A stretch of 64,000 bases of DNA from Candidatus Poribacteria bacterium (GTDB taxonomy: Bacteria > Poribacteria > WGA-4E > WGA-3G), in the NCBI GenBank assembly GCA_958295815.1, contig OY282374.1, forward strand, positions 2,066,856 through 2,130,855, read 5' to 3'. The notes under the pieces are model-generated. The model saw only the letters and a program-made list of their open reading frames with translations. It was not told where the DNA came from and did not search any database. The first letter of the stretch is position 1; every line of letters starts with the position of its first letter. The translations under genes were made by a program, and so were the position numbers. This document shows, one piece after another, positions 1-64,000 of this stretch.

Positions 1-77
1 TTTGATGACCTTACGCTCCTCATTTTAAAAAAGAAATAAAATGTGGTTAGGGGTGACATAAGGGGTATAATTAATAA

Positions 78-1049
78 ATGCAGAGCCAATCAGAGGGCCG
101 TAGATTCCTAAATCCCGCAGTTCTTGCCCGAATCGGAAATCTTGAACTGATTGCTAAATTCGTCGTTGAAGGCTTTATTTCAGGCCTCCATAAAAGTCCG
201 TATCACGGATTCAGCGTCGAATTTTCGCAATATCGGCAGTATATGCCTGGGGATGATACTAAACATATAGATTGGAAAGCCTATGCCCGGACGGACAGAT
301 ATTATATCAAGCAGTTTGAGGAAGAAACCAATCTCAATTGCTACTTGCTTCTGGACACAAGCGAGTCTATGTCACATCCAATAGATGATGTTCAAGAGGA
401 TGGCACTACGGAGTCGAGAGAAGCCGGACAACGGTTAACAAAGCTGCAATATTCCAGTTTCCTGATCGGGTCACTCGCCTATTTTATGGCGAAGCAACGA
501 GATTCTGTTGGGTTTGCGTATTTTGACGATACACTTCACCAGTACCTTCCGGCTCGGAGTAGCACATCACATTTGCATTCTATCTTGCTCACGTTGGAAA
601 CGCTACAAACGGCAAAAAACACGCGAATGGGAACACCATTACATCAGATCGCCGAACGCTTAACGAAGCGCGGCTTAGTGCTCTTTATCTCAGATCTCTA
701 CGATGAGAATCAGGAAGAGGTAGTTGCTGGTTTAGAACATCTCCGATACGAAGGTCATGAAGTGATCGTTTTTCACGTTCTCGCGCAACAGGAAGTTGAT
801 TTTACCAATTTTGAAACAGGACGGAGTTCGGAAGCACTTATCCGTTTTATTGATTCGGAAAGCAATGATGAGATTATTACAACGCCAGAGGCGATTCGGG
901 AAAGTTATCTGAGTAATTTCAATACATTTCTTGATACTTACAAACTGGCACTGCGACAAGCGGATATTGATTACAACATGATAACAACAGCGACACCGAT
1001 TGATTTCGCACTCGCTTCCTATCTTGCCAAACGGCAGGGGATTCTCTAA
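78..1049 (+). CDS. DUF58 domain-containing protein (VWA-like)
   Basis: A 323-residue cytoplasmic protein of the DUF58 family. The family signature is clear at residues 50-80, where a YRQYMPGDD stretch leads into HIDWKAYART, followed by the VWA-type metal-site motif DTSES at 93-97. Family members are usually encoded next to a MoxR AAA ATPase and membrane VWA (Bat) proteins, and are thought to act with them in envelope or metal-insertion chaperoning. The next gene, 14 bases downstream, is a BatA-like protein, so this looks like the tail of a MoxR-DUF58-Bat operon whose ATPase would lie before the window. The ATG is preceded only by a weak GGGG. Family call is secure; the cellular role is not. 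Confidence 0.9.
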   Translation: MQSQSEGRRFLNPAVLARIGNLELIAKFVVEGFISGLHKSPYHGFSVEFSQYRQYMPGDDTKHIDWKAYARTDRYYIKQFEEETNLNCYLLLDTSESMSHPIDDVQEDGTTESREAGQRLTKLQYSSFLIGSLAYFMAKQRDSVGFAYFDDTLHQYLPARSSTSHLHSILLTLETLQTAKNTRMGTPLHQIAERLTKRGLVLFISDLYDENQEEVVAGLEHLRYEGHEVIVFHVLAQQEVDFTNFETGRSSEALIRFIDSESNDEIITTPEAIRESYLSNFNTFLDTYKLALRQADIDYNMITTATPIDFALASYLAKRQGIL

Positions 1050-1063
1050 TACTATACTAAAAT

Positions 1064-3184
1064 ATGTTTGGATTAGGATTTTTAGCACCTCTATTTGTAG
1101 CAGCCGGTATCGTAGGCGCATCTATCCCGATTATTTTGCACCTATTGAATCGGGAACGTGCGAGACGGTTGGTATTTAGTACAGTCCGTTTCATTCAGAT
1201 GTCGCATCAGACGAATGTGCGCCGACATAAGCTGAAACGACTGCTGCTCTTACTGATGCGTATTCTTATTTTGGCACTGCTCGGTGTTGCCTTTGCTCGT
1301 CCGTTCTTGGCAGCAGCCCCGGTCATTACGCAGAAAGTTGGTGGTAAACGGAACGCTATTATTATTCTGGATACCTCTTATAGTATGCAGTATGAGGAAA
1401 CCTTCGAGAAGGCTAAGGAAGAGGGAGTTAAGATTCTGAATGGGTTTGATTCAACCGATGCTGCTTGCCTCATCCTGTCCTCGGACAGCGCACGTGTCGT
1501 GGCACCCCTCGGTTCAGAGTTTTCGCATATTCGGAGTGCTTTAAACACCGCAGAGGCTACTTACAAGCCCACGGATTACTTAGATGCACTACAAACCGCA
1601 GATGAGGTGCTTCAATCTATTGCTATTGGACAGAAGCAGGTTTATCTCATCGGTGATATGCAGAAACGCGGTTGGGATAACTTTATTGAAACAGACAAAC
1701 TTAATCCCGATGTTCAAATTGAATTCGTTAATGTCGGTGTTGAGCAATCGCAGAATCTTGCGATTACAGGTCTTAGTGTGCCACCTGTCGTTCTAAACGA
1801 ACAGCAAGCATCGCATCTTGTTGCTCGCGTCCATAACTTCGGTGATGAACCCGTTGAAAATTTACCGGTTAGCCTTTTTATAGATGGAAACGTGATTCAT
1901 ACCATCGAACTCGATATTGAACCAGACGATATGGTAGACGCCGTCTTCAGAGTTGATTTCAAAAACGAGGCAACACATACTGGCTGGGTCGAACTTCCAG
2001 AAGATGCGCTTGAAGTTGACAACAGACGCTATTTTACCTTACAAAGTTTACAGGCTATTAAGGTCCATGCTATCAGGAACCAGTCTCGCACAGAGGGTTC
2101 TTATCAGAAAACAGAGACCTTCTTCATGAAAATGGCGTTTGCAGCGGGTAGTGATGCTGTTCCGATTGATTTCAGCGAATCTACAACCGTTCCCAATGCA
2201 GAGACACTCGCACGCGCCGATGTTCTTATTCTTGCCGACGTACCGCGACTCTCTCCTGCTGAGGCGGGTCGTATAAAGAATTACGTTGCTGCAGGCGGAG
2301 GCTTGATACTGACGGTCGGTAATAATCTGGACGCTGATGCTTATGAACAACATCTCGGAGGCGAGACAGGGTTGATGCCGTGCAATTTTGTTCAAGCAGT
2401 CGGAGATGCCTTCGATCGACAGCAATTCCGTGTTCTTGCGACAATTGAGTATGAACACCCGATTTTTGCGCCATTTAAGGAACCGAACCATGGTGATTTC
2501 GGTAAGGCACGATTTTATAGGTTTTATCAAGCGGTTCCGACAGCGGATGCGGATGTCATTGCCGCCTATGACGATGGGAGTCCCGCACTCTTTGAAAAAC
2601 GCTATGGAGATTTAGGTCGTGTGCTCTGTTTTACCTCAACGATAGACAGGGATTGGAACGATCTACCAATACGTGCCGTTTATCTGCCTTTCTTGCATGA
2701 GTCGATTAAGTATCTCGCACTCAAGAATGTAGATACAACTCCAGATTACCGCGTCGGTGATAGCATTGAGATCAATGTCGAAATGGGAGATGAGGGTGCT
2801 CAGAGAAGCCGAGAGGTAGCGGTTTTCAATCCAAACAACGTTGAAACCCGCTTGCAACACGATGAGACTAATACAACTACAAGTGTGTTTTATACAGATA
2901 CAATGCTTCCAGGTATCTACTCGATCCACGCATCTGGTGCAAAATCTCGTTACTTTGTTGTTAACGTTGACGCTACGGAATCCGATCTTGCGTCGCGTGA
3001 TATTGAAGAACTTCAGAGTATGCTGAAAGGTACAGCGGATGAATCGACGCAGGACAAACCTACCGCGGAACTCGTTGCGCAGTACCACGAAGACGTTGAA
3101 AATAGACAGGACGTCTGGATGTACCTCATGTTTGCAGTCTTTGCGCTGGCGGTAACGGAGATGTTCCTTGCGAACCGAGTTTAA
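1064..3184 (+). CDS. BatA-like membrane protein with VWA domain
   Basis: A 706-residue protein. The N-terminus has the BatA-type membrane region: a hydrophobic segment at residues 5-27, a basic stretch with HLLNRERARR, then a second hydrophobic segment at 58-85. A VWA-like domain with the metal-site motif DTSYS follows at 103-107. The long middle part has Ig-like sections and a GATase-like segment around AAGGGLILTVGN (about residue 407). A C-terminal membrane helix (VWMYLMFAVFALAVTEMFL) ends the protein. This is the domain plan of large BatA/VWA membrane proteins encoded beside DUF58 and MoxR genes. It starts 14 bases after the DUF58 gene, so the two are probably co-transcribed and function together at the inner membrane. 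Confidence 0.85.
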   Translation: MFGLGFLAPLFVAAGIVGASIPIILHLLNRERARRLVFSTVRFIQMSHQTNVRRHKLKRLLLLLMRILILALLGVAFARPFLAAAPVITQKVGGKRNAIIILDTSYSMQYEETFEKAKEEGVKILNGFDSTDAACLILSSDSARVVAPLGSEFSHIRSALNTAEATYKPTDYLDALQTADEVLQSIAIGQKQVYLIGDMQKRGWDNFIETDKLNPDVQIEFVNVGVEQSQNLAITGLSVPPVVLNEQQASHLVARVHNFGDEPVENLPVSLFIDGNVIHTIELDIEPDDMVDAVFRVDFKNEATHTGWVELPEDALEVDNRRYFTLQSLQAIKVHAIRNQSRTEGSYQKTETFFMKMAFAAGSDAVPIDFSESTTVPNAETLARADVLILADVPRLSPAEAGRIKNYVAAGGGLILTVGNNLDADAYEQHLGGETGLMPCNFVQAVGDAFDRQQFRVLATIEYEHPIFAPFKEPNHGDFGKARFYRFYQAVPTADADVIAAYDDGSPALFEKRYGDLGRVLCFTSTIDRDWNDLPIRAVYLPFLHESIKYLALKNVDTTPDYRVGDSIEINVEMGDEGAQRSREVAVFNPNNVETRLQHDETNTTTSVFYTDTMLPGIYSIHASGAKSRYFVVNVDATESDLASRDIEELQSMLKGTADESTQDKPTAELVAQYHEDVENRQDVWMYLMFAVFALAVTEMFLANRV

Positions 3185-3205
3185 CTATTGAATTTGAGCT
3201 GTCTC

Positions 3206-3294
3206 TCCGTTGTCAGGGCAGTCTCTAATAGTTAAAAAACCATTGATAACCTAAAGTAGGTTATTACCAATTTTAGATCGAGACCGACAACGGA
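3206..3294. other. nested inverted repeats between operons
   Basis: Nine-base arms TCCGTTGTC (3206-3214) and GACAACGGA (3286-3294) pair at long range. They enclose a compact hairpin at 3246-3264 with 8-bp arms ATAACCTA/TAGGTTAT and a 3-base loop. No T-run follows the inner hairpin, so it is not a standard intrinsic terminator. It could be an mRNA structure at the operon end or a leader of the next gene. Confidence 0.45.
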
Positions 3295-3351
3295 GGGTCT
3301 TTAGAAAGTCCAAACGCGGCTTTCTCGCGATCAGGCATAATAATTAAAAAA

Positions 3352-4269
3352 ATGAAATTTGAATCAAGCGCACCGATTGACGTGCCAAAAGTCGTATCTG
3401 ACGAGCAAATTCAATCATTTATTGACAACGGATACCTCGTTGTTCCGGATCTGCTTTCACTTGATGAGATAGAGGAGTTACGGCGCGACACCGTCACGCT
3501 TGCTAAAGGCGGGTATCCGTGTGATAGTCTGAAGCCGCTCCCTGACGATATAAGTGATAACGAGGCTATCAGTCGTATCCTCTGTATTCATCAGCCGCAT
3601 TTTGTCAGTCCAATTGTTGAGAATTATGTCAAGCACCCGAAAATTTGCGGTATTCTAAGTCAGATAACTGCCGCACATTTGCCGCATTGGGACGGAAGTG
3701 TTAAGTGTATGCAGTCGATGCTTTTTGTAAAACCGCCCAGTTTTCAAGGGCAGGCATGGCATCAGGACGAATTTTATATTCCAACCCGCGATCGCTCCTT
3801 GATTGGCGCGTGGATCGCCATGGACAATGCAACCATAGAAAATGGGTGTTTATGGGTTCTTCCAGGCTCACATCGTCCCGGGTATCTCTATCCGCAGAGA
3901 TCGCACGAGAACCCAGATGAGTTCGATTTTGCCGGGGAGAGTTACGGTTTTGATGACACAGATGAGGTCCCCGTTGAAGTTACAACCGGTACATTGGTAT
4001 TTTTTAACGGTTATCTACTCCATCGCTCTCGTAAAAACCGTGGAGATATGTATAGACGGGTTTTGGTGAGCCATTACTGTAACTCTTGGTCGTTGTTGCC
4101 ATGGAGGGTTGAGGAGGGTGAAAGTGCTGCAAATGCTGATCGCCGATGTATCATTCCTGTTTCTGGTGTAGATCCCTACGCTTGGAAGGGCTATGATGAT
4201 ACGCCTAATAATGTCCACTTGCGAACCTGCAAAGCCGTTGAGGAGTTGGAGGGATCAGATGCAGAGTGA
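3352..4269 (+). CDS. phytanoyl-CoA dioxygenase (PhyH) family protein
   Basis: A 305-residue Fe(II)/2-oxoglutarate-dependent dioxygenase of the PhyH family. The iron-binding HxD is visible in AWHQDEFYIP (around residue 140), and the distal histidine lies in LLHRSRKNRGDM near residue 225 with the 2-oxoglutarate-binding arginine just after. Other family marks are the N-terminal FIDNGYLVVPDLLS and the ENGCLWVLPGSHRPG loop. Such enzymes hydroxylate small molecules; the substrate cannot be read from sequence. The stop overlaps the next small gene by 11 bases. A second, divergent PhyH gene lies at 30006-30830. Confidence 0.9.
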   Translation: MKFESSAPIDVPKVVSDEQIQSFIDNGYLVVPDLLSLDEIEELRRDTVTLAKGGYPCDSLKPLPDDISDNEAISRILCIHQPHFVSPIVENYVKHPKICGILSQITAAHLPHWDGSVKCMQSMLFVKPPSFQGQAWHQDEFYIPTRDRSLIGAWIAMDNATIENGCLWVLPGSHRPGYLYPQRSHENPDEFDFAGESYGFDDTDEVPVEVTTGTLVFFNGYLLHRSRKNRGDMYRRVLVSHYCNSWSLLPWRVEEGESAANADRRCIIPVSGVDPYAWKGYDDTPNNVHLRTCKAVEELEGSDAE

Positions 4270-4462
4270 ACATCTTTCTGAGCTTAGGCAAGCATTGGAA
4301 ACTATGATGGAGCGGATTGAGACAGGCGAGGATATAATGGAACAACTGGAGCAAATTGATCTGCTATATCACGATCTCGAACCGACGGCTCCTAAGATGC
4401 TCCAGCACTATCTTGAACGGAAAAGTTATACTAAGGCATTAGCATTACTCAAAGATCTATAG
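4259..4462 (+). CDS. small helical protein, unknown function
   Basis: A 67-residue acidic, probably all-helical protein starting MQSEHLSELRQALETMMER. I place the start at the ATG at 4259, which overlaps the end of the dioxygenase gene by 11 bases and has GGAGTTGGAGGG just upstream. A longer in-frame start at 4193 has no ribosome site and lies deep inside the upstream gene. It has no cysteines, membrane segment or recognisable domain. The overlap implies translational coupling to the dioxygenase, and rph begins 36 bases later. I do not recognise a family. Confidence 0.6.
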   Translation: MQSEHLSELRQALETMMERIETGEDIMEQLEQIDLLYHDLEPTAPKMLQHYLERKSYTKALALLKDL

Positions 4463-4498
4463 TTCCTCATAATACCGGAATTAAAACGGAGAACAAGA

Positions 4499-5257
4499 AT
4501 GGAAAGAGAAGATGGGCGTCAGCCAGATCAATTGCGTCCCGTCACAATTAAACGACACTATATCAAACATGCTGAAGGTTCGGTTCTCGTAGCGACAGGG
4601 GACACACATGTCATTTGTACCGCTTCCGTTATAGACCGGCAACCGCGTTTCATGCGCGACCAGCGTATCAGGAAGAAAGGATGGGTGACCGCAGAATACT
4701 CAATGTTACCGCGCTCTACTTCTGATCGAATGCAGCGTGAGGTGACCCGCGGAAGTATCGGTGGACGGACACAGGAAATCCAGCGTCTTATTGGTCGCTC
4801 CTTGCGTGCTGCTGTTGATTTGTATGGGTTAGAGGAACACACAATCTGGATAGATTGTGATGTCATTCAAGCTGACGGGGGGACACGCACCGCTGCGATT
4901 ACAGGTGCTTTTATCGCTTTGTGGGATGCCTGTCGGGATCTCGTCAACAGAAAAAGAATCAAAAACTTTCCGATCACGGATAACGTTGCGGCGACGAGTG
5001 TCGGGCTGATCAAGGGTACACCTATGTTGGATCTCTGTTATACCGAAGATTCGACGGCGGATGTCGATATGAACATCGTTATGACTGGAAGTGGACAGTT
5101 TATAGAAATACAGGGTACTGCAGAAGAGACACCGTTTTCGCGTGAGGATTACGATAAGATGTTAGATCTTGCTGTTGGTGGTATCCAGGAACTCGTTCGG
5201 TTGCAGAATCGCATGATGCTGGAGAGTTTAGATGAAGCTGGTATTGGCAACGCATAA
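4499..5257 (+). CDS. rph: ribonuclease PH
   Basis: A 252-residue phosphorolytic 3'-5' exoribonuclease that trims tRNA 3' ends. Family features run through the protein: [32 protein letters not shown] at the N-terminus (written here only as a landmark), [14 protein letters not shown], the basic stretch [20 protein letters not shown] (about residues 85-105) and [20 protein letters not shown] with the conserved aspartates. Length matches the family (about 240-260). It overlaps rdgB by 26 bases, a very common rph-rdgB pairing in bacteria. Confidence 0.96.
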
Positions 5258-5867
5258 TCAGGGCAAAGTCCGAGAACTCGCTGAAATGCTCCGTAATGGT
5301 TATCAGCCGTCAGTAAAGCGTGTAGTGGCTGCCACAGACGAGTTACGGAAAGCCGCCGACCCTGACATTGAGGTTATCTCTTTGAAATCCTATCCGGATG
5401 CGCCAGAAGTCGTTGAGGATGGGGCAACTTACGCTGAAAATGCTGCGAAAAAAGCATCTGTGATTGCTCGATATACTGGACACCTTAGTCTTGCTGACGA
5501 TGCCGGATTGGAAGTAAATGCCCTTAACGGAGCACCCGGTGTTAACTCCAAACGCTGGGTAGGTGAAGATGCGACTGATGCGCAACGGATTGCGGGTCTC
5601 CTTAAAGCAATCGAAGGTGTTAGGGATCGGCGTGCCCGTTTCGTTACCGCAATCGCAGTCGTACATCCTGATACTGCTCCTGAAGTTGTTATCGGTGTCT
5701 GCGAAGGAAGAATCACTCACACCCCTGCTGGACAAAGTGGATTCGGATATGATCCAATATTTGTGCCAGACGGTTACGAACGGACCTTCGCAGAATTAGG
5801 AGAAGAGATAAAAAATCGAATTAGTCACAGAGCCAAGGCATTACAACAGGCACTTGCCTTGCTATAA
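5232..5867 (+). CDS. rdgB: XTP/dITP diphosphatase (HAM1/RdgB family)
   Basis: A 211-residue house-cleaning pyrophosphatase that removes non-canonical purine nucleotides (XTP, dITP) from the pool. It begins with the family signature [16 protein letters not shown]. It carries [38 protein letters not shown] (metal and base binding) and the C-terminal [20 protein letters not shown] and [10 protein letters not shown]. The start lies 26 bases inside rph, implying coupled translation. An insertion of roughly 15 residues after residue 20 lengthens the N-terminal part compared with E. coli RdgB. Confidence 0.95.
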
Positions 5868-5891
5868 ACATTGATTGCCTAATGAAGTTGT

Positions 5892-5913
5892 ATTCCTCTC
5901 AATATTGAGGAAT
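5892..5913 (+). other. hairpin between rdgB and efp
   Basis: Seven-base arms ATTCCTC (5892-5898) and GAGGAAT (5907-5913) with an 8-base loop. No T-run follows. It may be a processing or leader structure ahead of efp rather than a terminator. Confidence 0.3.
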
Positions 5914-5956
5914 TCACATAATTACTAATTTTATTAATGAGCTTATTGAGGAGAAA

Positions 5957-6514
5957 ATGGCGTCACTTAACGAATTACGCAACGGATTGGTTATCCGACT
6001 TAATGATATTATTTTTACTATAGTTGATTGTCAGCACGTCAAGCCGGGAAAGGGGAGTGCCTTTGCTCGGACAAAAATCAAGCGCGTGAGCGATGGTGCG
6101 GTTTTGGATCGGACGTTTCGTTCTAACGAAAACATCGAAACTGTGAGACTCATGGATCACCGAATGCAGTATATGTACAGGGATGGCGACGGTTTGTGGT
6201 TTATGGACAACGAAACCTTCGAGCAACACTCACTTCCTATGGATTTTATTGGAGAAGACTTAAAGTACCTAAAGGAGGGTGAGACCATCACCGTCAAAAT
6301 GGATGGTTCAATCCCACTTGCCCTTGAATTGCCTAACTTCGTTGAGCTTCAAATCGTTGAAACCGATCCTGGGTTGCGCGGTGATACCGTGAGCGGCGGC
6401 TCAAAACGCGCCACCCTTGAGACAGGTGCGGTCGTTAATGTCCCGCTATTTGTTCAAAACGAAACGCGCATCAAAGTTGATACGCGCACCGGAAAATATG
6501 TAGAAAGGATATAA
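5957..6514 (+). CDS. efp: translation elongation factor P
   Basis: A 185-residue EF-P, which relieves ribosome stalling at polyproline. The three-barrel family layout is present. The N-terminal domain carries the tip motif HVKPGKGSAFARTK, with lysine 32 in the position that is lysylated, rhamnosylated (as Arg) or left bare in different bacteria. The C-terminal domain has DPGLRGDTVSGGSKRATLETGAVVNVP and ends GKYVERI. A strong ribosome site (TTGAGGAGAAA) precedes the ATG. No EpmA/EpmB or DHS-like modification gene is visible in the window. Confidence 0.96.
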   Translation: MASLNELRNGLVIRLNDIIFTIVDCQHVKPGKGSAFARTKIKRVSDGAVLDRTFRSNENIETVRLMDHRMQYMYRDGDGLWFMDNETFEQHSLPMDFIGEDLKYLKEGETITVKMDGSIPLALELPNFVELQIVETDPGLRGDTVSGGSKRATLETGAVVNVPLFVQNETRIKVDTRTGKYVERI

Positions 6515-6636
6515 TAGTTATCGGTTACGGTTATCAGTTTTCAGTTAAGAATCTTTTGTGGCAGTTGCGAATTCTGTAAACACCATATATCTCTGGACTG
6601 ACGACTGGCGGCTGACGCTGGCGACTATGTAAAGAA
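6515..6636. repeat. degenerate intergenic repeat, copy A
   Basis: The efp-accB gap holds low-complexity text of the ttatcagttttcagtta type, then TTGTGGCAGTT, then a run of ctgacgactggcggctgacg. A related arrangement, with the same TTGTGGCAGTT core flanked by ttataagtta words and an accgacagctgatgg run, lies at 22480-22580. This looks like a dispersed intergenic sequence family. Confidence 0.45.
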
Positions 6637-7158
6637 ATGCGTCAAAACAAACCTAAGGACAAGCCTCAAGCAACGGAACAAGACCACAGTGGTGTTCTGA
6701 AACTTGTTGAACAACTCGCAGAGATTCTAGAACGTACTGATTTAACAGAGGTACGTATCCGAGAGAATGATCTTGAAGTGCAAGTTTCCAGGCACCCCAG
6801 AAATCCGGGTAGATATGAGGGCATCCCTCTACAGCCTGCGGATACGAGCCTTACGGTGAGTACACAAACGCTGCCCGTAGAGGCTGCGGATGTTGAAGGC
6901 AGCGAGCAAGCCCAAGGTAACAACTATATTAATGCCCCGATGCCTTCACGTTTTTATCGAGCGCCATCCCCTGAGGAACCTGCATTTGTTGAAGTTGGGG
7001 ATTTCGTCAGTGTTGGTGAACCCGTGGCTGTCCTCGAAGTGATGAAAACTTATAATCCAGTAGAAGCACCTTTTAACTGCGAGATTTTAGAAATCCTCGC
7101 TGAAGACGGTGATGCTGTTGAGTACGCCCAACCGTTGTTCCGAGTGAAACCGCAGTAG
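6637..7158 (+). CDS. accB: biotin carboxyl carrier protein of acetyl-CoA carboxylase
   Basis: A 173-residue BCCP that carries biotin between biotin carboxylase and carboxyltransferase in malonyl-CoA synthesis. The C-terminal biotinyl domain (about residues 98-173) contains FYRAPSPEEPAFVEVGDFVSVGEPV and the attachment site EVMKT with lysine 137. The canonical motif is EAMKM or EAMKL, so alanine and the residue after lysine are both replaced. The N-terminal helix LKLVEQLAEILERTDLTEVRI is the usual AccC-interacting part, joined by a linker poor in Pro/Ala. accC follows 89 bases later. Confidence 0.92.
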   Translation: MRQNKPKDKPQATEQDHSGVLKLVEQLAEILERTDLTEVRIRENDLEVQVSRHPRNPGRYEGIPLQPADTSLTVSTQTLPVEAADVEGSEQAQGNNYINAPMPSRFYRAPSPEEPAFVEVGDFVSVGEPVAVLEVMKTYNPVEAPFNCEILEILAEDGDAVEYAQPLFRVKPQ

Positions 7159-7247
7159 GCTAATTGTAAATATAGAATGACCTGCGAGTTTTATTGTGAA
7201 TTTTGTAGGGGCAATATTCAAATCTCGTTCTTCCTAAAACATGAAAT

Positions 7248-8606
7248 ATGATAAAAAAAATATTAATAGCAAATCGTGGTGAAATCGCTGTCCGTATCAT
7301 CCGGGCGTGTAAAGACATGGGAATTAAGACGGTAGCTATATTTTCTACCGCTGATGAAGAGGCACTCCACGTTCAATATGCTGACGAAGCATACTGCATC
7401 GGACCCCCACCGTCCACAGAGAGTTATCTCAAATATGCCAATATTATCGCGGTCGCAGATTTTGCGAATGTTAATGCCATTCATCCGGGTGCGGGATTTC
7501 TGGCAGAGGACGCGCAGTTCGCCGAGATATGTGAGGCACACGAAATACGATTCATCGGTCCCTCTGTTGAGGATATTCGGACTATGGGGGACAAAGTGAA
7601 AGCACTCGAGACGGCATCAAAGGCTGGCTTGAAACTTGTACCCGGCAGCCAGAGCAGGCGACGCAGGAATAATAAAAAAGGAACCGTTGATACCGCCGAG
7701 GAAGCTGCGCAACTTGCAGAAAAAATTGGTTACCCCGTTGGGATCAAAGCCGTTGCAGGAGGTGGCGGTCGCGGTATTCGAATTGCTGAGAACCGACCGA
7801 GTTTGATGACCCTCTTCCACACTGCCAAGGCAGAAGGTGAATCGGCTTTTGGTAATGGTGATGTTTATATTGAGAAATGGATTGAAGAAGCCAGACATAT
7901 CGAAGTTCAGATTTTAGGTGATACGCACGGCAATATCGTACATTTCGGTGAACGGGAATGCTCCATCCAGCGTAAGCAGCAGAAGCTGCTTGAGGAATCT
8001 CCAGCTGCCTCTATCCCGTCTAAACTCCGTGCCGAAATCTGTAAAGCCGCTACAAAAGCCGCGAAGTCCATCGGTTATTCCAACGCTGGTACTATTGAGT
8101 TTGTTGTTGATAAAGATGACAACTACTATTTTTTAGAGATGAATACGCGTATTCAGGTTGAACATACCATTACTGAGAGCATTACGGGCATTGATTTAAT
8201 TAAGGAACAGATTCGGCTCGCAATGGGAGAACAACTTGGATATAACCAGTCTGATATTGAAATACGTGGGCATGCTATTGAGTGCAGAATCAATGCCGAA
8301 GACCCTGCTAATCAATTTATGCCTTCTCCAGGTGTGGTTACTGCCTATCATCCGCCAGGCGGCATCGGCATTAGGGTTGATGGCTATCTCTATGCAGGAT
8401 ATACCGTTCCGCCCCACTATGATTCTCTGGTCGCGAAACTCATCGCAAGTGGTAGGGATCGCGAAGAAGCGATCGCACGATTGGATCGCGCGTTGTCCGA
8501 ATTTAGAATTGACGGCATAAAGACCACAATTCCCCTTTACAAGCGAATTATCAACGATGAACGCTTTCGCAACCGAACTATTTTCACGAATTTCTTAGAG
8601 ACATAA
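7248..8606 (+). CDS. accC: biotin carboxylase subunit of acetyl-CoA carboxylase
   Basis: A 452-residue ATP-grasp enzyme that carboxylates biotin on BCCP. Landmarks are KILIANRGEIAVRIIRACKDMGI at the N-terminus, the glycine-rich ATP loop AVAGGGGRGIRIA (about residue 168), HIEVQILGD, the catalytic stretch GERECSIQRKQQKLLEESPA and FLEMNTRIQVEHTITE with the active-site Glu and Arg. The segment after GSQ (about residues 131-147: basic SRRRRNNKKGTVDT) is longer and more basic than the usual short PGS-DGP-turn. The stop codon shares one base with the start of the following UnbV gene (TAATG). Confidence 0.95.
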   Translation: MIKKILIANRGEIAVRIIRACKDMGIKTVAIFSTADEEALHVQYADEAYCIGPPPSTESYLKYANIIAVADFANVNAIHPGAGFLAEDAQFAEICEAHEIRFIGPSVEDIRTMGDKVKALETASKAGLKLVPGSQSRRRRNNKKGTVDTAEEAAQLAEKIGYPVGIKAVAGGGGRGIRIAENRPSLMTLFHTAKAEGESAFGNGDVYIEKWIEEARHIEVQILGDTHGNIVHFGERECSIQRKQQKLLEESPAASIPSKLRAEICKAATKAAKSIGYSNAGTIEFVVDKDDNYYFLEMNTRIQVEHTITESITGIDLIKEQIRLAMGEQLGYNQSDIEIRGHAIECRINAEDPANQFMPSPGVVTAYHPPGGIGIRVDGYLYAGYTVPPHYDSLVAKLIASGRDREEAIARLDRALSEFRIDGIKTTIPLYKRIINDERFRNRTIFTNFLET

Positions 8607-10273
8607 TGTTGCTACAAGCACGCCCCTTCTTGGTTGCTTTCCTACTTGCTGCGCTAACACCCGTCATGTTCGTAAGCGCGGTTACCTATGTTGATGTTAC
8701 AGATGAAGTTGGTATCCGTTTTCGGCATTCAAGTGGTACCCGCTCCAGTCTGCTGCCTGAAGACATGGGATCCGGCGCGGGTTTCGCTGACATAGATAAC
8801 GACGGGGATATTGACCTTTACGTTGTTAATATCCCTGGACCCTTTAAGCAAAACGGACATCCTACGAATACGCGTACCACGAATGTCCTTTATCGTAACA
8901 ATGGCAACGGTACGTTTACAGACATTACTGAGACTGCTGGGGTTGGGCACCAGGGCTACGGGATGGGGTGTGTTTTTGCTGATTACGATGGTGACGGCAA
9001 TATTGATTTGTATGTCACCAATTATGGTGCGAACGTCCTTTATCGCAATAACGGGGACGGCACCTTCCGTGATATGACCGGAACTGCCGGGGTCGTCTGT
9101 GAATTGTGGAGCACAGGTGCTGCCTTCGCTGATGTAGACGGCGACAACGACCTCGATTTATATGTTTGCAACTACGTTACTTACGATTTAGTCGCGTTGG
9201 AAGCGATGAAGGCGGAATCTCTACAATCTGGCAAACCTGTGCCGAGTGCTCTTAATCCGCATGTCTTTGAACCTCAAGATAATGTCTTTTATCGCAACAA
9301 CGGTGATGGCACATTTACTGACGTAACTGCTGAAGCCGGTGTCGCTGCACGCGGTGGCAGAAGTATGCAAGCTATCTTTAGTGACTTCGATGCGGATAAC
9401 GATTTGGATCTGTACGTTGCGAATGATACCTCTGTCAACCACACGTATCGTAATGATGGTACGGGTGTATTTACGGATGTCAGTGCTGAGTCATGGGCAG
9501 CAGATTTTCGTGGATCTATGGGGCTTGCCGCTGGGGATTATGATAGTGATGGGGACGTTGACCTTTTTATGAGTCATTGGGTTGATGAAGAAAACGCGCT
9601 CTACAGAAATCTTTTGAAGGAAGATGGAGATGCCGCACAGATCAGGTTCGTTGATGAATCCTATACGGCTATGCTTGCTGAAGAGAGCATCAAACAGATT
9701 GGATGGGGTACTGCTCTCTTTGACTATGACAACGACGGAGATTTGGATATCTTTGTGACGAATGGTAGCACCTTCCAAGAACTTACGAATCCACAGGTGT
9801 TGATCGCCCAGCGCGATGCCTTGTTCCGCAACAATGGTGATGGCACGTTCACGGATGTGAGCGAAATTACTGGGATTACCCTTCTCCCTATCCGAGTTGG
9901 TCGTGGCGCGGCGTTTGGGGATTACGACAACGATGGCGATGTTGATATTTTTATCGTCAATAACCATGCGAAACCGGCTTTGTTACGCAATGACGGTGGA
10001 AATCGTAACAACTGGTTGCATGTTGAATTGATTGGTGCGAACGCTAACCGAAACGCAGTCGGTGCCAAGATTCAAGTGAAAACTGTAAATCAGACGCAGG
10101 TGCGAGAGATTTACGCGGGCGATAGTTACATGTCCTTTAATAGTTTTATCGCCGAATTCGGTGTTGGGAGTGCTACACAGGTTGAGAGTTTGCAGGTTAT
10201 CTGGTCGAATGGGGATACGCAGACCCTTCATAACGTGCCGACAAACCAGCAACTCCGTATAACGCAAAAATAG
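8606..10273 (+). CDS. secreted FG-GAP/VCBS repeat protein with ASPIC/UnbV C-terminus
   Basis: A 555-residue exported protein. A signal peptide (hydrophobic residues 8-25, cleavage probably near VSA) is followed by about seven calcium-loop beta-propeller repeats of the DxDxDGDxDLY type (for example DIDNDGDIDLYVVN, DYDGDGNIDLYVTN, DYDNDGDVDIFIVN). An ASPIC/UnbV domain (about residues 465-555) ends with VIWSNGDTQTLHNV. Family members are extracellular or periplasmic with largely unknown ligands. Its ATG overlaps the accC stop by one base, so it should be translated with a central lipid-synthesis gene, an odd pairing. Similar proteins lie at 15016-17340 and 33653-35389. Confidence 0.88.
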   Translation: MLLQARPFLVAFLLAALTPVMFVSAVTYVDVTDEVGIRFRHSSGTRSSLLPEDMGSGAGFADIDNDGDIDLYVVNIPGPFKQNGHPTNTRTTNVLYRNNGNGTFTDITETAGVGHQGYGMGCVFADYDGDGNIDLYVTNYGANVLYRNNGDGTFRDMTGTAGVVCELWSTGAAFADVDGDNDLDLYVCNYVTYDLVALEAMKAESLQSGKPVPSALNPHVFEPQDNVFYRNNGDGTFTDVTAEAGVAARGGRSMQAIFSDFDADNDLDLYVANDTSVNHTYRNDGTGVFTDVSAESWAADFRGSMGLAAGDYDSDGDVDLFMSHWVDEENALYRNLLKEDGDAAQIRFVDESYTAMLAEESIKQIGWGTALFDYDNDGDLDIFVTNGSTFQELTNPQVLIAQRDALFRNNGDGTFTDVSEITGITLLPIRVGRGAAFGDYDNDGDVDIFIVNNHAKPALLRNDGGNRNNWLHVELIGANANRNAVGAKIQVKTVNQTQVREIYAGDSYMSFNSFIAEFGVGSATQVESLQVIWSNGDTQTLHNVPTNQQLRITQK

Positions 10274-10282
10274 GAACGTAAA

Positions 10283-11677
10283 ATGAAAGCGCGCTTTTAC
10301 CTGTTCAGTGTTATATTCTTAATCCTCTTAGCCTGCGGTGAAGATGCTGCTATTAAACGTGGTAAGGAATTTCTCAGAATGGGGGACACCTCAGCCGCTA
10401 TTCGGCAGTTTGAGTCAGTGATAAAACAGAACCCTTCTGATGCCGAAGCCCACTACCAACTCGGTTTAGCGTACGAGGGACTAAAAGACACCTCCCAGGC
10501 AACGGATGCTTTCACAAACGCACAGCGATTGGCACCACAACGCCCAGAAATCACACTCGCACTCGGACGCCTCCATTGGCACACCGGGAACCGTGACCTT
10601 GCCATTCCGCAGTTTCAAAACCTATTGAATGCTTCTCTGAAAAAAGAAATTTACCTTCAGTTGGCTGCGCTCACTGGGGATGCGTACCACGTCCGCCGTC
10701 TACGCACTGAAGGTAGCGACGACTATGAGCAGACGTTCACTGAAAAAGGGAATATGATGACTTTCACGGCGAAGTATACTGACGATTATAGTCCCGCAGT
10801 CTCCCCTGATGGAAAATGGCTCGCCTTTGCATCAAATCGCCTCCAGAACGCTGAGTTGTATCTCATGGATCTCAAGACGCGTGCACTCCGCCAACTTACA
10901 CATACCGATGAGCTTGACGAATACATGCCTGCTTTTTCACCTGATGGAAAGGAACTCGCTTTTGTTACGGAGCGTACCCGTGGTGGAATGATGCTCCCAC
11001 CTGTCCAAGCAAGTGGATCTGATCCGAGCAGTGCCGCAATTTATCTCATGGACATTGACGGAAGAAACCAACGTCCGTTGATAGATATAGATGGCGCACA
11101 ACGTGCCCCTGTTTTTTCTCCTGATGGGCAGAGCGTCGCTTTTGAATCCAAGGCACCGACAGGCGGGAACGAGAGTGCTCCTGGAGATGTTGATAATAAC
11201 GATACTTTGGAAATCTACATCATTCGGACTGACGGTACGAATAAGACGCAGCTGACACACAATGATGTGGATGACGGACATCCAACGTGGGCACCCGACG
11301 GAAAGCGGATTGCCTTTACCTCGATGGTAGGCGATATCTATCAGATTGCCATCGTTAGTGCATCTGGTGGTGAAGCAAAGCAACTAACATTCTCGGATGC
11401 CAGCCATTATCAGCCTACTTTTAGTCCAGATGGCAAACGAATTATCTATATCTCAAACGCACATAACCACTATACACTCTGGATGATGGACGCTAACGGC
11501 AGAAACAAAACCCAGTTAACTAACCACGTCGGTGCACATTTTGAACCCAGCCTTTCGCAAGATGGAAAGACGCTTGTATTTAGTTCTGACCGTTCAGATC
11601 ACATGCGAATTTATCTCATGAATTTGGCACAACCTGTTCAAGAAGTAGAATTGAAAACAAGATTAGCAGACTTGTAA
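10283..11677 (+). CDS. lipoprotein with TPR and TolB-like WD40 propeller
   Basis: A 464-residue predicted lipoprotein: signal LFSVIFLILLAC with the lipobox cysteine at residue 18. Residues 25-130 hold about three TPR units (AIRQFESVIKQNPSDAEAHYQLG type). Six PD40/TolB-type propeller repeats follow, each with a (A/T)(F/W)SPDGK core: AVSPDGKWLAFAS, AFSPDGKELAFVT, VFSPDGQSVAFES, TWAPDGKRIAFTS, TFSPDGKRIIYIS and SLSQDGKTLVFSS. Six such blades make a closed TolB-like propeller. It begins 9 bases after the UnbV gene, so the two probably form one transcript. A protein-scaffolding role in the periplasm is likely; no enzyme motif is seen. Confidence 0.85.
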   Translation: MKARFYLFSVIFLILLACGEDAAIKRGKEFLRMGDTSAAIRQFESVIKQNPSDAEAHYQLGLAYEGLKDTSQATDAFTNAQRLAPQRPEITLALGRLHWHTGNRDLAIPQFQNLLNASLKKEIYLQLAALTGDAYHVRRLRTEGSDDYEQTFTEKGNMMTFTAKYTDDYSPAVSPDGKWLAFASNRLQNAELYLMDLKTRALRQLTHTDELDEYMPAFSPDGKELAFVTERTRGGMMLPPVQASGSDPSSAAIYLMDIDGRNQRPLIDIDGAQRAPVFSPDGQSVAFESKAPTGGNESAPGDVDNNDTLEIYIIRTDGTNKTQLTHNDVDDGHPTWAPDGKRIAFTSMVGDIYQIAIVSASGGEAKQLTFSDASHYQPTFSPDGKRIIYISNAHNHYTLWMMDANGRNKTQLTNHVGAHFEPSLSQDGKTLVFSSDRSDHMRIYLMNLAQPVQEVELKTRLADL

Positions 11678-11712
11678 CCCCACCTTCTCCCACGCCTGAC
11701 TTCCGACTCTCC

Positions 11713-11740
11713 TTGACTTTTCCCCGAAATCTGTTATCAT
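11713..11740 (+). promoter_or_regulatory. sigma-70-type promoter cut off from its gene
   Basis: TTGACT (11713-11718), a 16-base spacer and TATCAT (11735-11740). It points right. The transposon's flanking repeat starts 16 bases past the -10 box. If the element is removed in thought, this promoter would sit about 50 bases before the ATG at 15016, so it is the probable native promoter of that gene. Confidence 0.5.
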
Positions 11741-11763
11741 GTAAACAGTATCCAATAAATTTA

Positions 11764-11788
11764 CGCAATAAGTAGTTTTGGGCTTGGA
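11764..11788 (+). repeat. left terminal inverted repeat of the transposon
   Basis: Begins CGCAATAAGTAGTTTT and matches the reverse complement of 14955-14979 at 24 of 25 positions. The first passenger stop codon lies 16 bases inside. Confidence 0.85.
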
Positions 11789-11803
11789 TTAGTTGGTTTT
11801 AAC

Positions 11804-12490
11804 TTACTGGCTTTTTTTAAAAAGAGGAATAAGTAGTATTAATATAATACTCCCCACTACCTCTATGGCAATACCTTGGTGCAACCATTTGGGAAGAAAT
11901 ATAAGTGCCACTACTATAAATGCTATGGTAAGAACATGACGCAACCATTTGGGAAGAAATATAGACATTTTTCTTGATAGTCTTGCCCATAAGGTTTTTC
12001 CATAGAATTTCTTTCGCCATTTTTCATGGTGTTTTTGATCGTTTTCTTGGGATACTTGGTGTTTTAAGACATTTCTTGCTATGGTTGAATTATATCCAAC
12101 AACTTCAAGGTATTGATTATCTAATACTATACGGTCTTCGTCTGCTATGGATAGCGGGTCTTTCACATGTTTTATGTATGGGTCATAAGGCTTGCCTGTA
12201 AAGGCTATTTTTATGCCTACGGGCAAAGAACTAATCATAACTCCTAATGACGTAGGTATCCCATTAGGATTATTTTTACACTTATTTACAAAATCGGAAA
12301 TAATTACCACTTTCCTGCTTGGGTGATAAATTTCGGTGTCTTCATACTCTTTAGCGGAGGATAGTCCAAGCAATTCAATGTCTAATACTACACGTAGATT
12401 ACCATAGTTACTGCGAGCAATAATACCAGTAAAAACTCTTGTATGGTTATCTAACTTAAGTCTACTCATAAAGTCTGAACAAAAAAGCAT
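11804..12490 (-). CDS. transposon passenger protein with two C-terminal membrane helices
   Basis: A 228-residue protein of unknown family. I place the start at the ATG at 12490, preceded by AGAAAGGG at normal spacing; a TTG at 12520 in the same frame lacks a ribosome site. Residues 1-135 look soluble, with alternating beta/alpha character. A charged helix (QENDQKHHEKWRKKFYGK) follows, then two hydrophobic helices, each introduced by the same FLPKWL word. The helix pair reflects an internal 60-bp duplication. It ends with IPLFKKSQ, so the C-terminus is probably cytoplasmic. It lies 22 bases after the GIY-YIG gene in one operon. No catalytic motif is recognised. Confidence 0.6.
   Translation of the reverse strand: MLFCSDFMSRLKLDNHTRVFTGIIARSNYGNLRVVLDIELLGLSSAKEYEDTEIYHPSRKVVIISDFVNKCKNNPNGIPTSLGVMISSLPVGIKIAFTGKPYDPYIKHVKDPLSIADEDRIVLDNQYLEVVGYNSTIARNVLKHQVSQENDQKHHEKWRKKFYGKTLWARLSRKMSIFLPKWLRHVLTIAFIVVALIFLPKWLHQGIAIEVVGSIILILLIPLFKKSQ
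11881..11963 (-). repeat. 60-bp direct duplication inside passenger gene
   Basis: The 23 bases at 11881-11903 recur exactly at 11941-11963. The 60-base step keeps frame and duplicates about 20 residues, giving FLPKWLRHV... and FLPKWLHQG... at the start of each membrane helix. Confidence 0.85.
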
Positions 12491-12512
12491 ATAAATCCCT
12501 TTCTGCGAGCAG

Positions 12513-13664
12513 TTAGTCAAACAAAAACAATTGCTTACACGCTTGGCGTGGTTTGTTGGTGCTACGTCCGGGTGGACGCATTTTAACCCCCATAGACTTG
12601 AGTATATCGCAGATTACGCTCTTGTCACACTCGTATAAGTCTGCTATCTGTTGTGTAGACATAAGTTCTTCGGTATAGAGCCGTGCGATTTCTTCGCAGT
12701 GATTCCAAGATTCGTGCTTATTATTTCTGATTAGTATATCCATAGACTTGAGTATATCGCGGATTACAGAGGGGCTGCACTCGTATAAGCTTGCTATCTG
12801 TTGTGCAGTCATAAGTTTTTCGGTATAGAGCCGTGCGATTTCTTCGGAATGCTTCCAAGCCCTGTGAAAACGACTCCGCATTTTTACACCTTGAGACTTG
12901 AGTATATCGGAGATTACACTCCTGTCACACTCGTATAAGCCTGCTATCTGGTATGTAGTCATAAATTCTTGGGTATAAAGACGAGTTATTACTTCGGAGT
13001 GATCCCAAGCCTCATGCTTTTTGTCTGAATGATTACCTTTTGGACACCCTCCCGGACGCATTTTAATCCCCATAGACTTGAGTATATCGCTAATGACATG
13101 ACGGCTGCACTCGTATAAGTCTGCTATCTGTTGTGAAGATATAAGTTTTTCGGTATAGAGCCGTGCGATTTCTTCGGAATACCCCCAAGTCTCTCGCTTA
13201 TTATCTCGGATTGTTATATCCATAGACTTGAGTATATCGTAGATTGGCGTAGTGCTGCATTCGTATAAATCTGCTATCTGTTGTATAGTCATAAGTTTTT
13301 CGGTATAGAGCCGTGCGATTTCTTCCGTGTGTCCCCACGCCTGATTCGTGCGAAATTCCTCCTGACCACCAATGTGTCTGTTAAATCCATTGTGGTATGA
13401 GTCATATTTTGCTATGTATGCTATCTCAAGTTCGTTGAGTATTTTCCAGTCGCTAATGTTATCCTGTAGGATACAGAAGGAGAATTGCTCAATCCCGTGC
13501 TTTTTAATGGCTGCACCTATAGCAGATTTAGGGTTGGCTTTGCGACTATCGCCTACATGCTTTTGGTAGCGACGTTTAACTGAAGTGGTCGTTTGACCAA
13601 TATAATGCCTACTTGTTCCTTTGAGGGTAAAGAGATAAATCGCCCCATTAATTTGTTTTGACAC
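12513..13664 (-). CDS. GIY-YIG nuclease with five tandem helix-turn-helix repeats
   Basis: A 383-residue protein starting at GTG 13664. Residues 7-100 form a GIY-YIG nuclease domain: AIY (8-10), YIG (21-23), a conserved arginine in KRRY (31-32), a glutamate in LNELEIAYI (78 or 80) and NGFN (92-95). Five repeats of 44-60 residues follow at 110-159, 160-219, 220-269, 270-319 and 320-363, built on W-x-H-S-E-E-I-A-R-L-Y-T then QQIADLYEC then DILKSMGIKMR. Each resembles a resolvase-type helix-turn-helix. The scaffold is nearly constant, while the stretch after YEC varies: STTPIY, SRHVIS, DRSVIS, SPSVIR, DKSVIC. GIY-YIG homing enzymes normally carry one or two different DNA-binding modules, so a homogeneous five-unit array is unusual. 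Confidence 0.85.
   Translation of the reverse strand: MSKQINGAIYLFTLKGTSRHYIGQTTTSVKRRYQKHVGDSRKANPKSAIGAAIKKHGIEQFSFCILQDNISDWKILNELEIAYIAKYDSYHNGFNRHIGGQEEFRTNQAWGHTEEIARLYTEKLMTIQQIADLYECSTTPIYDILKSMDITIRDNKRETWGYSEEIARLYTEKLISSQQIADLYECSRHVISDILKSMGIKMRPGGCPKGNHSDKKHEAWDHSEVITRLYTQEFMTTYQIAGLYECDRSVISDILKSQGVKMRSRFHRAWKHSEEIARLYTEKLMTAQQIASLYECSPSVIRDILKSMDILIRNNKHESWNHCEEIARLYTEELMSTQQIADLYECDKSVICDILKSMGVKMRPPGRSTNKPRQACKQLFLFD
12576..13337 (-). repeat. five tandem in-frame HTH-coding repeats
   Basis: Units at 13188-13337, 13008-13187, 12858-13007, 12708-12857 and 12576-12707, spaced 150 bp apart except for one 180-bp unit. Words such as GACTTGAGTATATCG and TCTGCTATCTGTTGT recur nearly unchanged at DNA level, so the array arose by recent duplication or is being homogenised. 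Confidence 0.85.
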
Positions 13665-13814
13665 CCTAACGTTTCCCTTTTTTAGCGATTGCCCGATTAT
13701 TGTTGCGGGTATGATATATTATCACCCCTGAAAATGTTACCCCTTATGACGTAGTTTTACCTCAAACGGTTCAGAGAGGACTCCACACTTTTTGTTCCTA
13801 ATAAGGTTGTATAT

Positions 13815-14709
13815 TCAGAACTGCATGGATTCTTTGATAAACTTGCAAAACATATCCATATTTCTATAGTTATATTTATAGCAGCCTTCTGCTACATATA
13901 GAGGAGTATATCCCGTCTGATAGTGGTGGTGCTTGCCCATACCAAGCACGCTTGAGCAAAGACCAAAAACCTTCAATAGTGTTTGTGTGTGTGTCGCCGT
14001 TAACAAACTGATCTGCGTGATTAATTACAGCGTGTTTCATTTCTCTACCAACGGCATTGTAGACATGAAACTCGTCCGTTATCAGTTTAGAGTCCTTGAG
14101 ATTAACAACACTGCGAATGAATTTAAGGATACTCCGTCCAGTAAGGTTTTCAGCGACTTGTGCGACAACCTTACCGCCACGTTCAACTGCTCCGATAACT
14201 GCCGTTTTGTCTGTGCCACGCCCTCGTTTGGAAGGTTCAAAATCTTCTCGCTTGTTCGGCTTACGAGGCTTACCGCCGATATAGGTTTCGTCTGCCTCAA
14301 TAATACCTTGTAGCAGCGCGCCACCTTTCTTTGCCATTTCAGAACGAATACGTGTCATAATATACCAAGCAGTCTTTTGGTTCAGGTCTAAGTCCCTTGA
14401 TAATTGGTGGCTGGATATACTTTTCTTGGCGTTCACTATCAAAGCAATCGCCAAAAACCACTTTTGAAGCGGTATTTTCGTGCCGTGAAACACCGTGCCA
14501 CACGTCACTTTAAAACTTGCGTGGCAGTCATGACAGTTATAGCGTCCTGTCCGCCCTACTTCCCCTTTATCTTGGTTTTCATTTTTACGTGCTACGCTTA
14601 TACTACCACAATGTAGGCAATACGCTTTATTTCGCCACCTGATATACTCTAAATGCCTAACACACGCTTCCTGCGTGGGAAAGCGTTGCATGACTTGCAA
14701 TAAATCCAT
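13815..14709 (-). pseudogene. IS1595-family transposase, frameshifted near the C-terminus
   Basis: Frame one (14709 to about 13940) gives an ISXO2/IS1595-like transposase. It has an N-terminal zinc ribbon with CLHCGS and CHDCHASF, then a DDE/DDN-type catalytic region with IIEADETYIGGKPRK (first Asp), LITDEFHVYNAVG (second Asp) and HTNTIEGFWSLLKRAWYG (Asn/Glu). After WYG the family continues HHHYSxKY-PLYVAE-CYKYNYR, and exactly this appears in the next frame (HHHYQTGYTPLYVAEGCYKYNYR) ending at 13815. One extra G in the run TATGGGCAAGCACC explains the switch. The catalytic core is intact, so the truncated form might keep some activity, but I call it a frameshifted copy. A sequencing error is possible. 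Confidence 0.8.
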
Positions 14710-14788
14710 GAAAAAAGACTCCTATGTTGTAAAAAGGAATTGCTTTTTTCTGGTAAGTTTTGGTATACTATAAACAAAAGAGGTTCAG

Positions 14789-14883
14789 AAAAAGCAACTC
14801 CGCTTTTTGTGTGCCACATAGGGAGGTGACCGCCTCCCTATTTTCTTACCTATATTATACCATACTTTGTCAAACAAAATCAA
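14789..14883 (-). promoter_or_regulatory. transposase promoter and leader hairpins
   Basis: On the minus strand, TTGATT (14883-14878), an 18-base spacer and TATAAT (14859-14854) with an extended TGG. Two hairpins lie between it and the ATG. The first has 9-bp arms at 14818-14826 and 14833-14841. The second has arms AAAAAGC/GCTTTTT at 14789-14795 and 14802-14808 and ends in a T-run, like an attenuator. The rest of 14710-15015 holds the right inverted repeat and nothing else that I recognise. Confidence 0.5.
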
Positions 14884-14954
14884 GGAAAACGTTAGTATTT
14901 ACAAGGGTCTATAGCACTTTTCCCAAATTAATTTCAGACGTTTTTCAAGGGTTT

Positions 14955-14979
14955 TCCAAGCCCGAAACTACTTATTGCG
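14955..14979 (-). repeat. right terminal inverted repeat of the transposon
   Basis: Ends in CTTATTGCG and is the reverse complement of 11764-11788 with one mismatch. It is followed by TAAATTTA. Confidence 0.85.
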
Positions 14980-15015
14980 TAAATTTATATTTTACTATAT
15001 CTCTGAGAAATAGAT

Positions 15016-17340
15016 ATGCGAAAGACTTTTGCTATATTCCTCATCTGCTTCATTTTTGTCGCATGCAATAATACAGACACGCCACAGATGCAGGTCTCCC
15101 CAGAATTCACGGTGCAGTATGAGAAGGGAATGGACGCTCTGGACGTAAATAACTTCGCTGAGGCAGAAAAAGCGTTTCAGGCGTGCTTGCAAATTGATTC
15201 CAATGCCCACGACGCACGCATGCAGTTAGCGCGTACCTATATCAGGCAGCAGAAGTTCACTCGTGCTGAAGAGACTTTACAGACGTTGATAAGCCTACTT
15301 AAACCGTCCTCCGAAGCGAAGGACATGCTTTCAAGAGCGTACCTAACATTAGCACAGGTTTTCAGTTATCAGCAGCGGTTTTCTGATTCTACGACTGCCC
15401 TTACCAGTGCATTGGAGGTAAATCCTGACGATACTGGGGCACGCATCAGACTCGGTTATTTCTTAGGGGCACCTCAACAAATGCTCGTTCCAGATCTTTC
15501 CGCGTCCAAACGACAATTTGAAAAGGTCCTGGAACTTGAACCTAATAATCTTGAAGCGATGCTACAACTTGGTTTGGCTGAATTCCGACTCGGTGAAGCT
15601 GATAAAGCAGCCGAAAGATTTGAGAATATCATTGAGAATTACCGCCGTCATTCGGGTGCCTACTATTATCTCGGTGTCTATCATCTCCGACACGGATCCG
15701 TTGAAAAATCTATTACCAATTTCAAAGAAGCGCTCCGCCTCAAACCGCGGGACCCAGAGACGTTGTGGAATTTATGGACAGCGTATGCCAGACTTGGTGG
15801 TTACCCGGAAGAATTGCCAGAGGAATTTAAAATTCAGACGTCGGAGGGATTTGTAACCCCGAATTCCATGGAACAAGATTCCCTATTTACCAATATCGCC
15901 CCTAATTTAAAGATGGACAAAGTCGATGGTGGGCGTGGTAGTGCTTGGGGAGACTATGATAATGACGGAGATTTGGATATCGTTGCTGTCGGGACGTACC
16001 AGCCACACACACTTTACCGTAATAACGGTGATGGCACGTTCACAAACGTAGCTGAGCAAGCAGGCATTGACGATCCGAGAGGCGGTTGGGGTTCTCTCTT
16101 CGCTGATTATGACAACGATGGATACCCTGATCTCTACATCACGCGTGGTGGTTGGTCGGGTGCAGCTGAGAACACACTTTATCATAACAACGGCGACGGT
16201 ACGTTCACAGATGTAACACATACCGCAGGTGTTGCAGATCCACAAAGCAGCTTCTGTGCCGCTTGGGCAGATTATGACAACGATGGGTATCTGGATCTCT
16301 ACATTGCTGATGGGGTTATCGGTGATGGTGCTGCGAATGTCTTATACCGTAACAACGGGGACGGGACTTTCACCAATACTGCTGAAATAGCGGGTGTAGC
16401 GAATACTGGCAACTCTCTTGGAACGGCTTGGGGGGATTATGATAAAGATGGTCACATCGATCTGCATGTCGTCAATTATGGACAGTCAAACGTCCTCTAT
16501 CGAAACAATGGCGATGGTACATTCACTGATGTTACGGCGGCATCCGGCATGAATCTCCCTGTTACGGACGCATTTGTCACCTTCTTTTTGGACGTAGATA
16601 ACGATGCGGATCTTGATATTTTTATTTCAAATTCAGGATCTTTCCAAGCGTTCATTGCAGGTCAAATTACAGGAGGTGCCACACACGACAGCGACCGGCA
16701 GGTGCTCTATCGAAACAACGGTGATGGCACCTTTACGGATGTCACGCGGGAATCTGGTCTGTATCACGCCTATGGAGCGATGGGTGCAAATTTCGGGGAC
16801 ATCAATAGCGACGGTTACGTTGATATCTATCTCGCTACGGGAGCACCTCAGATGGGCCGGCTTGAACGCGACGCGCTCTTCCAAAACAATGGCGACGGCA
16901 CCTTTACTGACGCTACGTTCGCTTTAGGCTTAGGCAACATCGGAAAAGGACACGGTGTAACCTTCGGTGATGCTGATGCTGATGGCGATGTTGATATCTA
17001 TGTCCCTGTCGGTGGTGCCTTTATTGGCGACCAGTGGCACAATCTCTTCTATCAAAATACGGGTGCTACCTACAACTGGCTCACCTTGAAACTGGTTGGT
17101 GTGAAAAGTAATCGAGACGGTATTGGGGCTAAAGTGACCTTGCGTGCTGGTGATAGCGTCATTTACAGAGAGGTCAGCGGAGGCTGTGGATTTGGTTCAA
17201 CCAATAGTCTGTCCCTTGAAATCGGTCTCGGAACCCATGCTAAAGTTGACACACTCGAAATTGCTTGGCCCTCCGGTCAGGTGGATACGCATCGAAATCT
17301 ATCTGTTAATCAGAAGCTTGTTATCACTGAAGGTTTTTAA
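15016..17340 (+). CDS. lipoprotein with TPR, FG-GAP propeller and ASPIC/UnbV domain
   Basis: A 774-residue predicted lipoprotein (IFLICFIFVAC, cysteine 17). Residues 30-265 hold about six TPR units. Residues 285-660 hold about seven FG-GAP/VCBS repeats with DxDNDGDxD loops alternating with LYRNNGDGTFTDV words. Residues 690-774 form an ASPIC/UnbV domain (SNRDGIGAKV, then LEIAWPSGQVDTHRNLSVNQ). This is the same building set as 8606-10273 with a TPR front end. The transposon lies immediately upstream and separates it from the promoter at 11713-11740. An ATG at 15016 with GAGAAA upstream is the only sensible start. Confidence 0.88.
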   Translation: MRKTFAIFLICFIFVACNNTDTPQMQVSPEFTVQYEKGMDALDVNNFAEAEKAFQACLQIDSNAHDARMQLARTYIRQQKFTRAEETLQTLISLLKPSSEAKDMLSRAYLTLAQVFSYQQRFSDSTTALTSALEVNPDDTGARIRLGYFLGAPQQMLVPDLSASKRQFEKVLELEPNNLEAMLQLGLAEFRLGEADKAAERFENIIENYRRHSGAYYYLGVYHLRHGSVEKSITNFKEALRLKPRDPETLWNLWTAYARLGGYPEELPEEFKIQTSEGFVTPNSMEQDSLFTNIAPNLKMDKVDGGRGSAWGDYDNDGDLDIVAVGTYQPHTLYRNNGDGTFTNVAEQAGIDDPRGGWGSLFADYDNDGYPDLYITRGGWSGAAENTLYHNNGDGTFTDVTHTAGVADPQSSFCAAWADYDNDGYLDLYIADGVIGDGAANVLYRNNGDGTFTNTAEIAGVANTGNSLGTAWGDYDKDGHIDLHVVNYGQSNVLYRNNGDGTFTDVTAASGMNLPVTDAFVTFFLDVDNDADLDIFISNSGSFQAFIAGQITGGATHDSDRQVLYRNNGDGTFTDVTRESGLYHAYGAMGANFGDINSDGYVDIYLATGAPQMGRLERDALFQNNGDGTFTDATFALGLGNIGKGHGVTFGDADADGDVDIYVPVGGAFIGDQWHNLFYQNTGATYNWLTLKLVGVKSNRDGIGAKVTLRAGDSVIYREVSGGCGFGSTNSLSLEIGLGTHAKVDTLEIAWPSGQVDTHRNLSVNQKLVITEGF

Positions 17341-17720
17341 ACGATTAAATCTGGTCTGCTGCGTCCGTTGTCCTTGCAGGTTCCCGGTTAATTTGGATCC
17401 TAATTCTGTCAGTTGTATTCTCTGAACCGAGTTATAATAGGTTCTGGGTAGGAGAAGCGAAAAAACAACGATTAAATCTGGTCTGCTGCGTCCGTTGTCC
17501 TTGCAGGTTCTCGGTTAATTCGGGTTCTAATTCTGTCAGTTGTATTCTCTGAACCGAGTTATAATAGGTTCTGGGTAGGAGAAGCGAAAAAACAACGATT
17601 AAATCTGGTCTGCTGCGTCCGTTGTCCTTGCAGGTTCTCGGTTAATTCGGGTTCTAATTCTGTCAGTTGTATTCTCTGAGCCGGGTTATAACAGGTTCTG
17701 GGTAGGAGAAGCGAAAAACA
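17341..17720 (+). repeat. three 127-bp tandem repeats carrying promoter-like and ribosome-site sequence
   Basis: Units start at 17341, 17468 and 17595, an exact 127-base period. Each begins CGATTAAATCTGGTCTGCTG and ends GGGTAGGAGAAGCG. Each unit contains TTATAATAGG (TTATAACAGG in the third) about 35 bases before its end and an AGGAG ribosome site at its end. The last copy places AGGAG 11 bases before the pncB ATG, and where units one and two read ACAACG the third reads ACAATG, the start codon. The repeats fill the whole gap between the UnbV gene and pncB. No T-run terminator is seen. Confidence 0.9.
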
Positions 17721-19100
17721 ATGAAGGGACGTAAATCGCCCACATCTGCCTTGCTCACGGCGGATAATATGGCACTATTTGTTGACTACTATCAATTCAC
17801 GATGGGACAGGCAGATTTTGACGCGCAGAACGATACGATTATCACAGCAAACTATTATGTCCGTTCTGTTCCACAGGGGCAATATCTCATCGCAGTTGGG
17901 TTAGAACAGGTTATCCACTACATCATAAATTTACGCTTCACCGACGCCGCACTTGATTGGTTGGCACAACGTGGTGACCTACGTCCTGACTACCTTGATT
18001 CACTCAGAAACTTCCATTTCGATGGTTCTGTTTTTGCTGTTCCCGAAGGGACACCCGTATTTCCGAATGAACCGATTATCAACGTCACGGGACACTCGCG
18101 AGATGTCCAACTTTTTGAGACCTACCTGCTCTGTGTCATGAATTTCCAGACGTTGATTGCAACGAAAACCTCACGCATTGTGCAATCCGCTCGAGGCAGA
18201 CCAGTTTTTGACTTTGGGGCAAGAAGGGCACACGGTAGGGATGCCGGAATACTTGCAGCCCGAGCTTCGTTTATCGGCGGTGCTGCCGGTACATCATTGG
18301 TGCTTGCTGGACACTATTTCGATATCCCTTATGTCGGCACGATGGCACATAAATTCATCTCCGAGCGTTCTACCGAATTGGATGCCTTCCGCGATTACGC
18401 CACAGCCTTTCCGAACAGCACGACGCTTCTGATTGATACGTACGACACGATTCAAGGGGCGCGTAACGCCTGCTTCATCGCAAAGGAGATGGAAGCGCGC
18501 GGGGCACGATTACGAGCAGTTCGGTTGGACAGTGGGGACATCTTGAGGCTTAGCAAACAAGTTCGTCGTATTCTCGATGCTGAAGGACTTGACTACGTCC
18601 AGATCATTGCAAGCCATGAGCTTGATGAATTTCAGATAGACATCTTGCTCGAAAACAATGCTCCACTTGATAGTTTTGGGGTAGGCACTCGGCTCGCTAC
18701 AGGTGCTAATTTCAACTCACTCACAGGTGAAGGGGCACCGTCTGCCTTAGGTGGGGTCTATAAATTAGTTGAAAGTGATGGCAGAAATGTGGGGAAACGA
18801 TCGCTTGATGAACCCGCCAAAGCGACTATACCGGGGAAAAAGCAGATCTATCGTATCACCGATGCTGACGGAAACTACATCAAAGATTGCGTGACACTTT
18901 GGGATACCCCGATCTCCGAGGGACAGCCTCTCCTGATACCGATTATCCAAAACGGCGAATTGGTATATCAATTTCCGAGTCTGCATGAAATTCAGGCGCG
19001 AACAACCACGGAACTCAATAAATTACCGGATTGCCATAAAAGCCTACGGGAAGCAACACCTTACCACGTCGAGATGCATTCTTCGCTGTCAGTTATATAA
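17721..19100 (+). CDS. pncB: nicotinate phosphoribosyltransferase
   Basis: A 459-residue enzyme of the Preiss-Handler NAD salvage route, making nicotinate mononucleotide from nicotinate, PRPP and ATP. Family features are NMALFVDYYQFTMGQ near the N-terminus, FDFGARRAHGRDAGILAARA (about residue 168) followed by FIGGAAGTSLVLAG, the HKFISERSTELDAF loop, TLLIDTYDT and VRLDSGD (about 268-274), and a C-terminal region with GVGTRLATG. Length suits the bacterial family. It stands alone on its transcript, preceded by the 127-bp repeat array that supplies its ribosome site, and converges on the TPR gene at 19142. Confidence 0.93.
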   Translation: MKGRKSPTSALLTADNMALFVDYYQFTMGQADFDAQNDTIITANYYVRSVPQGQYLIAVGLEQVIHYIINLRFTDAALDWLAQRGDLRPDYLDSLRNFHFDGSVFAVPEGTPVFPNEPIINVTGHSRDVQLFETYLLCVMNFQTLIATKTSRIVQSARGRPVFDFGARRAHGRDAGILAARASFIGGAAGTSLVLAGHYFDIPYVGTMAHKFISERSTELDAFRDYATAFPNSTTLLIDTYDTIQGARNACFIAKEMEARGARLRAVRLDSGDILRLSKQVRRILDAEGLDYVQIIASHELDEFQIDILLENNAPLDSFGVGTRLATGANFNSLTGEGAPSALGGVYKLVESDGRNVGKRSLDEPAKATIPGKKQIYRITDADGNYIKDCVTLWDTPISEGQPLLIPIIQNGELVYQFPSLHEIQARTTTELNKLPDCHKSLREATPYHVEMHSSLSVI

Positions 19101-19141
19101 GGGGATTGTGAGGGAAATACACTGCCGAGAACCGAAAACCA

Positions 19142-21115
19142 TTAATTCGGGTTGAGGCGTTTTTGGTGGTCTTTGAGAAAGCGCATGACAGTGTCTGAGT
19201 CGGTGGCTTGAAGGTTGCCAAGGGTGCTGGCTTCTTCTATAAGTGCTTCCATTTGGACAGGGTTGTCCTTAAGTGTATCTTCCGCTCTTTCGTAAAAATA
19301 GGCTGCCTGTGCATTTTCATTATGCTTTTCATTTATAGCGGCGAGGTAAATGTAAGCGGCAGCGAGACGTGGAGACTGGGTGCGGTTCTGAATGAACTCT
19401 TCAAAAGCAAAGCGCGCTTCCTTGTAACGTCCATCGTCATAGTGGACGCGTCCGATCCGAAATTGTGCTCTGTCGGAAAAACTATCCTTGTGTCCACCGG
19501 CAAGATACCTATCACGTTCTGGATATCCAATGGTGGTTTTATAAGCTCGCAGTGCCTCGCTGTAACGGTTCAGTTTTCTGTACAATTCACCTAACTGGAA
19601 ATTTGCCATCATCGCTTGCAAGGTGTTCGGGTGCGTTGCAATAACCGTATTGTAAGCCTCAAGTGCCTCGTTAGGAGCGGAGAGTTGTTCTGTATAAACA
19701 ATTCCGATACGATAAAGGGCTTCGGCAGAATAGGATGAGTCAACGTGGTACTTTGAGACCTCATTATACGCCTCAAGTGCCTTGGGGTAGTCCTGTAACT
19801 GTTGCTCATAAATAGTGCCGATTTGCAATCGTGCACGTGCTGCCTCTGTTGGGGACAAGGTGTTATTGAGAAGCTGCTCCCGTAGGTTCTCAATGCTTGC
19901 AAGTTGTTGAAGTGTTAAAAGTTGATCCGATGCATGCTTTGCTTGGGGTGTATGCGGCGCAGTGGCAATAAGGTTTTGGGCAATACTTAATGCCATAGAA
20001 AAGTTTCGATCTGCCCGCGCAGTATCCAATCGATCTAATTCCGTTTCCGACATCTGTTCCGCAAGATTCTGGATTTTCCTATGAATCTGCGCTTTCACCT
20101 CAGCCACACTCTTATCATGCATTGAGATCTGTCCTAAATACACTGGATTGAGTTGCGGCAGATAGGCGTGAAGGAACAATTCAAAAGCTTCTATCGCTTT
20201 CGGGTAGTTTAAGGTCTTTTCGTAACAAATGCCTGTCCAATAGACGACGGCGTGCATATTCCAGAAGTTGGGATATTTCTCTTTGAGTTTCTCAAACACT
20301 GGGATTGCCAGTGAGTATTTTTCGGTGGTGCGATGAATGTTTGCAATCTGGAAGAGTGCCTCGGCGGCGAAGTTGCTTGTCGGGTAATTGTTAATAACCT
20401 TTCTATACGTCGCGATAGCTAAAGGTGATTGGTTGAGGACAGTGTGTCTTAAATGTGCGATACGCCATCTCGCTTCTGGTGCCATGGTCGCATGTGGGTG
20501 TGCGTTTAACAGTTCCTCGTACTTGGCAATCGCCTTTTCCGGTTGATTGAGTTGGGACTGGTGCCGATAGAGTTCAGCTATCTGGAATAGGGCGATGCTA
20601 GCGAGAGGTGTCCCCTTGTGCTGAATTGCGACGCGTTGTTGTTCCCTGAGGTCAGCAAGCGCGTTGTTAATATCCCGAATTTTCTGTAAACCTGTTTTAT
20701 GCACCAAATGCGTAGCAGGAGCAAGTTTAATCAACCTGTCGTAGGTCTGTATGGCGTCCTGGTAATTACCCATGCGACAGTAGACATCACCTTTCTTGAT
20801 GATAGCAAGATAGAGTTCCTCAGCAGCAAGCCCCTCTTTCTCAAGCTTCAGAATCTTATCGTAAGCCCCAGCGGCTTGGGTATACTGGTGCGTATAGTTA
20901 TAGTAGATTTCGCCAATCTGATAGTAACACCAGCTTTTTACATCAATATCCTTGGCTGATTCTGCAAGTGCTTCGAGTTTATGAATCGCATCGGTGTAGC
21001 GTTCCGCTTGAATTAAATCGTGCATCTCTTCAAAATGCGCGTATGCTGCAAGCGGAGTAAAGAAAATTATGAGCAGCACCTGTAAGAGAAAAATGAATCT
21101 GCGCTGACTTTCCAT
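19142..21115 (-). CDS. exported TPR-repeat protein
   Basis: A 657-residue protein with a signal peptide (FIFLLQVLLIIFFTPLAAYA). Nearly all the mature part is TPR-like: repeated A-x-x-x-Y-x-x-I/V-x-x-x-P ... A-L-Y-R/Q-I-G/A units from residue 30 to 640, of the kind seen in outer-membrane lipoprotein BamD/YbgF-like scaffolds. It starts 2 bases after the anti-sigma stop, so it belongs to the ECF sigma operon. That position suggests it is either a structural target or a sensor partner of the regulatory pair; sequence cannot decide. No enzyme motif. Confidence 0.85.
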   Translation of the reverse strand: MESQRRFIFLLQVLLIIFFTPLAAYAHFEEMHDLIQAERYTDAIHKLEALAESAKDIDVKSWCYYQIGEIYYNYTHQYTQAAGAYDKILKLEKEGLAAEELYLAIIKKGDVYCRMGNYQDAIQTYDRLIKLAPATHLVHKTGLQKIRDINNALADLREQQRVAIQHKGTPLASIALFQIAELYRHQSQLNQPEKAIAKYEELLNAHPHATMAPEARWRIAHLRHTVLNQSPLAIATYRKVINNYPTSNFAAEALFQIANIHRTTEKYSLAIPVFEKLKEKYPNFWNMHAVVYWTGICYEKTLNYPKAIEAFELFLHAYLPQLNPVYLGQISMHDKSVAEVKAQIHRKIQNLAEQMSETELDRLDTARADRNFSMALSIAQNLIATAPHTPQAKHASDQLLTLQQLASIENLREQLLNNTLSPTEAARARLQIGTIYEQQLQDYPKALEAYNEVSKYHVDSSYSAEALYRIGIVYTEQLSAPNEALEAYNTVIATHPNTLQAMMANFQLGELYRKLNRYSEALRAYKTTIGYPERDRYLAGGHKDSFSDRAQFRIGRVHYDDGRYKEARFAFEEFIQNRTQSPRLAAAYIYLAAINEKHNENAQAAYFYERAEDTLKDNPVQMEALIEEASTLGNLQATDSDTVMRFLKDHQKRLNPN

Positions 21116-21117
21116 CC

Positions 21118-21741
21118 CTAATATCCCTTAGCAACCTCATTCGTTGTCTTGTTGAAACTCAAAGTTTGCGGAACCTTCATCCAATTTGTACCTTGTGTCT
21201 GTTCCTTCACCCGTTCGAGATGACTCTCTGTCTCCCAGGCATCGTTTCGGAGGTGGTGCGTGATCATGGCGTCATCTAAATGCCGCTGGATGTCTTGTTG
21301 AAAGTATTGTTCGATCCGGGCATCAGCAGATTGCGATTCGGTTAACTGCAATCGCACTTCTGGTTGGTAGAGTTCTCCGAATAAGACAGCGGCGGTAATC
21401 AGGGAAATCACGAGCGTGCTTGCTGCAGCGGTTTTGTGCCATTGCAAGAGAGATTCAAGGTTAGCAAAGTAAGCACGAACCCGCGAAAACAGGGATTCTT
21501 CTTGTGTAGCGGCGAGACGTTTGTACACATTCATCTCAATGTCCCGAAGTGCTACTTCTGGCAAAGTAACCTCTTTCTCTGCCATGTCTGTCAAGTTGAG
21601 TACTGTAGTGAAGGATTCAACCGCTTGGTTACAGTCCGAACAGTTCTTAAGATGCTGTTCGAAGGCTTCTCCTTCTGTTGTTGACAGAAGTTTGGAAGCG
21701 TAATCAATAGCTTGTCCTTCGGACTTTTTACACTTAGGCAT
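21118..21741 (-). CDS. anti-sigma factor with zinc-finger (zf-HC2-like) domain
   Basis: A 207-residue membrane protein. The N-terminal 45 residues carry the anti-sigma zinc-finger pattern: H replaced region, then FEQHLKNCSDCNQAV with HxxxCxxC at about 30-37. A single membrane helix lies near residues 104-121 (AAASTLVISLITAAVLFG). The C-terminal part is periplasmic. Location directly after the ECF sigma gene (16-base gap) and the layout support a role in holding the sigma factor at the membrane until a signal releases it. Confidence 0.82.
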   Translation of the reverse strand: MPKCKKSEGQAIDYASKLLSTTEGEAFEQHLKNCSDCNQAVESFTTVLNLTDMAEKEVTLPEVALRDIEMNVYKRLAATQEESLFSRVRAYFANLESLLQWHKTAAASTLVISLITAAVLFGELYQPEVRLQLTESQSADARIEQYFQQDIQRHLDDAMITHHLRNDAWETESHLERVKEQTQGTNWMKVPQTLSFNKTTNEVAKGY

Positions 21742-21757
21742 AGGAAGATTTTCCTCC

Positions 21758-22339
21758 TTAAATGTCGTTGTTTTCCCAGAGTGGGTTTAATATCGTCTGT
21801 AGCCGTTTCATTGCCCGGTGGAGATGTATTTTCACCGTGCCCTCAGCCATACCGAGTGTCTCTGCAACTTCTTTGAGTTGGAGACCTTCATATCGATTTA
21901 AAATAAATACTGCTTTCTGTTTCGGTGAGAGTTGATCGACTGCATCGCGAATAATACGTCCGAGTTCTTTCTCTTCTAACTCCTTTACCGGATTGCTATA
22001 TTGGTCGGTGGCGACGAGATTTGCTTCTGGAATTTCCATGTCCTCTAATGCATAGACGGGATGTCGTGCTTTTGCACGGTGATAATCGATGACGAGATTG
22101 GCGGCTATTTTGTAAAGCCATGTTGAAAATTTGGCTTTCGGCTGCCAATTTTCCAGAGCGCGGTACGCCTTAAAGAAGACCTCAATGGTGATATCTTCAG
22201 CATCTTCGTAATTTCTGACCGAACGCAGGAGATACGAGAAGATTTTCGATTTATAGCGTTTCATCAACTCATCAAATGCGTTTTGGCGACCCGCCTGAAA
22301 CTGAGCAACTAACATTTCATCATCAATCAATTTATCCAT
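21758..22339 (-). CDS. RNA polymerase ECF-type sigma factor
   Basis: A 193-residue sigma-70-family ECF factor. Region 2 spans about residues 12-90, with FDELMKRYKSKIFSYLLRSV, DAEDITIEVFFKAYRAL and FSTWLYKIAANLVIDYHR. Region 4 spans about 130-185, with LSPKQKAVFILNRYEGLQLKEVAETLG and GTVKIHLHRAMKRL. Start ATG 22339. It heads a three-gene operon with its anti-sigma factor and a TPR protein. A palindrome centred on a TATAAT box lies just upstream. Confidence 0.94.
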   Translation of the reverse strand: MDKLIDDEMLVAQFQAGRQNAFDELMKRYKSKIFSYLLRSVRNYEDAEDITIEVFFKAYRALENWQPKAKFSTWLYKIAANLVIDYHRAKARHPVYALEDMEIPEANLVATDQYSNPVKELEEKELGRIIRDAVDQLSPKQKAVFILNRYEGLQLKEVAETLGMAEGTVKIHLHRAMKRLQTILNPLWENNDI

Positions 22340-22368
22340 AATTCCCGACTTTCGATATCGGTTAAGTG

Positions 22369-22397
22369 TTTTGTCCTAATTATAACAGAGGACAAAA
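22369..22397 (-). promoter_or_regulatory. palindrome around a -10 box upstream of the ECF sigma operon
   Basis: Perfect 9-base inverted arms TTTTGTCCT (22369-22377) and AGGACAAAA (22389-22397) with 11 bases between. Read on the minus strand, the centre contains TATAAT (22384-22379), 40 bases before the sigma-factor ATG. No good -35 hexamer sits 16-18 bases upstream. The layout suits an operator that covers the promoter. Confidence 0.6.
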
Positions 22398-22649
22398 TGG
22401 ACTCATCGCTCTTATAAACGGATTCGGTTAAAATAAGTTTACAGAATTAATATACAATTTGTCAAGAAGCTTTTGGATAATTAAGTTATAAGTTATAAGT
22501 TAATTCTTGTGGCAGTTACTTTGTCTTGTATGTTCACCCGTTACTCATAACCAACAACCGACAGCTGATGGTAAATGCTAACACCGATAAAAAACTTGAT
22601 TTTCTAATGTTATTGATATAGAATAGGATACAGTAGTTCTATATACATG
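22398..22649. repeat. intergenic stretch with degenerate repeat, copy B
   Basis: The divergent gap between the sigma operon and the DUF3500 gene. It includes a ttataagttataagtta run followed by CTTGTGGCAGTT and an accgacagctgatgg run at 22480-22580, which resembles the gap at 6515-6636. Apart from the palindrome at 22369-22397 I see no other gene or site. Confidence 0.4.
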
Positions 22650-22661
22650 GAGGTATTTTTT

Positions 22662-23693
22662 GTGGCACATACACATACCGATTCCGAATTAAAGCCTTTG
22701 GTCATTCCTGCTTCGGCGACCGCCGCGGGGATGGCACAAGCGGCAGGAAATTTTCTGGATACGCTGACCCCACGCTTACGCGAACAAGCTGCACTTCCGT
22801 TTGACGGAAACGAACGGTTCCGTTGGCACTACATTCCAATTGAAATGTGGGAACGGAAAGGGGTATCTCTCAAAGACCTAAACCCGAAACAACAGGAAGC
22901 AGCGTTTGCCCTCATGGAGAGCGGCTTGAGTACGAAAGGGTATCAGAAAGCCCGCGCTATTATTAATTTAGAGACAACGCTTGGTGAAATTGAGCAAGCT
23001 GCCGGAGAAGCAAGGCTTGTCCGAGATCCAGCCTTATACTTTTTCACAGTGTTTGGAGATCCGACAGGTAATGGTGCGTGGGGATGGCGCGCTGAAGGAC
23101 ATCACGTCTCCCTCAACTTTACTGTCGTCAATCGCGAGCTGATCTCGCCGAATCCGTCTTTCTTCGGTTCAAACCCGGCTGAGGTGCCGCAAGGCGAGAA
23201 AAAAGGGCTTAGAGTCCTTTCGGCTGAGGAAGATATAGCACGTAATCTGCTTTCAAGCCTGAATAGCACGCAGAAGGGGCAGACAATCATCAATGCAGAT
23301 GCGCCCTCCGATATTTTGACGCGCGATGTCCCTAAAGTTGAGTTTGAGGCAGTTGAAGGGTTACCAGCGGAATCTATGGAGACACATCAGCGTGAACTGC
23401 TCGTAGAACTCGTCCATGAATATATTGATCGGCTTCCTGACGAGATCGCTGAGATTGAGCGACGCAAACTACGTGATGGGAACGTCAACGATATCCATTT
23501 CGCGTGGGCAGGAGATGAAGTACCGAAGACACCGCACTATTATAGGCTACATGGTCCATTTTTCTTTGTGGAGTATGATAACACCCAGAACAATGCGAAC
23601 CACATTCATTCCGTATGGCGGCACATCGCAGACGATTTCGGTGTTGATTTGCTTAGGATGCATTACCACAAATCGAACCATCACGATCATTAG
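22662..23693 (+). CDS. DUF3500 family protein
   Basis: A 343-residue protein of the DUF3500 family, function unknown. Family landmarks are AGNFLDTLTPRLREQAALPFDGNERFRWHYIP, the conserved RDPALYFFTVFGDP and GWRAEGHHVSLNFTVV, and a C-terminal FFVEYDNTQNNANHIHSVWRH. I favour the GTG at 22662 over the ATG at 22647, because the strong ribosome site GGAGGT (22650-22655) overlaps that ATG and sits 6 bases before the GTG. The start becomes VAHTHTDSE. No signal peptide is evident. It has its own terminator. Confidence 0.85.
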   Translation: MAHTHTDSELKPLVIPASATAAGMAQAAGNFLDTLTPRLREQAALPFDGNERFRWHYIPIEMWERKGVSLKDLNPKQQEAAFALMESGLSTKGYQKARAIINLETTLGEIEQAAGEARLVRDPALYFFTVFGDPTGNGAWGWRAEGHHVSLNFTVVNRELISPNPSFFGSNPAEVPQGEKKGLRVLSAEEDIARNLLSSLNSTQKGQTIINADAPSDILTRDVPKVEFEAVEGLPAESMETHQRELLVELVHEYIDRLPDEIAEIERRKLRDGNVNDIHFAWAGDEVPKTPHYYRLHGPFFFVEYDNTQNNANHIHSVWRHIADDFGVDLLRMHYHKSNHHDH

Positions 23694-23707
23694 GTTGATT
23701 GAATCCC

Positions 23708-23738
23708 AAAAAAGCCACCAAGATTGGTGGCTTTTTTA
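23708..23738. terminator. bidirectional intrinsic terminator
   Basis: A 12-bp stem AAAAAAGCCACC/GGTGGCTTTTTT with a 6-base loop, with A/T runs on both sides. It lies between the convergent genes ending at 23693 and 23759 and can serve both. Confidence 0.92.
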
Positions 23739-23758
23739 TTTCCTACGCACCTGTGTTA

Positions 23759-24640
23759 TTATCGAACTGACTTAAGTTGGCCCCAAGTTGTGGCTAACTT
23801 ATCAGCGGCTTCGACAGCAAGTACTTCATTCGTAAGGACGACTAAACCGGTATTTTCTGAATTCTTTCCGAAGACGATAGAATGTGTATACCATCCGCTC
23901 CAGCCTTTTTGTCCCTCCTGTCCAGCTCCTTTGTCGCCATCATTGACACAGATACCTAAACCGAACTTGAACCCTTCACTAAATTTTTTACCTTTTACCT
24001 GTAGTTCTTCCGCTGTGAACTTGAGTTCATAGTAGGTTTCCTTTTCATCTTCGTTTCTGACGATTGCGATGTCTTCGCCTGGGACGAGACCTGCACCGCC
24101 TGGATTCTCATTTAGAGCACCTGGGAGAATATCCTTTGCTTTATCGTCTAAGCCGACGTTGTAGAGGAACATCTGCAGCCCGGCGGATCGTTTACCACTC
24201 ATTTCAAAGGCGAGTTGTGCGCCATCACCGTTCCACGCCGCTGCGGCAGCATGTTCGTGTTCGTCATCGTCAACGGCGATCGAGAGATAGATTGCCTCAG
24301 GTTCCCAGAGAATCGCAAAACAGGTTTGGTGATCGTCGGGACCTTCCCATTTTCCACCGTTGTGTGTTTCAAAAACATTGCCAGAATATTCGACGCCGCA
24401 GAAAATGGTTCCATCTGTCCCTTTAACCGTTTCAAAGACCCCTTCCCAGTACTCACTAAAATCCCCTACCTGAATATCAACGCCAGGTGGGATTGCAAGG
24501 GCATTGTAAACATCATGTGTCTTACTTCGCCACTGTGCATCTGCCGTGATGCTTACGAGTAGTGTGAATGCGATTGTTGCAGTCAAAATTTTGCCCATAC
24601 GCGGAACCCAAATTTGTCTTTGCTTTACATTATTGTCCAT
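23759..24640 (-). CDS. exported CBM9-like protein with KLATTWGQLK tail
   Basis: A 293-residue secreted protein. Hydrophobic signal at about residues 17-34 ending ADA. The mature part resembles a family-9 carbohydrate-binding or DOMON-like beta domain: FCGVEYSGN, AILWEPEAIYLSIAVDDDEHEH, WNGDGAQLAFEM and YYELKFTAEEL. It ends VEAADKLATTWGQLKSVR, nearly the same tail as the unrelated exported protein at 35452-36156. A clear AAGGAG ribosome site precedes the ATG. It is the last gene of a possible three-gene transcript with 24656-26248 and 26267-27445. Confidence 0.7.
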   Translation of the reverse strand: MDNNVKQRQIWVPRMGKILTATIAFTLLVSITADAQWRSKTHDVYNALAIPPGVDIQVGDFSEYWEGVFETVKGTDGTIFCGVEYSGNVFETHNGGKWEGPDDHQTCFAILWEPEAIYLSIAVDDDEHEHAAAAAWNGDGAQLAFEMSGKRSAGLQMFLYNVGLDDKAKDILPGALNENPGGAGLVPGEDIAIVRNEDEKETYYELKFTAEELQVKGKKFSEGFKFGLGICVNDGDKGAGQEGQKGWSGWYTHSIVFGKNSENTGLVVLTNEVLAVEAADKLATTWGQLKSVR

Positions 24641-24655
24641 TTTTATTTCTCCTTG

Positions 24656-26248
24656 TTAGCGGTTCCCAATAGTTGTGCCCGGGTTATCGCCACCTAAGCA
24701 GAAAATATAGCGGTCGCTGGACCCGATATACAGCAATCCGTTTGCTACTGCGGGTGATGAATAAAATTCTATATTTCGGGTGACAGTTCTCGTATTGAAC
24801 TCCCATTGCATTTCTCCGCTGTCTGCGGAAAGCGCGTAGAGATACCCATTTTTCGTAGCGGCATAGACAATCTTTGGTGTTACAGCTGGGGAAGAAACCA
24901 CGGGTCCACCGAGATCTGTGTGCCAAGCGAGTTTTCCATCCGTTTCTTGGAGGCAATAGACATACCCATCGCGTGAACCAAAAATGACGTAACCATCTTG
25001 AATAGCAATAGCCGTGAGGACTGCATCCTCCGCTTCATATTCCCATACAGTGTCGCCAGTTTCTACATTCAAAGCGACAACTTTACCGGCAGGTAGAAGC
25101 GCACTATCCGAAAAGTTGCCTCGCCCCAGTCCAAAAAAGACGATATCTGCGTTGGCACTCGGACTTCCCCACACAGGATAGGGCATCTCTCTCGACCAAG
25201 TTTCAATTCCCGTTTCAGCATCAACCGCTAAAATCTTGTAATCGCCATAGCCTGTGCCGAAATAGACTTTACCTTTATGCACAACTGGCGACATATCAGC
25301 GTGGACGCCCTTATAGTGCCAAATCTGTTGACCTTCTAATGCATCAATGCAGTAGACGCCATCAGCACCGGCTGTGAAATAGAGTTTTTCTTGGCTGATG
25401 AATGGCGTTGACTCAACATGACTCGCGGTTTGGAAGGACCAAATGAGATCACCCGTCTTTGCGTCGAGACACCGGAGATGACAATTGCTGTCTTGATGAT
25501 AGCCTTCACCGATATAGACCCTGCCCCCGGCGACTGCTGGTGGAGAGAAAATTGGGGTAGGTGAAGTATGCCGCCAAACAACCTGTTTTGATATTGTATC
25601 AATACAGTACGTCGCACCACCGAGAGAAAAGATTGAACCGTGCGAAGAACCAATATAGAGCCGATTTCCAACAACTGCTGGCGAGGAAGAGAAGTCAACC
25701 GCCATCGCCTCTTCATCTCTAAAAACCCATGACAGTGTTCCGTGTGTTGGACCCGGCAGATCATCTACATGTCCTGTCCGGTTTTTGCCTCCGCGGAAGG
25801 TTGACCATGTTCTGTTAGCACTCACGCCACCCATTTCTGTATTTTGGACGGTAGTTTCAAGCGTCTGAGTCGTCATGTTCCGCGTCATTTCAATGAGTTG
25901 GTAAGTCGACCAACCAAATCCGACGAGGATAATGATACTCAGGATAGAAGTAGTGATCTTGTGGGCAGCGGCGAAGTCGCGGAACTTATAAAAAAGCATT
26001 TTCGTTGTATCGCGCGCAAACACGAGGGCTGTAAGCAGGGCGACACCAACGAAGGCGAGAATTTGTGGGATGATGCTGAGTAATGCAGTGAGGGGTCCGA
26101 GCAGCTGCGGGATAACTGCATGGGCGGGGCTGGCAGAAGCGAAAAAGACAAAGAGGGTTAAGGTTAACAGCAATTTTGTATAAAGTTTGAAGTGCCGTTG
26201 TGTAGTTCTCTGCCCATGTATTGTCTGTTTTAATCCTGATTTTCTCAT
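24656..26248 (-). CDS. membrane-anchored PQQ-like beta-propeller protein
   Basis: A 530-residue protein. The first 130 residues hold a signal-like segment (LYTKLLLTLTLFVFFASASPAHA) and two further hydrophobic helices (IPQLLGPLTALLSIIPQILAFVGVALLTALVFA and ITTSILSIIILVGFGWSTY). Residues 150-520 form a PQQ/BamB-type propeller with repeated WS-x-x-V-x-S-x-P-A/F-x-x-x-x-V/L-Y-x-G/A blades, for example SSPAVVGNRLYIGSSHG, SPPAVAGGRVYIGEG and STPFISQEKLYFTAG. The PQQ-binding residues of true quinoproteins are not evident, so a scaffold or sensory role is more likely than dehydrogenase activity. Confidence 0.82.
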   Translation of the reverse strand: MRKSGLKQTIHGQRTTQRHFKLYTKLLLTLTLFVFFASASPAHAVIPQLLGPLTALLSIIPQILAFVGVALLTALVFARDTTKMLFYKFRDFAAAHKITTSILSIIILVGFGWSTYQLIEMTRNMTTQTLETTVQNTEMGGVSANRTWSTFRGGKNRTGHVDDLPGPTHGTLSWVFRDEEAMAVDFSSSPAVVGNRLYIGSSHGSIFSLGGATYCIDTISKQVVWRHTSPTPIFSPPAVAGGRVYIGEGYHQDSNCHLRCLDAKTGDLIWSFQTASHVESTPFISQEKLYFTAGADGVYCIDALEGQQIWHYKGVHADMSPVVHKGKVYFGTGYGDYKILAVDAETGIETWSREMPYPVWGSPSANADIVFFGLGRGNFSDSALLPAGKVVALNVETGDTVWEYEAEDAVLTAIAIQDGYVIFGSRDGYVYCLQETDGKLAWHTDLGGPVVSSPAVTPKIVYAATKNGYLYALSADSGEMQWEFNTRTVTRNIEFYSSPAVANGLLYIGSSDRYIFCLGGDNPGTTIGNR

Positions 26249-26266
26249 CTCTAATTCCCTCGTCCG

Positions 26267-27445
26267 CTATTTGGACTCTTCCAGAAATCGGACAGCGAAA
26301 TGCACCAAGTTCTCAAGCATCCGACGATTCTTAGCGATTTGCGAACTCCGCTGATTGTGGAGACTCGTGACGAGATACATCCCTTTTCCATATCTGAGTT
26401 TGGCAACGACAATCTCTTTTCCATTGTTCGTTGTTGCGAGTATTTCATACTTCTGATTCCATCCGCTCCAAGAGTCGTCAAGCGAGAGTTGCCCGGATCG
26501 GATACGGTTCGGGGACTTAAAAAGTTCACCAGCATGCGAGGTCACCTTGAAATCGTTTCTGGTTTGACTTTCTACACCGTTAAGCGGTTCGGGCAGCCAT
26601 CCGCTGCCGCACGGACGGTCGTCATCGCTATCCTGTCCAGAGGCGATAACAATCCCACCGCTCTTCACGAATTCTTTAATCCGTTTTTCCTGTTCTTTGT
26701 TAAGCCGGTATCTACCTTCGGAGAGTGAACGATAACCGAGCCACAGAATATCTGCTTCACCGAGTGTTGGCAGATTTCGGTTGGTCGTCGCGTGATAAAG
26801 AAAACCGAAGTCTGCTACTGCATCCAGTTCGGCAATAGCGCGGGGTTCCGACTCGTACCTATCTGTTTTGAATAGCAGAAGCTGAAGGGCATCTCCACTG
26901 AGTAGGTCGCGTAATTCGTTTTGAAAATCCTGTGTTGAATCTCGTTTTGAAACCTCGTCTCTATTAAGGTATTTCTCAAAGTGCGTAAACAGCCACCAAC
27001 CCCAGTCTTTGTCCCGTGGTTTTGTGACTTGGGTTTGAAACCATTTTCCTCTTGTGTGTGCGATGCTGTCAATCCGTCTGCCAGCTTTCAGATAGAAGAC
27101 GATGATTGGTTCGTCCTGTCTCAGGAAATGGATAATCTCCTCCCGATAGTCTGTCTCTCCTTTATAGACATCAAACCGCATCTTAATTTCTTCAAATTCG
27201 CTGTTGCCTTTGAGGTTTTCTTGCACCTTGATTTTTGCTGTCTTTCGTTTGGTGTTAACCTCAACAACGGTTCCGAAGACGACATTAGTGCTTTCGGCAA
27301 CGATTTGTCTAATGGTGTACCGTTTTGCAATATACCCCTCCACAGGTGCTTGTGTCAACATGATGATGCTTGTAACAAACAAACTGAACAGGTAATAGGG
27401 TTTCAGGATAGTGTGTAATTTACAGGTTGAGGTAGGCATTTGCAT
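26267..27445 (-). CDS. exported protein with C-terminal GATase-like fold, unknown function
   Basis: A 392-residue protein with an N-terminal hydrophobic segment (LKPYYLFSLFVTSIIMLTQA). Residues 45-165 look like a small beta domain (VVFGTVVEVNTKRKTAKIKVQENLKG) seen in some secreted proteins of unknown role. Residues 205-390 resemble a class I glutamine-amidotransferase-like (ThuA/DUF4159-type) fold: ADILWLGYRSL, EQEKRIKEFVKSGGIVIASGQDSDD and GKGMYLVTSLHNQRSS. No catalytic cysteine or triad is visible. It heads a possible transcript with the two exported proteins that follow. TAGGAG precedes the ATG. Confidence 0.65.
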   Translation of the reverse strand: MQMPTSTCKLHTILKPYYLFSLFVTSIIMLTQAPVEGYIAKRYTIRQIVAESTNVVFGTVVEVNTKRKTAKIKVQENLKGNSEFEEIKMRFDVYKGETDYREEIIHFLRQDEPIIVFYLKAGRRIDSIAHTRGKWFQTQVTKPRDKDWGWWLFTHFEKYLNRDEVSKRDSTQDFQNELRDLLSGDALQLLLFKTDRYESEPRAIAELDAVADFGFLYHATTNRNLPTLGEADILWLGYRSLSEGRYRLNKEQEKRIKEFVKSGGIVIASGQDSDDDRPCGSGWLPEPLNGVESQTRNDFKVTSHAGELFKSPNRIRSGQLSLDDSWSGWNQKYEILATTNNGKEIVVAKLRYGKGMYLVTSLHNQRSSQIAKNRRMLENLVHFAVRFLEESK

Positions 27446-27538
27446 TGAATTTTTCTCCTATGTAGTGCTGTCTTTTAGGTCGGGATGACTTCGGGTGCCG
27501 CGAGTCAACATCCCTAATGTATCACAGGCAAAGCGGAT

Positions 27539-27859
27539 TCATTCAATTTTGACGGCTGTTCCGGTCGCGGTTACCATCAGCATACCGTTATTGGCACCGA
27601 GTACCTCATAGTCGATATCAATTCCGACGACAGCGTTTGCGCCTTGCCGTTGTGCGAGTTCTTGCAGTTCTTGAAGAGCTGTCTCACGGGCATCTGCGAG
27701 TTTACTTTCATAGGTGCCGGATCTGCCACCGATGAGATCAGTAATCCCTGCCATAAAGTCGCGAAAAACATTCGCACCCATAATCGCTTCCCCAGTAACA
27801 AGCCCGAGGTATTCTCGTATCTTTCTGCCTTCAATTGAGTTTGTGGTGGTTGTAATCAT
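27539..27859 (-). CDS. YbjQ family (DUF74) protein
   Basis: A 106-residue YbjQ-type protein starting at [14 protein letters not shown] (ATG 27859). Family marks are [20 protein letters not shown], the [16 protein letters not shown] helix and [16 protein letters not shown]. The family forms ring-shaped oligomers and has been labelled heavy-metal-binding on weak grounds. Its ATG shares one base with the stop of the PLP-enzyme gene (TAATG), so translation is coupled. A longer in-frame start at 27892 would lie inside that gene and lacks support. Confidence 0.9.
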
Positions 27860-28986
27860 TACTGTGCTTTTCCTCTCGCTGCAATTTCCCACACAGATTC
27901 TACGATCCCGTTACGAATGCCGTAATATCTGTCGTGTAGGTTCACCGTTGTACAACAGTGACTTGGTAAAATTTCGAGTTTGTCCCCTGGGTTGAGTGAA
28001 ACGTTCTCGTCGGATACCAGCATCTTCCCGTGTTCTTCAGAAAGACCTGTCATCTCTACACCTGATATACCGATAGGTTGTGGAATACCGAATTCCTTGG
28101 CAAGCACTTTCAAACCGGTATCCACTATAATCCGATCCGCTGTTGGGCGACTCACAACGGTTGCCAAAACTGACAACGCACATTCGAAGTGCTCTCCAAT
28201 ACCTTCTACATTTCGATAGGTAGAGTCCATCAAGACATAAGACCCGGCTTGCACCTCAGTCATTTCAGTGATACTACCGGTGATGTTGAAGGTCCCGGTA
28301 CCACCGCCGCTCATGATGGATACCGCCACATCGTGTTTTTCAAGGTAGTGTTTCGTGTCTACCAAAAGTTGCATAGCCTTGCGAGCGGCTGCATCCCGTT
28401 CCGATTTGTCTGGCTTGGCGACAGTGTGTCCCTCGTATCCCATTAAGCCTTCAAAGCTTACATTTGGGCTTTGGCGTATCAGATTTGCCAGTTCCAGGGC
28501 GGGTTTGCCGGGTTCAACGCCGCATCGATCCATACCGACGTTAACTTCCACTAACATTCTGACGTTTGCGCCTTTTGCGGATGCTGCTTCCGAGATAGCT
28601 TGTACGTTTTGGGCACTATCGACTGCAACCATAATCTCCGAATGCCTTGCGAGATTGATGAGACGCGCAATCTTCTGAGCACCTACGATTTGGTTAGCGA
28701 TGAGTACATCTCTAATTCCGGCGTGAATTGCTGCTTCTGCCTCACCCAATTTCGCACACGTAACACCGATCGCACCCGCTGCAATCTGTTTATGCCCAAT
28801 AATCGGCGTTTTATGCGTTTTCATGTGCGGTCTGAGCATCGTGCTGACTGTGGTAAAATAAGCCGCCATTGTTTGGATATTGGCTTCAAATTTATCCAAG
28901 TCGATGAGTAGGGCAGGCGTGTCCAACTCCGTTTTGTGCATACCGATAAAAGGTTCGCTACGGTTCACGTCCTGATCAAGGGTCAT
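27859..28986 (-). CDS. DSD1-like PLP enzyme (D-threonine aldolase/D-serine dehydratase type)
   Basis: A 375-residue fold-type III PLP enzyme. The N-terminal alanine-racemase-like barrel has [15 protein letters not shown] and [17 protein letters not shown]; the lysine in HMKTHKT is the family PLP lysine. Further marks are [20 protein letters not shown] (phosphate binding) and a C-terminal metal-binding [15 protein letters not shown]. Members act on D-amino acids (D-threonine aldol cleavage or D-serine dehydration); the exact substrate is unclear. It sits between an FAH-family hydrolase and YbjQ in a catabolic-looking operon. Confidence 0.9.
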
Positions 28987-28998
28987 TATGCTATTCTC

Positions 28999-29949
28999 CT
29001 AAAGTTGTTTTACAGGGTTTGATAAGGTGCCGAACCCATCAACTTCTATTTCAACAACATCGCCCGCAGCGAGCGGCAGATCGTTCGGAACGATGATACC
29101 GGTGCCAGTCGAAACGACGGTTCCAAACGGAATCGGGTTATCCCGCATTAGGAATTCAGTGAGTTGTTCAAATTTCCAATTGATTTGCGAGGTGTTCACA
29201 TTGCCTTCATAGATAACATCTTCGCCGCGAAGGACGGTGCACCGCATATCCAGATTGTAGGGATCGTCTATTTCAGATGGTGTGACAAACATCGGACCGA
29301 GGGCACAGCATCCGTAAAAGACTTTAGATTGTGGTAGGTAGAGCGGGTTATCCCGTTCAATATCCCAAGCAGATACGTCGTTGCAGAGGGTATATCCGAC
29401 GATTTCACCATCGTCACCAAGGACATAAGCGAGTTCTGGCTCTGTTGCTGTCAGCGTAGAATCGCTTCGAATGCCGATAAAGCCGTTAGGACCTACGCAA
29501 CGTGCGGGGGTCGCCTTAAAGAATATTTCAGGTCGGTCTGCGTGATAGACGCGACTGTAGATATCCTGCTCACTGTCGTCGTCACGCATATCCGCACTCC
29601 GTTTGTAGGTTACGCCGCATCCCCATACTTCGGGGGAGTCAATCGGTGTCAAGAGGTGAGGGACGTTTTCAGCGGGTGGGACATCTAATTTTTTCAGTGT
29701 GAGTCCATCTGATTCAGTCGCTGTATCCTCTGCATTGGGGTGTACAAGTTGTATTGGGGTGGGTGTTGACACTTCTTCTTGAATATCAGCAAGTATGACC
29801 CCAAGACTCACCTGTTCTCGGTGGGCGAGTTCCAATATTTCTAATACACCCGGTGATTCCTCGCTCGTTACGTCAATTACTTCTTCATCGCGGGTAACAA
29901 TCCCGACCCGCTTACCTAAATTCGGTAGATGAAATTGAATGAGTTTCAT
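28999..29949 (-). CDS. fumarylacetoacetate hydrolase (FAH) family protein
   Basis: A 316-residue FAH-superfamily protein. The catalytic C-terminal domain carries SPEVWGCGVTYKRSADMR, EIFFKATPARCVGPNGFIGI, TLTATEPELAYVLGDDGEIVGYTLCNDVSAWDIE (metal-binding acidic residues) and FGTVVSTGTGI. Members hydrolyse or decarboxylate beta-diketo acids, or dehydrate sugar acids in some pathways. It lies 12 bases upstream of the DSD1-like gene (start 28986) and 56 bases downstream of a PhyH dioxygenase, so a small-molecule catabolic operon is likely. Confidence 0.9.
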   Translation of the reverse strand: MKLIQFHLPNLGKRVGIVTRDEEVIDVTSEESPGVLEILELAHREQVSLGVILADIQEEVSTPTPIQLVHPNAEDTATESDGLTLKKLDVPPAENVPHLLTPIDSPEVWGCGVTYKRSADMRDDDSEQDIYSRVYHADRPEIFFKATPARCVGPNGFIGIRSDSTLTATEPELAYVLGDDGEIVGYTLCNDVSAWDIERDNPLYLPQSKVFYGCCALGPMFVTPSEIDDPYNLDMRCTVLRGEDVIYEGNVNTSQINWKFEQLTEFLMRDNPIPFGTVVSTGTGIIVPNDLPLAAGDVVEIEVDGFGTLSNPVKQL

Positions 29950-30005
29950 TCTTTTTGTCCTTCATACAATGTCGTTGATGCCTGCTGCCTCATACGAAAA
30001 GTTGT

Positions 30006-30830
30006 TTACTGAAATTCAAGTTCTGCCCATACTTTAGCATCCTGAACGATGGCGTCGGGTGTAATTTCTGAACGGAGCAGATGGCCTTGAGTTGAACGGA
30101 GTGTAGGTTGTTTGGCATCTTGGTAACGGAAATCTAAACTCCATCGGATGTGTCCTGCACGGTTCGGCAACCCGCGGTGAAATAGAAGGTTACTAAAAAT
30201 GGCAACGTCCCCTGGTACAATCTCTATACGTACCGCATCTGCTTCGACGGGTTTGATATAATCATCGTGGATGCGTAGATAGTATTCATCTTTTTCGTGC
30301 GGAACGACTCCCCATTTGTGGCTTCCGGGAATAAACTCCATACACCCGTTTTCAACGTTCACTGGCACTAAAGGTGTCCAGACGTTCATCATCCGTAGGA
30401 CATCTGCTGCCTCTGAGGTGTAGCCAGCATCTTGGTGCCACAGGACCTCTGTTCGTCTGTTCTCAGGCAGCTTTGGACGAACGGAATAGTTTGGGTACAA
30501 TCGAATCTCTGGACCGAGGATTACGTCTGCAAGTTCAAGTAAGGCAGGATGCGCGAACACACCGAAAAACCCTTCGCGATGTAGTTCTGGACGAAAGATA
30601 GTCGGATTCTCGTCTGGATAGTTTTCGTAAAGCCGCATCAGACGGGTTTCAAAAGGGGCATCAGGATAGGCGTTTATCAGTTTTCCTTGTGCATGCCGTT
30701 GCTCGGCAAGTTCAGCGACTAATGCTTCACATTCGTGTTTGACTGCAGTAAGCACTTCTGGTTTCAAAATACCGTGAAGGATACAGAAACCGTATTCATT
30801 GAACTGCTTGATAACTGATTCTACTTTCAT
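30006..30830 (-). CDS. phytanoyl-CoA dioxygenase (PhyH) family protein
   Basis: A 274-residue Fe(II)/2-oxoglutarate oxygenase. It has VIKQFNEYGFCILHGILKPE at the N-terminus, the HxD iron site in LWHQDAGYTSEA (about residue 135), ENGCMEFIPGSHKWG and the distal histidine in LLFHRGLPNRAGHIRWSLDFR with the 2-oxoglutarate-binding Arg. It is clearly diverged from the PhyH at 3352-4269. CGGAG precedes the ATG. It stands second in the operon led by cysC. Confidence 0.92.
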   Translation of the reverse strand: MKVESVIKQFNEYGFCILHGILKPEVLTAVKHECEALVAELAEQRHAQGKLINAYPDAPFETRLMRLYENYPDENPTIFRPELHREGFFGVFAHPALLELADVILGPEIRLYPNYSVRPKLPENRRTEVLWHQDAGYTSEAADVLRMMNVWTPLVPVNVENGCMEFIPGSHKWGVVPHEKDEYYLRIHDDYIKPVEADAVRIEIVPGDVAIFSNLLFHRGLPNRAGHIRWSLDFRYQDAKQPTLRSTQGHLLRSEITPDAIVQDAKVWAELEFQ

Positions 30831-30880
30831 GCTATCTCCGTAGCACCTCTGGTGTCGCGGAGGAGCCCCTTCTTCGCGTT

Positions 30881-31498
30881 CTAATTGTCAGCAGGAACTA
30901 AGCCCGCTTTGACAAGAGAAGCGATGACTACTTGGGCAGATTCTTCGATTGAGAGTTCTGCCGTATTCACCGTGACTTCAGGATCCAGAGGGGGTTCGTA
31001 TGGGGCACTGATGCCTGTAAATTCCTTGATCTCACCAGCGCGTGCCTTTTTGTATAAGCCTTTCGTGTCGCGTTCTTCGCAAACATCGAGAGGACAGTCG
31101 ACAAAAACTTCAACGAACCTACCTTCGGCAATGAGTTCTCTGGCTTGGTCTCTGTCGGCGCGGTAAGGCGAGATGAAGGCTGTCATTACAATAGTGCCGG
31201 CATCCGCAAAGAGTTTCGACACTTCGCCGATCCGACGGATATTTTCCTCGCGATCCTCGGGTGAGAAGCCTAAGTTCTTGTTCAATCCGTGACGAACGTT
31301 GTCCCCATCTAAAACGTATGTATGCTGGTTCTGCTGATGCAGTACCTGTTCGACTGCGTTTGCCAATGTTGACTTACCGGAACCGGAAAGCCCGGTGAAC
31401 CAAATCACACAGCCCTTCTGATTCAGTAATTTCTCTCTATCTTCTGCCGTGACAACCGTTTCGTGCCACGTAATATTAGTTGCTTTCTGTTGAGCCAA
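30881..31498 (-). CDS. cysC: adenylylsulfate kinase
   Basis: A 205-residue APS kinase, which phosphorylates adenylylsulfate to PAPS for sulfation or sulfate assimilation. It has the P-loop GLSGSGKST (about residues 36-44), [26 protein letters not shown], the [13 protein letters not shown] lid and [31 protein letters not shown]. The start is TTG 31498 with GAGGA at normal spacing. No sulfurylase (CysD/N, Sat) or sulfotransferase lies nearby, and it leads a catabolic operon. A perfect consensus promoter stands 80 bases upstream. Confidence 0.94.
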
Positions 31499-31578
31499 TC
31501 GATTTTCCTCACAAATCTATAAAATTCATAATATGAGGCTTTCCAAACTGCCTCTATAATCAAGGGTAATCACTTACT

Positions 31579-31607
31579 ATTATACGCGCGAATATAACTA
31601 ATGTCAA
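31579..31607 (-). promoter_or_regulatory. consensus sigma-70 promoter of the cysC operon
   Basis: On the minus strand TTGACA (31607-31602), 17 bases, TATAAT (31584-31579): an exact match to consensus. It lies about 80 bases upstream of cysC. Confidence 0.85.
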
Positions 31608-32177
31608 TATAAATTAGGGATATTCAGTTTGAATCAACACGGGATGCGCGTATGGCATTCATCGGGGATTCTGAGCTGTCCTACAAAAGAACTAAGTGCC
31701 CTGTGAAAGCGTTCCGAATTATTCAATTTCTGGAAGATTCACCAAGTTCCCAACAGACTTGGAATGCAGAACATCTAACAATCTGCGCGATTCTGTGATT
31801 ACAATCCGTGTAATCCATGATTCTGCCTCACAATCTGTGTAATCCGAGATTCTGACAATAAAATCGCTAATCGACCACAACCCACCTGGAATTAGAACCC
31901 CGCGTCTTGAGGAATTGCCGATATTTAGAGACGCAAAATTTGTGAATGGAACGCATAGCCTGCGTTTAGAAGCCACTTTTCTTTGTGTGTTGGCACTCAA
32001 TTCGGGGTGCTCCTTGAATTTTAGTCACTTCGTTGCATTGCTTTTTTTTGAAAAAATAAATGTCTGTGTGAATGCTAAAGCATATAGGTATGACTGGGTT
32101 TCTTAGTGTTGTTGGGATAAGGTGTTCTTGGAACTGCCTCGGATTTTAGTGCCTAAATTACACCCATTTTGAGAAGA
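31608..32177. repeat. gene-free stretch with two 25-bp degenerate direct repeats
   Basis: The divergent gap between cysC and the gene at 32365. At 31801-31825 and 31830-31854 two 25-base units of the ACAATCNGTGTAATCC type follow each other at a 29-base step (22 of 25 bases match), and a partial unit precedes them. A minus-strand open frame at 31719-32000 crosses the repeats and has no family resemblance or ribosome site, so I do not call a gene. Confidence 0.5.
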
Positions 32178-32194
32178 TTGGCACGGAAATTGCT
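32178..32194 (+). promoter_or_regulatory. sigma-54-type (-24/-12) promoter
   Basis: TTGGCACGGAAATTGCT matches every fixed position of the RpoN consensus YTGGCACGRNNNTTGCW. It lies 170 bases upstream of the cadherin-like secreted protein gene and points toward it. An imperfect palindrome, CTTTACTTGCAATAAAG (about 32228-32244), lies downstream. Confidence 0.75.
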
Positions 32195-32289
32195 ATTATG
32201 ACTCCGGTATGACCGTGACGTGATACTTTACTTGCAATAAAGCGTCATGGAACAGTCCTCTACATTAGATTAGAACTAAAACGTTATCT

Positions 32290-32325
32290 AACGCTGGGGT
32301 GAAAATAGGTATCCCTCCGGGCGTT
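32290..32325 (+). other. leader hairpin before secreted protein gene
   Basis: AACGC (32290-32294) pairs with GCGTT (32321-32325), with an inner GGG/CCC pairing. It lies in the 5' leader and does not match a riboswitch class I know. Confidence 0.3.
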
Positions 32326-32364
32326 GGCATAATGAGCTAAAAAATATAATAGGAGTACTGAAAA

Positions 32365-33570
32365 ATGAAATCTCTCACTCATAAAACCACGATATTAGTT
32401 GTCGCTATAACGTTATTAGCCTTTCAAGGTATTAGTTATGCGAATCAAGCACCGGTATTTAATGATGGTGATAGCACGTCACGTTGGGTCTCGACCGACG
32501 ATAAGACGGGGTGGCCTATTTTGGGAAAAATAATTGCGACGGATGCAGATGGCGACAGATTGGTGTACAGTCTCGGTGGTCCCGATGCGGCTTCATTCAC
32601 CATTGAAAATGTCGCCATTCATGATGGCACCATCGATATCGGACGGATAAGAGTGGGTGCTGGCATCGACTATACTAATGGGCATTTCTCAGTAACGGTC
32701 ACAGTCTTGGATGGCAATGGTGGCTCAGATACAATTGATGTCACTATCAAAGTTAACCAGCCTCCAAGGTTCAGTAATAATCTTAGGACCGAATATTCGA
32801 TACCTGAAGATATCCGTAAAGGAACGAAGATCGGGGACCCGTTTACTGCGATGGATGCGGATGGTGACACCTTGGTATACGTGATTAGCCCATTCGGGGG
32901 TTTCGGCTATTTCTGGATATTATCCCGATTTGACCTTGATACCAGCACCGGACAGTTGATAGCGAATCGCAATGATATGGGGATCGATGTCGGGACATCA
33001 GTTGAATTGCAGATCACAGTCGTTGATAGAAAGGGTGGACAGGAGTCAATTGTTGTCACTATCAATGTCACTGCTGCCTCAAACGAAGATGACAATACTG
33101 GTGGTGCCCCTTCAAACAGACTACTCGACTCGCTGTTGGATCAAGAGAATCTTAGGGGATTGGACAGTGAAACACTCCGAACATATCTGAGTGCTTTACA
33201 ATTGGAGAGCGATGGCTCTGCGAAATACCAACGAGCTATTGCATTGATAGGAGAAATTTTAGAGGAAACGCGTCCGAAACAGACGCTGCTTCTTGCGAAC
33301 TATCCTAACCCGTTCAATCCGGAGACATGGATACCCTATCAATTGGCGAATTCCAGTAATGTACAGGTTACCATTTATAATTTGCGAGGCACTATCGTCC
33401 GTCGACTTAATATCGGACATCAGCCCGAGGGCTATTATGCCAGTAGGAGTCGTGCCGTTTATTGGGATGGTAGAAATGACACGGGCGAACCCGTTTCCAG
33501 TGGCACCTATTTCTATGAGCTGCAGACGGACAACGCGTCCCTCCTTCGCAAGATGGTGATTCTGAAGTAA
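32365..33570 (+). CDS. secreted cadherin-like protein with FlgD/T9SS-like C-terminal domain
   Basis: A 401-residue secreted protein (signal TTILVVAITLLAFQGISYA). Two cadherin-like domains follow: residues 25-130, with ATDADGDRLVYSLGGPDAASF and VTVLDGNGGSDTI, and 131-235, with AMDADGDTLVY and ITVVDRKGGQESIVVTINV. Their DADGD words are calcium-binding. A low-complexity linker precedes a C-terminal beta domain beginning LLANYPNPFNPETWIPYQLA (about residue 310) and ending SSGTYFYELQTDNASLLRKMVILK, of the FlgD-Ig/type IX sorting-like kind. The gene stands alone between a sigma-54-type promoter and a strong terminator. Confidence 0.85.
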   Translation: MKSLTHKTTILVVAITLLAFQGISYANQAPVFNDGDSTSRWVSTDDKTGWPILGKIIATDADGDRLVYSLGGPDAASFTIENVAIHDGTIDIGRIRVGAGIDYTNGHFSVTVTVLDGNGGSDTIDVTIKVNQPPRFSNNLRTEYSIPEDIRKGTKIGDPFTAMDADGDTLVYVISPFGGFGYFWILSRFDLDTSTGQLIANRNDMGIDVGTSVELQITVVDRKGGQESIVVTINVTAASNEDDNTGGAPSNRLLDSLLDQENLRGLDSETLRTYLSALQLESDGSAKYQRAIALIGEILEETRPKQTLLLANYPNPFNPETWIPYQLANSSNVQVTIYNLRGTIVRRLNIGHQPEGYYASRSRAVYWDGRNDTGEPVSSGTYFYELQTDNASLLRKMVILK

Positions 33571-33581
33571 TGTTTGTTTGT

Positions 33582-33610
33582 AGAGGCAGGACTCAGGTCC
33601 TGCCTCTTTT
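33582..33610 (+). terminator. intrinsic terminator
   Basis: An 11-bp perfect stem AGAGGCAGGAC/GTCCTGCCTCT with TCAG loop followed by TTT, 12 bases after the stop at 33570. Confidence 0.9.
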
Positions 33611-33652
33611 CGAGAAACTAAAACCATCAAAAATTCCAGCAAAACTAACGCT

Positions 33653-35389
33653 TTACCTTAAATGATTTTCCGTTATACGGATTGTTTGGTTTATAGGGTT
33701 CTCGGCATTTGAGAAATCAAGGGTCTGGATGTGTCCGCTTTGCCATTGGAGTTTAATTGATTGAATTGTTTCTTGCGTACCGATGCCAAAGTGAAGTTTT
33801 CGCTCGCTGCCAGAGGCGTAACTCCCACCGCAGGTTGCTTCTCTGAATTGCGTTGTCTTTTCTGTTTGTACCCAGACTTTCGCACCGATACCGTCTCGAT
33901 TGCTTTTCGTTCCTATCAATCGAATTTTTACCCATTTGTTTTTTCGTAGTGCTGTTTGGGAATCGTTTCGTAGTAGGGCTGCATCTTCACCATTAGATGT
34001 AACGAGAACGTCTACCAATCCATCGTTATTGTAGTCCCCGACGGCTACACCGCGAGCAACAACTGGACGCTTAAAAAATGGTCCGGCTGTCTCAGTTAAC
34101 TCCCTAAATTGTCCTGTTCCAATGTTTTCAAAAATCTGGCATTTTTGTCTATAGGAAAGCGATGGCGTAATTTTTGATACGTTATCCCATACGTGTCCGT
34201 TTGCGACGAAGAGATCGAGCGTGCCGTTGTTGTCGGCATCGAGAAACTCGGTCCCGAAGCCGAGTTGTGAAAAACTCGAATCAGCAAGCCCTGCTTCAAA
34301 GGTCGTCATCGTGAAGAAACCGTCGCTGTCGTTATGAAAGAGGCTGTTAATTTCCAAAGAGAAGTTGGTAATAAAGAGATCCGACGCACCATCGTTGTTG
34401 TAATCACCAGAGGCGATACCCATACTTGCTGTTGCGCGTCCTTCTGAATTGTAGGCGACGCCTACCGTCACTGCGACGTCTGTAAAAGTGCCATCCTTGT
34501 TATTGCGATAGAGAAAATCTGGAACCGCATCATTGGCGACAAAAATATCAGGATAACCGTCGTTGTTGTAGTCCGTGAAAAGTACACCTAACCCTTTACC
34601 AGTGTTGCGAACTCCGGCGCGGGAGGTGATATCTGTAAAAGTGCCATCGCCGTTGTTGCGGTACAGTGTGTCACGGACACCGGGATATTCGTGTGGACCG
34701 CAATACATGTGCACGCCTTCCAAAAAACAGGCATGGGCAGTTTCAAGTTGGTAGTCCAAATAGTTTGCTACGTAAAGATCTAAGTGTCCATCAAGGTTGA
34801 AGTCGCCGAAGGATGCACTAACGCTCCAGTTACCATCGCCGACGCCTGCTTGAGATGTAATGTCTGTGAAGGTGCCGTCCCCGTTGTTCTTATACAACTG
34901 GTTCGTGCCGAAGTTGGTAAGGTAAAGATCCGCATCGCCGTCATTGTCGTAATCGGCAGAGATACACCCCATACCGTAACCGTGATCTTGCTGAAGTCCT
35001 GCTGAGGCTGTGACATCAACAAAAGTCCCGTCTCCATTGTTCCGATAGAGGACATTCATATTGTTTGGAGGTCTCTGGTGTTGTCCAGTGGGATTGAGGA
35101 CACCGCTGTTAACGAGATAGATGTCGAGATGTCCGTCGTTGTTGTAGTCGAAGAAGAGTCCACCAGCACCCATCGTTTCGGGTAAATATTTATGTTTAGA
35201 TGCACCGTTGGTGTGTTTGAAATGGATACCGGCTTGTTGTGTCTGTTCAGTGAAGTGGAGTGTTGTTTCGGCTGCAGGCAGAATTGAGGCAAAGCTAACG
35301 AGTATCAGGTGGGTGAGAAGAAGGGACTTTATGTTAGCACCGAACGAGAGATAACAGTAGTTTTTCAATTTTTTCCGTGTATCCCGCAT
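33653..35389 (-). CDS. secreted FG-GAP repeat protein with ASPIC/UnbV domain
   Basis: A 578-residue exported protein with a signal near residues 15-40 (SLLLTHLILVSFASILPAAE). Seven or so FG-GAP/VCBS units (DYNNDGHLDIYLVN, DYDNDGDADLYLTN, DFNLDGHLDLYVANY and others) alternate with LYRNNGDGTFTD words. An ASPIC/UnbV domain closes the protein (SNRDGIGAKVWVQTE, ERKLHFGIGTQETIQSIKLQWQSGH). I start at ATG 35389: the longer frame begins at a GTG inside the stem of the upstream gene's terminator (35406-35432). It is a paralogue of the 8606 and 15016 proteins, without TPRs. Confidence 0.86.
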   Translation of the reverse strand: MRDTRKKLKNYCYLSFGANIKSLLLTHLILVSFASILPAAETTLHFTEQTQQAGIHFKHTNGASKHKYLPETMGAGGLFFDYNNDGHLDIYLVNSGVLNPTGQHQRPPNNMNVLYRNNGDGTFVDVTASAGLQQDHGYGMGCISADYDNDGDADLYLTNFGTNQLYKNNGDGTFTDITSQAGVGDGNWSVSASFGDFNLDGHLDLYVANYLDYQLETAHACFLEGVHMYCGPHEYPGVRDTLYRNNGDGTFTDITSRAGVRNTGKGLGVLFTDYNNDGYPDIFVANDAVPDFLYRNNKDGTFTDVAVTVGVAYNSEGRATASMGIASGDYNNDGASDLFITNFSLEINSLFHNDSDGFFTMTTFEAGLADSSFSQLGFGTEFLDADNNGTLDLFVANGHVWDNVSKITPSLSYRQKCQIFENIGTGQFRELTETAGPFFKRPVVARGVAVGDYNNDGLVDVLVTSNGEDAALLRNDSQTALRKNKWVKIRLIGTKSNRDGIGAKVWVQTEKTTQFREATCGGSYASGSERKLHFGIGTQETIQSIKLQWQSGHIQTLDFSNAENPINQTIRITENHLR

Positions 35390-35404
35390 TACTTTTGATA
35401 TAAA

Positions 35405-35434
35405 AAAAGGCACCCAGCGGATGGGTGCCTTTAA
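35405..35434 (-). terminator. intrinsic terminator of the carbohydrate-binding-like gene
   Basis: On the minus strand AAAGGCACCC/GGGTGCCTTT, 10-bp stem, 7-base loop, followed by a T-run, 20 bases after the stop at 35452. Confidence 0.9.
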
Positions 35435-35451
35435 GTGTCTGTTCTACTTAC

Positions 35452-36156
35452 TTAGAAACCGCCTTTGAGCGACCCCCAAGTTGTAGTAAGTTTGTCTTGT
35501 GCTTCAACAGCAGTTTGTGGATCGGTTTCATTCGGATCGAACTCAACGTCTGTTGTCGCGAAAAACTGGTCGAAGTATGTGCCATCTTCGCGGTGTGCGA
35601 TGTGCAATGTGTGATCGCCAGCTGTCAGTTCCACAGGAACTGGATCGTCGCCGTGCTGAACAAGTTCGGTGCCTTCAAAGGGACCATCACGTGTATTCAA
35701 CCGGAACCAGACCCAATCGGTTGTGTAGTTAACACGGAGGGATTCCGCTTCAAAGAAATCCCAGATGTTTATAGTGGCGTTATTCGCAGATTCGACATCG
35801 CCATCAGCGGCATCGAATACCCAGTAACTGGAGTTATCACCAACAGAGGGAGCGATAACGCGTCCCCAGAAATGCCAATCATCTGCATCGACCGAGAATT
35901 CATATTTTACCCAGTCGCCGCCATCGTTGGTAACACCGTTATGTGAACCGATGTAAGCACCACCGGACGCTTCTGTGACGGTATAATCGTCTACACCTTC
36001 AGCTGCGTTACCTGGATGATCGGTTGGAACATCAAAGACCTCAAATTTCGCGCCGTTTGAATCGTTAAAGTTTTCCGCTTCCCAACTAATATATTTTTGT
36101 GCAAAGGCGGGCAAAGCAACAAGACTCAAAACCGCCAATAAAATGATAGTTCGCAT
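35452..36156 (-). CDS. exported carbohydrate-binding-like protein with KLTTTWGSLK tail
   Basis: A 234-residue secreted protein: signal IILLAVLSLVALPAFA, then a CBM6-like beta domain with ISWEAENFND at the mature start, YIGSHNGVTNDGGDWVKYEFSVD, LRVNYTTDWVWFRLNTRDG and ELTAGDHTLHIAHREDGTYFDQFFAT. It ends VEAQDKLTTTWGSLKGGF, closely matching the end of the otherwise unrelated protein at 23759-24640. The ATG at 36156 is preferred over TTG codons just before it because AAGGAGGT sits 6 bases upstream. Confidence 0.78.
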   Translation of the reverse strand: MRTIILLAVLSLVALPAFAQKYISWEAENFNDSNGAKFEVFDVPTDHPGNAAEGVDDYTVTEASGGAYIGSHNGVTNDGGDWVKYEFSVDADDWHFWGRVIAPSVGDNSSYWVFDAADGDVESANNATINIWDFFEAESLRVNYTTDWVWFRLNTRDGPFEGTELVQHGDDPVPVELTAGDHTLHIAHREDGTYFDQFFATTDVEFDPNETDPQTAVEAQDKLTTTWGSLKGGF

Positions 36157-36277
36157 CAACAAACCTCCTTAAAAGAGTGGATTAAAATTATTGTAGCACA
36201 ATCCTAAAGAAATTGCTACTTTTTTCTTTCCTCAATCTCTTGACTAAATAATTTACACGTTCATCACGCTTCTCAGG

Positions 36278-36520
36278 TTACATCAAAGCGTCTTCGACGG
36301 GTTCAGGGAGTTCAACTGTACTTGGATCTACATCAATAGGATATTCTGTGCCGTATGCTTCGACGAGTTCATCAAAAGTGACGTTGTCTACCCGATCAAG
36401 GTCATCACCGGGATAGACAAGCCATACGCCATAACAGCCGTCACAACTCACCAAGTCTACGTCATCCTTCTCAATCGGGAACTGTGTCAGAGGATTATTA
36501 CAATCGGGACAAGGCAGCAT
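36278..36520 (-). CDS. small zinc-ribbon protein
   Basis: An 80-residue protein starting MLPCPDCNNPLTQFPIEKDD with CPDC (4-7) and VSCDGCYGVWL (about 29-36), a TFIIB-type or rubredoxin-like zinc ribbon, then an acidic tail. It starts 33 bases after the rhodanese-MoeB stop and has GAGGAG before its ATG, so it shares that gene's transcript. A zinc-ribbon partner in sulfur or cofactor transfer is plausible but unproven. Confidence 0.75.
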   Translation of the reverse strand: MLPCPDCNNPLTQFPIEKDDVDLVSCDGCYGVWLVYPGDDLDRVDNVTFDELVEAYGTEYPIDVDPSTVELPEPVEDALM

Positions 36521-36553
36521 ATTTAGTCTCCTCGTAGTCGTCTCAATCTTATG

Positions 36554-37741
36554 TTAATCAGCCGCAGGTGCGAAGGTTTCAGGATTCTCCGCTGCGGCAT
36601 CGTAATCATCAATTAGTTTTGTAATAACCGGGTTATCTCCGCAAAGCGGACAATTTTCATCGCGTGTAATTTTCATCTCGCGGTATGTCATGCCTAATGC
36701 GTCGTAAAGAACGAGCCTGCCGATAAGTGGGTCGCCGATGCCGAGGATATATTTAATCGCTTCGGTTGCCATCATAACACCAACTACGCCTGGGAGCACG
36801 CCCAGGACTCCAGCCTCGCTTCAGCTTGGCACCAGGCCCGGGGGCGGTGGTGTTGGATACATGCATCGATAGCAAGGTCCTTCGTGCGTTTTAAAGAGCG
36901 AGACCTGTCCCTCAAATTGGAAAATGCTACCGTGGACGATCGGTTTGTTCAGCAGGACTGCTGCATCATTGACGAGATAGCGGGTGGCGAAGTTATCGCA
37001 CCCATCTACAATCAGATCGTATTCCGAGAAGATTTCTTCAACATTGTCGGCAGTTAGGCGAAGGTTATAGGGTGTAATATCAACGTCTGGATTCAACGAC
37101 TTAATCGTTGCTGTTGCCGACTGCACTTTTGGTGTGCCGACGGCTTCTGTACGGTGGAGTATCTGACGTTGGAGGTTGCTTAACTCTACAACATCAGAAT
37201 CGACAAGACCGAGGTGTCCAATACCTGCGGCACCGAGGTATACACCGGCAGGTGAACCTAAACCACCTGCACCAACGAGTAGAACTTTGGCATCAAGGAG
37301 TTTAGTTTGTCCTTGTTCCCCGACTTCCGTCAGCATAAAGTGCCGACTGTATCGATCGAGTTGATCGTGGGACATCGGTTTGTCTTGTACAGTCGGGTAG
37401 CCGGCAGCCGACCAGTCACGATATCCGCCTGCAAGGGAAACAGTATCGGTATATCCCATTTCGCGGAGCGATTTGGCGGCAAGTAACGAGCGGAGACCCG
37501 CTGCACAGTACACAACGACCTTTTGATCCCGATCCGGGATGTAATTTTCAACGGAAAATTCGAGCATTCCACGTGTGACATGGACGGCATTAGGGATATA
37601 ACCGGCGCGATACTCATCTTCATCGCGAACATCCAGCAGTACGAAATCGCTATCTGTGTCTTGTTCGGCGTTCACTTCGTCAACCGTTACTTCTGGTATT
37701 TCTGTTTTGGCTTCCTCAACGATTTGCCTGTAGGATTTCAT
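36554..37741 (-). CDS. moeB: rhodanese-MoeB/ThiF fusion with in-frame TGA at the conserved cysteine (candidate selenoprotein)
   Basis: If TGA 36823-36821 is read through, this is a 395-residue protein with an N-terminal rhodanese domain (FVLLDVRDEDEYRAGYIPNAVHV; active-site CAAGLRS at about residues 78-84), then an E1-like adenylation domain: VGAGGLGSPAG, VELSNLQRQILH, DGCDNFATRYL and zinc cysteines CYRC and CPLCG. After GLVPS the family reads CAEAGVLGVLPG; here it reads TGA-SEAGVLGVLPG, so TGA is codon 307 at the conserved cysteine. The frame then runs uninterrupted to DALGMTYREMKI and the usual C-terminus. I start at ATG 37741 (AGGAG upstream) instead of 37801. Alternatives are a nonsense mutation or a base error. 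Confidence 0.8.
36789..36806 (-). promoter_or_regulatory. candidate bacterial SECIS hairpin
   Basis: On the minus strand CCTGGG (36806-36801), loop CGTGCT (36800-36795), CCCAGG (36794-36789): a perfect 6-bp GC-rich stem. The loop begins 21 bases after the TGA and has G as its second base, within the spacing and loop rules known for bacterial SECIS elements. Confidence 0.55.
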
Positions 37742-37827
37742 GTAATTTTTCTCCTGCGGAGAGGGAATATGAAGATCAAGGTATTCATATTCGCATTCCA
37801 TAAGTTTTTGTTTCTTGAACTTGCAAA

Positions 37828-37857
37828 ATTATAACATTAAGTATGTTATCTTGTCAA
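37828..37857 (-). promoter_or_regulatory. sigma-70 promoter of the rhodanese-MoeB operon
   Basis: Minus strand TTGACA (37857-37852), 18 bases, TATAAT (37833-37828), about 90 bases before the chosen ATG at 37741. Confidence 0.75.
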
Positions 37858-37898
37858 TTTTTAATTTTCGGAACTTGGATGGATTTTTGGGCATCCAC

Positions 37899-37931
37899 AA
37901 AAAAAAGGGGTTGGTAAAACCAACCCCTTTT
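37899..37931 (-). terminator. intrinsic terminator after STAS gene
   Basis: Minus strand stem of 13 bp (AAAAGGGGTTGGT/ACCAACCCCTTTT), 3-base loop, then a T-run. It lies 24 bases after the stop at 37955. Confidence 0.92.
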
Positions 37932-37954
37932 GAGATTCTACTGAACTTTGGACC

Positions 37955-38296
37955 TTAAGCGGATAGTGCTGAGACTGCAGCATCTTCGCTCTGGAAATGT
38001 TCAAACCGGTTCACCAACCCATTCAGAGCAACCAAGTTTTTGATATGTTTGCCAACATTGATGACCCCAATACGGCCTTTCTTTCCAGATGCGGCGACTC
38101 GTGCCTCCATAAGTGCACTGAGTCCTGAACTGTCGATCCTATTGACGTTCTCGAAGTTGATGAGGATGCGGGGTGTATCGGAAAACATGATCTGCGGTGA
38201 GATTATTGCCCGTAACTTTGATACTGCGGATCCGGCTATCTTTCCATTGGGTTCCAAAATTGTGATGCCGTTTTGCTTACGAATTTGCGTTGCCAT
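37955..38296 (-). CDS. STAS-domain anti-sigma factor antagonist
   Basis: A 113-residue STAS protein of the SpoIIAA/RsbV type. It has NGITILEPNGKIAGSAVSKLRAIIS, then RILINFENVNRIDSSGLSALMEA, in which the serine pair of DSSG is the usual phosphorylation site, and the KHIKNLVALNGLVNRFEHF helix. I start at ATG 38296 because AAAGGAG lies just before it and overlaps the longer frame's first Met at 38317. No matching RsbW-like kinase is in the window, so its partner must lie elsewhere. Confidence 0.9.
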   Translation of the reverse strand: MATQIRKQNGITILEPNGKIAGSAVSKLRAIISPQIMFSDTPRILINFENVNRIDSSGLSALMEARVAASGKKGRIGVINVGKHIKNLVALNGLVNRFEHFQSEDAAVSALSA

Positions 38297-38591
38297 GATT
38301 TTTTCTCCTTTTTTCATTCCTAAAACTATTTTTTTCTATTCAAACGTTTTATTGATGTATTCGTTATCTTTGTCAGATGTGGTTCGAGAAAAGTTCGTTT
38401 TATTTTCAATTTATTATAATCCATGAGGTTACGTAATGAAAAATGAACAATCTTGACACATCTGTTGAAGATGTGGTAAAACAGGTTGTGTTGTAAATAA
38501 CACCAAAGGATAGAGATAGTGCGTAAGACTTGTAGCAGAAAATTTGCGTGTCTATTAACTTGGAAAATCATCAGAGAAAAAGGAGTTCTTA

Positions 38592-39467
38592 ATGTTCAAC
38601 GCAAATCCTTTTCAACAACCCGGACAGTGGTACCGCGGTAATACGCATAGCCACAGCACTGAATCCGACGGGCAACTTTCGATCGGAGATCGGTTCGCTG
38701 CATATCGTGATGCAGGCTACGATTTCCTCGTGCTGACCGACCATCGCAAGGTCAACGATGTACAGGCTCACACAACATCAGATTTTTTAGCAATATCAGG
38801 GAGCGAGGTGCATCCCGATAATCCGTATGGTGGTGATACCTATCACTTCGTTGCTATTAATATACATGAACGCATTAACTGTGCGAAGATGCATCCGAAC
38901 GCAGTGCTTGATGAGATTAAAGCCCAGGGCGGTGAAGCGGTTTTGTGTCATCCCTATTGGAGTGGGCATACAATTTTAGATTATTTGCCTTTACGGAGTT
39001 ATTTCGCTATTGAAGTCTACAACGACAGTTGCGTGGACATCGGCAAAGAGTTTTCAGAACAGGCGTGGGATGATTTGCTAGATAGAGGTGGACCTGTCCT
39101 CGGTATCGCTGCCGATGATTCACACGGTACAGAAAGTGATTGCTTCCACGGATGGATTATGGTTAAGGCAGAGGAACTAACACTTGATAGCATCATGGAA
39201 GCACTTCGGACGGGTGCGTTCTATTCTACGCTTGGACCGGAAATCAAGGATATGACATTGGATGGGAAAGAGTTGACGGTCAAATGTTCGGAGGCACAAT
39301 CGATTGTTTTCAAAGCGCAGTGCAGTCGAGGTAAGCGAGTTTTACCTTCTGATGGTGAACTCTTAACCGAGGCGACCTATAGCATTCCAGAAAGCGTGAA
39401 GTATGTTCGCGTTGAAATAACCGACGCAACTGGCAAGAAAGCTTGGTCAAACCCTTTCTTTTTCTAA
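38592..39467 (+). CDS. PHP-domain phosphoesterase, copy 1
   Basis: A 291-residue PHP-fold metallohydrolase. The metal-binding motifs are visible: GNTHSHSTESDG (residues 16-27), LTDHRKVNDV (about 48-57), SGSEVHP and CHPYW (about 119-123), and AADDSHG near 175. Members cleave phosphate esters such as histidinol phosphate or nucleic-acid ends; no polymerase domain is present. A C-terminal 60-residue beta part (LDGKELTVKCSEAQSI...) follows the fold. ATG 38592 with AAAAAGGAG. About 92% identical to the gene at 39717. Confidence 0.88.
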   Translation: MFNANPFQQPGQWYRGNTHSHSTESDGQLSIGDRFAAYRDAGYDFLVLTDHRKVNDVQAHTTSDFLAISGSEVHPDNPYGGDTYHFVAINIHERINCAKMHPNAVLDEIKAQGGEAVLCHPYWSGHTILDYLPLRSYFAIEVYNDSCVDIGKEFSEQAWDDLLDRGGPVLGIAADDSHGTESDCFHGWIMVKAEELTLDSIMEALRTGAFYSTLGPEIKDMTLDGKELTVKCSEAQSIVFKAQCSRGKRVLPSDGELLTEATYSIPESVKYVRVEITDATGKKAWSNPFFF

Positions 39468-39501
39468 GAGAGTATCTTGGGGTATCTGGTTGCTTTTTCA
39501 T

Positions 39502-39560
39502 GGGTGTTCTGATGCAAAACATTCTGTGTGCCAAATAGTGGGTTGGGTCGGGGATAATGT
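39502..39560 (+). pseudogene. relic of the start of the GT9 glycosyltransferase gene
   Basis: This stretch begins GGGTGTTCTGATGCAAAACATTCTG and aligns with 40629-40690, the first codons of the glycosyltransferase (MHNILVCQTGGWIGD). One G is missing after CTG and the frame stops at TAG. It is the end of the duplicated segment. Confidence 0.7.
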
Positions 39561-39682
39561 AGTTTCAACAAATATTGACACTGCTATCGCTGATATGTTA
39601 AAATAGGGTAATGTTGTGTTGAACGGACACACAAACAATTGATTTGGGCACACATACTCGTAGCAAACAGCATTCCCACCCA

Positions 39683-40690
39683 ATAACTTAGAAAATCATC
39701 AGAAGAAGGAGCAGCAATGTTTAATTCAAATCCTTTTCAACAACCGGGACAGTGGTACCGCGGTAATACGCATAGCCACAGCACGGAATCCGATGGACAA
39801 CTTTCGGTAGGAGATCGGTTCGCTGCATATCGTGATGCCGGCTACGATTTTCTCGTGCTAACCGACCACCGCAAGGTCAACGATGTACAGGCTCACACAA
39901 CATCAGATTTTTTGGCAATATCAGGGAGCGAGGTGCATCCTGATAATCCGTATGGTGGTGGGACGTATCACATCGTTGCTATTAATATACATGAACGGAT
40001 AAACTGTGCGAAGATGCATCCGAACGCAGTGATTGATGATATTAAAGCTCAGGGCGGTGAAGCGGTTTTGTGTCATCCGTATTGGTGCGGACATACGATT
40101 TTAGATTATCTGCCTTTGCACGGTTATTTCGCTGTTGAAGTTTACAACGACACTTGTATGGGCATCGGCAAAGGGTTTTCAGAACAGGCGTGGGATGATT
40201 TGCTGGATAGAGGCGGACCTGTCCTCGGTATCGCTGCCGATGATGCGCATGGCACGGAACACGATTGCTTCCACGGATGGATCATGGTCAAGGCGGAGGA
40301 ACTGACAATTGATGGTATCATGGGCGCGCTTCGGACGGGTGCGTTCTATTCCACACTTGGACCGGAGATCAAGGATATGACATTAGATGGGAAAGAGTTG
40401 ACGGTCAAATGTTCAGAAGCACAATCGGTTGTTTTTAAAGCACAGTGCAGTCGTGGTCAACGCGTACTTCCATCTGATGGTGAACTCTTGACCGAAGCGT
40501 CCTATAGTATTCCGGAAAGTGTGAAGTATGTTCGCGTTGAAATAACCGACGCAACCGGCAAGAAAGCCTGGTCGAATCCGTTCTATTTCTAACACAGACA
40601 TTTGGGCGTACTCGTCGCCTTTTCGTGGGTGCTCCGATGCATAATATTCTGGTGTGCCAAACGGGGGGTTGGATCGGCGATATGGTGCTT
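39683..40690 (+). repeat. second copy of the ~1 kb tandem duplication
   Basis: Begins aacttagaaaatcatcaga and continues through the second PHP gene into the intact start of the glycosyltransferase gene. Confidence 0.85.
39717..40592 (+). CDS. PHP-domain phosphoesterase, copy 2
   Basis: A 291-residue near-duplicate of the gene at 38592. The metal-binding motifs GNTHSHSTESDG, LTDHRKVNDV, CHPYW and AADDAHG are all kept. Differences by my reading lie outside them and include HGYFAVEVYNDTCMG for RSYFAIEVYNDSCVD. Both copies appear functional, and both have a good ribosome site (AGAAGGAG here). A recent duplication, possibly still under homogenisation. Confidence 0.88.
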   Translation: MFNSNPFQQPGQWYRGNTHSHSTESDGQLSVGDRFAAYRDAGYDFLVLTDHRKVNDVQAHTTSDFLAISGSEVHPDNPYGGGTYHIVAINIHERINCAKMHPNAVIDDIKAQGGEAVLCHPYWCGHTILDYLPLHGYFAVEVYNDTCMGIGKGFSEQAWDDLLDRGGPVLGIAADDAHGTEHDCFHGWIMVKAEELTIDGIMGALRTGAFYSTLGPEIKDMTLDGKELTVKCSEAQSVVFKAQCSRGQRVLPSDGELLTEASYSIPESVKYVRVEITDATGKKAWSNPFYF

Positions 40691-41665
40691 CTGACGCCTG
40701 CCTTGCGCGCGCTGAAACGTACGTACCCTGAATCCGATCTAACACTGTTATTGCGTCCTCGCGTCGCAGATTTAATGCAAACGCACCCTTATGTTGACGC
40801 GTGTATTGTTGATAACAAAACAGAGGGTCGCTATCAATCGTTAGCGAATTTGGTCCGTCAGATACGCCGTAAGATTTTCGATCTTGCCGTTGTCTTGCAT
40901 CCTACCTCATTTCGCAACGCGCTCCTACCCTTCCTCGCACGCGTCCCGATGCGCGTTGGGACGAACGTCAGTGGACGTGGGATGCTCCTAACGTTGTCTT
41001 GTGAGGATAACACAAATATACACGAAGTTCATCGATATCTGCGGGTTCTGCAGCTGCTCAACATTGACGCTGCCCCATCATTTTTGGAGTTTTGGCATAC
41101 AGATGCTGATCGACAATTTATTGAAGGCGTCTTGTGTGCTGAGGACGTATCGCCGGACGACCGGATTATTGCGGTCAATTTAGGCACAACATGGGCGACA
41201 AAGCGGTGGGATCTAGCGAATTTCGCCGATGTTATCCAGCAGATTACTCACCTTGCACCGGCAATTAAGATTGTGTTAACTGGTTCGTCTTCAGAACAGG
41301 AGCTTGCAAAAGCGTTGCCTGATTCGTTATCGGTTATTAATCTTGTTGGAAAAACGGATATTCTGCAACTCGGGGCGTTGTTAGAGAGATGTGAAGTGTG
41401 TCTTACCTCTGATAGTGGTCCGATGCACATTGCTGCAGCGGTTGGTACCGCAACAGTAGCACTTTTCGGTCCAACGAGTCCGGTGCGGCATCAGCCCTAC
41501 GGAACAGGACATACTGTTATTGAAAAACCGGTTTCGTGTCGTCCGTGTTACAAACAGAGTTGTCATCGGCAGGATGCCCCAGACCTCTGCATGAAGGAAA
41601 TTAGCTCCGCTGAAGTTGTGAAGGCATTAGAGATTAAATTGCGTCAGAAAAGTTGTGCCGTCTGA
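40637..41665 (+). CDS. glycosyltransferase family 9 (heptosyltransferase-like)
   Basis: A 342-residue GT9 enzyme of the heptosyltransferase type. It starts MHNILVCQTGGWIGDMVLLTPALRAL, matching the family's (R)GxxGDxxLxxPxL word; the GTG at 40625 is a weaker start. Later it has IAVNLGTTWATKRWDLANFADVI, IVLTGSSSEQELAKAL, VINLVGKTDILQLGALLERCEVCLTSDSGPMHIAAAVGTATVALFGPTSPVR (nucleotide-sugar site) and CRPCYKQSC. The family adds heptose to lipopolysaccharide core or related sugars. It follows the PHP duplication, and a HAD hydrolase comes next; a heptose-phosphatase partner is conceivable. Confidence 0.9.
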   Translation: MHNILVCQTGGWIGDMVLLTPALRALKRTYPESDLTLLLRPRVADLMQTHPYVDACIVDNKTEGRYQSLANLVRQIRRKIFDLAVVLHPTSFRNALLPFLARVPMRVGTNVSGRGMLLTLSCEDNTNIHEVHRYLRVLQLLNIDAAPSFLEFWHTDADRQFIEGVLCAEDVSPDDRIIAVNLGTTWATKRWDLANFADVIQQITHLAPAIKIVLTGSSSEQELAKALPDSLSVINLVGKTDILQLGALLERCEVCLTSDSGPMHIAAAVGTATVALFGPTSPVRHQPYGTGHTVIEKPVSCRPCYKQSCHRQDAPDLCMKEISSAEVVKALEIKLRQKSCAV

Positions 41666-41692
41666 ACATTAAATTTGAAAAAAGGATAGTGA

Positions 41693-42442
41693 ATGAAAGA
41701 GATCCGTGCATTGGTATTTGATTTCGGTGGAACCTTAGATGGAAACGGGATTCATTGGTTAGAACGGGCATATCAGTTTATTCGCGAACGGTGCCCGGAG
41801 GTTACGCGGGAGGCATTCGACGAGGCAGATAGAGCCACAATAACAGAATTCGCTCTCGGTGATTCCTCTCATGAGTGGTCTTATCAAGACGGTTCGATGC
41901 TGCCAGTTGGAGCGGTTGCCTCTGAGTATGCAGCGCGTTGCTCCTTGCGGGAGACTACCGAAGCAATCGCAGATGGAATTTACACACGATTAGGTTTGAG
42001 TGAGCAGATGAAAGCTGAATATGTTGAGTGGTTTTGTAGCGGAGCTGCAAATAGCCTTGCCGAGAATCGGCGGTGGCTCGAAACGCTTCAGGGTGCCTAT
42101 CAGTTGGGTGTGATTAGTAATAACTTTGGGAACACGCGTGGTTGGTGTGATGAATATGGACTTTCGCCGTTGCTTGGGTCGATTATAGATTCTACCGTTT
42201 TGGGTATAGCGAAGCCAGATGCTCGTATCTTTGAGGCGGCTTTGTCTGAATTGGGGGTGGCACCGAATCACGCCGTCTACGTCGGTGATAGTTACTCAGC
42301 AGATATGATAGGTGGTAAAAACGCTGGGATGTGGACGGCTTGGCTTGTCGGCGATCAGGATAAGCCGTGTCCCGATCCGTCTATGGTTGATGTACAACTC
42401 TCGCATCTCCACGACTTGACTAATTTTTTGGGGGTGCCGTAA
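41693..42442 (+). CDS. HAD-superfamily hydrolase
   Basis: A 249-residue HAD hydrolase. The nucleophile motif is VFDFGGTLDGNG (Asp at about residues 10-12, with the second Asp replaced by Gly), with motif II LGVISNNFGNTRGW and motif III/IV GIAKPDARIFEAAL and VYVGDSYSADMIGGKNAG. A cap domain fills residues 20-100. The DxG variant of motif I weakens the phosphatase assignment. It is 27 bases after the GT9 gene, so it may belong to the same pathway. Confidence 0.85.
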   Translation: MKEIRALVFDFGGTLDGNGIHWLERAYQFIRERCPEVTREAFDEADRATITEFALGDSSHEWSYQDGSMLPVGAVASEYAARCSLRETTEAIADGIYTRLGLSEQMKAEYVEWFCSGAANSLAENRRWLETLQGAYQLGVISNNFGNTRGWCDEYGLSPLLGSIIDSTVLGIAKPDARIFEAALSELGVAPNHAVYVGDSYSADMIGGKNAGMWTAWLVGDQDKPCPDPSMVDVQLSHLHDLTNFLGVP

Positions 42443-42454
42443 ATTTTAGGACGT

Positions 42455-42480
42455 ATGGGCAGACATTTTCTTCTGCCCAT
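42455..42480. other. hairpin between convergent genes
   Basis: ATGGGCAGA (42455-42463) and TCTGCCCAT (42472-42480) form a 9-bp stem between the HAD gene and lexA. There is no long T-run on either side, so terminator activity is uncertain. Confidence 0.45.
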
Positions 42481-42515
42481 CCATCAATTGGGACTGCTGA
42501 GATTCGTGTGCATCG

Positions 42516-43181
42516 TTATAGTTCTCGATGGAGACAGATAACTTTACCGAGTATTGTTACCTCATTAATGTTAAAAACACTTGCTTCAATGGCAGGATTT
42601 TCCGGTTGCAACCGGACTTGGTCGCCATCAATAAAGAAACGTTTCACAGTCGCTTCCTCTTCAACCATAGCGACAACAATATCGCCTGGATCAGCAACTG
42701 CCTGTCTTTTAACAATGACATAGTCGCCTTCTAAGATACCGACGCCGATCATGCTGGTGCCGATGATTCGAAGGGCGAAACACTCGTGATTATTTACCAT
42801 ACGGGCAGGAATGGGAAGGGTGCCTTCAATATTCTGAGATGCAAGGAGTGGAGTTCCGGCTGCTACACGTCCGAAAATTGGAATTTCTATGATGTCTCGT
42901 TCTGCGTCCACCAGAACTGGGTTCGCACTTTCTCCTTCAAGCCATTTACTGGGGGCGATCTTGGGTTGTACTTCCTTCAAAATCGAAATCGCGCGCGGCT
43001 TCCCCTCTGCACGTTCGATATACTTTTTTTTCTCAAGCGCGTTGAGATGGTCATGTGCCGCCTTTTCAGAGAACCCGAATTGACTGCCAATCTCTCGGAT
43101 CGTTGGCGGATAACCTTCTTTAATACACTTCTGGATGTAGTTAAAGATCTCACGCTGCCGATTTGTCAGATTCTTTGCCAT
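42516..43181 (-). CDS. lexA: LexA repressor
   Basis: A 221-residue LexA. The N-terminal winged helix has LTNRQREIFNYIQKCIKEGYPPTIREIG and AAHDHLNALEKKKYIERAEGKPRAI. The self-cleavage site is RVAAGTP (Ala-Gly) and the C-terminal protease domain has the serine of IGTSMIGVGI and the lysine of EEEATVKRFF. It controls the SOS response by repressing DNA-repair genes until RecA promotes its self-cleavage. uvrB, a usual SOS target, lies 3.7 kb downstream. A perfect promoter and a palindrome stand upstream. Confidence 0.96.
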   Translation of the reverse strand: MAKNLTNRQREIFNYIQKCIKEGYPPTIREIGSQFGFSEKAAHDHLNALEKKKYIERAEGKPRAISILKEVQPKIAPSKWLEGESANPVLVDAERDIIEIPIFGRVAAGTPLLASQNIEGTLPIPARMVNNHECFALRIIGTSMIGVGILEGDYVIVKRQAVADPGDIVVAMVEEEATVKRFFIDGDQVRLQPENPAIEASVFNINEVTILGKVICLHREL

Positions 43182-43209
43182 GGGTAACCTCTCATAATAA
43201 GCATTAGTT

Positions 43210-43249
43210 TACATATGTATATTATACTATATGCAGGTTAAGAATGCAA
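43210..43249 (-). promoter_or_regulatory. lexA promoter and putative LexA operator
   Basis: Minus strand TTGCAT (43249-43244), 17 bases, TATAAT (43226-43221). Just downstream lies the perfect 10-base palindrome TACATATGTA (43210-43219), extended on one side. Its position over the start site suits an autoregulatory operator. Confidence 0.6.
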
Positions 43250-43333
43250 GAAAAATTAACACCTTTTTTCAACTTCCATAAAATTGAAACCGAACAGTCC
43301 TATTAACGTCTTAATTAAGGGAAAAATACAGAA

Positions 43334-44029
43334 ATGCGAAATTTACATTTTTTAATATCTCTTTTCACGAATCGATCGCTTACCCTTGAGAAGTGCCCAC
43401 CGACCTCTATAGTCTTATATCGCGTATGTGTTATAATTACGCTACTTGTCGCGATTATGAGTTCAGCGTTTGCACAAAAGAAGGAAGAGAAGGTTAAACT
43501 TGATGCTGTTGTCAAGGACTTTACGCTCAAAGACGCTGCTGGGACATCTCACGCTTTCTACGAGTTGAGCAAGGAGAAGCCTGCTACTGTCGTCCTGTTT
43601 CTTGCTACACAGTGCCCAATAGCGACAGATTACGCCGAACGTATTGTTGCTCTGGTTAAGGCTTATGACGAGAAGAATGTACAGTTTATCGGTATCAATT
43701 CAAACAAACAAGAGAACATTGACGAAATTTTGGAATACAGTGAGAAGCACGGCTTTGAATTCACTGTGCTAAAAGATCCAGAAAACAACATTGCGGATTA
43801 TTTTGGAGCAAGAAGGACACCAGAGGTGTTTCTGCTTGATGCCGGGCGCGTGCTCCGATACGCCGGAGCGATTGATAACAGTCCGAAAGAACCCACAAAG
43901 CACTATCTCCAAAACACTTTAGATATGGTAATTGCCGGAGAAGATATTCCCAAGGAATCCAAAAAGACAAGAGCAGTAGGCTGTACGATTAAGCGAGTGC
44001 GGAAAGCGAGTGTAGATAGAACCCCATGA
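43334..44029 (+). CDS. redoxin/thioredoxin-like exported protein
   Basis: A 231-residue protein with a hydrophobic segment (VCVIITLLVAIMSSAFA, about residues 32-48), so exported or anchored. A redoxin (AhpC/TSA-like) domain follows: VKDFTLKDAAGTSHAFYELSKEKPATVVLFLATQCPIATDY, with a single cysteine in TQCP where thioredoxins have CxxC, then VQFIGINSNKQENI and FGARRTPEVFLLD (cis-proline TP). It ends VGCTIKRVRK, a C-terminal Cys word seen in similar proteins. The first 25 residues look too long for a signal, so the true start may be internal. Confidence 0.78.
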   Translation: MRNLHFLISLFTNRSLTLEKCPPTSIVLYRVCVIITLLVAIMSSAFAQKKEEKVKLDAVVKDFTLKDAAGTSHAFYELSKEKPATVVLFLATQCPIATDYAERIVALVKAYDEKNVQFIGINSNKQENIDEILEYSEKHGFEFTVLKDPENNIADYFGARRTPEVFLLDAGRVLRYAGAIDNSPKEPTKHYLQNTLDMVIAGEDIPKESKKTRAVGCTIKRVRKASVDRTP

Positions 44030-44084
44030 ATGCTTGTCCGTAGCCTCGGTTCTCTAAGCATCGCCGCGGAGGTGAAAAAACATA

Positions 44085-46559
44085 ATGTTTCGATTCTTAT
44101 ACCATTGTTTTCAAGCAGTCCTAAGTCTGTTTTGGGTGGTATGTATTCTTGTGTTTATAGCGATTTTCGCTGGAGCCGGATTTGCAGGTGGTATCTTTCT
44201 TGCCTGTTGGGAGGATGTGCGCGATATCGATTTGAATCGACTTGAATATAGTGTGGACACCGAAACGTGGAGGCAACATCTTGAGGTATATTCCTCAGTT
44301 TGCGAAGTGCAAAAATCGGATAAAGTCGCGTTCTTGCTTGATAAATTGGAACGCTTAAAATATAAGAAGGTCGCAGAAATTATCCCAAGATTGAGTGAAC
44401 CCGGGCAGTACGCAGAAACGTTGGATGCTAAGGGAAATCGCATTGTACGTATTCATTTGAGAGACTTTGAATATCCGTATCTTGAAGTCGAAGCGGGACG
44501 TGTTCAGATTTCAGTTAGAGACGGGGAAATAGCGTCCATTCGAGGTGAAGATGATGCTGTACGCCAGAATTTTTACCTTGAACCAGAGAAGATAGCCGAA
44601 TTTGCTGACGATGAAGGCTCCACCCGACGCTTGGTTCCATTACTCCAGATGCCTACAAAGTTGACTGGCGCGTTCATTGCTATTGAAGATCACCGCTTTG
44701 CTAACCATTGGGGAATTGACATTATACGCCTCGGTGGTGCTGTGAAAAATACGGTGATGAACGGGAGCCGATTGGCTGGAACAAGTACGCTAACACAACA
44801 GTTGGCTCGGAATATCTACCTATTTGATCAGCGGTCTGCCAGGAACGTAGTTCGGAAAACGAGAGAAATACTCCTCGCTGTGAGAATTGAAAAAGTCTTC
44901 TCTAAAGATGAAATTTTAGAGCGTTATATGAATCATGTTGACTTAGGTAGGTCTCGGTATGGAGGCAAAACATTTCACGGCGTGCAGCAAGCTGCTCTCG
45001 GATATTTTGGGAAGAAGGTGTCAGAACTCAGTTACCACGAATGTGCCTTGCTCGCAGCACTCCCAAAAGGACCTTTCGCTTTCTCGCCTTTTTCCAATCC
45101 TGATGATGCCAAGGGTCGGCGTGATATAGTACTCGACAGGATGTTAGCGGAGGAGTATATTCCAGCTTCCGAATGGCTCGCAAGTCGGAATGCCCCACTC
45201 ATTCCGCAGACTCTCCATGAGAGCCGGACAAAGATTTCTGCGAAGGAAGCGGGACACTTTCTTGAGTATATCCGTGAAGAGCTGGTTCGGCTTCCAGAGC
45301 TTAAGAATAAATTGTATAGTGAGGGGTTAAAAGTTTACACGACAATAGATATGTCTATGCAAGCCGTCGCCGAAAGAGAGGTTGCGAAGCACCTGCGCTA
45401 TATGGATGAAACACACGGTCCAAGACGTCTACCGAATTATGATGTCAATAAACGGAATCCACACGGCATTGATCCTATTGATAGTTATCTGCAAGCCGCA
45501 CTCATTGCGTATGAACCCAAGACGGGACATGTTAAAGCGATGGTTGGGGGGCGCGACTACAATGTCACGAATACGAAGATTAATCACTACAATCGCGCTG
45601 TTGGAAGTGCCAGAAGGCAACCCGGTTCTGCATTTAAACCGATTGTCTTCGCCGCTTTGTTGGAGGAACCGTCTGTTCTAAACCCAGCAACGGTTATCGT
45701 TGATGAGAGATGGGGAATCCTACCTTTTCCCGGTCAACCGAAATGGTATCCGCGAAACTATAGTAAAGTGTATAAAGGTCGCGTCAATATGCGCGATGTG
45801 CTCACAAAATCGATTAATGTACCTACGGCGAAGGTAATGTTGGAAACCCCGATAGGTGATAACGGTATATGGGAAGGTATCAATCGCGTCGTAGATTTAA
45901 CGAAGCGGATGGGTGTTAAGAGTCCTATGGATCCAAAACCCGCCCTCTCTTTAGGCTCGTCTGGCATGACAGTCCTTGAATTGACCTCGGCGTATGGGAT
46001 TTTTGCTAATGGAGGAATCCAGACAAAACCGGTACATATCCAGTATGTTCTTGATACAACAGGGAACGTAATTTATCCCTCCGACAACCATCAGATTGAA
46101 CGTCCGCGTGTGTTAGATGAAAGAGTTGCTTATCAGATTACTTCCTGTTTAGAGAATGTAATTAAGAACGGGACCGGCAGGCGAGCTGGACGCATGGGCC
46201 TGAGGCGAACTGCGGCGGGTAAAACCGGAACTACCAATGAAAATGTGGATGCTTGGTTCGTCGGTTATACCCCAGATCTGGTCGTTGGTGTTTGGGTCGG
46301 GTTTGATAAGAATCGGTCGAGTCGTTATAACTATAATCAGGAAGGTGCTAAGGCAGCACTACCTATCTGGGCGGAATTTGTAATTCAGGCAGCACGAGGA
46401 CCGCATAAGGAGTTTCCTGTCCCTGAGGGGATTGTCCTCATGGACATTGATAAAAGGAGTGGACTTCTCAAAAGGAAAGGATGTCCCAAGGAGAACATTA
46501 GCACGGAGCCTTTTATTGAAGGACAGGTGCCGAAATCTCTCTGTAATCTCCATAAATAG
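44085..46559 (+). CDS. penicillin-binding protein 1A-type bifunctional enzyme
   Basis: An 824-residue class A PBP. Membrane anchor at about residues 8-33. The glycosyltransferase 51 domain (about 190-370) has FIAIEDHRFANHWGID with catalytic Glu, then SRLAGTSTLTQQLARNIYL and KDEILERYMNHVDLG. The transpeptidase domain (about 440-780) has the active-site serine in PGSAFKP, then KSINVP (SxN) and AAGKTGTT (KTG). It polymerises and cross-links peptidoglycan. The start is well supported by CGGAGGTG. The redoxin gene ends 55 bases upstream and might be co-transcribed. Confidence 0.95.
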   Translation: MFRFLYHCFQAVLSLFWVVCILVFIAIFAGAGFAGGIFLACWEDVRDIDLNRLEYSVDTETWRQHLEVYSSVCEVQKSDKVAFLLDKLERLKYKKVAEIIPRLSEPGQYAETLDAKGNRIVRIHLRDFEYPYLEVEAGRVQISVRDGEIASIRGEDDAVRQNFYLEPEKIAEFADDEGSTRRLVPLLQMPTKLTGAFIAIEDHRFANHWGIDIIRLGGAVKNTVMNGSRLAGTSTLTQQLARNIYLFDQRSARNVVRKTREILLAVRIEKVFSKDEILERYMNHVDLGRSRYGGKTFHGVQQAALGYFGKKVSELSYHECALLAALPKGPFAFSPFSNPDDAKGRRDIVLDRMLAEEYIPASEWLASRNAPLIPQTLHESRTKISAKEAGHFLEYIREELVRLPELKNKLYSEGLKVYTTIDMSMQAVAEREVAKHLRYMDETHGPRRLPNYDVNKRNPHGIDPIDSYLQAALIAYEPKTGHVKAMVGGRDYNVTNTKINHYNRAVGSARRQPGSAFKPIVFAALLEEPSVLNPATVIVDERWGILPFPGQPKWYPRNYSKVYKGRVNMRDVLTKSINVPTAKVMLETPIGDNGIWEGINRVVDLTKRMGVKSPMDPKPALSLGSSGMTVLELTSAYGIFANGGIQTKPVHIQYVLDTTGNVIYPSDNHQIERPRVLDERVAYQITSCLENVIKNGTGRRAGRMGLRRTAAGKTGTTNENVDAWFVGYTPDLVVGVWVGFDKNRSSRYNYNQEGAKAALPIWAEFVIQAARGPHKEFPVPEGIVLMDIDKRSGLLKRKGCPKENISTEPFIEGQVPKSLCNLHK

Positions 46560-46588
46560 TTAGAGTCAATAGTTGTTTCTCACTCACT

Positions 46589-46615
46589 GGCGAGGTATAT
46601 CAACCTCGCCGTTTT
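46589..46615 (+). terminator. intrinsic terminator
   Basis: GGCGAGGT (46589-46596), 6-base loop, ACCTCGCC (46603-46610), then GTTTTT, 30 bases after the PBP stop. Confidence 0.9.
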
Positions 46616-46726
46616 TCTGTTAAAGGGGTCTCTACTGACCGCTGATTGCTGACTGTTATTACTCCAACGACTCACACCAAGAACTAAATTTCGATGCATA
46701 TCTCTCTACACATTTTTGGCAGAACA

Positions 46727-46735
46727 TGGTATACT
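46727..46735 (+). promoter_or_regulatory. extended -10 promoter element upstream of uvrB
   Basis: TGGTATACT: extended -10 (TG-G-TATACT) about 110 bases before the uvrB ATG. The same TGGTATAAT form is seen before xylA and the transposase. No good -35. Rest of the 288-base gap holds only the terminator and a short accgctgattgctgactg-type run. Confidence 0.45.
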
Positions 46736-46847
46736 ATATAGGAGACCCTAAGGAACTATCAATTTCTTGTAGTTTCGATGTACGACCCAGTTTGCAAGCC
46801 CGTATTACTAAAATAATCGAACCCTTGAGAAGGAGCAGCAAGCCAAG

Positions 46848-48896
46848 ATGAGAGAGAATTGGGAATTGCTAACGGAGATTGACTGCCCAGAAGATGACGC
46901 TTCTGAATTGGATGACCGGGAATTTGAGTTGGTCTCAGACTTCAAACCAGAGGGCGATCAACCCCAAGCCATTGATCAACTCACAAAGGGACTCCTGCGT
47001 GGAGATGAAGCGCAGACCCTGCTCGGTGTTACGGGTTCTGGAAAGACTTACACAATGGCAAATCTTATCCAGAACGTCCAGAGACCCACGCTCGTGATCT
47101 CGCCCAATAAGACACTCTCGGCGCAGCTTTACAACGAATTTCGGTTGTTTTTCCCAAATAATGCCGTTCACTACTTCGTCAGCGATTACGAGTACTATCA
47201 GCCTGAAGCATACATCCCGGCTACCGATACCTTTATTGAAAAGGACGTCCGTATTAACGAAGAAATCACGCGGATGCGTCTTGCATCAACGGCGTCGCTT
47301 ATATCGCGCCGCGACGTGATTGTTGTGGCGAGTGTTTCCTGTCTCTACGGTCTCGGATCGCCGCGCGAATTTGAGAACCAAAGAGTTCAAATAGCAGTCG
47401 GAGAGGTGATTCGGCGCGATGCCCTCCTACGCGCTCTGGTTGATATCCAATACGTCCGTAATGATGTAGAGTTCTGGCAGGGCATTTTCCGCGCACGTGG
47501 CGATGTTGTTGAAGTGTTTCCTGCGTATAGCGAAAATGCTTATCGTATTGAACTTTTCGGTGACGAAATTGACCGCATTAGCGAGATTGATACCACAACG
47601 GGTGAGGTATTGGCACGGAGGGACTCCCTTGACATCTATCCGGCTAAGCACTTCATGACAGATGCCGAAATCTTTGACGAGGCGTTAATCAATATTGAAC
47701 TTGAACTCCAAGAGCATATTCTTTTTTTTGAAAAACAGAATAAATTGCTTGAAGCACAGCGTATTGAACAGCGCACCCGTTTTGATTTAGAGATGCTACG
47801 GGAGGTCGGTTACTGCTCTGGCATTGAAAACTATTCACGGCATCTATCGGGGCTACAACCTGGTGAACCACCCTATTGCCTCATGCACTATTTTCCTGAT
47901 GATTTTTTGCTTTTTATTGATGAATCTCATGTAACCATTCCACAGTTGCGTGGTATGTATCGTGGCGATCGATCACGAAAGGAGACGCTTGTCAAATATG
48001 GTTTCCGTTTGCCTTCTGCATTGGACAATCGTCCTCTCCGTTTCGATGAAGTTGAAGCGCGTGTCAACCAAGTTGTCTTCGTCTCTGCAACTCCCGGTCC
48101 CTATGAGATGGAAAACAGCGCGCAAATCGTTGAGCAAATTATCCGTCCTACAGGACTTGTTGATCCCGAAATTAGTATCCACCCAGTGAGAGGACAGGTT
48201 GACCACCTCATTGGAAAAATTAAGGAGCGGGTCAAGCGTAAACAGCGAGTGCTCGTTACAACTCTCACCAAGCGGATGGCGGAGGATTTAACCGAGTACT
48301 TAACCGAGGCGAGTATTCGTGCCGACTACATGCACTCAGAAATTGATGTCTTTGATCGGGCTCGTATTCTACGTCAACTTCGTGAAGGCGTTTTCGATGT
48401 ACTTGTTGGCATCAACCTACTTCGAGAAGGGTTGGATTTGCCGGAGGTATCTCTCGTTGCAATTTTAGACGCTGACCGCCCCGGTTTCCTCCGCTCTGTG
48501 AGATCACTTGTTCAAACATCTGGACGTGCTGCTCGAAACGTTGATGGTGAAGTAATCTTATACGGAGATAATGTAACTGATGCGATGGCTGAAGCGATAC
48601 AGGAAACGCAACGCCGACGGGATATTCAATTGCAGTATAACATTGATAACGACATCACACCTGCTACAATTGAGAAAGCGATCCAAGAACTTATTGCCGA
48701 GTCTGAGACTGAGTATGAGTCGAAGAAGCCGGACAAACCCGTTGTTCCCGTGGAAGACATTGAGCCTCAAGATATTGAAGCACTGATGACCGACCTAACG
48801 CGACAGATGCGAAAGGCTGCGCTTGAACTTGATTATGAGGAAGCCGCTGCCTTGCGCGACCGTATCGCTGAACTCAAGCAGCATTCGTCAAAATAA
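46848..48896 (+). CDS. uvrB: excinuclease ABC subunit B
   Basis: A 682-residue UvrB, the damage-verification helicase of nucleotide excision repair. It has Walker A GVTGSGKTYTMAN (about residues 60-72), the DNA-probing hairpin DYEYYQPEAYIP, LLFIDESHVTIPQLRGMYRGDRSRK (motif II), VVFVSATPGPYE, LVTTLTKRMAEDLTEYL, HSEIDVFDRARILRQLREGVFDVLVGINLLREGLDLPEVSLVAILDADRPGFLRS (motifs V-VI) and a C-terminal UVR domain (MRKAALELDYEEAAALRDRI) that binds UvrC. The N-terminus is about 20 residues longer than usual. GAAGGAG precedes the ATG. Confidence 0.97.
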   Translation: MRENWELLTEIDCPEDDASELDDREFELVSDFKPEGDQPQAIDQLTKGLLRGDEAQTLLGVTGSGKTYTMANLIQNVQRPTLVISPNKTLSAQLYNEFRLFFPNNAVHYFVSDYEYYQPEAYIPATDTFIEKDVRINEEITRMRLASTASLISRRDVIVVASVSCLYGLGSPREFENQRVQIAVGEVIRRDALLRALVDIQYVRNDVEFWQGIFRARGDVVEVFPAYSENAYRIELFGDEIDRISEIDTTTGEVLARRDSLDIYPAKHFMTDAEIFDEALINIELELQEHILFFEKQNKLLEAQRIEQRTRFDLEMLREVGYCSGIENYSRHLSGLQPGEPPYCLMHYFPDDFLLFIDESHVTIPQLRGMYRGDRSRKETLVKYGFRLPSALDNRPLRFDEVEARVNQVVFVSATPGPYEMENSAQIVEQIIRPTGLVDPEISIHPVRGQVDHLIGKIKERVKRKQRVLVTTLTKRMAEDLTEYLTEASIRADYMHSEIDVFDRARILRQLREGVFDVLVGINLLREGLDLPEVSLVAILDADRPGFLRSVRSLVQTSGRAARNVDGEVILYGDNVTDAMAEAIQETQRRRDIQLQYNIDNDITPATIEKAIQELIAESETEYESKKPDKPVVPVEDIEPQDIEALMTDLTRQMRKAALELDYEEAAALRDRIAELKQHSSK

Positions 48897-49089
48897 TAGT
48901 AGCGACACTCCATTCAGAATTTCAGCTGGATGTCGAAATTTAAACCTTGCATTTCAAATCCAAATCTGCTAATATGCAGTAGATAATTCTTATCTTAAAA
49001 CCTATAACTTCGATCTCCGAGGATTATTTATTTTTTGACTGAGAATTTAAAATATTAATCCTCTTTAGTAACAGAGAAAGGACTTTACA

Positions 49090-49347
49090 ATGTTTGTTTG
49101 TGTAGCTTGTGGTTATTTGTGGAAGGAAGCAGATACTCCCCCAGACGAGTGCCCCGCTTGCACGGCACCCAAAGAAAAATATATTCCTTATGATGACCGC
49201 GCAGAACGATGGGTGAAACGCGCAGTAGCAGCCCACGTCATGTATCCGGACGAAGAAGGCGCAGACCTTCGCGCAGAAAATTCTGCTCTCTCGTCACATG
49301 TCAGATTCGCCCTCGTTGGGTTACTAGCCGATCTACAGAAAGAGTAA
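49090..49347 (+). CDS. rubredoxin-like domain protein
   Basis: An 85-residue protein starting MFVCVACGYLWKEADTPPDECPACTAPKEKYI, a rubredoxin-like iron site with CxxCG at 4-8 and CPAC at 21-24. The first pair is followed by only 13 residues before the second, shorter than in classic rubredoxin. The rest is a helical tail. Electron transfer or zinc binding is likely. AAAGGA precedes the ATG and a hairpin follows. Confidence 0.8.
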   Translation: MFVCVACGYLWKEADTPPDECPACTAPKEKYIPYDDRAERWVKRAVAAHVMYPDEEGADLRAENSALSSHVRFALVGLLADLQKE

Positions 49348-49354
49348 AACGTGA

Positions 49355-49386
49355 AAGGATCCTCGATTTTCCAGTCGAGGTTCCTT
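49355..49386 (+). terminator. hairpin after rubredoxin-like gene
   Basis: AAGGATCCTCGA (49355-49366) pairs with TCGAGGTTCCTT (49375-49386) with one mismatch; the T-run after it is weak. Confidence 0.55.
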
Positions 49387-49522
49387 CTCCGTTCTGCTAT
49401 GAGTGTTGTTTTTTATTCATACTTGTCAAAAAATTATAGCTTGGTCTTCCGGGCAAAACATTAAACAGAAAGGATGCGGCATTACCCAATTAGGGTTTTT
49501 TGTCCAAGAAACTACCGCAATA

Positions 49523-51046
49523 ATGGAAATGAAACAGATACGTTATCTGCTGATTCTATTCTTTGTCGCCTTACACGGAATGGCATCAGCACAAGATCTC
49601 TCGGACCGGGTGATAGAGCACACTTATCCCAATGGTCTGAAATTGTTGATGATTGAACGCCATACCTCACCGACCGTCGCGCCGTACATTCTCTTTAGAG
49701 CAGGATCCGTAGATGAATCAAACGATTCACGCGGTATCGCGCACATGCTGGAACACATGTTGTTCAAAGGCACTAAAACGATCGGCACAAGAGATTATGA
49801 AAAAGAGAAGCCGGTGCTTGCCGAAATTGACCGAATAGGCGATGCACTTGACATGGAACGTGCGAAAGGCTCCAGAGCGGATGCTGTTAAGATTGCTGAA
49901 TTAGAAGCGGCACTTAAAACACAACAAGAACTCGCGAAAGAATGGATCGTTACGGGTGAATATACCGAAATCTATACGCAACACGGTAGTACTGGATTCA
50001 ACGCTGGCACCTCCGTTGACTGGACTCTTTATACAGTCGAATTGCCGTCTAACAAGTTAGAGTTGTGGGCAATGCTCGAGTCCGATCGGCTTAAGAATGC
50101 TGTCCTACGCGAATTCTATGTTGAGCGGGAGGCTGTCAAAGAGGAACGCCGAATGGCGGTTGATACCCGTCCAGGTGGCAAACTCTATGAACAGTTTATG
50201 GCTGCTGCCTTTACTGCACACCCGTACGGCATCCCGATTATCGGTTGGGAATCGGAAATCGCCATGCTGAATCGTCGGAAAGCAGAAGAGTTTTTCCGGA
50301 CCTACTATGCTCCAAATAACTCGGTCGTAGTTATTGTTGGGAGTATTGATCCTGACGAAACGATTGCCCTCATTGAAAAATACTTCGGCGATATGCAGCC
50401 ACAAGCACTTCCTCCTGAAGTGACAATTGACGAGCCTCCACAGGAAGGGGAACGCCGGGTTGATGTCGAGTTTGATGCTGAACCCCAGCTTATGATTGGG
50501 TACCATAAACCGACACTCCCACATTTTGACAATTATGTGCTGGATATGATCGCTTCTATCGTTTCCGATGGTCGCACCTCTCGGTTTTACAAGAATATCG
50601 TTGAAGAAGGAATTGGTGTCTCTGCTAATGCGGCTAACGGGTATCCAGGGGTGCGTTACGACAATCTCTTTTTCATAAGTGGTACACCACGTTCACCACA
50701 CACAACCCTCGACGTTGAAGAAGCGATTTATACAGAGCTAGAAAAACTTAAAACTGAGCCTGTTACGGAGAAGGAATTTAAACGCATCCTTAAGCAGGTT
50801 GATGCTGACTTCATCCGAGGACTTAGTTCAAATGCTGGAATGGCACGTCAGTTATCTTACTATGAGGGATTTGCTGGGAATTGGCGCTACCTACTCGATT
50901 GGCGTGAAAACATGTATAAAATTACGCCGGAAGACATCATGAAAGTCGCAAATACCTATTTTACTAAAAGCAATCGCACCGTCGCTACACTCATTAAAAA
51001 AGAGGCAGTGGCATCCGCCGGTGATGACGCGGAGGGCAAGGAATAA
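49523..51046 (+). CDS. M16 family metallopeptidase, catalytic-type
   Basis: A 507-residue exported M16 peptidase from ATG 49523 (MEMKQIRYLLILFFVALHGMASAQ as signal). The frame extends 40 codons further upstream but without a signal or ribosome site. The zinc motif HxxEH is intact in GIAHMLEHMLFKGT, with the downstream glutamate in VEREAVKEERR. Domain 2 begins near AFTAHPYGIPIIGW and ends TLIKKEAVASAGDD. Its stop shares one base with the next start (TAATG), giving a coupled pair of M16 proteins. Confidence 0.93.
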   Translation: MEMKQIRYLLILFFVALHGMASAQDLSDRVIEHTYPNGLKLLMIERHTSPTVAPYILFRAGSVDESNDSRGIAHMLEHMLFKGTKTIGTRDYEKEKPVLAEIDRIGDALDMERAKGSRADAVKIAELEAALKTQQELAKEWIVTGEYTEIYTQHGSTGFNAGTSVDWTLYTVELPSNKLELWAMLESDRLKNAVLREFYVEREAVKEERRMAVDTRPGGKLYEQFMAAAFTAHPYGIPIIGWESEIAMLNRRKAEEFFRTYYAPNNSVVVIVGSIDPDETIALIEKYFGDMQPQALPPEVTIDEPPQEGERRVDVEFDAEPQLMIGYHKPTLPHFDNYVLDMIASIVSDGRTSRFYKNIVEEGIGVSANAANGYPGVRYDNLFFISGTPRSPHTTLDVEEAIYTELEKLKTEPVTEKEFKRILKQVDADFIRGLSSNAGMARQLSYYEGFAGNWRYLLDWRENMYKITPEDIMKVANTYFTKSNRTVATLIKKEAVASAGDDAEGKE

Positions 51047-53193
51047 TGAAAAAATGGACTTCTACAGGACTTCTCATCACCACACTGATCGTTGGTCTCA
51101 TTGTGTGGGGAACTCCATCTACATTCGCTAAACCGCATGCAGAACTCACCTTTGAGCCTATTGAGTTTAAACCCCCTGTTCCAGAGATGCGTACACTCTC
51201 AAACGGGATGACGCTCTATCTAATCGAAGACCATGAGCTGCCGCTTTTCAACATTAACGGTTTGATTAAGACCGGCGACATCTACGATCCACCCGATAAG
51301 GTGGGCTTGGCATCCATATTCTCAAGCGTCATGCGAACCGGCGGCACGGTGTCGCGTGAGCCTGACATGCTCAATGAGGAATTGGAATCTATGGCGGCTT
51401 CTGTTGAAGTCGGTATGTCCCAAGAATACGGCACGGTTAATCTTTCAACGCTTGCGGATGACATCGAAAAAGGATTAGAAATATTTGCCGATGTACTCAG
51501 GAATCCGGCGTTTCGTGAAGACAAACTGGAACTCCGAAAACAGCAGTCAATCGAACGAATCCGTCGGCGAAATGATAATCCTATCCAACTCGGATTCCGT
51601 AATTTCTCTGCTTTGCTCTACGGGACAGATCATCCTTTTGGGTGGTATACCAGCATGGAAGGCATAGAAAGCATCACTGTTGATGACCTTAAAGCGTTTC
51701 ATGCAAAGTATTATCATCCCAATAACATAATGCTCGCGATTACCGGTGATTTTGATACGGAAACCTTAATCGCCCAACTTGAAAAAGTATTTGAGGGATG
51801 GGAAACAGCAGAGATTGCGTTTCCTGATGTTCCAATAATAGATGGCACTTCGAAACCTTCTGTTAATTATATCTTTAAAGATCTGAATCAGACGACAATG
51901 TTAATCGGAGATTTCGGTATCAAACGTACACCGGATTTCCCTGATTTCTTCCCACTCCGCGTTATGAATGATATTCTCGGTGAAGGTGGGTTCACTTCCC
52001 GTCTTATGTCGGAAGTGCGTGAGAAACATGGGCTTGCCTATGCCGTAGGCAGTATGATGCAGACGAGTTACTACACGAATCCAGGGGTATGGTTGGCATA
52101 TTCGCAGACCCGTGCAGATAAAACGGCAGAAGCGATTGCTCTGATTATTGATGTTATCAGTGGACTCCGAGATGTCCCAGTGCCGGAAGACGAATTGCAA
52201 CGCACCAAAGATGCGCTCATCAATTCCTTCGTTTTTGGGTTTGAGAGCAGCTCGCAAATCGCTTTCCAGCAGATGATACTTGACTATCGTGGTTATGCCC
52301 CGGATTACCTGGCAACCTATACCGATAATATTGCTAAGGTCACAGCGGAAGACGTCCAGGCAGTCGCGCAAAAGTATCTCCATCCCGATGGACTCACGAT
52401 TGTCACCGTCGGTAATAAGGACAGTTTCGACAGACCTCTTGATGAGTTCGGTGAGGTTAACGAGATTGAGATAGAGCGACCGGAAGCACCGCCTGCTGAA
52501 CCGATGCCTGAGGCGAGTGAGACGGATATGGTGAAGGCTAAGGAAGTACTTGCTACAGCAGTTGATGCACATGGTGGACTTGAGAAGTTGCAAGCGGTGA
52601 AAAACATAGTCTTGGAGGCACGCGCGACTGCAAGCACACCGATGGGACAAATGCAAATCGAAGGTAAGTCATACTACCTTTACCCTGATAAGTTTAGACA
52701 AGATGTCAAGATGCCTCAAGGTGAAATGAGTTATGTCTATGATGGTACCACTGGATTTGCGCTAACACCAATGGGTGCACAGCCTCTGCCCCCTGATGTG
52801 GCTAATTCTTTTAAAGATGCCGTTTTCCGAGAAACCTTATGGCTTCTAACGAATCTTTCGCAAAGCGACATCGCGATTCAATATGCTGGTGCGGAAGAGG
52901 TACAGGGTAAATCTGCTCATGTTCTCCTTGTTCCACAGCCATCTGGTGAAGTCTTGCGGGTTTTTGTGAATGAAGAGACGCACTATGTTGTAAAGGTCGC
53001 TTATCGCGAAATGGCGCAAGGCGTTACAGCGAACAGGGAAACGCTCATGGATGATTTTCGCGATGTTGACGGTGTTAAAGTTCCATACCATACCGTTCAG
53101 AACGTAGACGGTCAACTCTTTTCTGAGAGTTGGATAACAGGTGTCACGTTGAACGCTGAAATCGACGAGACACTGTTTCAGGAGTCAAATTAG
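51046..53193 (+). CDS. M16 family protein without HxxEH, with C-terminal LolA-like domain
   Basis: A 715-residue exported protein (signal ITTLIVGLIVWGTPSTFA). Residues 40-470 form an M16 fold, but where the active partner has GIAHMLEHMLFKGT this one has GLASIFSSVMRTGG, so the zinc ligands are absent. Other family marks remain, such as YHPNNIMLAITGDFD. Residues 500-715 form a LolA/outer-membrane lipoprotein-like beta domain (AVDAHGGLEKLQAVKNIVLEARA, GEMSYVYDGTTGFAL). Pairs of active and inactive M16 subunits that work as one peptidase are known, and the one-base overlap fits a heterodimer. Confidence 0.9.
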   Translation: MKKWTSTGLLITTLIVGLIVWGTPSTFAKPHAELTFEPIEFKPPVPEMRTLSNGMTLYLIEDHELPLFNINGLIKTGDIYDPPDKVGLASIFSSVMRTGGTVSREPDMLNEELESMAASVEVGMSQEYGTVNLSTLADDIEKGLEIFADVLRNPAFREDKLELRKQQSIERIRRRNDNPIQLGFRNFSALLYGTDHPFGWYTSMEGIESITVDDLKAFHAKYYHPNNIMLAITGDFDTETLIAQLEKVFEGWETAEIAFPDVPIIDGTSKPSVNYIFKDLNQTTMLIGDFGIKRTPDFPDFFPLRVMNDILGEGGFTSRLMSEVREKHGLAYAVGSMMQTSYYTNPGVWLAYSQTRADKTAEAIALIIDVISGLRDVPVPEDELQRTKDALINSFVFGFESSSQIAFQQMILDYRGYAPDYLATYTDNIAKVTAEDVQAVAQKYLHPDGLTIVTVGNKDSFDRPLDEFGEVNEIEIERPEAPPAEPMPEASETDMVKAKEVLATAVDAHGGLEKLQAVKNIVLEARATASTPMGQMQIEGKSYYLYPDKFRQDVKMPQGEMSYVYDGTTGFALTPMGAQPLPPDVANSFKDAVFRETLWLLTNLSQSDIAIQYAGAEEVQGKSAHVLLVPQPSGEVLRVFVNEETHYVVKVAYREMAQGVTANRETLMDDFRDVDGVKVPYHTVQNVDGQLFSESWITGVTLNAEIDETLFQESN

Positions 53194-53225
53194 GCTACTA
53201 AAACCTAATTTGGTTGCTTTGCATT

Positions 53226-54005
53226 GTGAAAAATCTAAATTTACAGGTTCGCTACTTTCAAGATAGCACACCGGCAGATGTGCCGTGCCGTGAAACTGCT
53301 TTCATCCGGCGCGAGTTTGAGATGCCGTTGCCAGTTGATGAGACTGCTTTGGTTCTCGTTGATTTGTGGAACGTGCATTTCATCGAAAGTTGGATAGAAC
53401 GCGCAGCGCAGGTGACGAAAGATTGCGTTGTGCCGGTGATAGATGCCGCGCGGCAGGCGGGCTTGACGATTGTGCATGCCCCATCACCACCGGTAGCGGA
53501 GCAGTATCCACAGCTCCAGCGGCACAAGCCACCTGAACCGTCGGTGCCTTCGGCGTGGCCACCCTCTGATTTCCGAAGTCGGGAGGGTGACTACGACGTT
53601 TACCGCGGTCCGCGCAGTCAACCGCCGGGTATCGGTGTGCATTGGGATAAGTTGGCATCACAACTCGCTGTTTCGCCTGCGATTGATGTGAAACCCGAAG
53701 AGTTTGTTATCGCTACCGGACAACAGTTGCATGAACTGCTTGAGGAGCGACGTATCTTGCATCTACTCTTTGCCGGTTTTGCAACAAACTGGTGTGTACT
53801 GGGTAGGGATTACGGGATTCGCTCTATGAGTCGGTATGGCTATAACATCGTTCTACTCCGCGACGCCACGACAGGTGTGGAGTTTCCCGATACTTACGAT
53901 AATCTGTTCACCACAGAGATCTCTATTCGGGAGGTGGAACAGCAGTACGGATTCAGTGCGTCAAATGTCGATTTCTTTGAGGCGGTTGAGAAGGGGTCAA
54001 CGTAG
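53226..54005 (+). CDS. isochorismatase-fold cysteine hydrolase
   Basis: A 259-residue protein of the isochorismatase-like hydrolase family. ALVLVDLWNVHF (about residues 42-53) supplies the catalytic Asp; the lysine equivalent lies near KPEEFVIATGQQL; LLFAGFATNWCVLGRDYGIRSM carries the nucleophilic cysteine with the cis-peptide. Members hydrolyse amides or vinyl ethers, and the substrate cannot be read here. The start is unsure: GTG 53226 gives a compact protein, while TTG 53214 adds 4 residues. Neither has a clear ribosome site. Confidence 0.85.
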   Translation: MKNLNLQVRYFQDSTPADVPCRETAFIRREFEMPLPVDETALVLVDLWNVHFIESWIERAAQVTKDCVVPVIDAARQAGLTIVHAPSPPVAEQYPQLQRHKPPEPSVPSAWPPSDFRSREGDYDVYRGPRSQPPGIGVHWDKLASQLAVSPAIDVKPEEFVIATGQQLHELLEERRILHLLFAGFATNWCVLGRDYGIRSMSRYGYNIVLLRDATTGVEFPDTYDNLFTTEISIREVEQQYGFSASNVDFFEAVEKGST

Positions 54006-54041
54006 CGTCTGCTTCTGGTGAGTATAATCCGTTTTCCATGT

Positions 54042-54073
54042 AGGGCGAGGTATTTATACCTCGCCCTTTTCGT
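54042..54073 (+). terminator. intrinsic terminator
   Basis: An 11-bp stem AGGGCGAGGTA/TACCTCGCCCT with TTTA loop followed by TTT, 36 bases after the stop at 54005. Confidence 0.85.
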
Positions 54074-54113
54074 ATAAACTACTAATGGACGAAATTAACG
54101 GGACGACATCAGC

Positions 54114-54818
54114 ATGAAAACCAAAAAATCACAAGAATCTCGAAAATTACTGGAGTCCGTAAGGGATAAATACAACCAAACCGATGAACTTGACCGCCGC
54201 GAAGAGGAGGCCGAATACGGGTTGGGAGAGCATGAAGAGGTGTTTATTGAGAAATTCTCGATAGACAGTAGGCTACTGGACATCGGTTGCGCGTCTGGAC
54301 GGTTATGCCTCGCCCTTGCGAAACTCGGATACTCCGTCACCGGTATAGATGTTGCCGAAAAACAGATAGAACAGGCACAGCGGATTGCTGAAACGGAGAA
54401 TGTTAACTTAACATTTCTACATTACGAACCGCCAACACTGCCGTTTCCCGATGCGTCTTTTGCAGCGGCTTTTATGGAGAACGTCTACTGTTATATCCCG
54501 CATCGTACAGGGCGGATTGCTTTTTTGGCAGAAGTCGCACGGGTACTCAATCCCAACGGTCAACTATTTTTGTCTAACACAGTTCTTGATGGTATTATTG
54601 ACAGTTACGAACCGACTTATGATGAGAACTATGACCGATTTGCTCCAAACTACGAGACGTTAGAAAAGGGTGATAATTTTTGGTTAGAGGAGGATCCGAT
54701 TTACGTGCACTATTTCTTCGCTGATGACCTAAAAGCGGAGTTGGAAGAATCGCCGTTTCGGGTTCTGAGTTCGTCTGTAGAGGATGAGAAGGTACGGTGT
54801 GTTTTACGAAGAGGATAA
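54114..54818 (+). CDS. class I SAM-dependent methyltransferase
   Basis: A 234-residue methyltransferase. The SAM site is in RLLDIGCASGRLCLALAKLG (motif I, about residues 53-72), then VTGIDVAEKQIEQAQRI (motif II), PFPDASFAAAFMENVYCYIP (motif III) and VLNPNGQLFLSN. It has no signal and would be cytoplasmic. Its target is unknown. The start ATG at 54114 has only a weak GACGAC region. It is followed after 44 bases by a converging small-gene cassette. Confidence 0.9.
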   Translation: MKTKKSQESRKLLESVRDKYNQTDELDRREEEAEYGLGEHEEVFIEKFSIDSRLLDIGCASGRLCLALAKLGYSVTGIDVAEKQIEQAQRIAETENVNLTFLHYEPPTLPFPDASFAAAFMENVYCYIPHRTGRIAFLAEVARVLNPNGQLFLSNTVLDGIIDSYEPTYDENYDRFAPNYETLEKGDNFWLEEDPIYVHYFFADDLKAELEESPFRVLSSSVEDEKVRCVLRRG

Positions 54819-54862
54819 ATTGTTAAGGGCAATTCCAGTAAGTGCTGAGATTTATAGGAATA

Positions 54863-55255
54863 CTATAAAGATTCATCAAAGCGTTTGAAGAGTCTATCTC
54901 CGTCTTTAGGTGAACTAATTGTAGATTCCTCGTTTTTTGAAAAAACAGATTCAAATTCTCCTTCCGCTAATAGATTGTCAATTGTCTCACAGATAATTTC
55001 TTCAGTAAGTTCTTGGACAATCATCATATTAGATGTCCAGAAATACAAACCTTTGGCACATTCTCCAGTCTTTTTATAGTGTTTCATCAATGTGACAATA
55101 TTTTGAAGAGTAAAAAAGACAGCGGAGAAACTCTCACCGTTAGGAAAAGTGACTTGAACATCAACATTGTCGTTGTTCGGATCCAGAGGTGCGATTCCAC
55201 TATAGATTGTTAATTGGTAATCATTATGCTGAATAATTATGTAAGGTTTATCCAC
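54863..55255 (-). CDS. small protein, possible immunity partner
   Basis: A 130-residue protein starting at GTG 55255, with a strong GGAGGT 7 bases upstream. It has a mixed alpha/beta sequence (YIIIQHNDYQLTIYSG, VDVQVTFPNGESFSAVFFTLQNIVTLMKHY, LTEEIICETIDNLLAEGEFESVF), no cysteine pair and no membrane segment. The GTG overlaps the upstream small gene by 8 bases. Its position right after a candidate BECR-type nuclease suggests an immunity or antitoxin role. I do not recognise the family with confidence. Confidence 0.6.
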   Translation of the reverse strand: MDKPYIIIQHNDYQLTIYSGIAPLDPNNDNVDVQVTFPNGESFSAVFFTLQNIVTLMKHYKKTGECAKGLYFWTSNMMIVQELTEEIICETIDNLLAEGEFESVFSKNEESTISSPKDGDRLFKRFDESL

Positions 55256-55550
55256 TTATATTACCTCCAAAATGTTGCAAAACTTCGTTAATCACCTTCT
55301 GCTGGTTATCTTTACCAGAGATTCCTAAAATTTCGAGCTGACCACCTCTTATTCTCCAGTAGACTCGCGCACCACCGCGGGTTCGTGATTCAGTAATTCC
55401 GTTACCAATTGGTTTATTTCCTATTCCGGGATTCGTGTTTCCTCTTTTCAGTTGGTCGGTAATCTTTTTAATTTCTACTTGGAAGGATGTTAGCGTTTTC
55501 CATCCTTCGCGTAGAAGTACAGGACTTTCGGAAATTCGATTGATTAGCAT
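55248..55550 (-). CDS. small BECR-like toxin candidate
   Basis: A 100-residue protein. Its second half NPGIGNKPIGNGITESRTRGGARVYWRIRGGQLEILGISGKDNQQKVINEVLQHFG (landmark only) has the NPG-G-G-I-E-R-GGARVYYR and GKxNQ pattern I associate with small BECR-fold RNases of bacterial toxin systems. It overlaps the upstream coiled-coil gene by 7 bases and the downstream gene by 8, so the three are translated together. It is a free-standing gene, not the tail of a large exported toxin. Function is inference. Confidence 0.55.
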   Translation of the reverse strand: MLINRISESPVLLREGWKTLTSFQVEIKKITDQLKRGNTNPGIGNKPIGNGITESRTRGGARVYWRIRGGQLEILGISGKDNQQKVINEVLQHFGGNISG

Positions 55551-55852
55551 TCCTCAAATCGCCATCTACGTGTTTGGGTTTGGAGTTGCGTCAGATATGC
55601 GCGAGCATCAGTTACCAATTGCTTGTGCTCAGCAACAATCTCTTGCAGTTGAGAGGCAGTCTCTTCAAGTTCTGCTTTTTCTTTTTCTAATTTGCGACTT
55701 TTTTCTTTTGCGGGTTTCAACGCTTCTGTTTCCTCAGCGTCTAATTCAGCGAAGATGGCTGAAAGTTCTGCTTGTTCCTGTTCTGTCAAAGTACCTTCTG
55801 TTTCACGGAGTCGAAGTTGTTCTAATCTTTGCTGCCTATTTGTACGTTTCAT
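55544..55852 (-). CDS. small charged coiled-coil protein
   Basis: A 102-residue protein from ATG 55852 (AGGAG upstream; a TTG just before adds one residue). It begins MKRTNRQQRLEQLRLRETEG, contains TLTEQEQAELSAIFAELDAEE, then a long heptad-rich stretch (KEKSRKLEKEKAELEETASQLQEIV) typical of a coiled coil. It heads the three-gene overlapping set and could be the regulator of the toxin-like pair. Similar short proteins are common as unnamed neighbours of small gene cassettes. Confidence 0.6.
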   Translation of the reverse strand: MKRTNRQQRLEQLRLRETEGTLTEQEQAELSAIFAELDAEETEALKPAKEKSRKLEKEKAELEETASQLQEIVAEHKQLVTDARAYLTQLQTQTRRWRFEEC

Positions 55853-55917
55853 CAATTTGCTCTCCTACTGGTAATTCAGTTCTGCGTGGGATTTTCAACG
55901 TCTATATCTGCGCGTTT

Positions 55918-57813
55918 TTAGTCAGCAGCAACAGTTTCCAAGGGCGGAAGTTCAGGGTAATTCCCACGTGCGTGTCGCCATGCGATAACGCCTTCAGCGA
56001 TCATCCAGATCTGTAGTGCCTCTACAACAATACCGAATCCAAAGAGTAGATATTTTCCGGTGAAGAGCCATCCTGTCTCTGGATTGAACATCTGATGGAG
56101 CATTGCCCACGCAGGCATGATAAGCATGACAACCATCGGGAGAAATGCGAACCAGATAGGCTTGTTCCGACGCAGGAGATAGAAGACGATTACCATAAAG
56201 GCTAATCCCGCCAAGAGTTGATTCGTCGCACCGAAGAGGGGCCAGAGCGTCAAACCACCACTACCGGGTCCACTCGGTCCCTGCAGCAAGGCGACAGCAG
56301 CAGCGAGTACCAGCGCAAGGGCAGTCGCGATGTAACGATTCTTCAACGGCTTGATGTTGACGGTTTCTGCCAGCTCAAAGATGACATATCGTTGAAGCCG
56401 TGTCGCTGTATCTAATGTCGTTGCAGCGAAACTCGCGACGAGTACCGCCATAATCGAAATACTCATCTTGAGCGGAATACCGAGCGAGGCGAGAAAGTTC
56501 CCACCCCCATCAACAAAAGCACTTACCTTTGCTCTGAGATTGTGACTTGCCCAACCTCCAACGACCGTTGTCGTACCATCAGCGTTTGTTGACGTTGTGC
56601 TCGTAGCGTAACGGGTTCTCCACGCATCTTGATTGGTAACAGGTGCCGTGCTTTCTGCTTTGATGATAGGTTCAAAGGTGTAACTTGCACCTGTGCCGGT
56701 ACGATTGAAAATACCCATGCCGATACCAGCACAGCAGGCGAGAATAACGATCACGGCGAGTCCACCCTCAAGGAGCATCGCACCGTAGCCAACGTATTGT
56801 GCATCACCTTCGGAGGCTACCTGTTTGCTGGAAGTCCCGGAACTCACCATGCAGTGGAAACCGCTAACAGCACCACACGCAATTGTAATGAACAAAAAGG
56901 GCCAAATCGGTGGTGCGTCCGGTGGGATATCAGAAGCAACAGCAGGCGCGGATGCCGCCAAATCTGCTCTACCTGTCAACCCCGCGACGGCGAGTCCAAG
57001 CACGAGTAAAACCAGTGCTAATACCAATTCGTGGCTATTGATGAAATCTCTTGGTTGTAGGAGTGTCCATACAGGCAGCACCGAAGCGATAAAGCAGTAG
57101 ACAAAGAGCACCAGTGTCCAAATCACTACGACGTTCAAATACGTTTGTCCGAGCAGTGGAATACCGAGCCATTGTCCTAAATCAATTGGTAGGACGTAAG
57201 CACCCACTGCCATCGCAATATACATGATACCGAGAGCAACAATAGATGGCACGAGGATATTACCACCTCTGCGGTAGATCCAGATGCCGATAGCTATTGC
57301 GAGTGGAATTTCTACCCAAACGGATAGGACGGATTCAGGGTAGTAAGAAAAAATGAGGGCGATGACTAAGCCGAAGATTGCAAGGACAATAGTCAAACCC
57401 ATAAAGAGGACGAAAAGGAAGAGAAATTTAGCGCGGGGACCGATCATTCTTCCGGCAACTTCGCCGACACTCTGCCCACGGTTGCGTAGCGAAACAACAA
57501 GCGCACCAAAGTCATGAACAGCACCGATAAACACCGAACCGAGGACAACCCACAGCAATGCTGGCAACCATCCCCAAAAGACAGCAATCGCGGGTCCTAC
57601 AATCGGACCCGTACCCGCGATGCTCGTGAAATGATGTCCAAAGATAATCTCTTTTTTCGTGGGGACGTAGTCAACATCATCTCGTAATTCTTCACTCGGT
57701 ACCTTCGCTTGCGCGTCTAAGCCGAAGATCTTTCTTGCCAACCATTTGCCGTACGTATGATACGCAACGATAAAGCCGACAAAACTCAAAACTGCAATAA
57801 TAAGTGTATTCAT
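55918..57813 (-). CDS. cstA: carbon starvation protein CstA (peptide/pyruvate transporter family)
   Basis: A 631-residue polytopic membrane protein of the CstA family with about sixteen hydrophobic helices. Family words are YHTYGKWLARKIFGLD near the start, GHHFTSIAGTGPIVGPAIAVFWGWLPALLWVVLGSVFIGAVHDFGALVVSLRNRG, then CGAVSGFHCMVSSGTSSKQV and SFAATTLDTATRLQRYV. In E. coli, family members import peptides or pyruvate during carbon limitation. It is 44 bases downstream of xylA on the same strand, so a sugar-starvation operon is plausible. Confidence 0.94.
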   Translation of the reverse strand: MNTLIIAVLSFVGFIVAYHTYGKWLARKIFGLDAQAKVPSEELRDDVDYVPTKKEIIFGHHFTSIAGTGPIVGPAIAVFWGWLPALLWVVLGSVFIGAVHDFGALVVSLRNRGQSVGEVAGRMIGPRAKFLFLFVLFMGLTIVLAIFGLVIALIFSYYPESVLSVWVEIPLAIAIGIWIYRRGGNILVPSIVALGIMYIAMAVGAYVLPIDLGQWLGIPLLGQTYLNVVVIWTLVLFVYCFIASVLPVWTLLQPRDFINSHELVLALVLLVLGLAVAGLTGRADLAASAPAVASDIPPDAPPIWPFLFITIACGAVSGFHCMVSSGTSSKQVASEGDAQYVGYGAMLLEGGLAVIVILACCAGIGMGIFNRTGTGASYTFEPIIKAESTAPVTNQDAWRTRYATSTTSTNADGTTTVVGGWASHNLRAKVSAFVDGGGNFLASLGIPLKMSISIMAVLVASFAATTLDTATRLQRYVIFELAETVNIKPLKNRYIATALALVLAAAVALLQGPSGPGSGGLTLWPLFGATNQLLAGLAFMVIVFYLLRRNKPIWFAFLPMVVMLIMPAWAMLHQMFNPETGWLFTGKYLLFGFGIVVEALQIWMIAEGVIAWRHARGNYPELPPLETVAAD

Positions 57814-57857
57814 GAGCGAAGCTCCGACTTTTTCAAGATAGTGCTCGCTGACTTCGT

Positions 57858-59027
57858 TTATCTGACGCCGGTTAGCACCTCAAACGTGAGTTGATCCAAT
57901 TTCTCGTATCCAAGCCCTTTCTGAGCGATCGTATCCGGATCAAAGTCTATCTTTCTCAGTTTTCCGACGCTCTCAGCGGTATAGTGAGCCATGAGACCTT
58001 CAAGTTCAGCGTCACGGGCATGTATTTCGGCGAGGATGCCTTGAATCTCAGCATCTTCATTGAAGCGACGTGCTTTCTCTTTGAGTATCAGATAACTCCG
58101 CATACACCCAGCAGCGAAGTCCCAAACCCCTTGTTCGTCTTCCGTGCGATAAGCGTGTGCGTCAAAATGGCGGTTGCCATCCCAGTTAACATCTTCGAGG
58201 AACTTGACGAGGAAGAACGCTGCTTTTATATTCTCGGAGCCAAACCGCAAGTCCTGATCGAAACGACTCATCTTCTGATCATTTAGATCTATGTGAAAAA
58301 GTTTACCTGACTCGTATGCCTGTGCAACCCCATGGATGAAGCTTAACCCTGCCATTGTTTCGTGTGCGAATTCGGGGTTAACACCGACCATTTCCGGGTG
58401 GTCAAGTGTTTCAATAAAGTGAAGCATGTGCCCAGTTGTCGGTAAGTAGATGTCCCCGCGGGGTTCATTCGGCTTCGCTTCGAGAGCAAAACGGAGATCG
58501 TAGCCCTGATCTTTGACGTAGTGTGTGAAGAAGTTCATGGCTTCGCGGTTCCACTTAACGGTATCAGGTCCGTTTTTAGAGGCATCCACTTCTGCGCCTT
58601 CACGACCACCCCAGAACACATAAATAGTTGCGCCGAGTTCTACGCCGAGGTCGATGGCATTCAGCGTTTTCTGGATTGCAAATGCTCGCACCTTCGGGTC
58701 ATTAGCGGTAAACGCACCATCTTTAAAGACTGGATGATAAAAAAGGTTTGTTGTTGCCATCGGCACCTTCATGCCGTGGTCAGCGAGTGCTTTTTTGAAT
58801 TCGCTAACGATGTTATCACGTTCAACGGCTGTGGCATCGAAGGGGACCAGGTCGTTATCGTGTAAATTGACGCCGTACGCGCCCAACTCGCTTAGTTTTT
58901 TTACAGTGTAAGTAGGTTTCAAGGGGGGCCTGACAACATCACCGAACGGGTCGCGTCCTGGGTTACCCACGGTCCATAATCCAAAGGTGAATTTATGCTC
59001 AGGCTTAGGCTGATACTGGTCTGACAT
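57858..59027 (-). CDS. xylA: xylose isomerase
   Basis: A 389-residue class I xylose isomerase, which interconverts D-xylose and D-xylulose (also glucose/fructose). Landmarks are [49 protein letters not shown] (active-site Trp and Gly/Glu), [21 protein letters not shown] (metal site), [22 protein letters not shown] and [10 protein letters not shown]. The length and GNPGRDPFG word fit the shorter actinobacterial-type class I. No xylulokinase is near; cstA follows. Confidence 0.96.
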
Positions 59028-59059
59028 GCATGACTCCTATTATTTGTAATTTTGGCGAA

Positions 59060-59109
59060 GTTCGTGAACGAACAATTAAATTATACCATACTTTGCGGAT
59101 TCGTTGCAA
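59060..59109 (-). promoter_or_regulatory. xylA promoter with palindromic operator candidate
   Basis: Minus strand TTGCAA (59109-59104), 18 bases, TATAAT (59085-59080) with extended TGG. A 14-base palindrome GTTCGTGAACGAAC (arms GTTCGT/ACGAAC) lies at 59060-59073, between the -10 box and the ATG, and could be a repressor site. Confidence 0.6.
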
Positions 59110-59287
59110 ATTATTATGGTCGTCACACTTCAATGTGTCTGTGTATGACAATGATGATTTAACACATGTGCAACCAAGATTAGGAACTTGGACTGCTAAG
59201 GTAGGACGTGTGCTTAGAGATCAGTTTTAGGTTTATGATCTTCGATAGCAGTCAATGACAGTCCTGTGTATTTATGGACATAGGGCG

Positions 59288-60616
59288 TTAAGCATCGAGG
59301 TGGGCACCAATCTGCTCCAGCACACCTTCATAGTCTGCTTCCAATTCAATCGGTGCGTTCAAATAGTGCGGTGGCGGTTCACCCGGGACAGTATTGTGAT
59401 AGGCTACCTTGAAATCTGGGAATTTGAGACCGTTTGCTGTGGAAATCACAATGACCCGGTCATCAGAGCGGATCTGTTTGCGCTCAACCATTTTTAGCAG
59501 CACAGCCAGTGCTACACCGGTATGTGGGCAATTGAATAATCCTGTTCTGTCTGCTCTCGCCGCAGCATCAGCCAATTCCTTCTCTGTTGCTTGGTCAACG
59601 ATACCATCAAACCGTTTCAGGATTCGGACAGCACGATGGATTGAGACGGGATTTCCGATCTGGATGGCTGTGGCTTGCGTGGCTTGTGCTGTGATCGCAT
59701 GAAATTCAGTGAATCCCGTTTGGTAACTTCGGTAGAGCGGATTTGCGCGTTCGGCTTGGGCACAGGCGATGCGTGGGAGTTTGTCAATCATACCGAGTTC
59801 CAGCATCATTAGGAAGCCTAATCCAAGGGCGGAGACATTGCCGAGGTTACCCCCTGGAATAATGATCCAATCCGGGACCTCCCAATCAAACTGCTGCACT
59901 ATTTCCATACTAATGGTTTTTTGTCCCTCAATTCGAATAGAGTTAATCGAATTCGCGAGATAAAAATCTTTCCGAGCAGCGAGTTTTTGGACGATTTCCA
60001 TACACCCATCGAAATCGGTCTCCAGTGACAGCGTCAACGCACCGTTGGCAATCGGTTGAATGAGTTGTTCGCGTGTAACTTTCTCTTTTGGCAAAAGGAT
60101 GATTGCGGGGATGCCTGCGGCGGAGGCATACGCTGCCAATGAGGCAGAGGTATCGCCAGTAGATGCGCACATAACAGCACGAATATTTCCAGATTCAGAA
60201 ATAATCTGTCTAACCATCGAAACGAGGACAGTCATACCGAGGTCTTTGAAAGAGCCTGTGTGGCTGTTACCGCACTGCTTAATCCAGAGGTCAGGCAAGC
60301 CGAGTTGTTTACCAAAGCGTTCTGCCCAGAACAGGTTCGTTCCGCCCTCATACATAGAGGTAATGTTATGGTCGTCGACGTTCGGGCAGACAAGTTCCTT
60401 TTTTCCCCAGACCCCGCTACCGTAGGGATATTGTGTGTGCATATAGCGCTGCTCAAAAACGGATTTCCAATCAGCAGCACTGCGTTGTTTCAGTACCTTC
60501 ATATCATGCTGTACTTCTAACAAGCCGTCGCAATTTTGGCACCGATAGATAACTTCTGTGAGCGGATAGGTCTGACCACATCCTTCACTGCACTGGAACC
60601 ATGAGTTGTAGTTCAT
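59288..60616 (-). CDS. thrC: threonine synthase
   Basis: A 442-residue PLP enzyme that makes threonine from phosphohomoserine. The N-terminus has a zinc-ribbon-like [27 protein letters not shown]. The PLP lysine lies in [19 protein letters not shown] (about residues 119-137), with [26 protein letters not shown] and the phosphate-binding [14 protein letters not shown] start at ATG 60616, which shares one base with the scpB stop (TGATG), so the two are coupled; a GTG just before is possible. Confidence 0.94.
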
Positions 60617-61254
60617 CACGCTGTGCCTTCCTCCATAACGTCTGGAAGCGAGTCTTGGGACGGTTCGCTTCCGTTTGATGCGGTAAGAAGTTCATCAATC
60701 TCATCAAGTGAGGGCAACTCAGATGCGTCCTTCAATCCGAATTGTTGCAGAAACTCATCGGTCGTTGAGAAGAGGAGGGCGCGCCCCTCCTTTCTGCCAG
60801 TGATGGACACAAGCCCTTTCTCAAGGAGTGAATTGAGGACACTATCGCTGTTTACACCTCGAATCGCGGCGACATCTGCCCGCGTAACAGGCTGTTTGTA
60901 AGCGACAATCGCGAGGGTCTCTAATGCGGATGGGGTCAGTGTGACACGGACCTGTTGGGTGTAAAACTTCTGGACCCATTCCGAATATTCGGGACATGTG
61001 CAAATTTGGTATCCATTCGCAATTTCAATCAGGCGAAAGCTGCGTTGCAACTGTTCATAATCATCACGAAGCGCATCAAGCCCTTTCCGAATGGCGCGCA
61101 CGTCTAATTCTGGCAACACGGCTTGAAATTGTTTTATCGAAATCGATTCGCTTGCGGCGAACAGAATCGCTTCCAAAATTGACTTCAGTGTCTCTTCCGG
61201 CATTAGATTTGGGTCGTCTGCCGGGTCTACAACGGTAACGTATTCAGCATCCAT
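60616..61254 (-). CDS. scpB: segregation and condensation protein B
   Basis: A 212-residue ScpB, the winged-helix subunit of the bacterial SMC complex that organises and segregates the chromosome. Landmarks are [27 protein letters not shown], then [64 protein letters not shown]. It follows scpA after 10 bases. It ends in an acidic tail. Confidence 0.94.
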
Positions 61255-61264
61255 AAACTAATTC

Positions 61265-62107
61265 CTAATAACCTTGTTCCTCTGAATGAGGTGTTTCTAC
61301 CGACGGAGGCGGCAGGATTACCCCTTCTTGATCCTGTTTAACGATATAGATACTCTCAAAATGATCGGTTTGGACGGTGACAATTCTCCCTATCCGAATC
61401 AATTCTAAAATAGCAAGAAATGTGACAATCCGATCCGTCTTACTTGAATATAACGGGAATAGGTCCTCAAAGAGCAATTGATCGGCGTTATCCAACTGCC
61501 TATCAATAAACTCGATTTTATCTTCAACGGTAATAGTCTCTTCTTCGACCGTTTCGTATACTTCTTCGAGGTCTATCTCCGCAATCCGGTCATTTATACT
61601 CTTGAAAGCGGTGAGTAAATCAAACAGTGTGGCTTTAATTTCATATTCACGTGATTCATCTAAATCGGCATGTGTCATGGGGCTTCTGCTGTAGAGCAAT
61701 GCCCGCTGTTCAGCATAGACGTCCAATGCCTGTGCAGCCTCTTTGAAACGCTTATATTCCAGAAGCTGCCGGACAAGTTCTGCCTGATCCCCGAGGGTGT
61801 GTTCGCCATCTGGGGTGAGATGCGGCAGAATACTCTGAGATTTGATATGGAGTAGCGTTGCTGCCATCACCAAAAATTCGGATGCCACATCCAAATCTAA
61901 CTGCTCCATTAAATTCACATATTCCAGATACCGGTCTGTAATCTGTGAGATCTGAATATCGTAAATATCCATCTCTTCCTTTTCGATGAGATGGAGCAGC
62001 AGGTCTAACGGACCCTCGAATCCCTCTAATTTGACGGAGTACATCGGAGTTGTAGATGCGGTATCGGAATCGTGGCTTTCAGGTGTTTGAATTGTTTCGA
62101 TTAACAT
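61265..62107 (-). CDS. scpA: segregation and condensation protein A
   Basis: A 280-residue ScpA, the kleisin that bridges SMC and ScpB. The N-terminal VKLEGFEGPLDLLLHLIEKEEMDIYDIQISQITDRYLEY and FLVMAATLLHIKSQSILP are the family hallmarks. The C-terminal winged helix has VTFLAILELIRIGRIVTVQTDHFESIYI. The middle acidic linker is longer than usual. The gene order cca - M50 - scpA - scpB - thrC puts cell-cycle genes in one transcript. Confidence 0.95.
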   Translation of the reverse strand: MLIETIQTPESHDSDTASTTPMYSVKLEGFEGPLDLLLHLIEKEEMDIYDIQISQITDRYLEYVNLMEQLDLDVASEFLVMAATLLHIKSQSILPHLTPDGEHTLGDQAELVRQLLEYKRFKEAAQALDVYAEQRALLYSRSPMTHADLDESREYEIKATLFDLLTAFKSINDRIAEIDLEEVYETVEEETITVEDKIEFIDRQLDNADQLLFEDLFPLYSSKTDRIVTFLAILELIRIGRIVTVQTDHFESIYIVKQDQEGVILPPPSVETPHSEEQGY

Positions 62108-62196
62108 GTATGCTACTTTCAGGATTGTAGGACGTAACTACAAATTTTCCAATTGAAAACGCTCGAGTTGAAATTTAGTATCAAAAAATCTGTTTT

Positions 62197-62880
62197 TCAT
62201 CGTAAACCTACGATTGTTGCTATCAAATTGAATGTCCCGTGACTGACATCGCTCAAGAATATGAATACGTAGTTAGGTATGCGGAAAAGACTCGGCAGAA
62301 AGATAAGACACATCAGGATTGGCATACCATACGGACTCAGTTTTTCAAATTGACGTGCGGCACTCTCTGGGAGCAAACCTCGGACGACACTGAACCCATC
62401 TAACGGAAAGAGGGGAAGCATATTAAACGCAGCGAGAAACACGCTGATAAGTCCCATAAGAACGATTTGTCTATTTATCTCAGCGTGGAGCATGGATTCG
62501 CGCGGATCAAAGCCTGTAAATTCTAATACTATCCTAAGTCCCCCCAAAATTACAAAAGTGAGAACAATATTCATGAAGGGGCCAGCCGCTGCAATCAACA
62601 TCAAGTCTCGTCTCGGATTCTTGAGATTAAACGGATTGACTGGCACCGGCTTTGCCCAACCAAAAAAGGCACCACCAAAAAGCGTCCCCAGCAGTGGGAG
62701 TATGATCGTTCCTATAATGTCAATGTGAACCCCTGGATTCAGCGACATCCGTCCCTGATCCCGTGCTGTCGGGTCGCCCAACATATACGCTGATTTGGCG
62801 TGTCCCCATTCGTGGAAGGTTAACAGAATAATGAACTGTGTAACCACAAGAATCGCGGCGAAAGGATCGAAATTAGCCAT
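62197..62880 (-). CDS. site-2 (M50) family membrane protease
   Basis: A 227-residue membrane protein with the zinc motif HEWGH (about residues 23-27) in an early helix, then DPTARDQGRMSLNPGVHIDIIGTIILPLL and the second metal motif in NMLPLFPLDGFSVVRG (about 163-178). It has around six hydrophobic helices. The compact form is typical of the family that accompanies scpA/scpB in many bacteria. Its ATG overlaps the cca stop by 8 bases. Confidence 0.92.
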   Translation of the reverse strand: MANFDPFAAILVVTQFIILLTFHEWGHAKSAYMLGDPTARDQGRMSLNPGVHIDIIGTIILPLLGTLFGGAFFGWAKPVPVNPFNLKNPRRDLMLIAAAGPFMNIVLTFVILGGLRIVLEFTGFDPRESMLHAEINRQIVLMGLISVFLAAFNMLPLFPLDGFSVVRGLLPESAARQFEKLSPYGMPILMCLIFLPSLFRIPNYVFIFLSDVSHGTFNLIATIVGLR

Positions 62881-64000
62881 TATGTATTTTCCGTAAGAGC
62901 GAATACGCCTCCTCTTTTTTGCTAATTTTTCCGTCTAATTGTGCGGCAAACAGGTTCCAGAGTTGGGTCTCAAACGCACGACTTGGCTTTTTTCCCAATT
63001 GAATCAAATCATCTCCTGTGATAAAGGGTTGAACCTTCCGCAGAACGAAAACGTAATTTTTTATTTTTTCGTGTTGCCATTTCGCTACTGTTGTATCTAC
63101 AAATCCCAAGGCTAATGCCTCAATGGGATATGGTTTTAGCAATTGATAGATTTCACTCGGTTTCACTGTTACCTGCAACTGTGTGAGTGCTTGTTTTAGT
63201 TCACTATAGGCGGTAAGCGGTGTCTCTACCCGATAGAGATTTCCTTCTCCACATATATAAGTTGTTCCCGCCTGTGTTGAAACGTCGACGTCAACGATGC
63301 ACCATTTTCCATTTTGGTATTCGATTGAGGCGTTCTGTGACACTGGGAACCCGAGTTTTTCAAGGACAGCGTGTGTCACTTTCTCAAGTGAAACGTGATA
63401 TTGTGCCGCTTGTGCCCGACTTACCAATCTGCGAAGTTGATGCGTCAATACAAGCCTGAAACTGAGTGCCTCAATTTGATGTATTGGTGTGTCTGAGCCA
63501 AAAAGTGCCATCCAACGGACGTGTTCAGGTTGGAATTCCTCATCGGCAAAAGACTCTGATGCCCAAGCGATTGCGCGTTGTGCTGTTTGAAAATTAGACG
63601 CAAAATTCGGTGAAATCCTCCACCCCGCGGAGACAGTATCATAGATGTCAAATTCTGCGAGTGCTTCCACAATCTGTGGTGCATTCTCTTCCAAGAGTAT
63701 TCTGTCAATTTCGTTCCGAATCCGTTCCCCACTTAGTTCTGTCAATACAGGGAGCGCATCCCGAATCAAATCGGTATCTGAGTCAGCGATACGAAAACCG
63801 TATCGTCCTGCATACCGGCAAGCGCGGAATATCCGCGTCGGATCGTCCGTAAAGCTGCGTTTGTGTAACACCCGGATGATGCCTTTTTCGAGGTCATCTA
63901 GCCCACCCGTTTTATCAACGATCGTCCCGAAAGCATTGGTATCTAACCGCATCGCTAAAGCGTTGACAGAGAAGTCCCTTCGGTACAGGTCATCCGTGAT
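62873..64000 (-). CDS. cca: CCA tRNA nucleotidyltransferase family protein, 5' end outside window
   Basis: The visible 375 codons cover the later part of the family. Reading in from the window edge gives DLYRRDFSVNALAMRLD, then GGLDDLEKGIIRVLHKRSFTDDPTRIFRACRYAGRYGF, TELSGERIRNEIDRIL and a long C-terminal region with weaker similarity (residues 200-375). The catalytic DxD lies beyond the edge. The enzyme adds or repairs the tRNA CCA end, or adds A; which of the two cannot be told here. Confidence 0.9.
   Translation of the reverse strand: MTDDLYRRDFSVNALAMRLDTNAFGTIVDKTGGLDDLEKGIIRVLHKRSFTDDPTRIFRACRYAGRYGFRIADSDTDLIRDALPVLTELSGERIRNEIDRILLEENAPQIVEALAEFDIYDTVSAGWRISPNFASNFQTAQRAIAWASESFADEEFQPEHVRWMALFGSDTPIHQIEALSFRLVLTHQLRRLVSRAQAAQYHVSLEKVTHAVLEKLGFPVSQNASIEYQNGKWCIVDVDVSTQAGTTYICGEGNLYRVETPLTAYSELKQALTQLQVTVKPSEIYQLLKPYPIEALALGFVDTTVAKWQHEKIKNYVFVLRKVQPFITGDDLIQLGKKPSRAFETQLWNLFAAQLDGKISKKEEAYSLLRKIHNG

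What the first reader, a model, noticed from the sequence alone, without database searches (positions are those of the whole stretch)
36554..37741. Candidate selenoprotein: in-frame TGA at the conserved cysteine of a rhodanese-MoeB fusion
After GLVPS the MoeB/ThiF/UBA4 family has CAEAGVLGVLPG. Here the codon at that cysteine is TGA, and the same frame continues SEAGVLGVLPGVVGVMMATEAIKYILG through the usual zinc CPLCG to the normal end, with no frameshift. The cysteine is the one used in sulfur transfer in ThiF/UBA4-type E1 proteins, so selenium there would be chemically meaningful. From memory, a selenocysteine form of MoeB was reported in marine metagenome selenoproteome surveys.
Basis: partly seen in the sequence, partly recalled or inferred. 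Interest (0 to 1): 0.93.

Follow-up and report, generated by a model that had tools for sequence, protein, structure and literature searches.

The report
Selenocysteine E1 enzyme for sulfur transfer
In this bacterial gene, and in all 67 copies read from its order, a UGA stop codon stands exactly where the enzyme family has its catalytic cysteine; the cell is predicted to read it as selenocysteine, and the enzyme would then likely use selenium to load sulfur onto carrier proteins.

Summary
The genome has selA, selB, selD (itself with TGA) and tRNA-Sec(UCA). The TGA is kept in 67 of 67 copies read, from 67 of the order's 72 genomes, down to 62% identity; an E1-only paralogue has Cys in 62 of 62 read. 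A hairpin right after the UGA freezes synonymous codons (rank 1 of 370 windows; 128 of 223 in the Cys paralogue), which fits a bacterial SECIS. dN/dS downstream is 0.07. MoeB was already listed as a predicted selenoprotein (2005, 2008), so this is a new member of a known kind. Not found in my paper searches: the rhodanese fusion, fixed across an order. A pattern scan that excluded this clade found 65 more UGA-MoeB stretches in about ten phyla, 63 with a rhodanese match. In three genomes of one Planctomycetota class both relay cysteines, rhodanese and E1, are UGA. Likely mechanism: a Uba4-like relay through a selenoester on Sec307, then persulfide attack from rhodanese Cys79. Against a strict in-cis relay, some relatives keep the E1 UGA but have lost the rhodanese cysteine (Gly or Asp).

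The parts
36554..37741 (-). Predicted selenoprotein gene: N-terminal rhodanese - C-terminal MoeB/ThiF E1 fusion, 395 aa with TGA read through
   Evidence: NCBIfam NF006444, 540.3 bits, cut-off 449
36821..36823 (-). In-frame TGA, residue 307, at the E1 catalytic (crossover-loop) cysteine position
   Evidence: TGA in 67 of 67 loci; Cys in 19 of 19 aligned homologues; aligns with the Cys of E. coli MoeB TCVEAG
36789..36806 (-). Predicted bacterial SECIS hairpin CCUGGG-cgugcu-CCCAGG, nt +18 to +35 counted from the T of TGA; loop with G at its second base
   Evidence: six pairs formed in 65 of 67 Sec genes and 0 of 62 Cys paralogues; codons +5..+10 are the most synonymously frozen of 370 windows
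37403..37684 (-). Rhodanese domain (residues 20-113)
   Evidence: Pfam PF00581, 3.9e-20
37505..37507 (-). Rhodanese catalytic cysteine Cys79 (YCAAGLRS)
   Evidence: invariant in 20 of 20 aligned rows; motif CA.G.RS found in 65 of 67 loci (of the two misses L089 is a fragment without this domain, the other was not looked at)
36647..37351 (-). ThiF/MoeB adenylation (E1) domain (residues 131-365), with likely Zn ligands PCYRC (290, 293) and CPLC (364, 367)
   Evidence: Pfam PF00899, 1.8e-85; all four Cys invariant in 20 of 20 rows; zinc role from knowledge of the family
36278..36520 (-). Downstream 80-aa TFIIB-type zinc-ribbon protein, possibly same operon
   Evidence: Pfam PF13453; homologue found in the fetched flank in 46 of 67 loci (flanks of unequal length)

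Best explanation
The gene encodes a rhodanese-MoeB fusion whose UGA codon at the E1 catalytic cysteine is predicted to be read as selenocysteine, so that the enzyme would pass sulfur-carrier proteins through a selenoester. Shown by sequence: the TGA at the Cys site, its conservation, purifying selection on both sides, the frozen hairpin after it, and a complete set of Sec-insertion genes. Inferred: SelB with Sec-tRNA decodes the UGA on the hairpin; the ThiF domain adenylates the C-terminal Gly-Gly of a carrier (MoaD, a CysO-like protein or ThiS, for all of which the genome has candidates); Sec307 in the crossover loop takes the acyl group as a selenoester; the persulfide on rhodanese Cys79 attacks it, giving an acyl disulfide and then the thiocarboxylate used for molybdopterin, cysteine or thiamine synthesis. 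This is the Uba4 scheme with Se for S at the E1 residue. Why selenium is kept is not known; a better leaving group in the handover to the rhodanese persulfide, or resistance to irreversible oxidation, are the likeliest reasons.
For: Sec machinery: tRNA-Sec 78.1 bits, anticodon TCA, about 40 nt downstream of the selB match; selA; selD with its own TGA at CAG-U-ASKL. TGA in 67 of 67 loci read from the order, about 62-100% identity, from 67 of its 72 genomes. dN/dS after the TGA 0.066 against 0.021 in the E1 part before it; 0 of 67 have another stop within the next 79 codons. Codons +5..+10 (GTC CTG GGC GTG CTC CCA): normalised synonymous entropy 0.031 against a gene mean of 0.68, rank 1 of 370 windows in 54 family-f1 genes; rank 128 of 223 in 62 Cys paralogues. 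Hairpin complete in 65 of 67, against 0 of 62 in Cys paralogues. Outside the clade, 65 of 65 pattern hits read as MoeB E1s through TGA (Pfam run on 7 of them), and selB was over cut-off in 24 of 25 of those genomes tested. Mechanism by homology: Uba4 Cys202 thioester, rhodanese Cys397 persulfide, acyl disulfide (PMC7527816, passages); mycobacterial MoeZR sulfurates MoaD and CysO (PMC3227635, abstract). Partners: four ThiS/MoaD-fold proteins in the genome; by eye, one overlaps a moaE-like gene, one lies beside cysM-, PAPS-reductase- and JAMM-like genes, one beside a thiO-like gene.
Against: No protein-level evidence. The single-sequence fold of the 54 nt from the UGA is no better than shuffles (z -0.23); against a synonymous-codon null the fold is only modestly better in the order (mean z -1.02) and hardly in the outgroup (-0.29); the case for the hairpin rests on codon freezing and the paralogue control. 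The in-cis relay step is weakened by relatives with E1 UGA whose rhodanese cysteine is lost: Gly in 9 of 31 N-type outgroup loci (titled Latescibacterota or placed on that branch) and Asp in five genomes of the Planctomycetota class searched. 5 of 72 genomes of the order gave no TGA copy in the capped listing, and 8 of 72 no tRNA-Sec of 70 bits or more (all of these are multi-contig drafts). Which carrier is the substrate is a guess. AlphaFold gives low confidence (mean pLDDT 55) for the block 301-310 that holds the site, and no distance to Cys79 was measured.
Confidence: 0.82

Rival explanations
1. The UGA is read as selenocysteine, but the selenium serves oxidative protection or redox sensing rather than a faster acyl relay; the selenoester is not a required intermediate. 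(Shares the Sec step with the best explanation.)
For: E1 UGA is kept where the in-cis rhodanese cysteine is Gly or Asp. In Uba4 the E1 Cys also resolves reactive intermediates under oxidation (PMC7527816, passages). Sec/Cys swap several times in the family (7 changes on the tree, at least 3 forced by starred branches), so Cys can do the same basic job.
Against: The position corresponds to the thioester cysteine of Uba4; in three genomes the second UGA sits at the rhodanese persulfide residue, which points to the transfer chemistry itself.
Confidence: 0.3
2. UGA works as a selenium-sensitive switch: at low selenium the 306-aa truncated product, lacking the rest of the E1 domain, is the regulated output.
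For: Termination is always possible at a Sec UGA; the upstream part holds a complete rhodanese domain.
Against: The downstream codons are under strong purifying selection with no stop in the next 79 codons in 67 of 67; the truncated form lacks the second Cys pair (residues 364, 367). This could coexist with Sec insertion but does not replace it.
Confidence: 0.1
3. Ordinary stop: a broken or split gene, or a sequencing or assembly error.
For: Public gene callers end the protein at the TGA (31 of 240 listed proteins).
Against: Same codon in 67 of 67 loci from 67 genomes, mean dS above 1 in three of four parts of the gene, purifying selection after it, frozen hairpin, Sec genes present.
Confidence: 0.01
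4. UGA reassigned to another amino acid genome-wide (Trp, Gly or Cys).
For: None found.
Against: UGA is the terminator of this same gene in 10 of 67 copies, and a tRNA-Sec(UCA), SelA and SelB exist.
Confidence: 0.01

Closest known systems
Predicted selenoprotein family 'Molybdopterin biosynthesis MoeB' (Sargasso Sea 2005, PMC1088965; GOS 2008, PMC2398784; listed in PMC9312934 and PMC13188914; passages seen only)
   Same: MoeB/ThiF-family E1 with one predicted Sec and a bacterial SECIS; Cys homologues widespread.
   Different: Published entries are metagenome sequences counted in tables; the passages I read give neither the Sec site, nor a rhodanese fusion, nor hosts, and the alignment figure is not held. 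Here the host genome, hairpin and Sec genes are known and the protein is a rhodanese fusion.
NCBIfam NF006444 (PRK08762) rhodanese-MoeB, Cys form
   Same: Same domain order; window protein scores 540.3 against cut-off 449 over residues 5-384.
   Different: The public homologues aligned (19 of 19) have Cys at residue 307; this gene has UGA.
Uba4 / MOCS3 (eukaryotic E1-rhodanese); mycobacterial MoeZR
   Same: E1 plus rhodanese in one chain; carrier thiocarboxylation through the E1 Cys and a rhodanese persulfide in Uba4 (PMC7527816, passages); MoaD and CysO sulfuration by MoeZR (PMC3227635, abstract). Foldseek hits Uba4 6yub with E 6.6e-24.
   Different: Rhodanese is C-terminal in Uba4 (the paper's Cys397 lies after the E1 Cys202), N-terminal here; E1 residue is Cys there, predicted Sec here.
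Rhodanese selenoproteins with UxxG (forms 2 and 4 in PMC13188914 Table 1)
   Same: UGA at a rhodanese residue followed by xxG, as in the double-UGA relatives (U-GGG).
   Different: The window gene keeps Cys in its rhodanese; a rhodanese-E1 protein with two Sec is not among the table passages seen.

Membership tests
Bacterial selenoprotein | In-frame TGA aligned with a conserved Cys of homologues | tested here: met
   67 of 67 TGA; 19 of 19 homologues Cys; 62 of 62 paralogues TGC/TGT
Bacterial selenoprotein | selA, selB, selC, selD in the genome | tested here: met
   all over curated cut-offs
Bacterial selenoprotein | Bacterial SECIS: stem-loop just downstream of UGA with a small apical loop holding a G | tested here: met
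   CCUGGG-cgugcu-CCCAGG at +18..+35; 65 of 67 complete; codons frozen. Criterion from PMC1088965 passages. Thermodynamic support alone is weak; bSECISearch itself was not run
Bacterial selenoprotein | Purifying selection on both sides of the UGA | tested here: met
   dN/dS 0.021 before, 0.066 after, in sampled pairs of 52 genes; dS near saturation
Bacterial selenoprotein | Selenium in a full-length protein | not testable with these tools
   needs 75Se labelling or mass spectrometry
MoeB selenoprotein family | MoeB/ThiF E1 domain with Sec | tested here: met
   PF00899 1.8e-85, TGA inside it
MoeB selenoprotein family | Sec at the same residue as in the published sequences | not testable with these tools
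   figure with the alignment not held; the passages seen give no site
Rhodanese-fused sulfur-carrier E1 (MoeZ/Uba4/NF006444) | Adenylation domain plus rhodanese with catalytic Cys | tested here: met
Rhodanese-fused sulfur-carrier E1 (MoeZ/Uba4/NF006444) | Thiocarboxylates a MoaD/CysO/Urm1-type carrier | not testable with these tools
   carrier candidates present in genome; activity not testable

The most novel reading that the evidence does not exclude
Selenium-based E1 enzymes are a widespread bacterial class rather than a marine oddity: in about ten phyla the acyl-transfer cysteine of MoeB fused to rhodanese has been exchanged with selenocysteine several times over, sulfur carriers travel as selenoesters, and in some Planctomycetota the whole sulfur relay runs on two selenocysteines, persulfide site and E1 site, in one chain.
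Probability: 0.5. Interest if true: 0.82.

Novelty: new member of a known kind. Interest (0 to 1): 0.62.

Why it matters
Most characterised selenoproteins are redox or metal-site enzymes (general knowledge; PMC13188914 passages say much the same of the predicted ones). An E1 whose acyl-acceptor residue is selenocysteine would put selenium into the activation of ubiquitin-like carriers and would form a protein selenoester as a normal intermediate. The Cys paralogue in the same genome and the double-UGA relatives make a ready-made comparison of S and Se at each relay step. In practice, public protein sets carry many of these proteins cut off at the UGA (31 of 240 listed).

Tried and rejected
Single-sequence folding of the SECIS region gave nothing (z -0.23), so codon freezing with the Cys paralogue as control was used instead. 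One fixed hairpin register did not fit all outgroups: register A fits 33 of 65, a second register (chosen after looking, at least 6 of 7 pairs) 22 of 65, neither 10 of 65. A synonymous null forms one or the other in about 40% of draws, and 16 of 62 Cys paralogues also reach the second register, so for single outgroup sequences this is weak. A regex for Sec/Cys sites failed at first and was redone: of 240 listed public proteins 206 Cys, 31 ending at the site, 1 Arg and 2 unmatched, the last three not followed up. A regex for rhodanese motifs in the outgroup failed, was redone and then replaced by alignment. Three other TGA-interrupted frames in the window (minus 9491, plus 26726, plus 44027; at least 100 open codons before and 45 after) gave peptides with no familiar motif by eye; they were not searched against families.

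Literature: of the papers listed for selenoprotein+MoeB (4 of 4), Poribacteria+selenocysteine (2 of 2), adenylyltransferase MoeB / selenoprotein / Sec-containing (20 of 167 listed), selenocysteine+ThiF+E1-like (none) and selenocysteine+rhodanese+MoeB (10 of 10), none names a rhodanese-E1 selenoprotein in its title or the start of its abstract; beyond that I saw passages of PMC1088965, PMC2398784, PMC9312934, PMC13188914 and PMC7527816 and the abstract and outline of PMC3227635. PMC12013277 has none of the five terms asked. The library holds open-licence PMC papers only.

Rows dropped: the tree used 59 of 65 outgroup stretches (short or duplicate ones left out), 16 of 67 order Sec loci, 11 of 62 Cys paralogues and 42 of 240 listed public proteins. 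dN/dS used 500 sampled pairs per part; saturated pairs fell out, leaving 439, 399, 498 and 331. tRNA-Sec and selB were tested in the genomes of 25 of the 65 outgroup stretches. Two outgroup stretches (L176, L181) come from one isolate.

Full report
WHAT IS THERE. The frame lies on the minus strand: 37741 down to 36554, ATG, 306 codons, TGA, 88 codons, TAA. Read through, it has a rhodanese domain (residues 20-113) and a ThiF/MoeB domain (131-365), and passes the cut-off of NCBIfam NF006444, a rhodanese-MoeB family (540.3 against 449 bits). The TGA is residue 307, Cys in 19 of 19 aligned homologues and aligned with the Cys of E. coli MoeB TCVEAG. Cys290, 293, 364 and 367 (zinc ligands by knowledge of the family) and rhodanese Cys79 are present and invariant in that alignment.

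SELENIUM MACHINERY. The genome (5.13 Mb, one contig) has tRNA-Sec at 78.1 bits with anticodon TCA, a selB match over its cut-off ending about 40 nt before it, selA, and selD that itself holds one TGA, at CAG-U-ASKL, which fits the UxxK motif of Sec-SelD in PMC13188914 Table 1. The tool's 14 control genomes ring for weak tRNA-like, EF-Tu-like and SelD-like hits too, so only matches over cut-off are counted.

CONSERVATION. Of the phylum's 84 held genomes, 72 belong to the window's order (families f1-f4); 67 of these 72 gave a copy with one TGA. I read all 67: TGA at the same codon in 67 of 67, identity about 62-100%. The 12 genomes outside the order showed no TGA fusion in that listing, although seven have a tRNA-Sec of 70 bits or more. 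Within the order 64 of 72 have one. A second MoeB, matched over the E1 domain only, exists in the same genomes; I read 62 (60 from the order, 2 from its class): TGT in 35, TGC in 27. In the window's genome it is a 268-aa frame, 1.7 kb from a sulfite/nitrite-reductase-like gene (by eye). The nearest public hits stop at 306 aa, and one is named Candidatus Poribacteria; the phylum name of the window is inferred from that. 31 of the 240 proteins listed end so.

SECIS. After the UGA the codons +5 to +10 are GTC CTG GGC GTG CTC CCA. Codons +6, +7, +8 are identical in 67 of 67, +9 in 66, +5 in 63, +10 in 60. In 54 family-f1 genes this window has normalised synonymous entropy 0.031 against a mean of 0.68 and ranks first of 370; in the Cys paralogue, which encodes nearly the same residues, it ranks 128 of 223. 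The letters form CCUGGG-cgugcu-CCCAGG: six pairs in 65 of 67 (five in the other 2), against 0 of 62 paralogues; the variants at +20/+33 (U-A 60, U-G 7) and +23/+30 (G-C 66, G-U 1) keep pairing, and at +18/+35 two of 67 break it. Thermodynamics alone does not show it (z -0.23; mean -1.02 against synonymous draws). Selection: dN/dS 0.042 (rhodanese), 0.021 (E1 before TGA), 0.066 (after), 0.050 (tail); mean dS is lower just after the TGA (0.84 against 1.3-1.4 elsewhere), in line with the frozen codons.

BEYOND THE CLADE. A degenerate pattern that demands a codon not starting with A after the TGA, and so leaves out this clade, found 65 stretches in named genomes. All 65 read as MoeB E1s across the TGA by their flanking motifs, with Pfam ThiF in the 7 of 65 scanned. 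Record titles name Latescibacterota, Verrucomicrobiota groups, Planctomycetota, Actinomycetota, Chloroflexi, SAR324, Methylomirabilota, Nitrospinota, Tectomicrobia, Gemmatimonadota, Deltaproteobacteria and Proteobacteria; the one Gemmatimonadota (L166) and the one Proteobacteria (L202) record sit inside other groups on the tree, so about ten phyla is the safe count. A rhodanese match was found in 63 of 65: N-terminal in 31, C-terminal in 32; the two misses are cut by contig ends. selB is over cut-off in 24 of 25 such genomes tested, tRNA-Sec at 54 bits or more in 17 of 25 (MAGs of untold completeness). On a tree of 128 E1 domains Sec and Cys change 7 times, at least 3 forced by starred branches; the order's 16 Sec rows form one branch (SH-aLRT 98). 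The tree cannot tell gain from loss.

TWO SELENOCYSTEINES. Two Planctomycetota stretches have a second TGA upstream, at the rhodanese catalytic cysteine: FY-U-GGGSRSLL. A search of the 23 held genomes of that class found both TGAs in three (G088 and G099, the same two genes, and G109 at 63% identity) and five more with E1 TGA but Asp at the rhodanese site (G125-G129). G099 shows a third TGA near the C-terminal end, probably its terminator. After the second TGA the letters TCGCTGCTTGCGGCGCA are the same in 3 of 3. G088 has selB over cut-off but no tRNA-Sec over cut-off; G099 has both; G109 was not tested. Among 31 N-type outgroup loci the rhodanese site is Cys in 20, Gly in 9 (Latescibacterota branch) and TGA in 2; among 31 C-type loci aligned it is Cys in 31. 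So the E1 UGA is the constant here (the scan asked for it) and the rhodanese site varies: Cys, UGA or lost.

HOW IT LIKELY WORKS. In Uba4, after adenylation, Urm1 forms a thioester with Cys202 in the crossover loop; the rhodanese persulfide on Cys397 replaces it by an acyl disulfide, and Urm1-COSH is released (PMC7527816, passages). Mycobacterial MoeZR sulfurates MoaD and CysO (PMC3227635, abstract). The model of the window protein (mean pLDDT 84.7) matches MoeB 1jw9, ThiF 1zud and Uba4 6yub; the block 301-310 around the site has mean pLDDT 55, in keeping with a mobile crossover loop. Carrier candidates in the genome (fold, neighbours and names by eye): MoaD overlapping a MoaE-like gene (ends GGCDV), a CysO-like protein in a run with cysteine-synthase-, PAPS-reductase- and JAMM-like genes (ends GGLF), ThiS beside a ThiO-like gene (ends QGG), and a fourth beside a molybdenum-enzyme-like gene. 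The selenoester step is inferred, and the relatives without a rhodanese cysteine show that the E1 UGA does not depend on an in-cis persulfide everywhere.

NOVELTY. MoeB is a listed predicted selenoprotein: 11 Sargasso sequences, 19 in GOS, one entry in each of two reviews. The passages do not give the Sec site, the fusion or the host. I file the gene as a new member of that kind; the rhodanese fusion kept across an order, the paralogue-controlled SECIS, the breadth and the double-UGA form are additions that my searches did not show in print.

Noticed in passing
L222 (= L160 gene), L223 (= L192 gene), L224: Rhodanese-MoeB genes of one Planctomycetota class with two in-frame TGAs, at the rhodanese and the E1 catalytic cysteine.
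   Followed up: partly
L225-L229; L153, L159, L162, L166, L182, L203, L211, L215, L216: E1-UGA fusions whose rhodanese catalytic Cys is Asp (five class-mates of the double-UGA genomes) or Gly (Latescibacterota branch).
   Followed up: partly
L155, L167, L173, L196, L198, L199, L204, L209, L212, L214: Verrucomicrobial clade (mostly titled Roseibacillus) with neither hairpin register; instead CTT CCC GGC GTG ATC GGG further down is identical in 10 of 10. The three genomes tested (G085, G093, G103) had no tRNA-Sec over the Rfam cut-off, while selB is over cut-off but its best stretch covers only about the first 350-360 of 581 positions: possibly a divergent tRNA-Sec/SelB pair.
   Followed up: partly
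36278-36520 (-): TFIIB-type zinc-ribbon gene downstream of the Sec-MoeB gene, found in the fetched flank of 46 of 67 loci; function unknown.
   Followed up: partly
L218:1489-1743, L219:1492-1926: MoaD and CysO-like carriers end GGCDV and GGLF, past the Gly-Gly; the second lies in a run with a JAMM-like gene, so C-terminal trimming may be needed.
   Followed up: no
38592-39467 and 39717-40592 (+): Two nearly identical 291-aa ORFs in tandem, probably a recent duplication; no Pfam match for the first, the second not scanned.
   Followed up: no
L050 (minus strand): SelD of this genome is itself a predicted selenoprotein (TGA at CAG-U-ASKL).
   Followed up: partly
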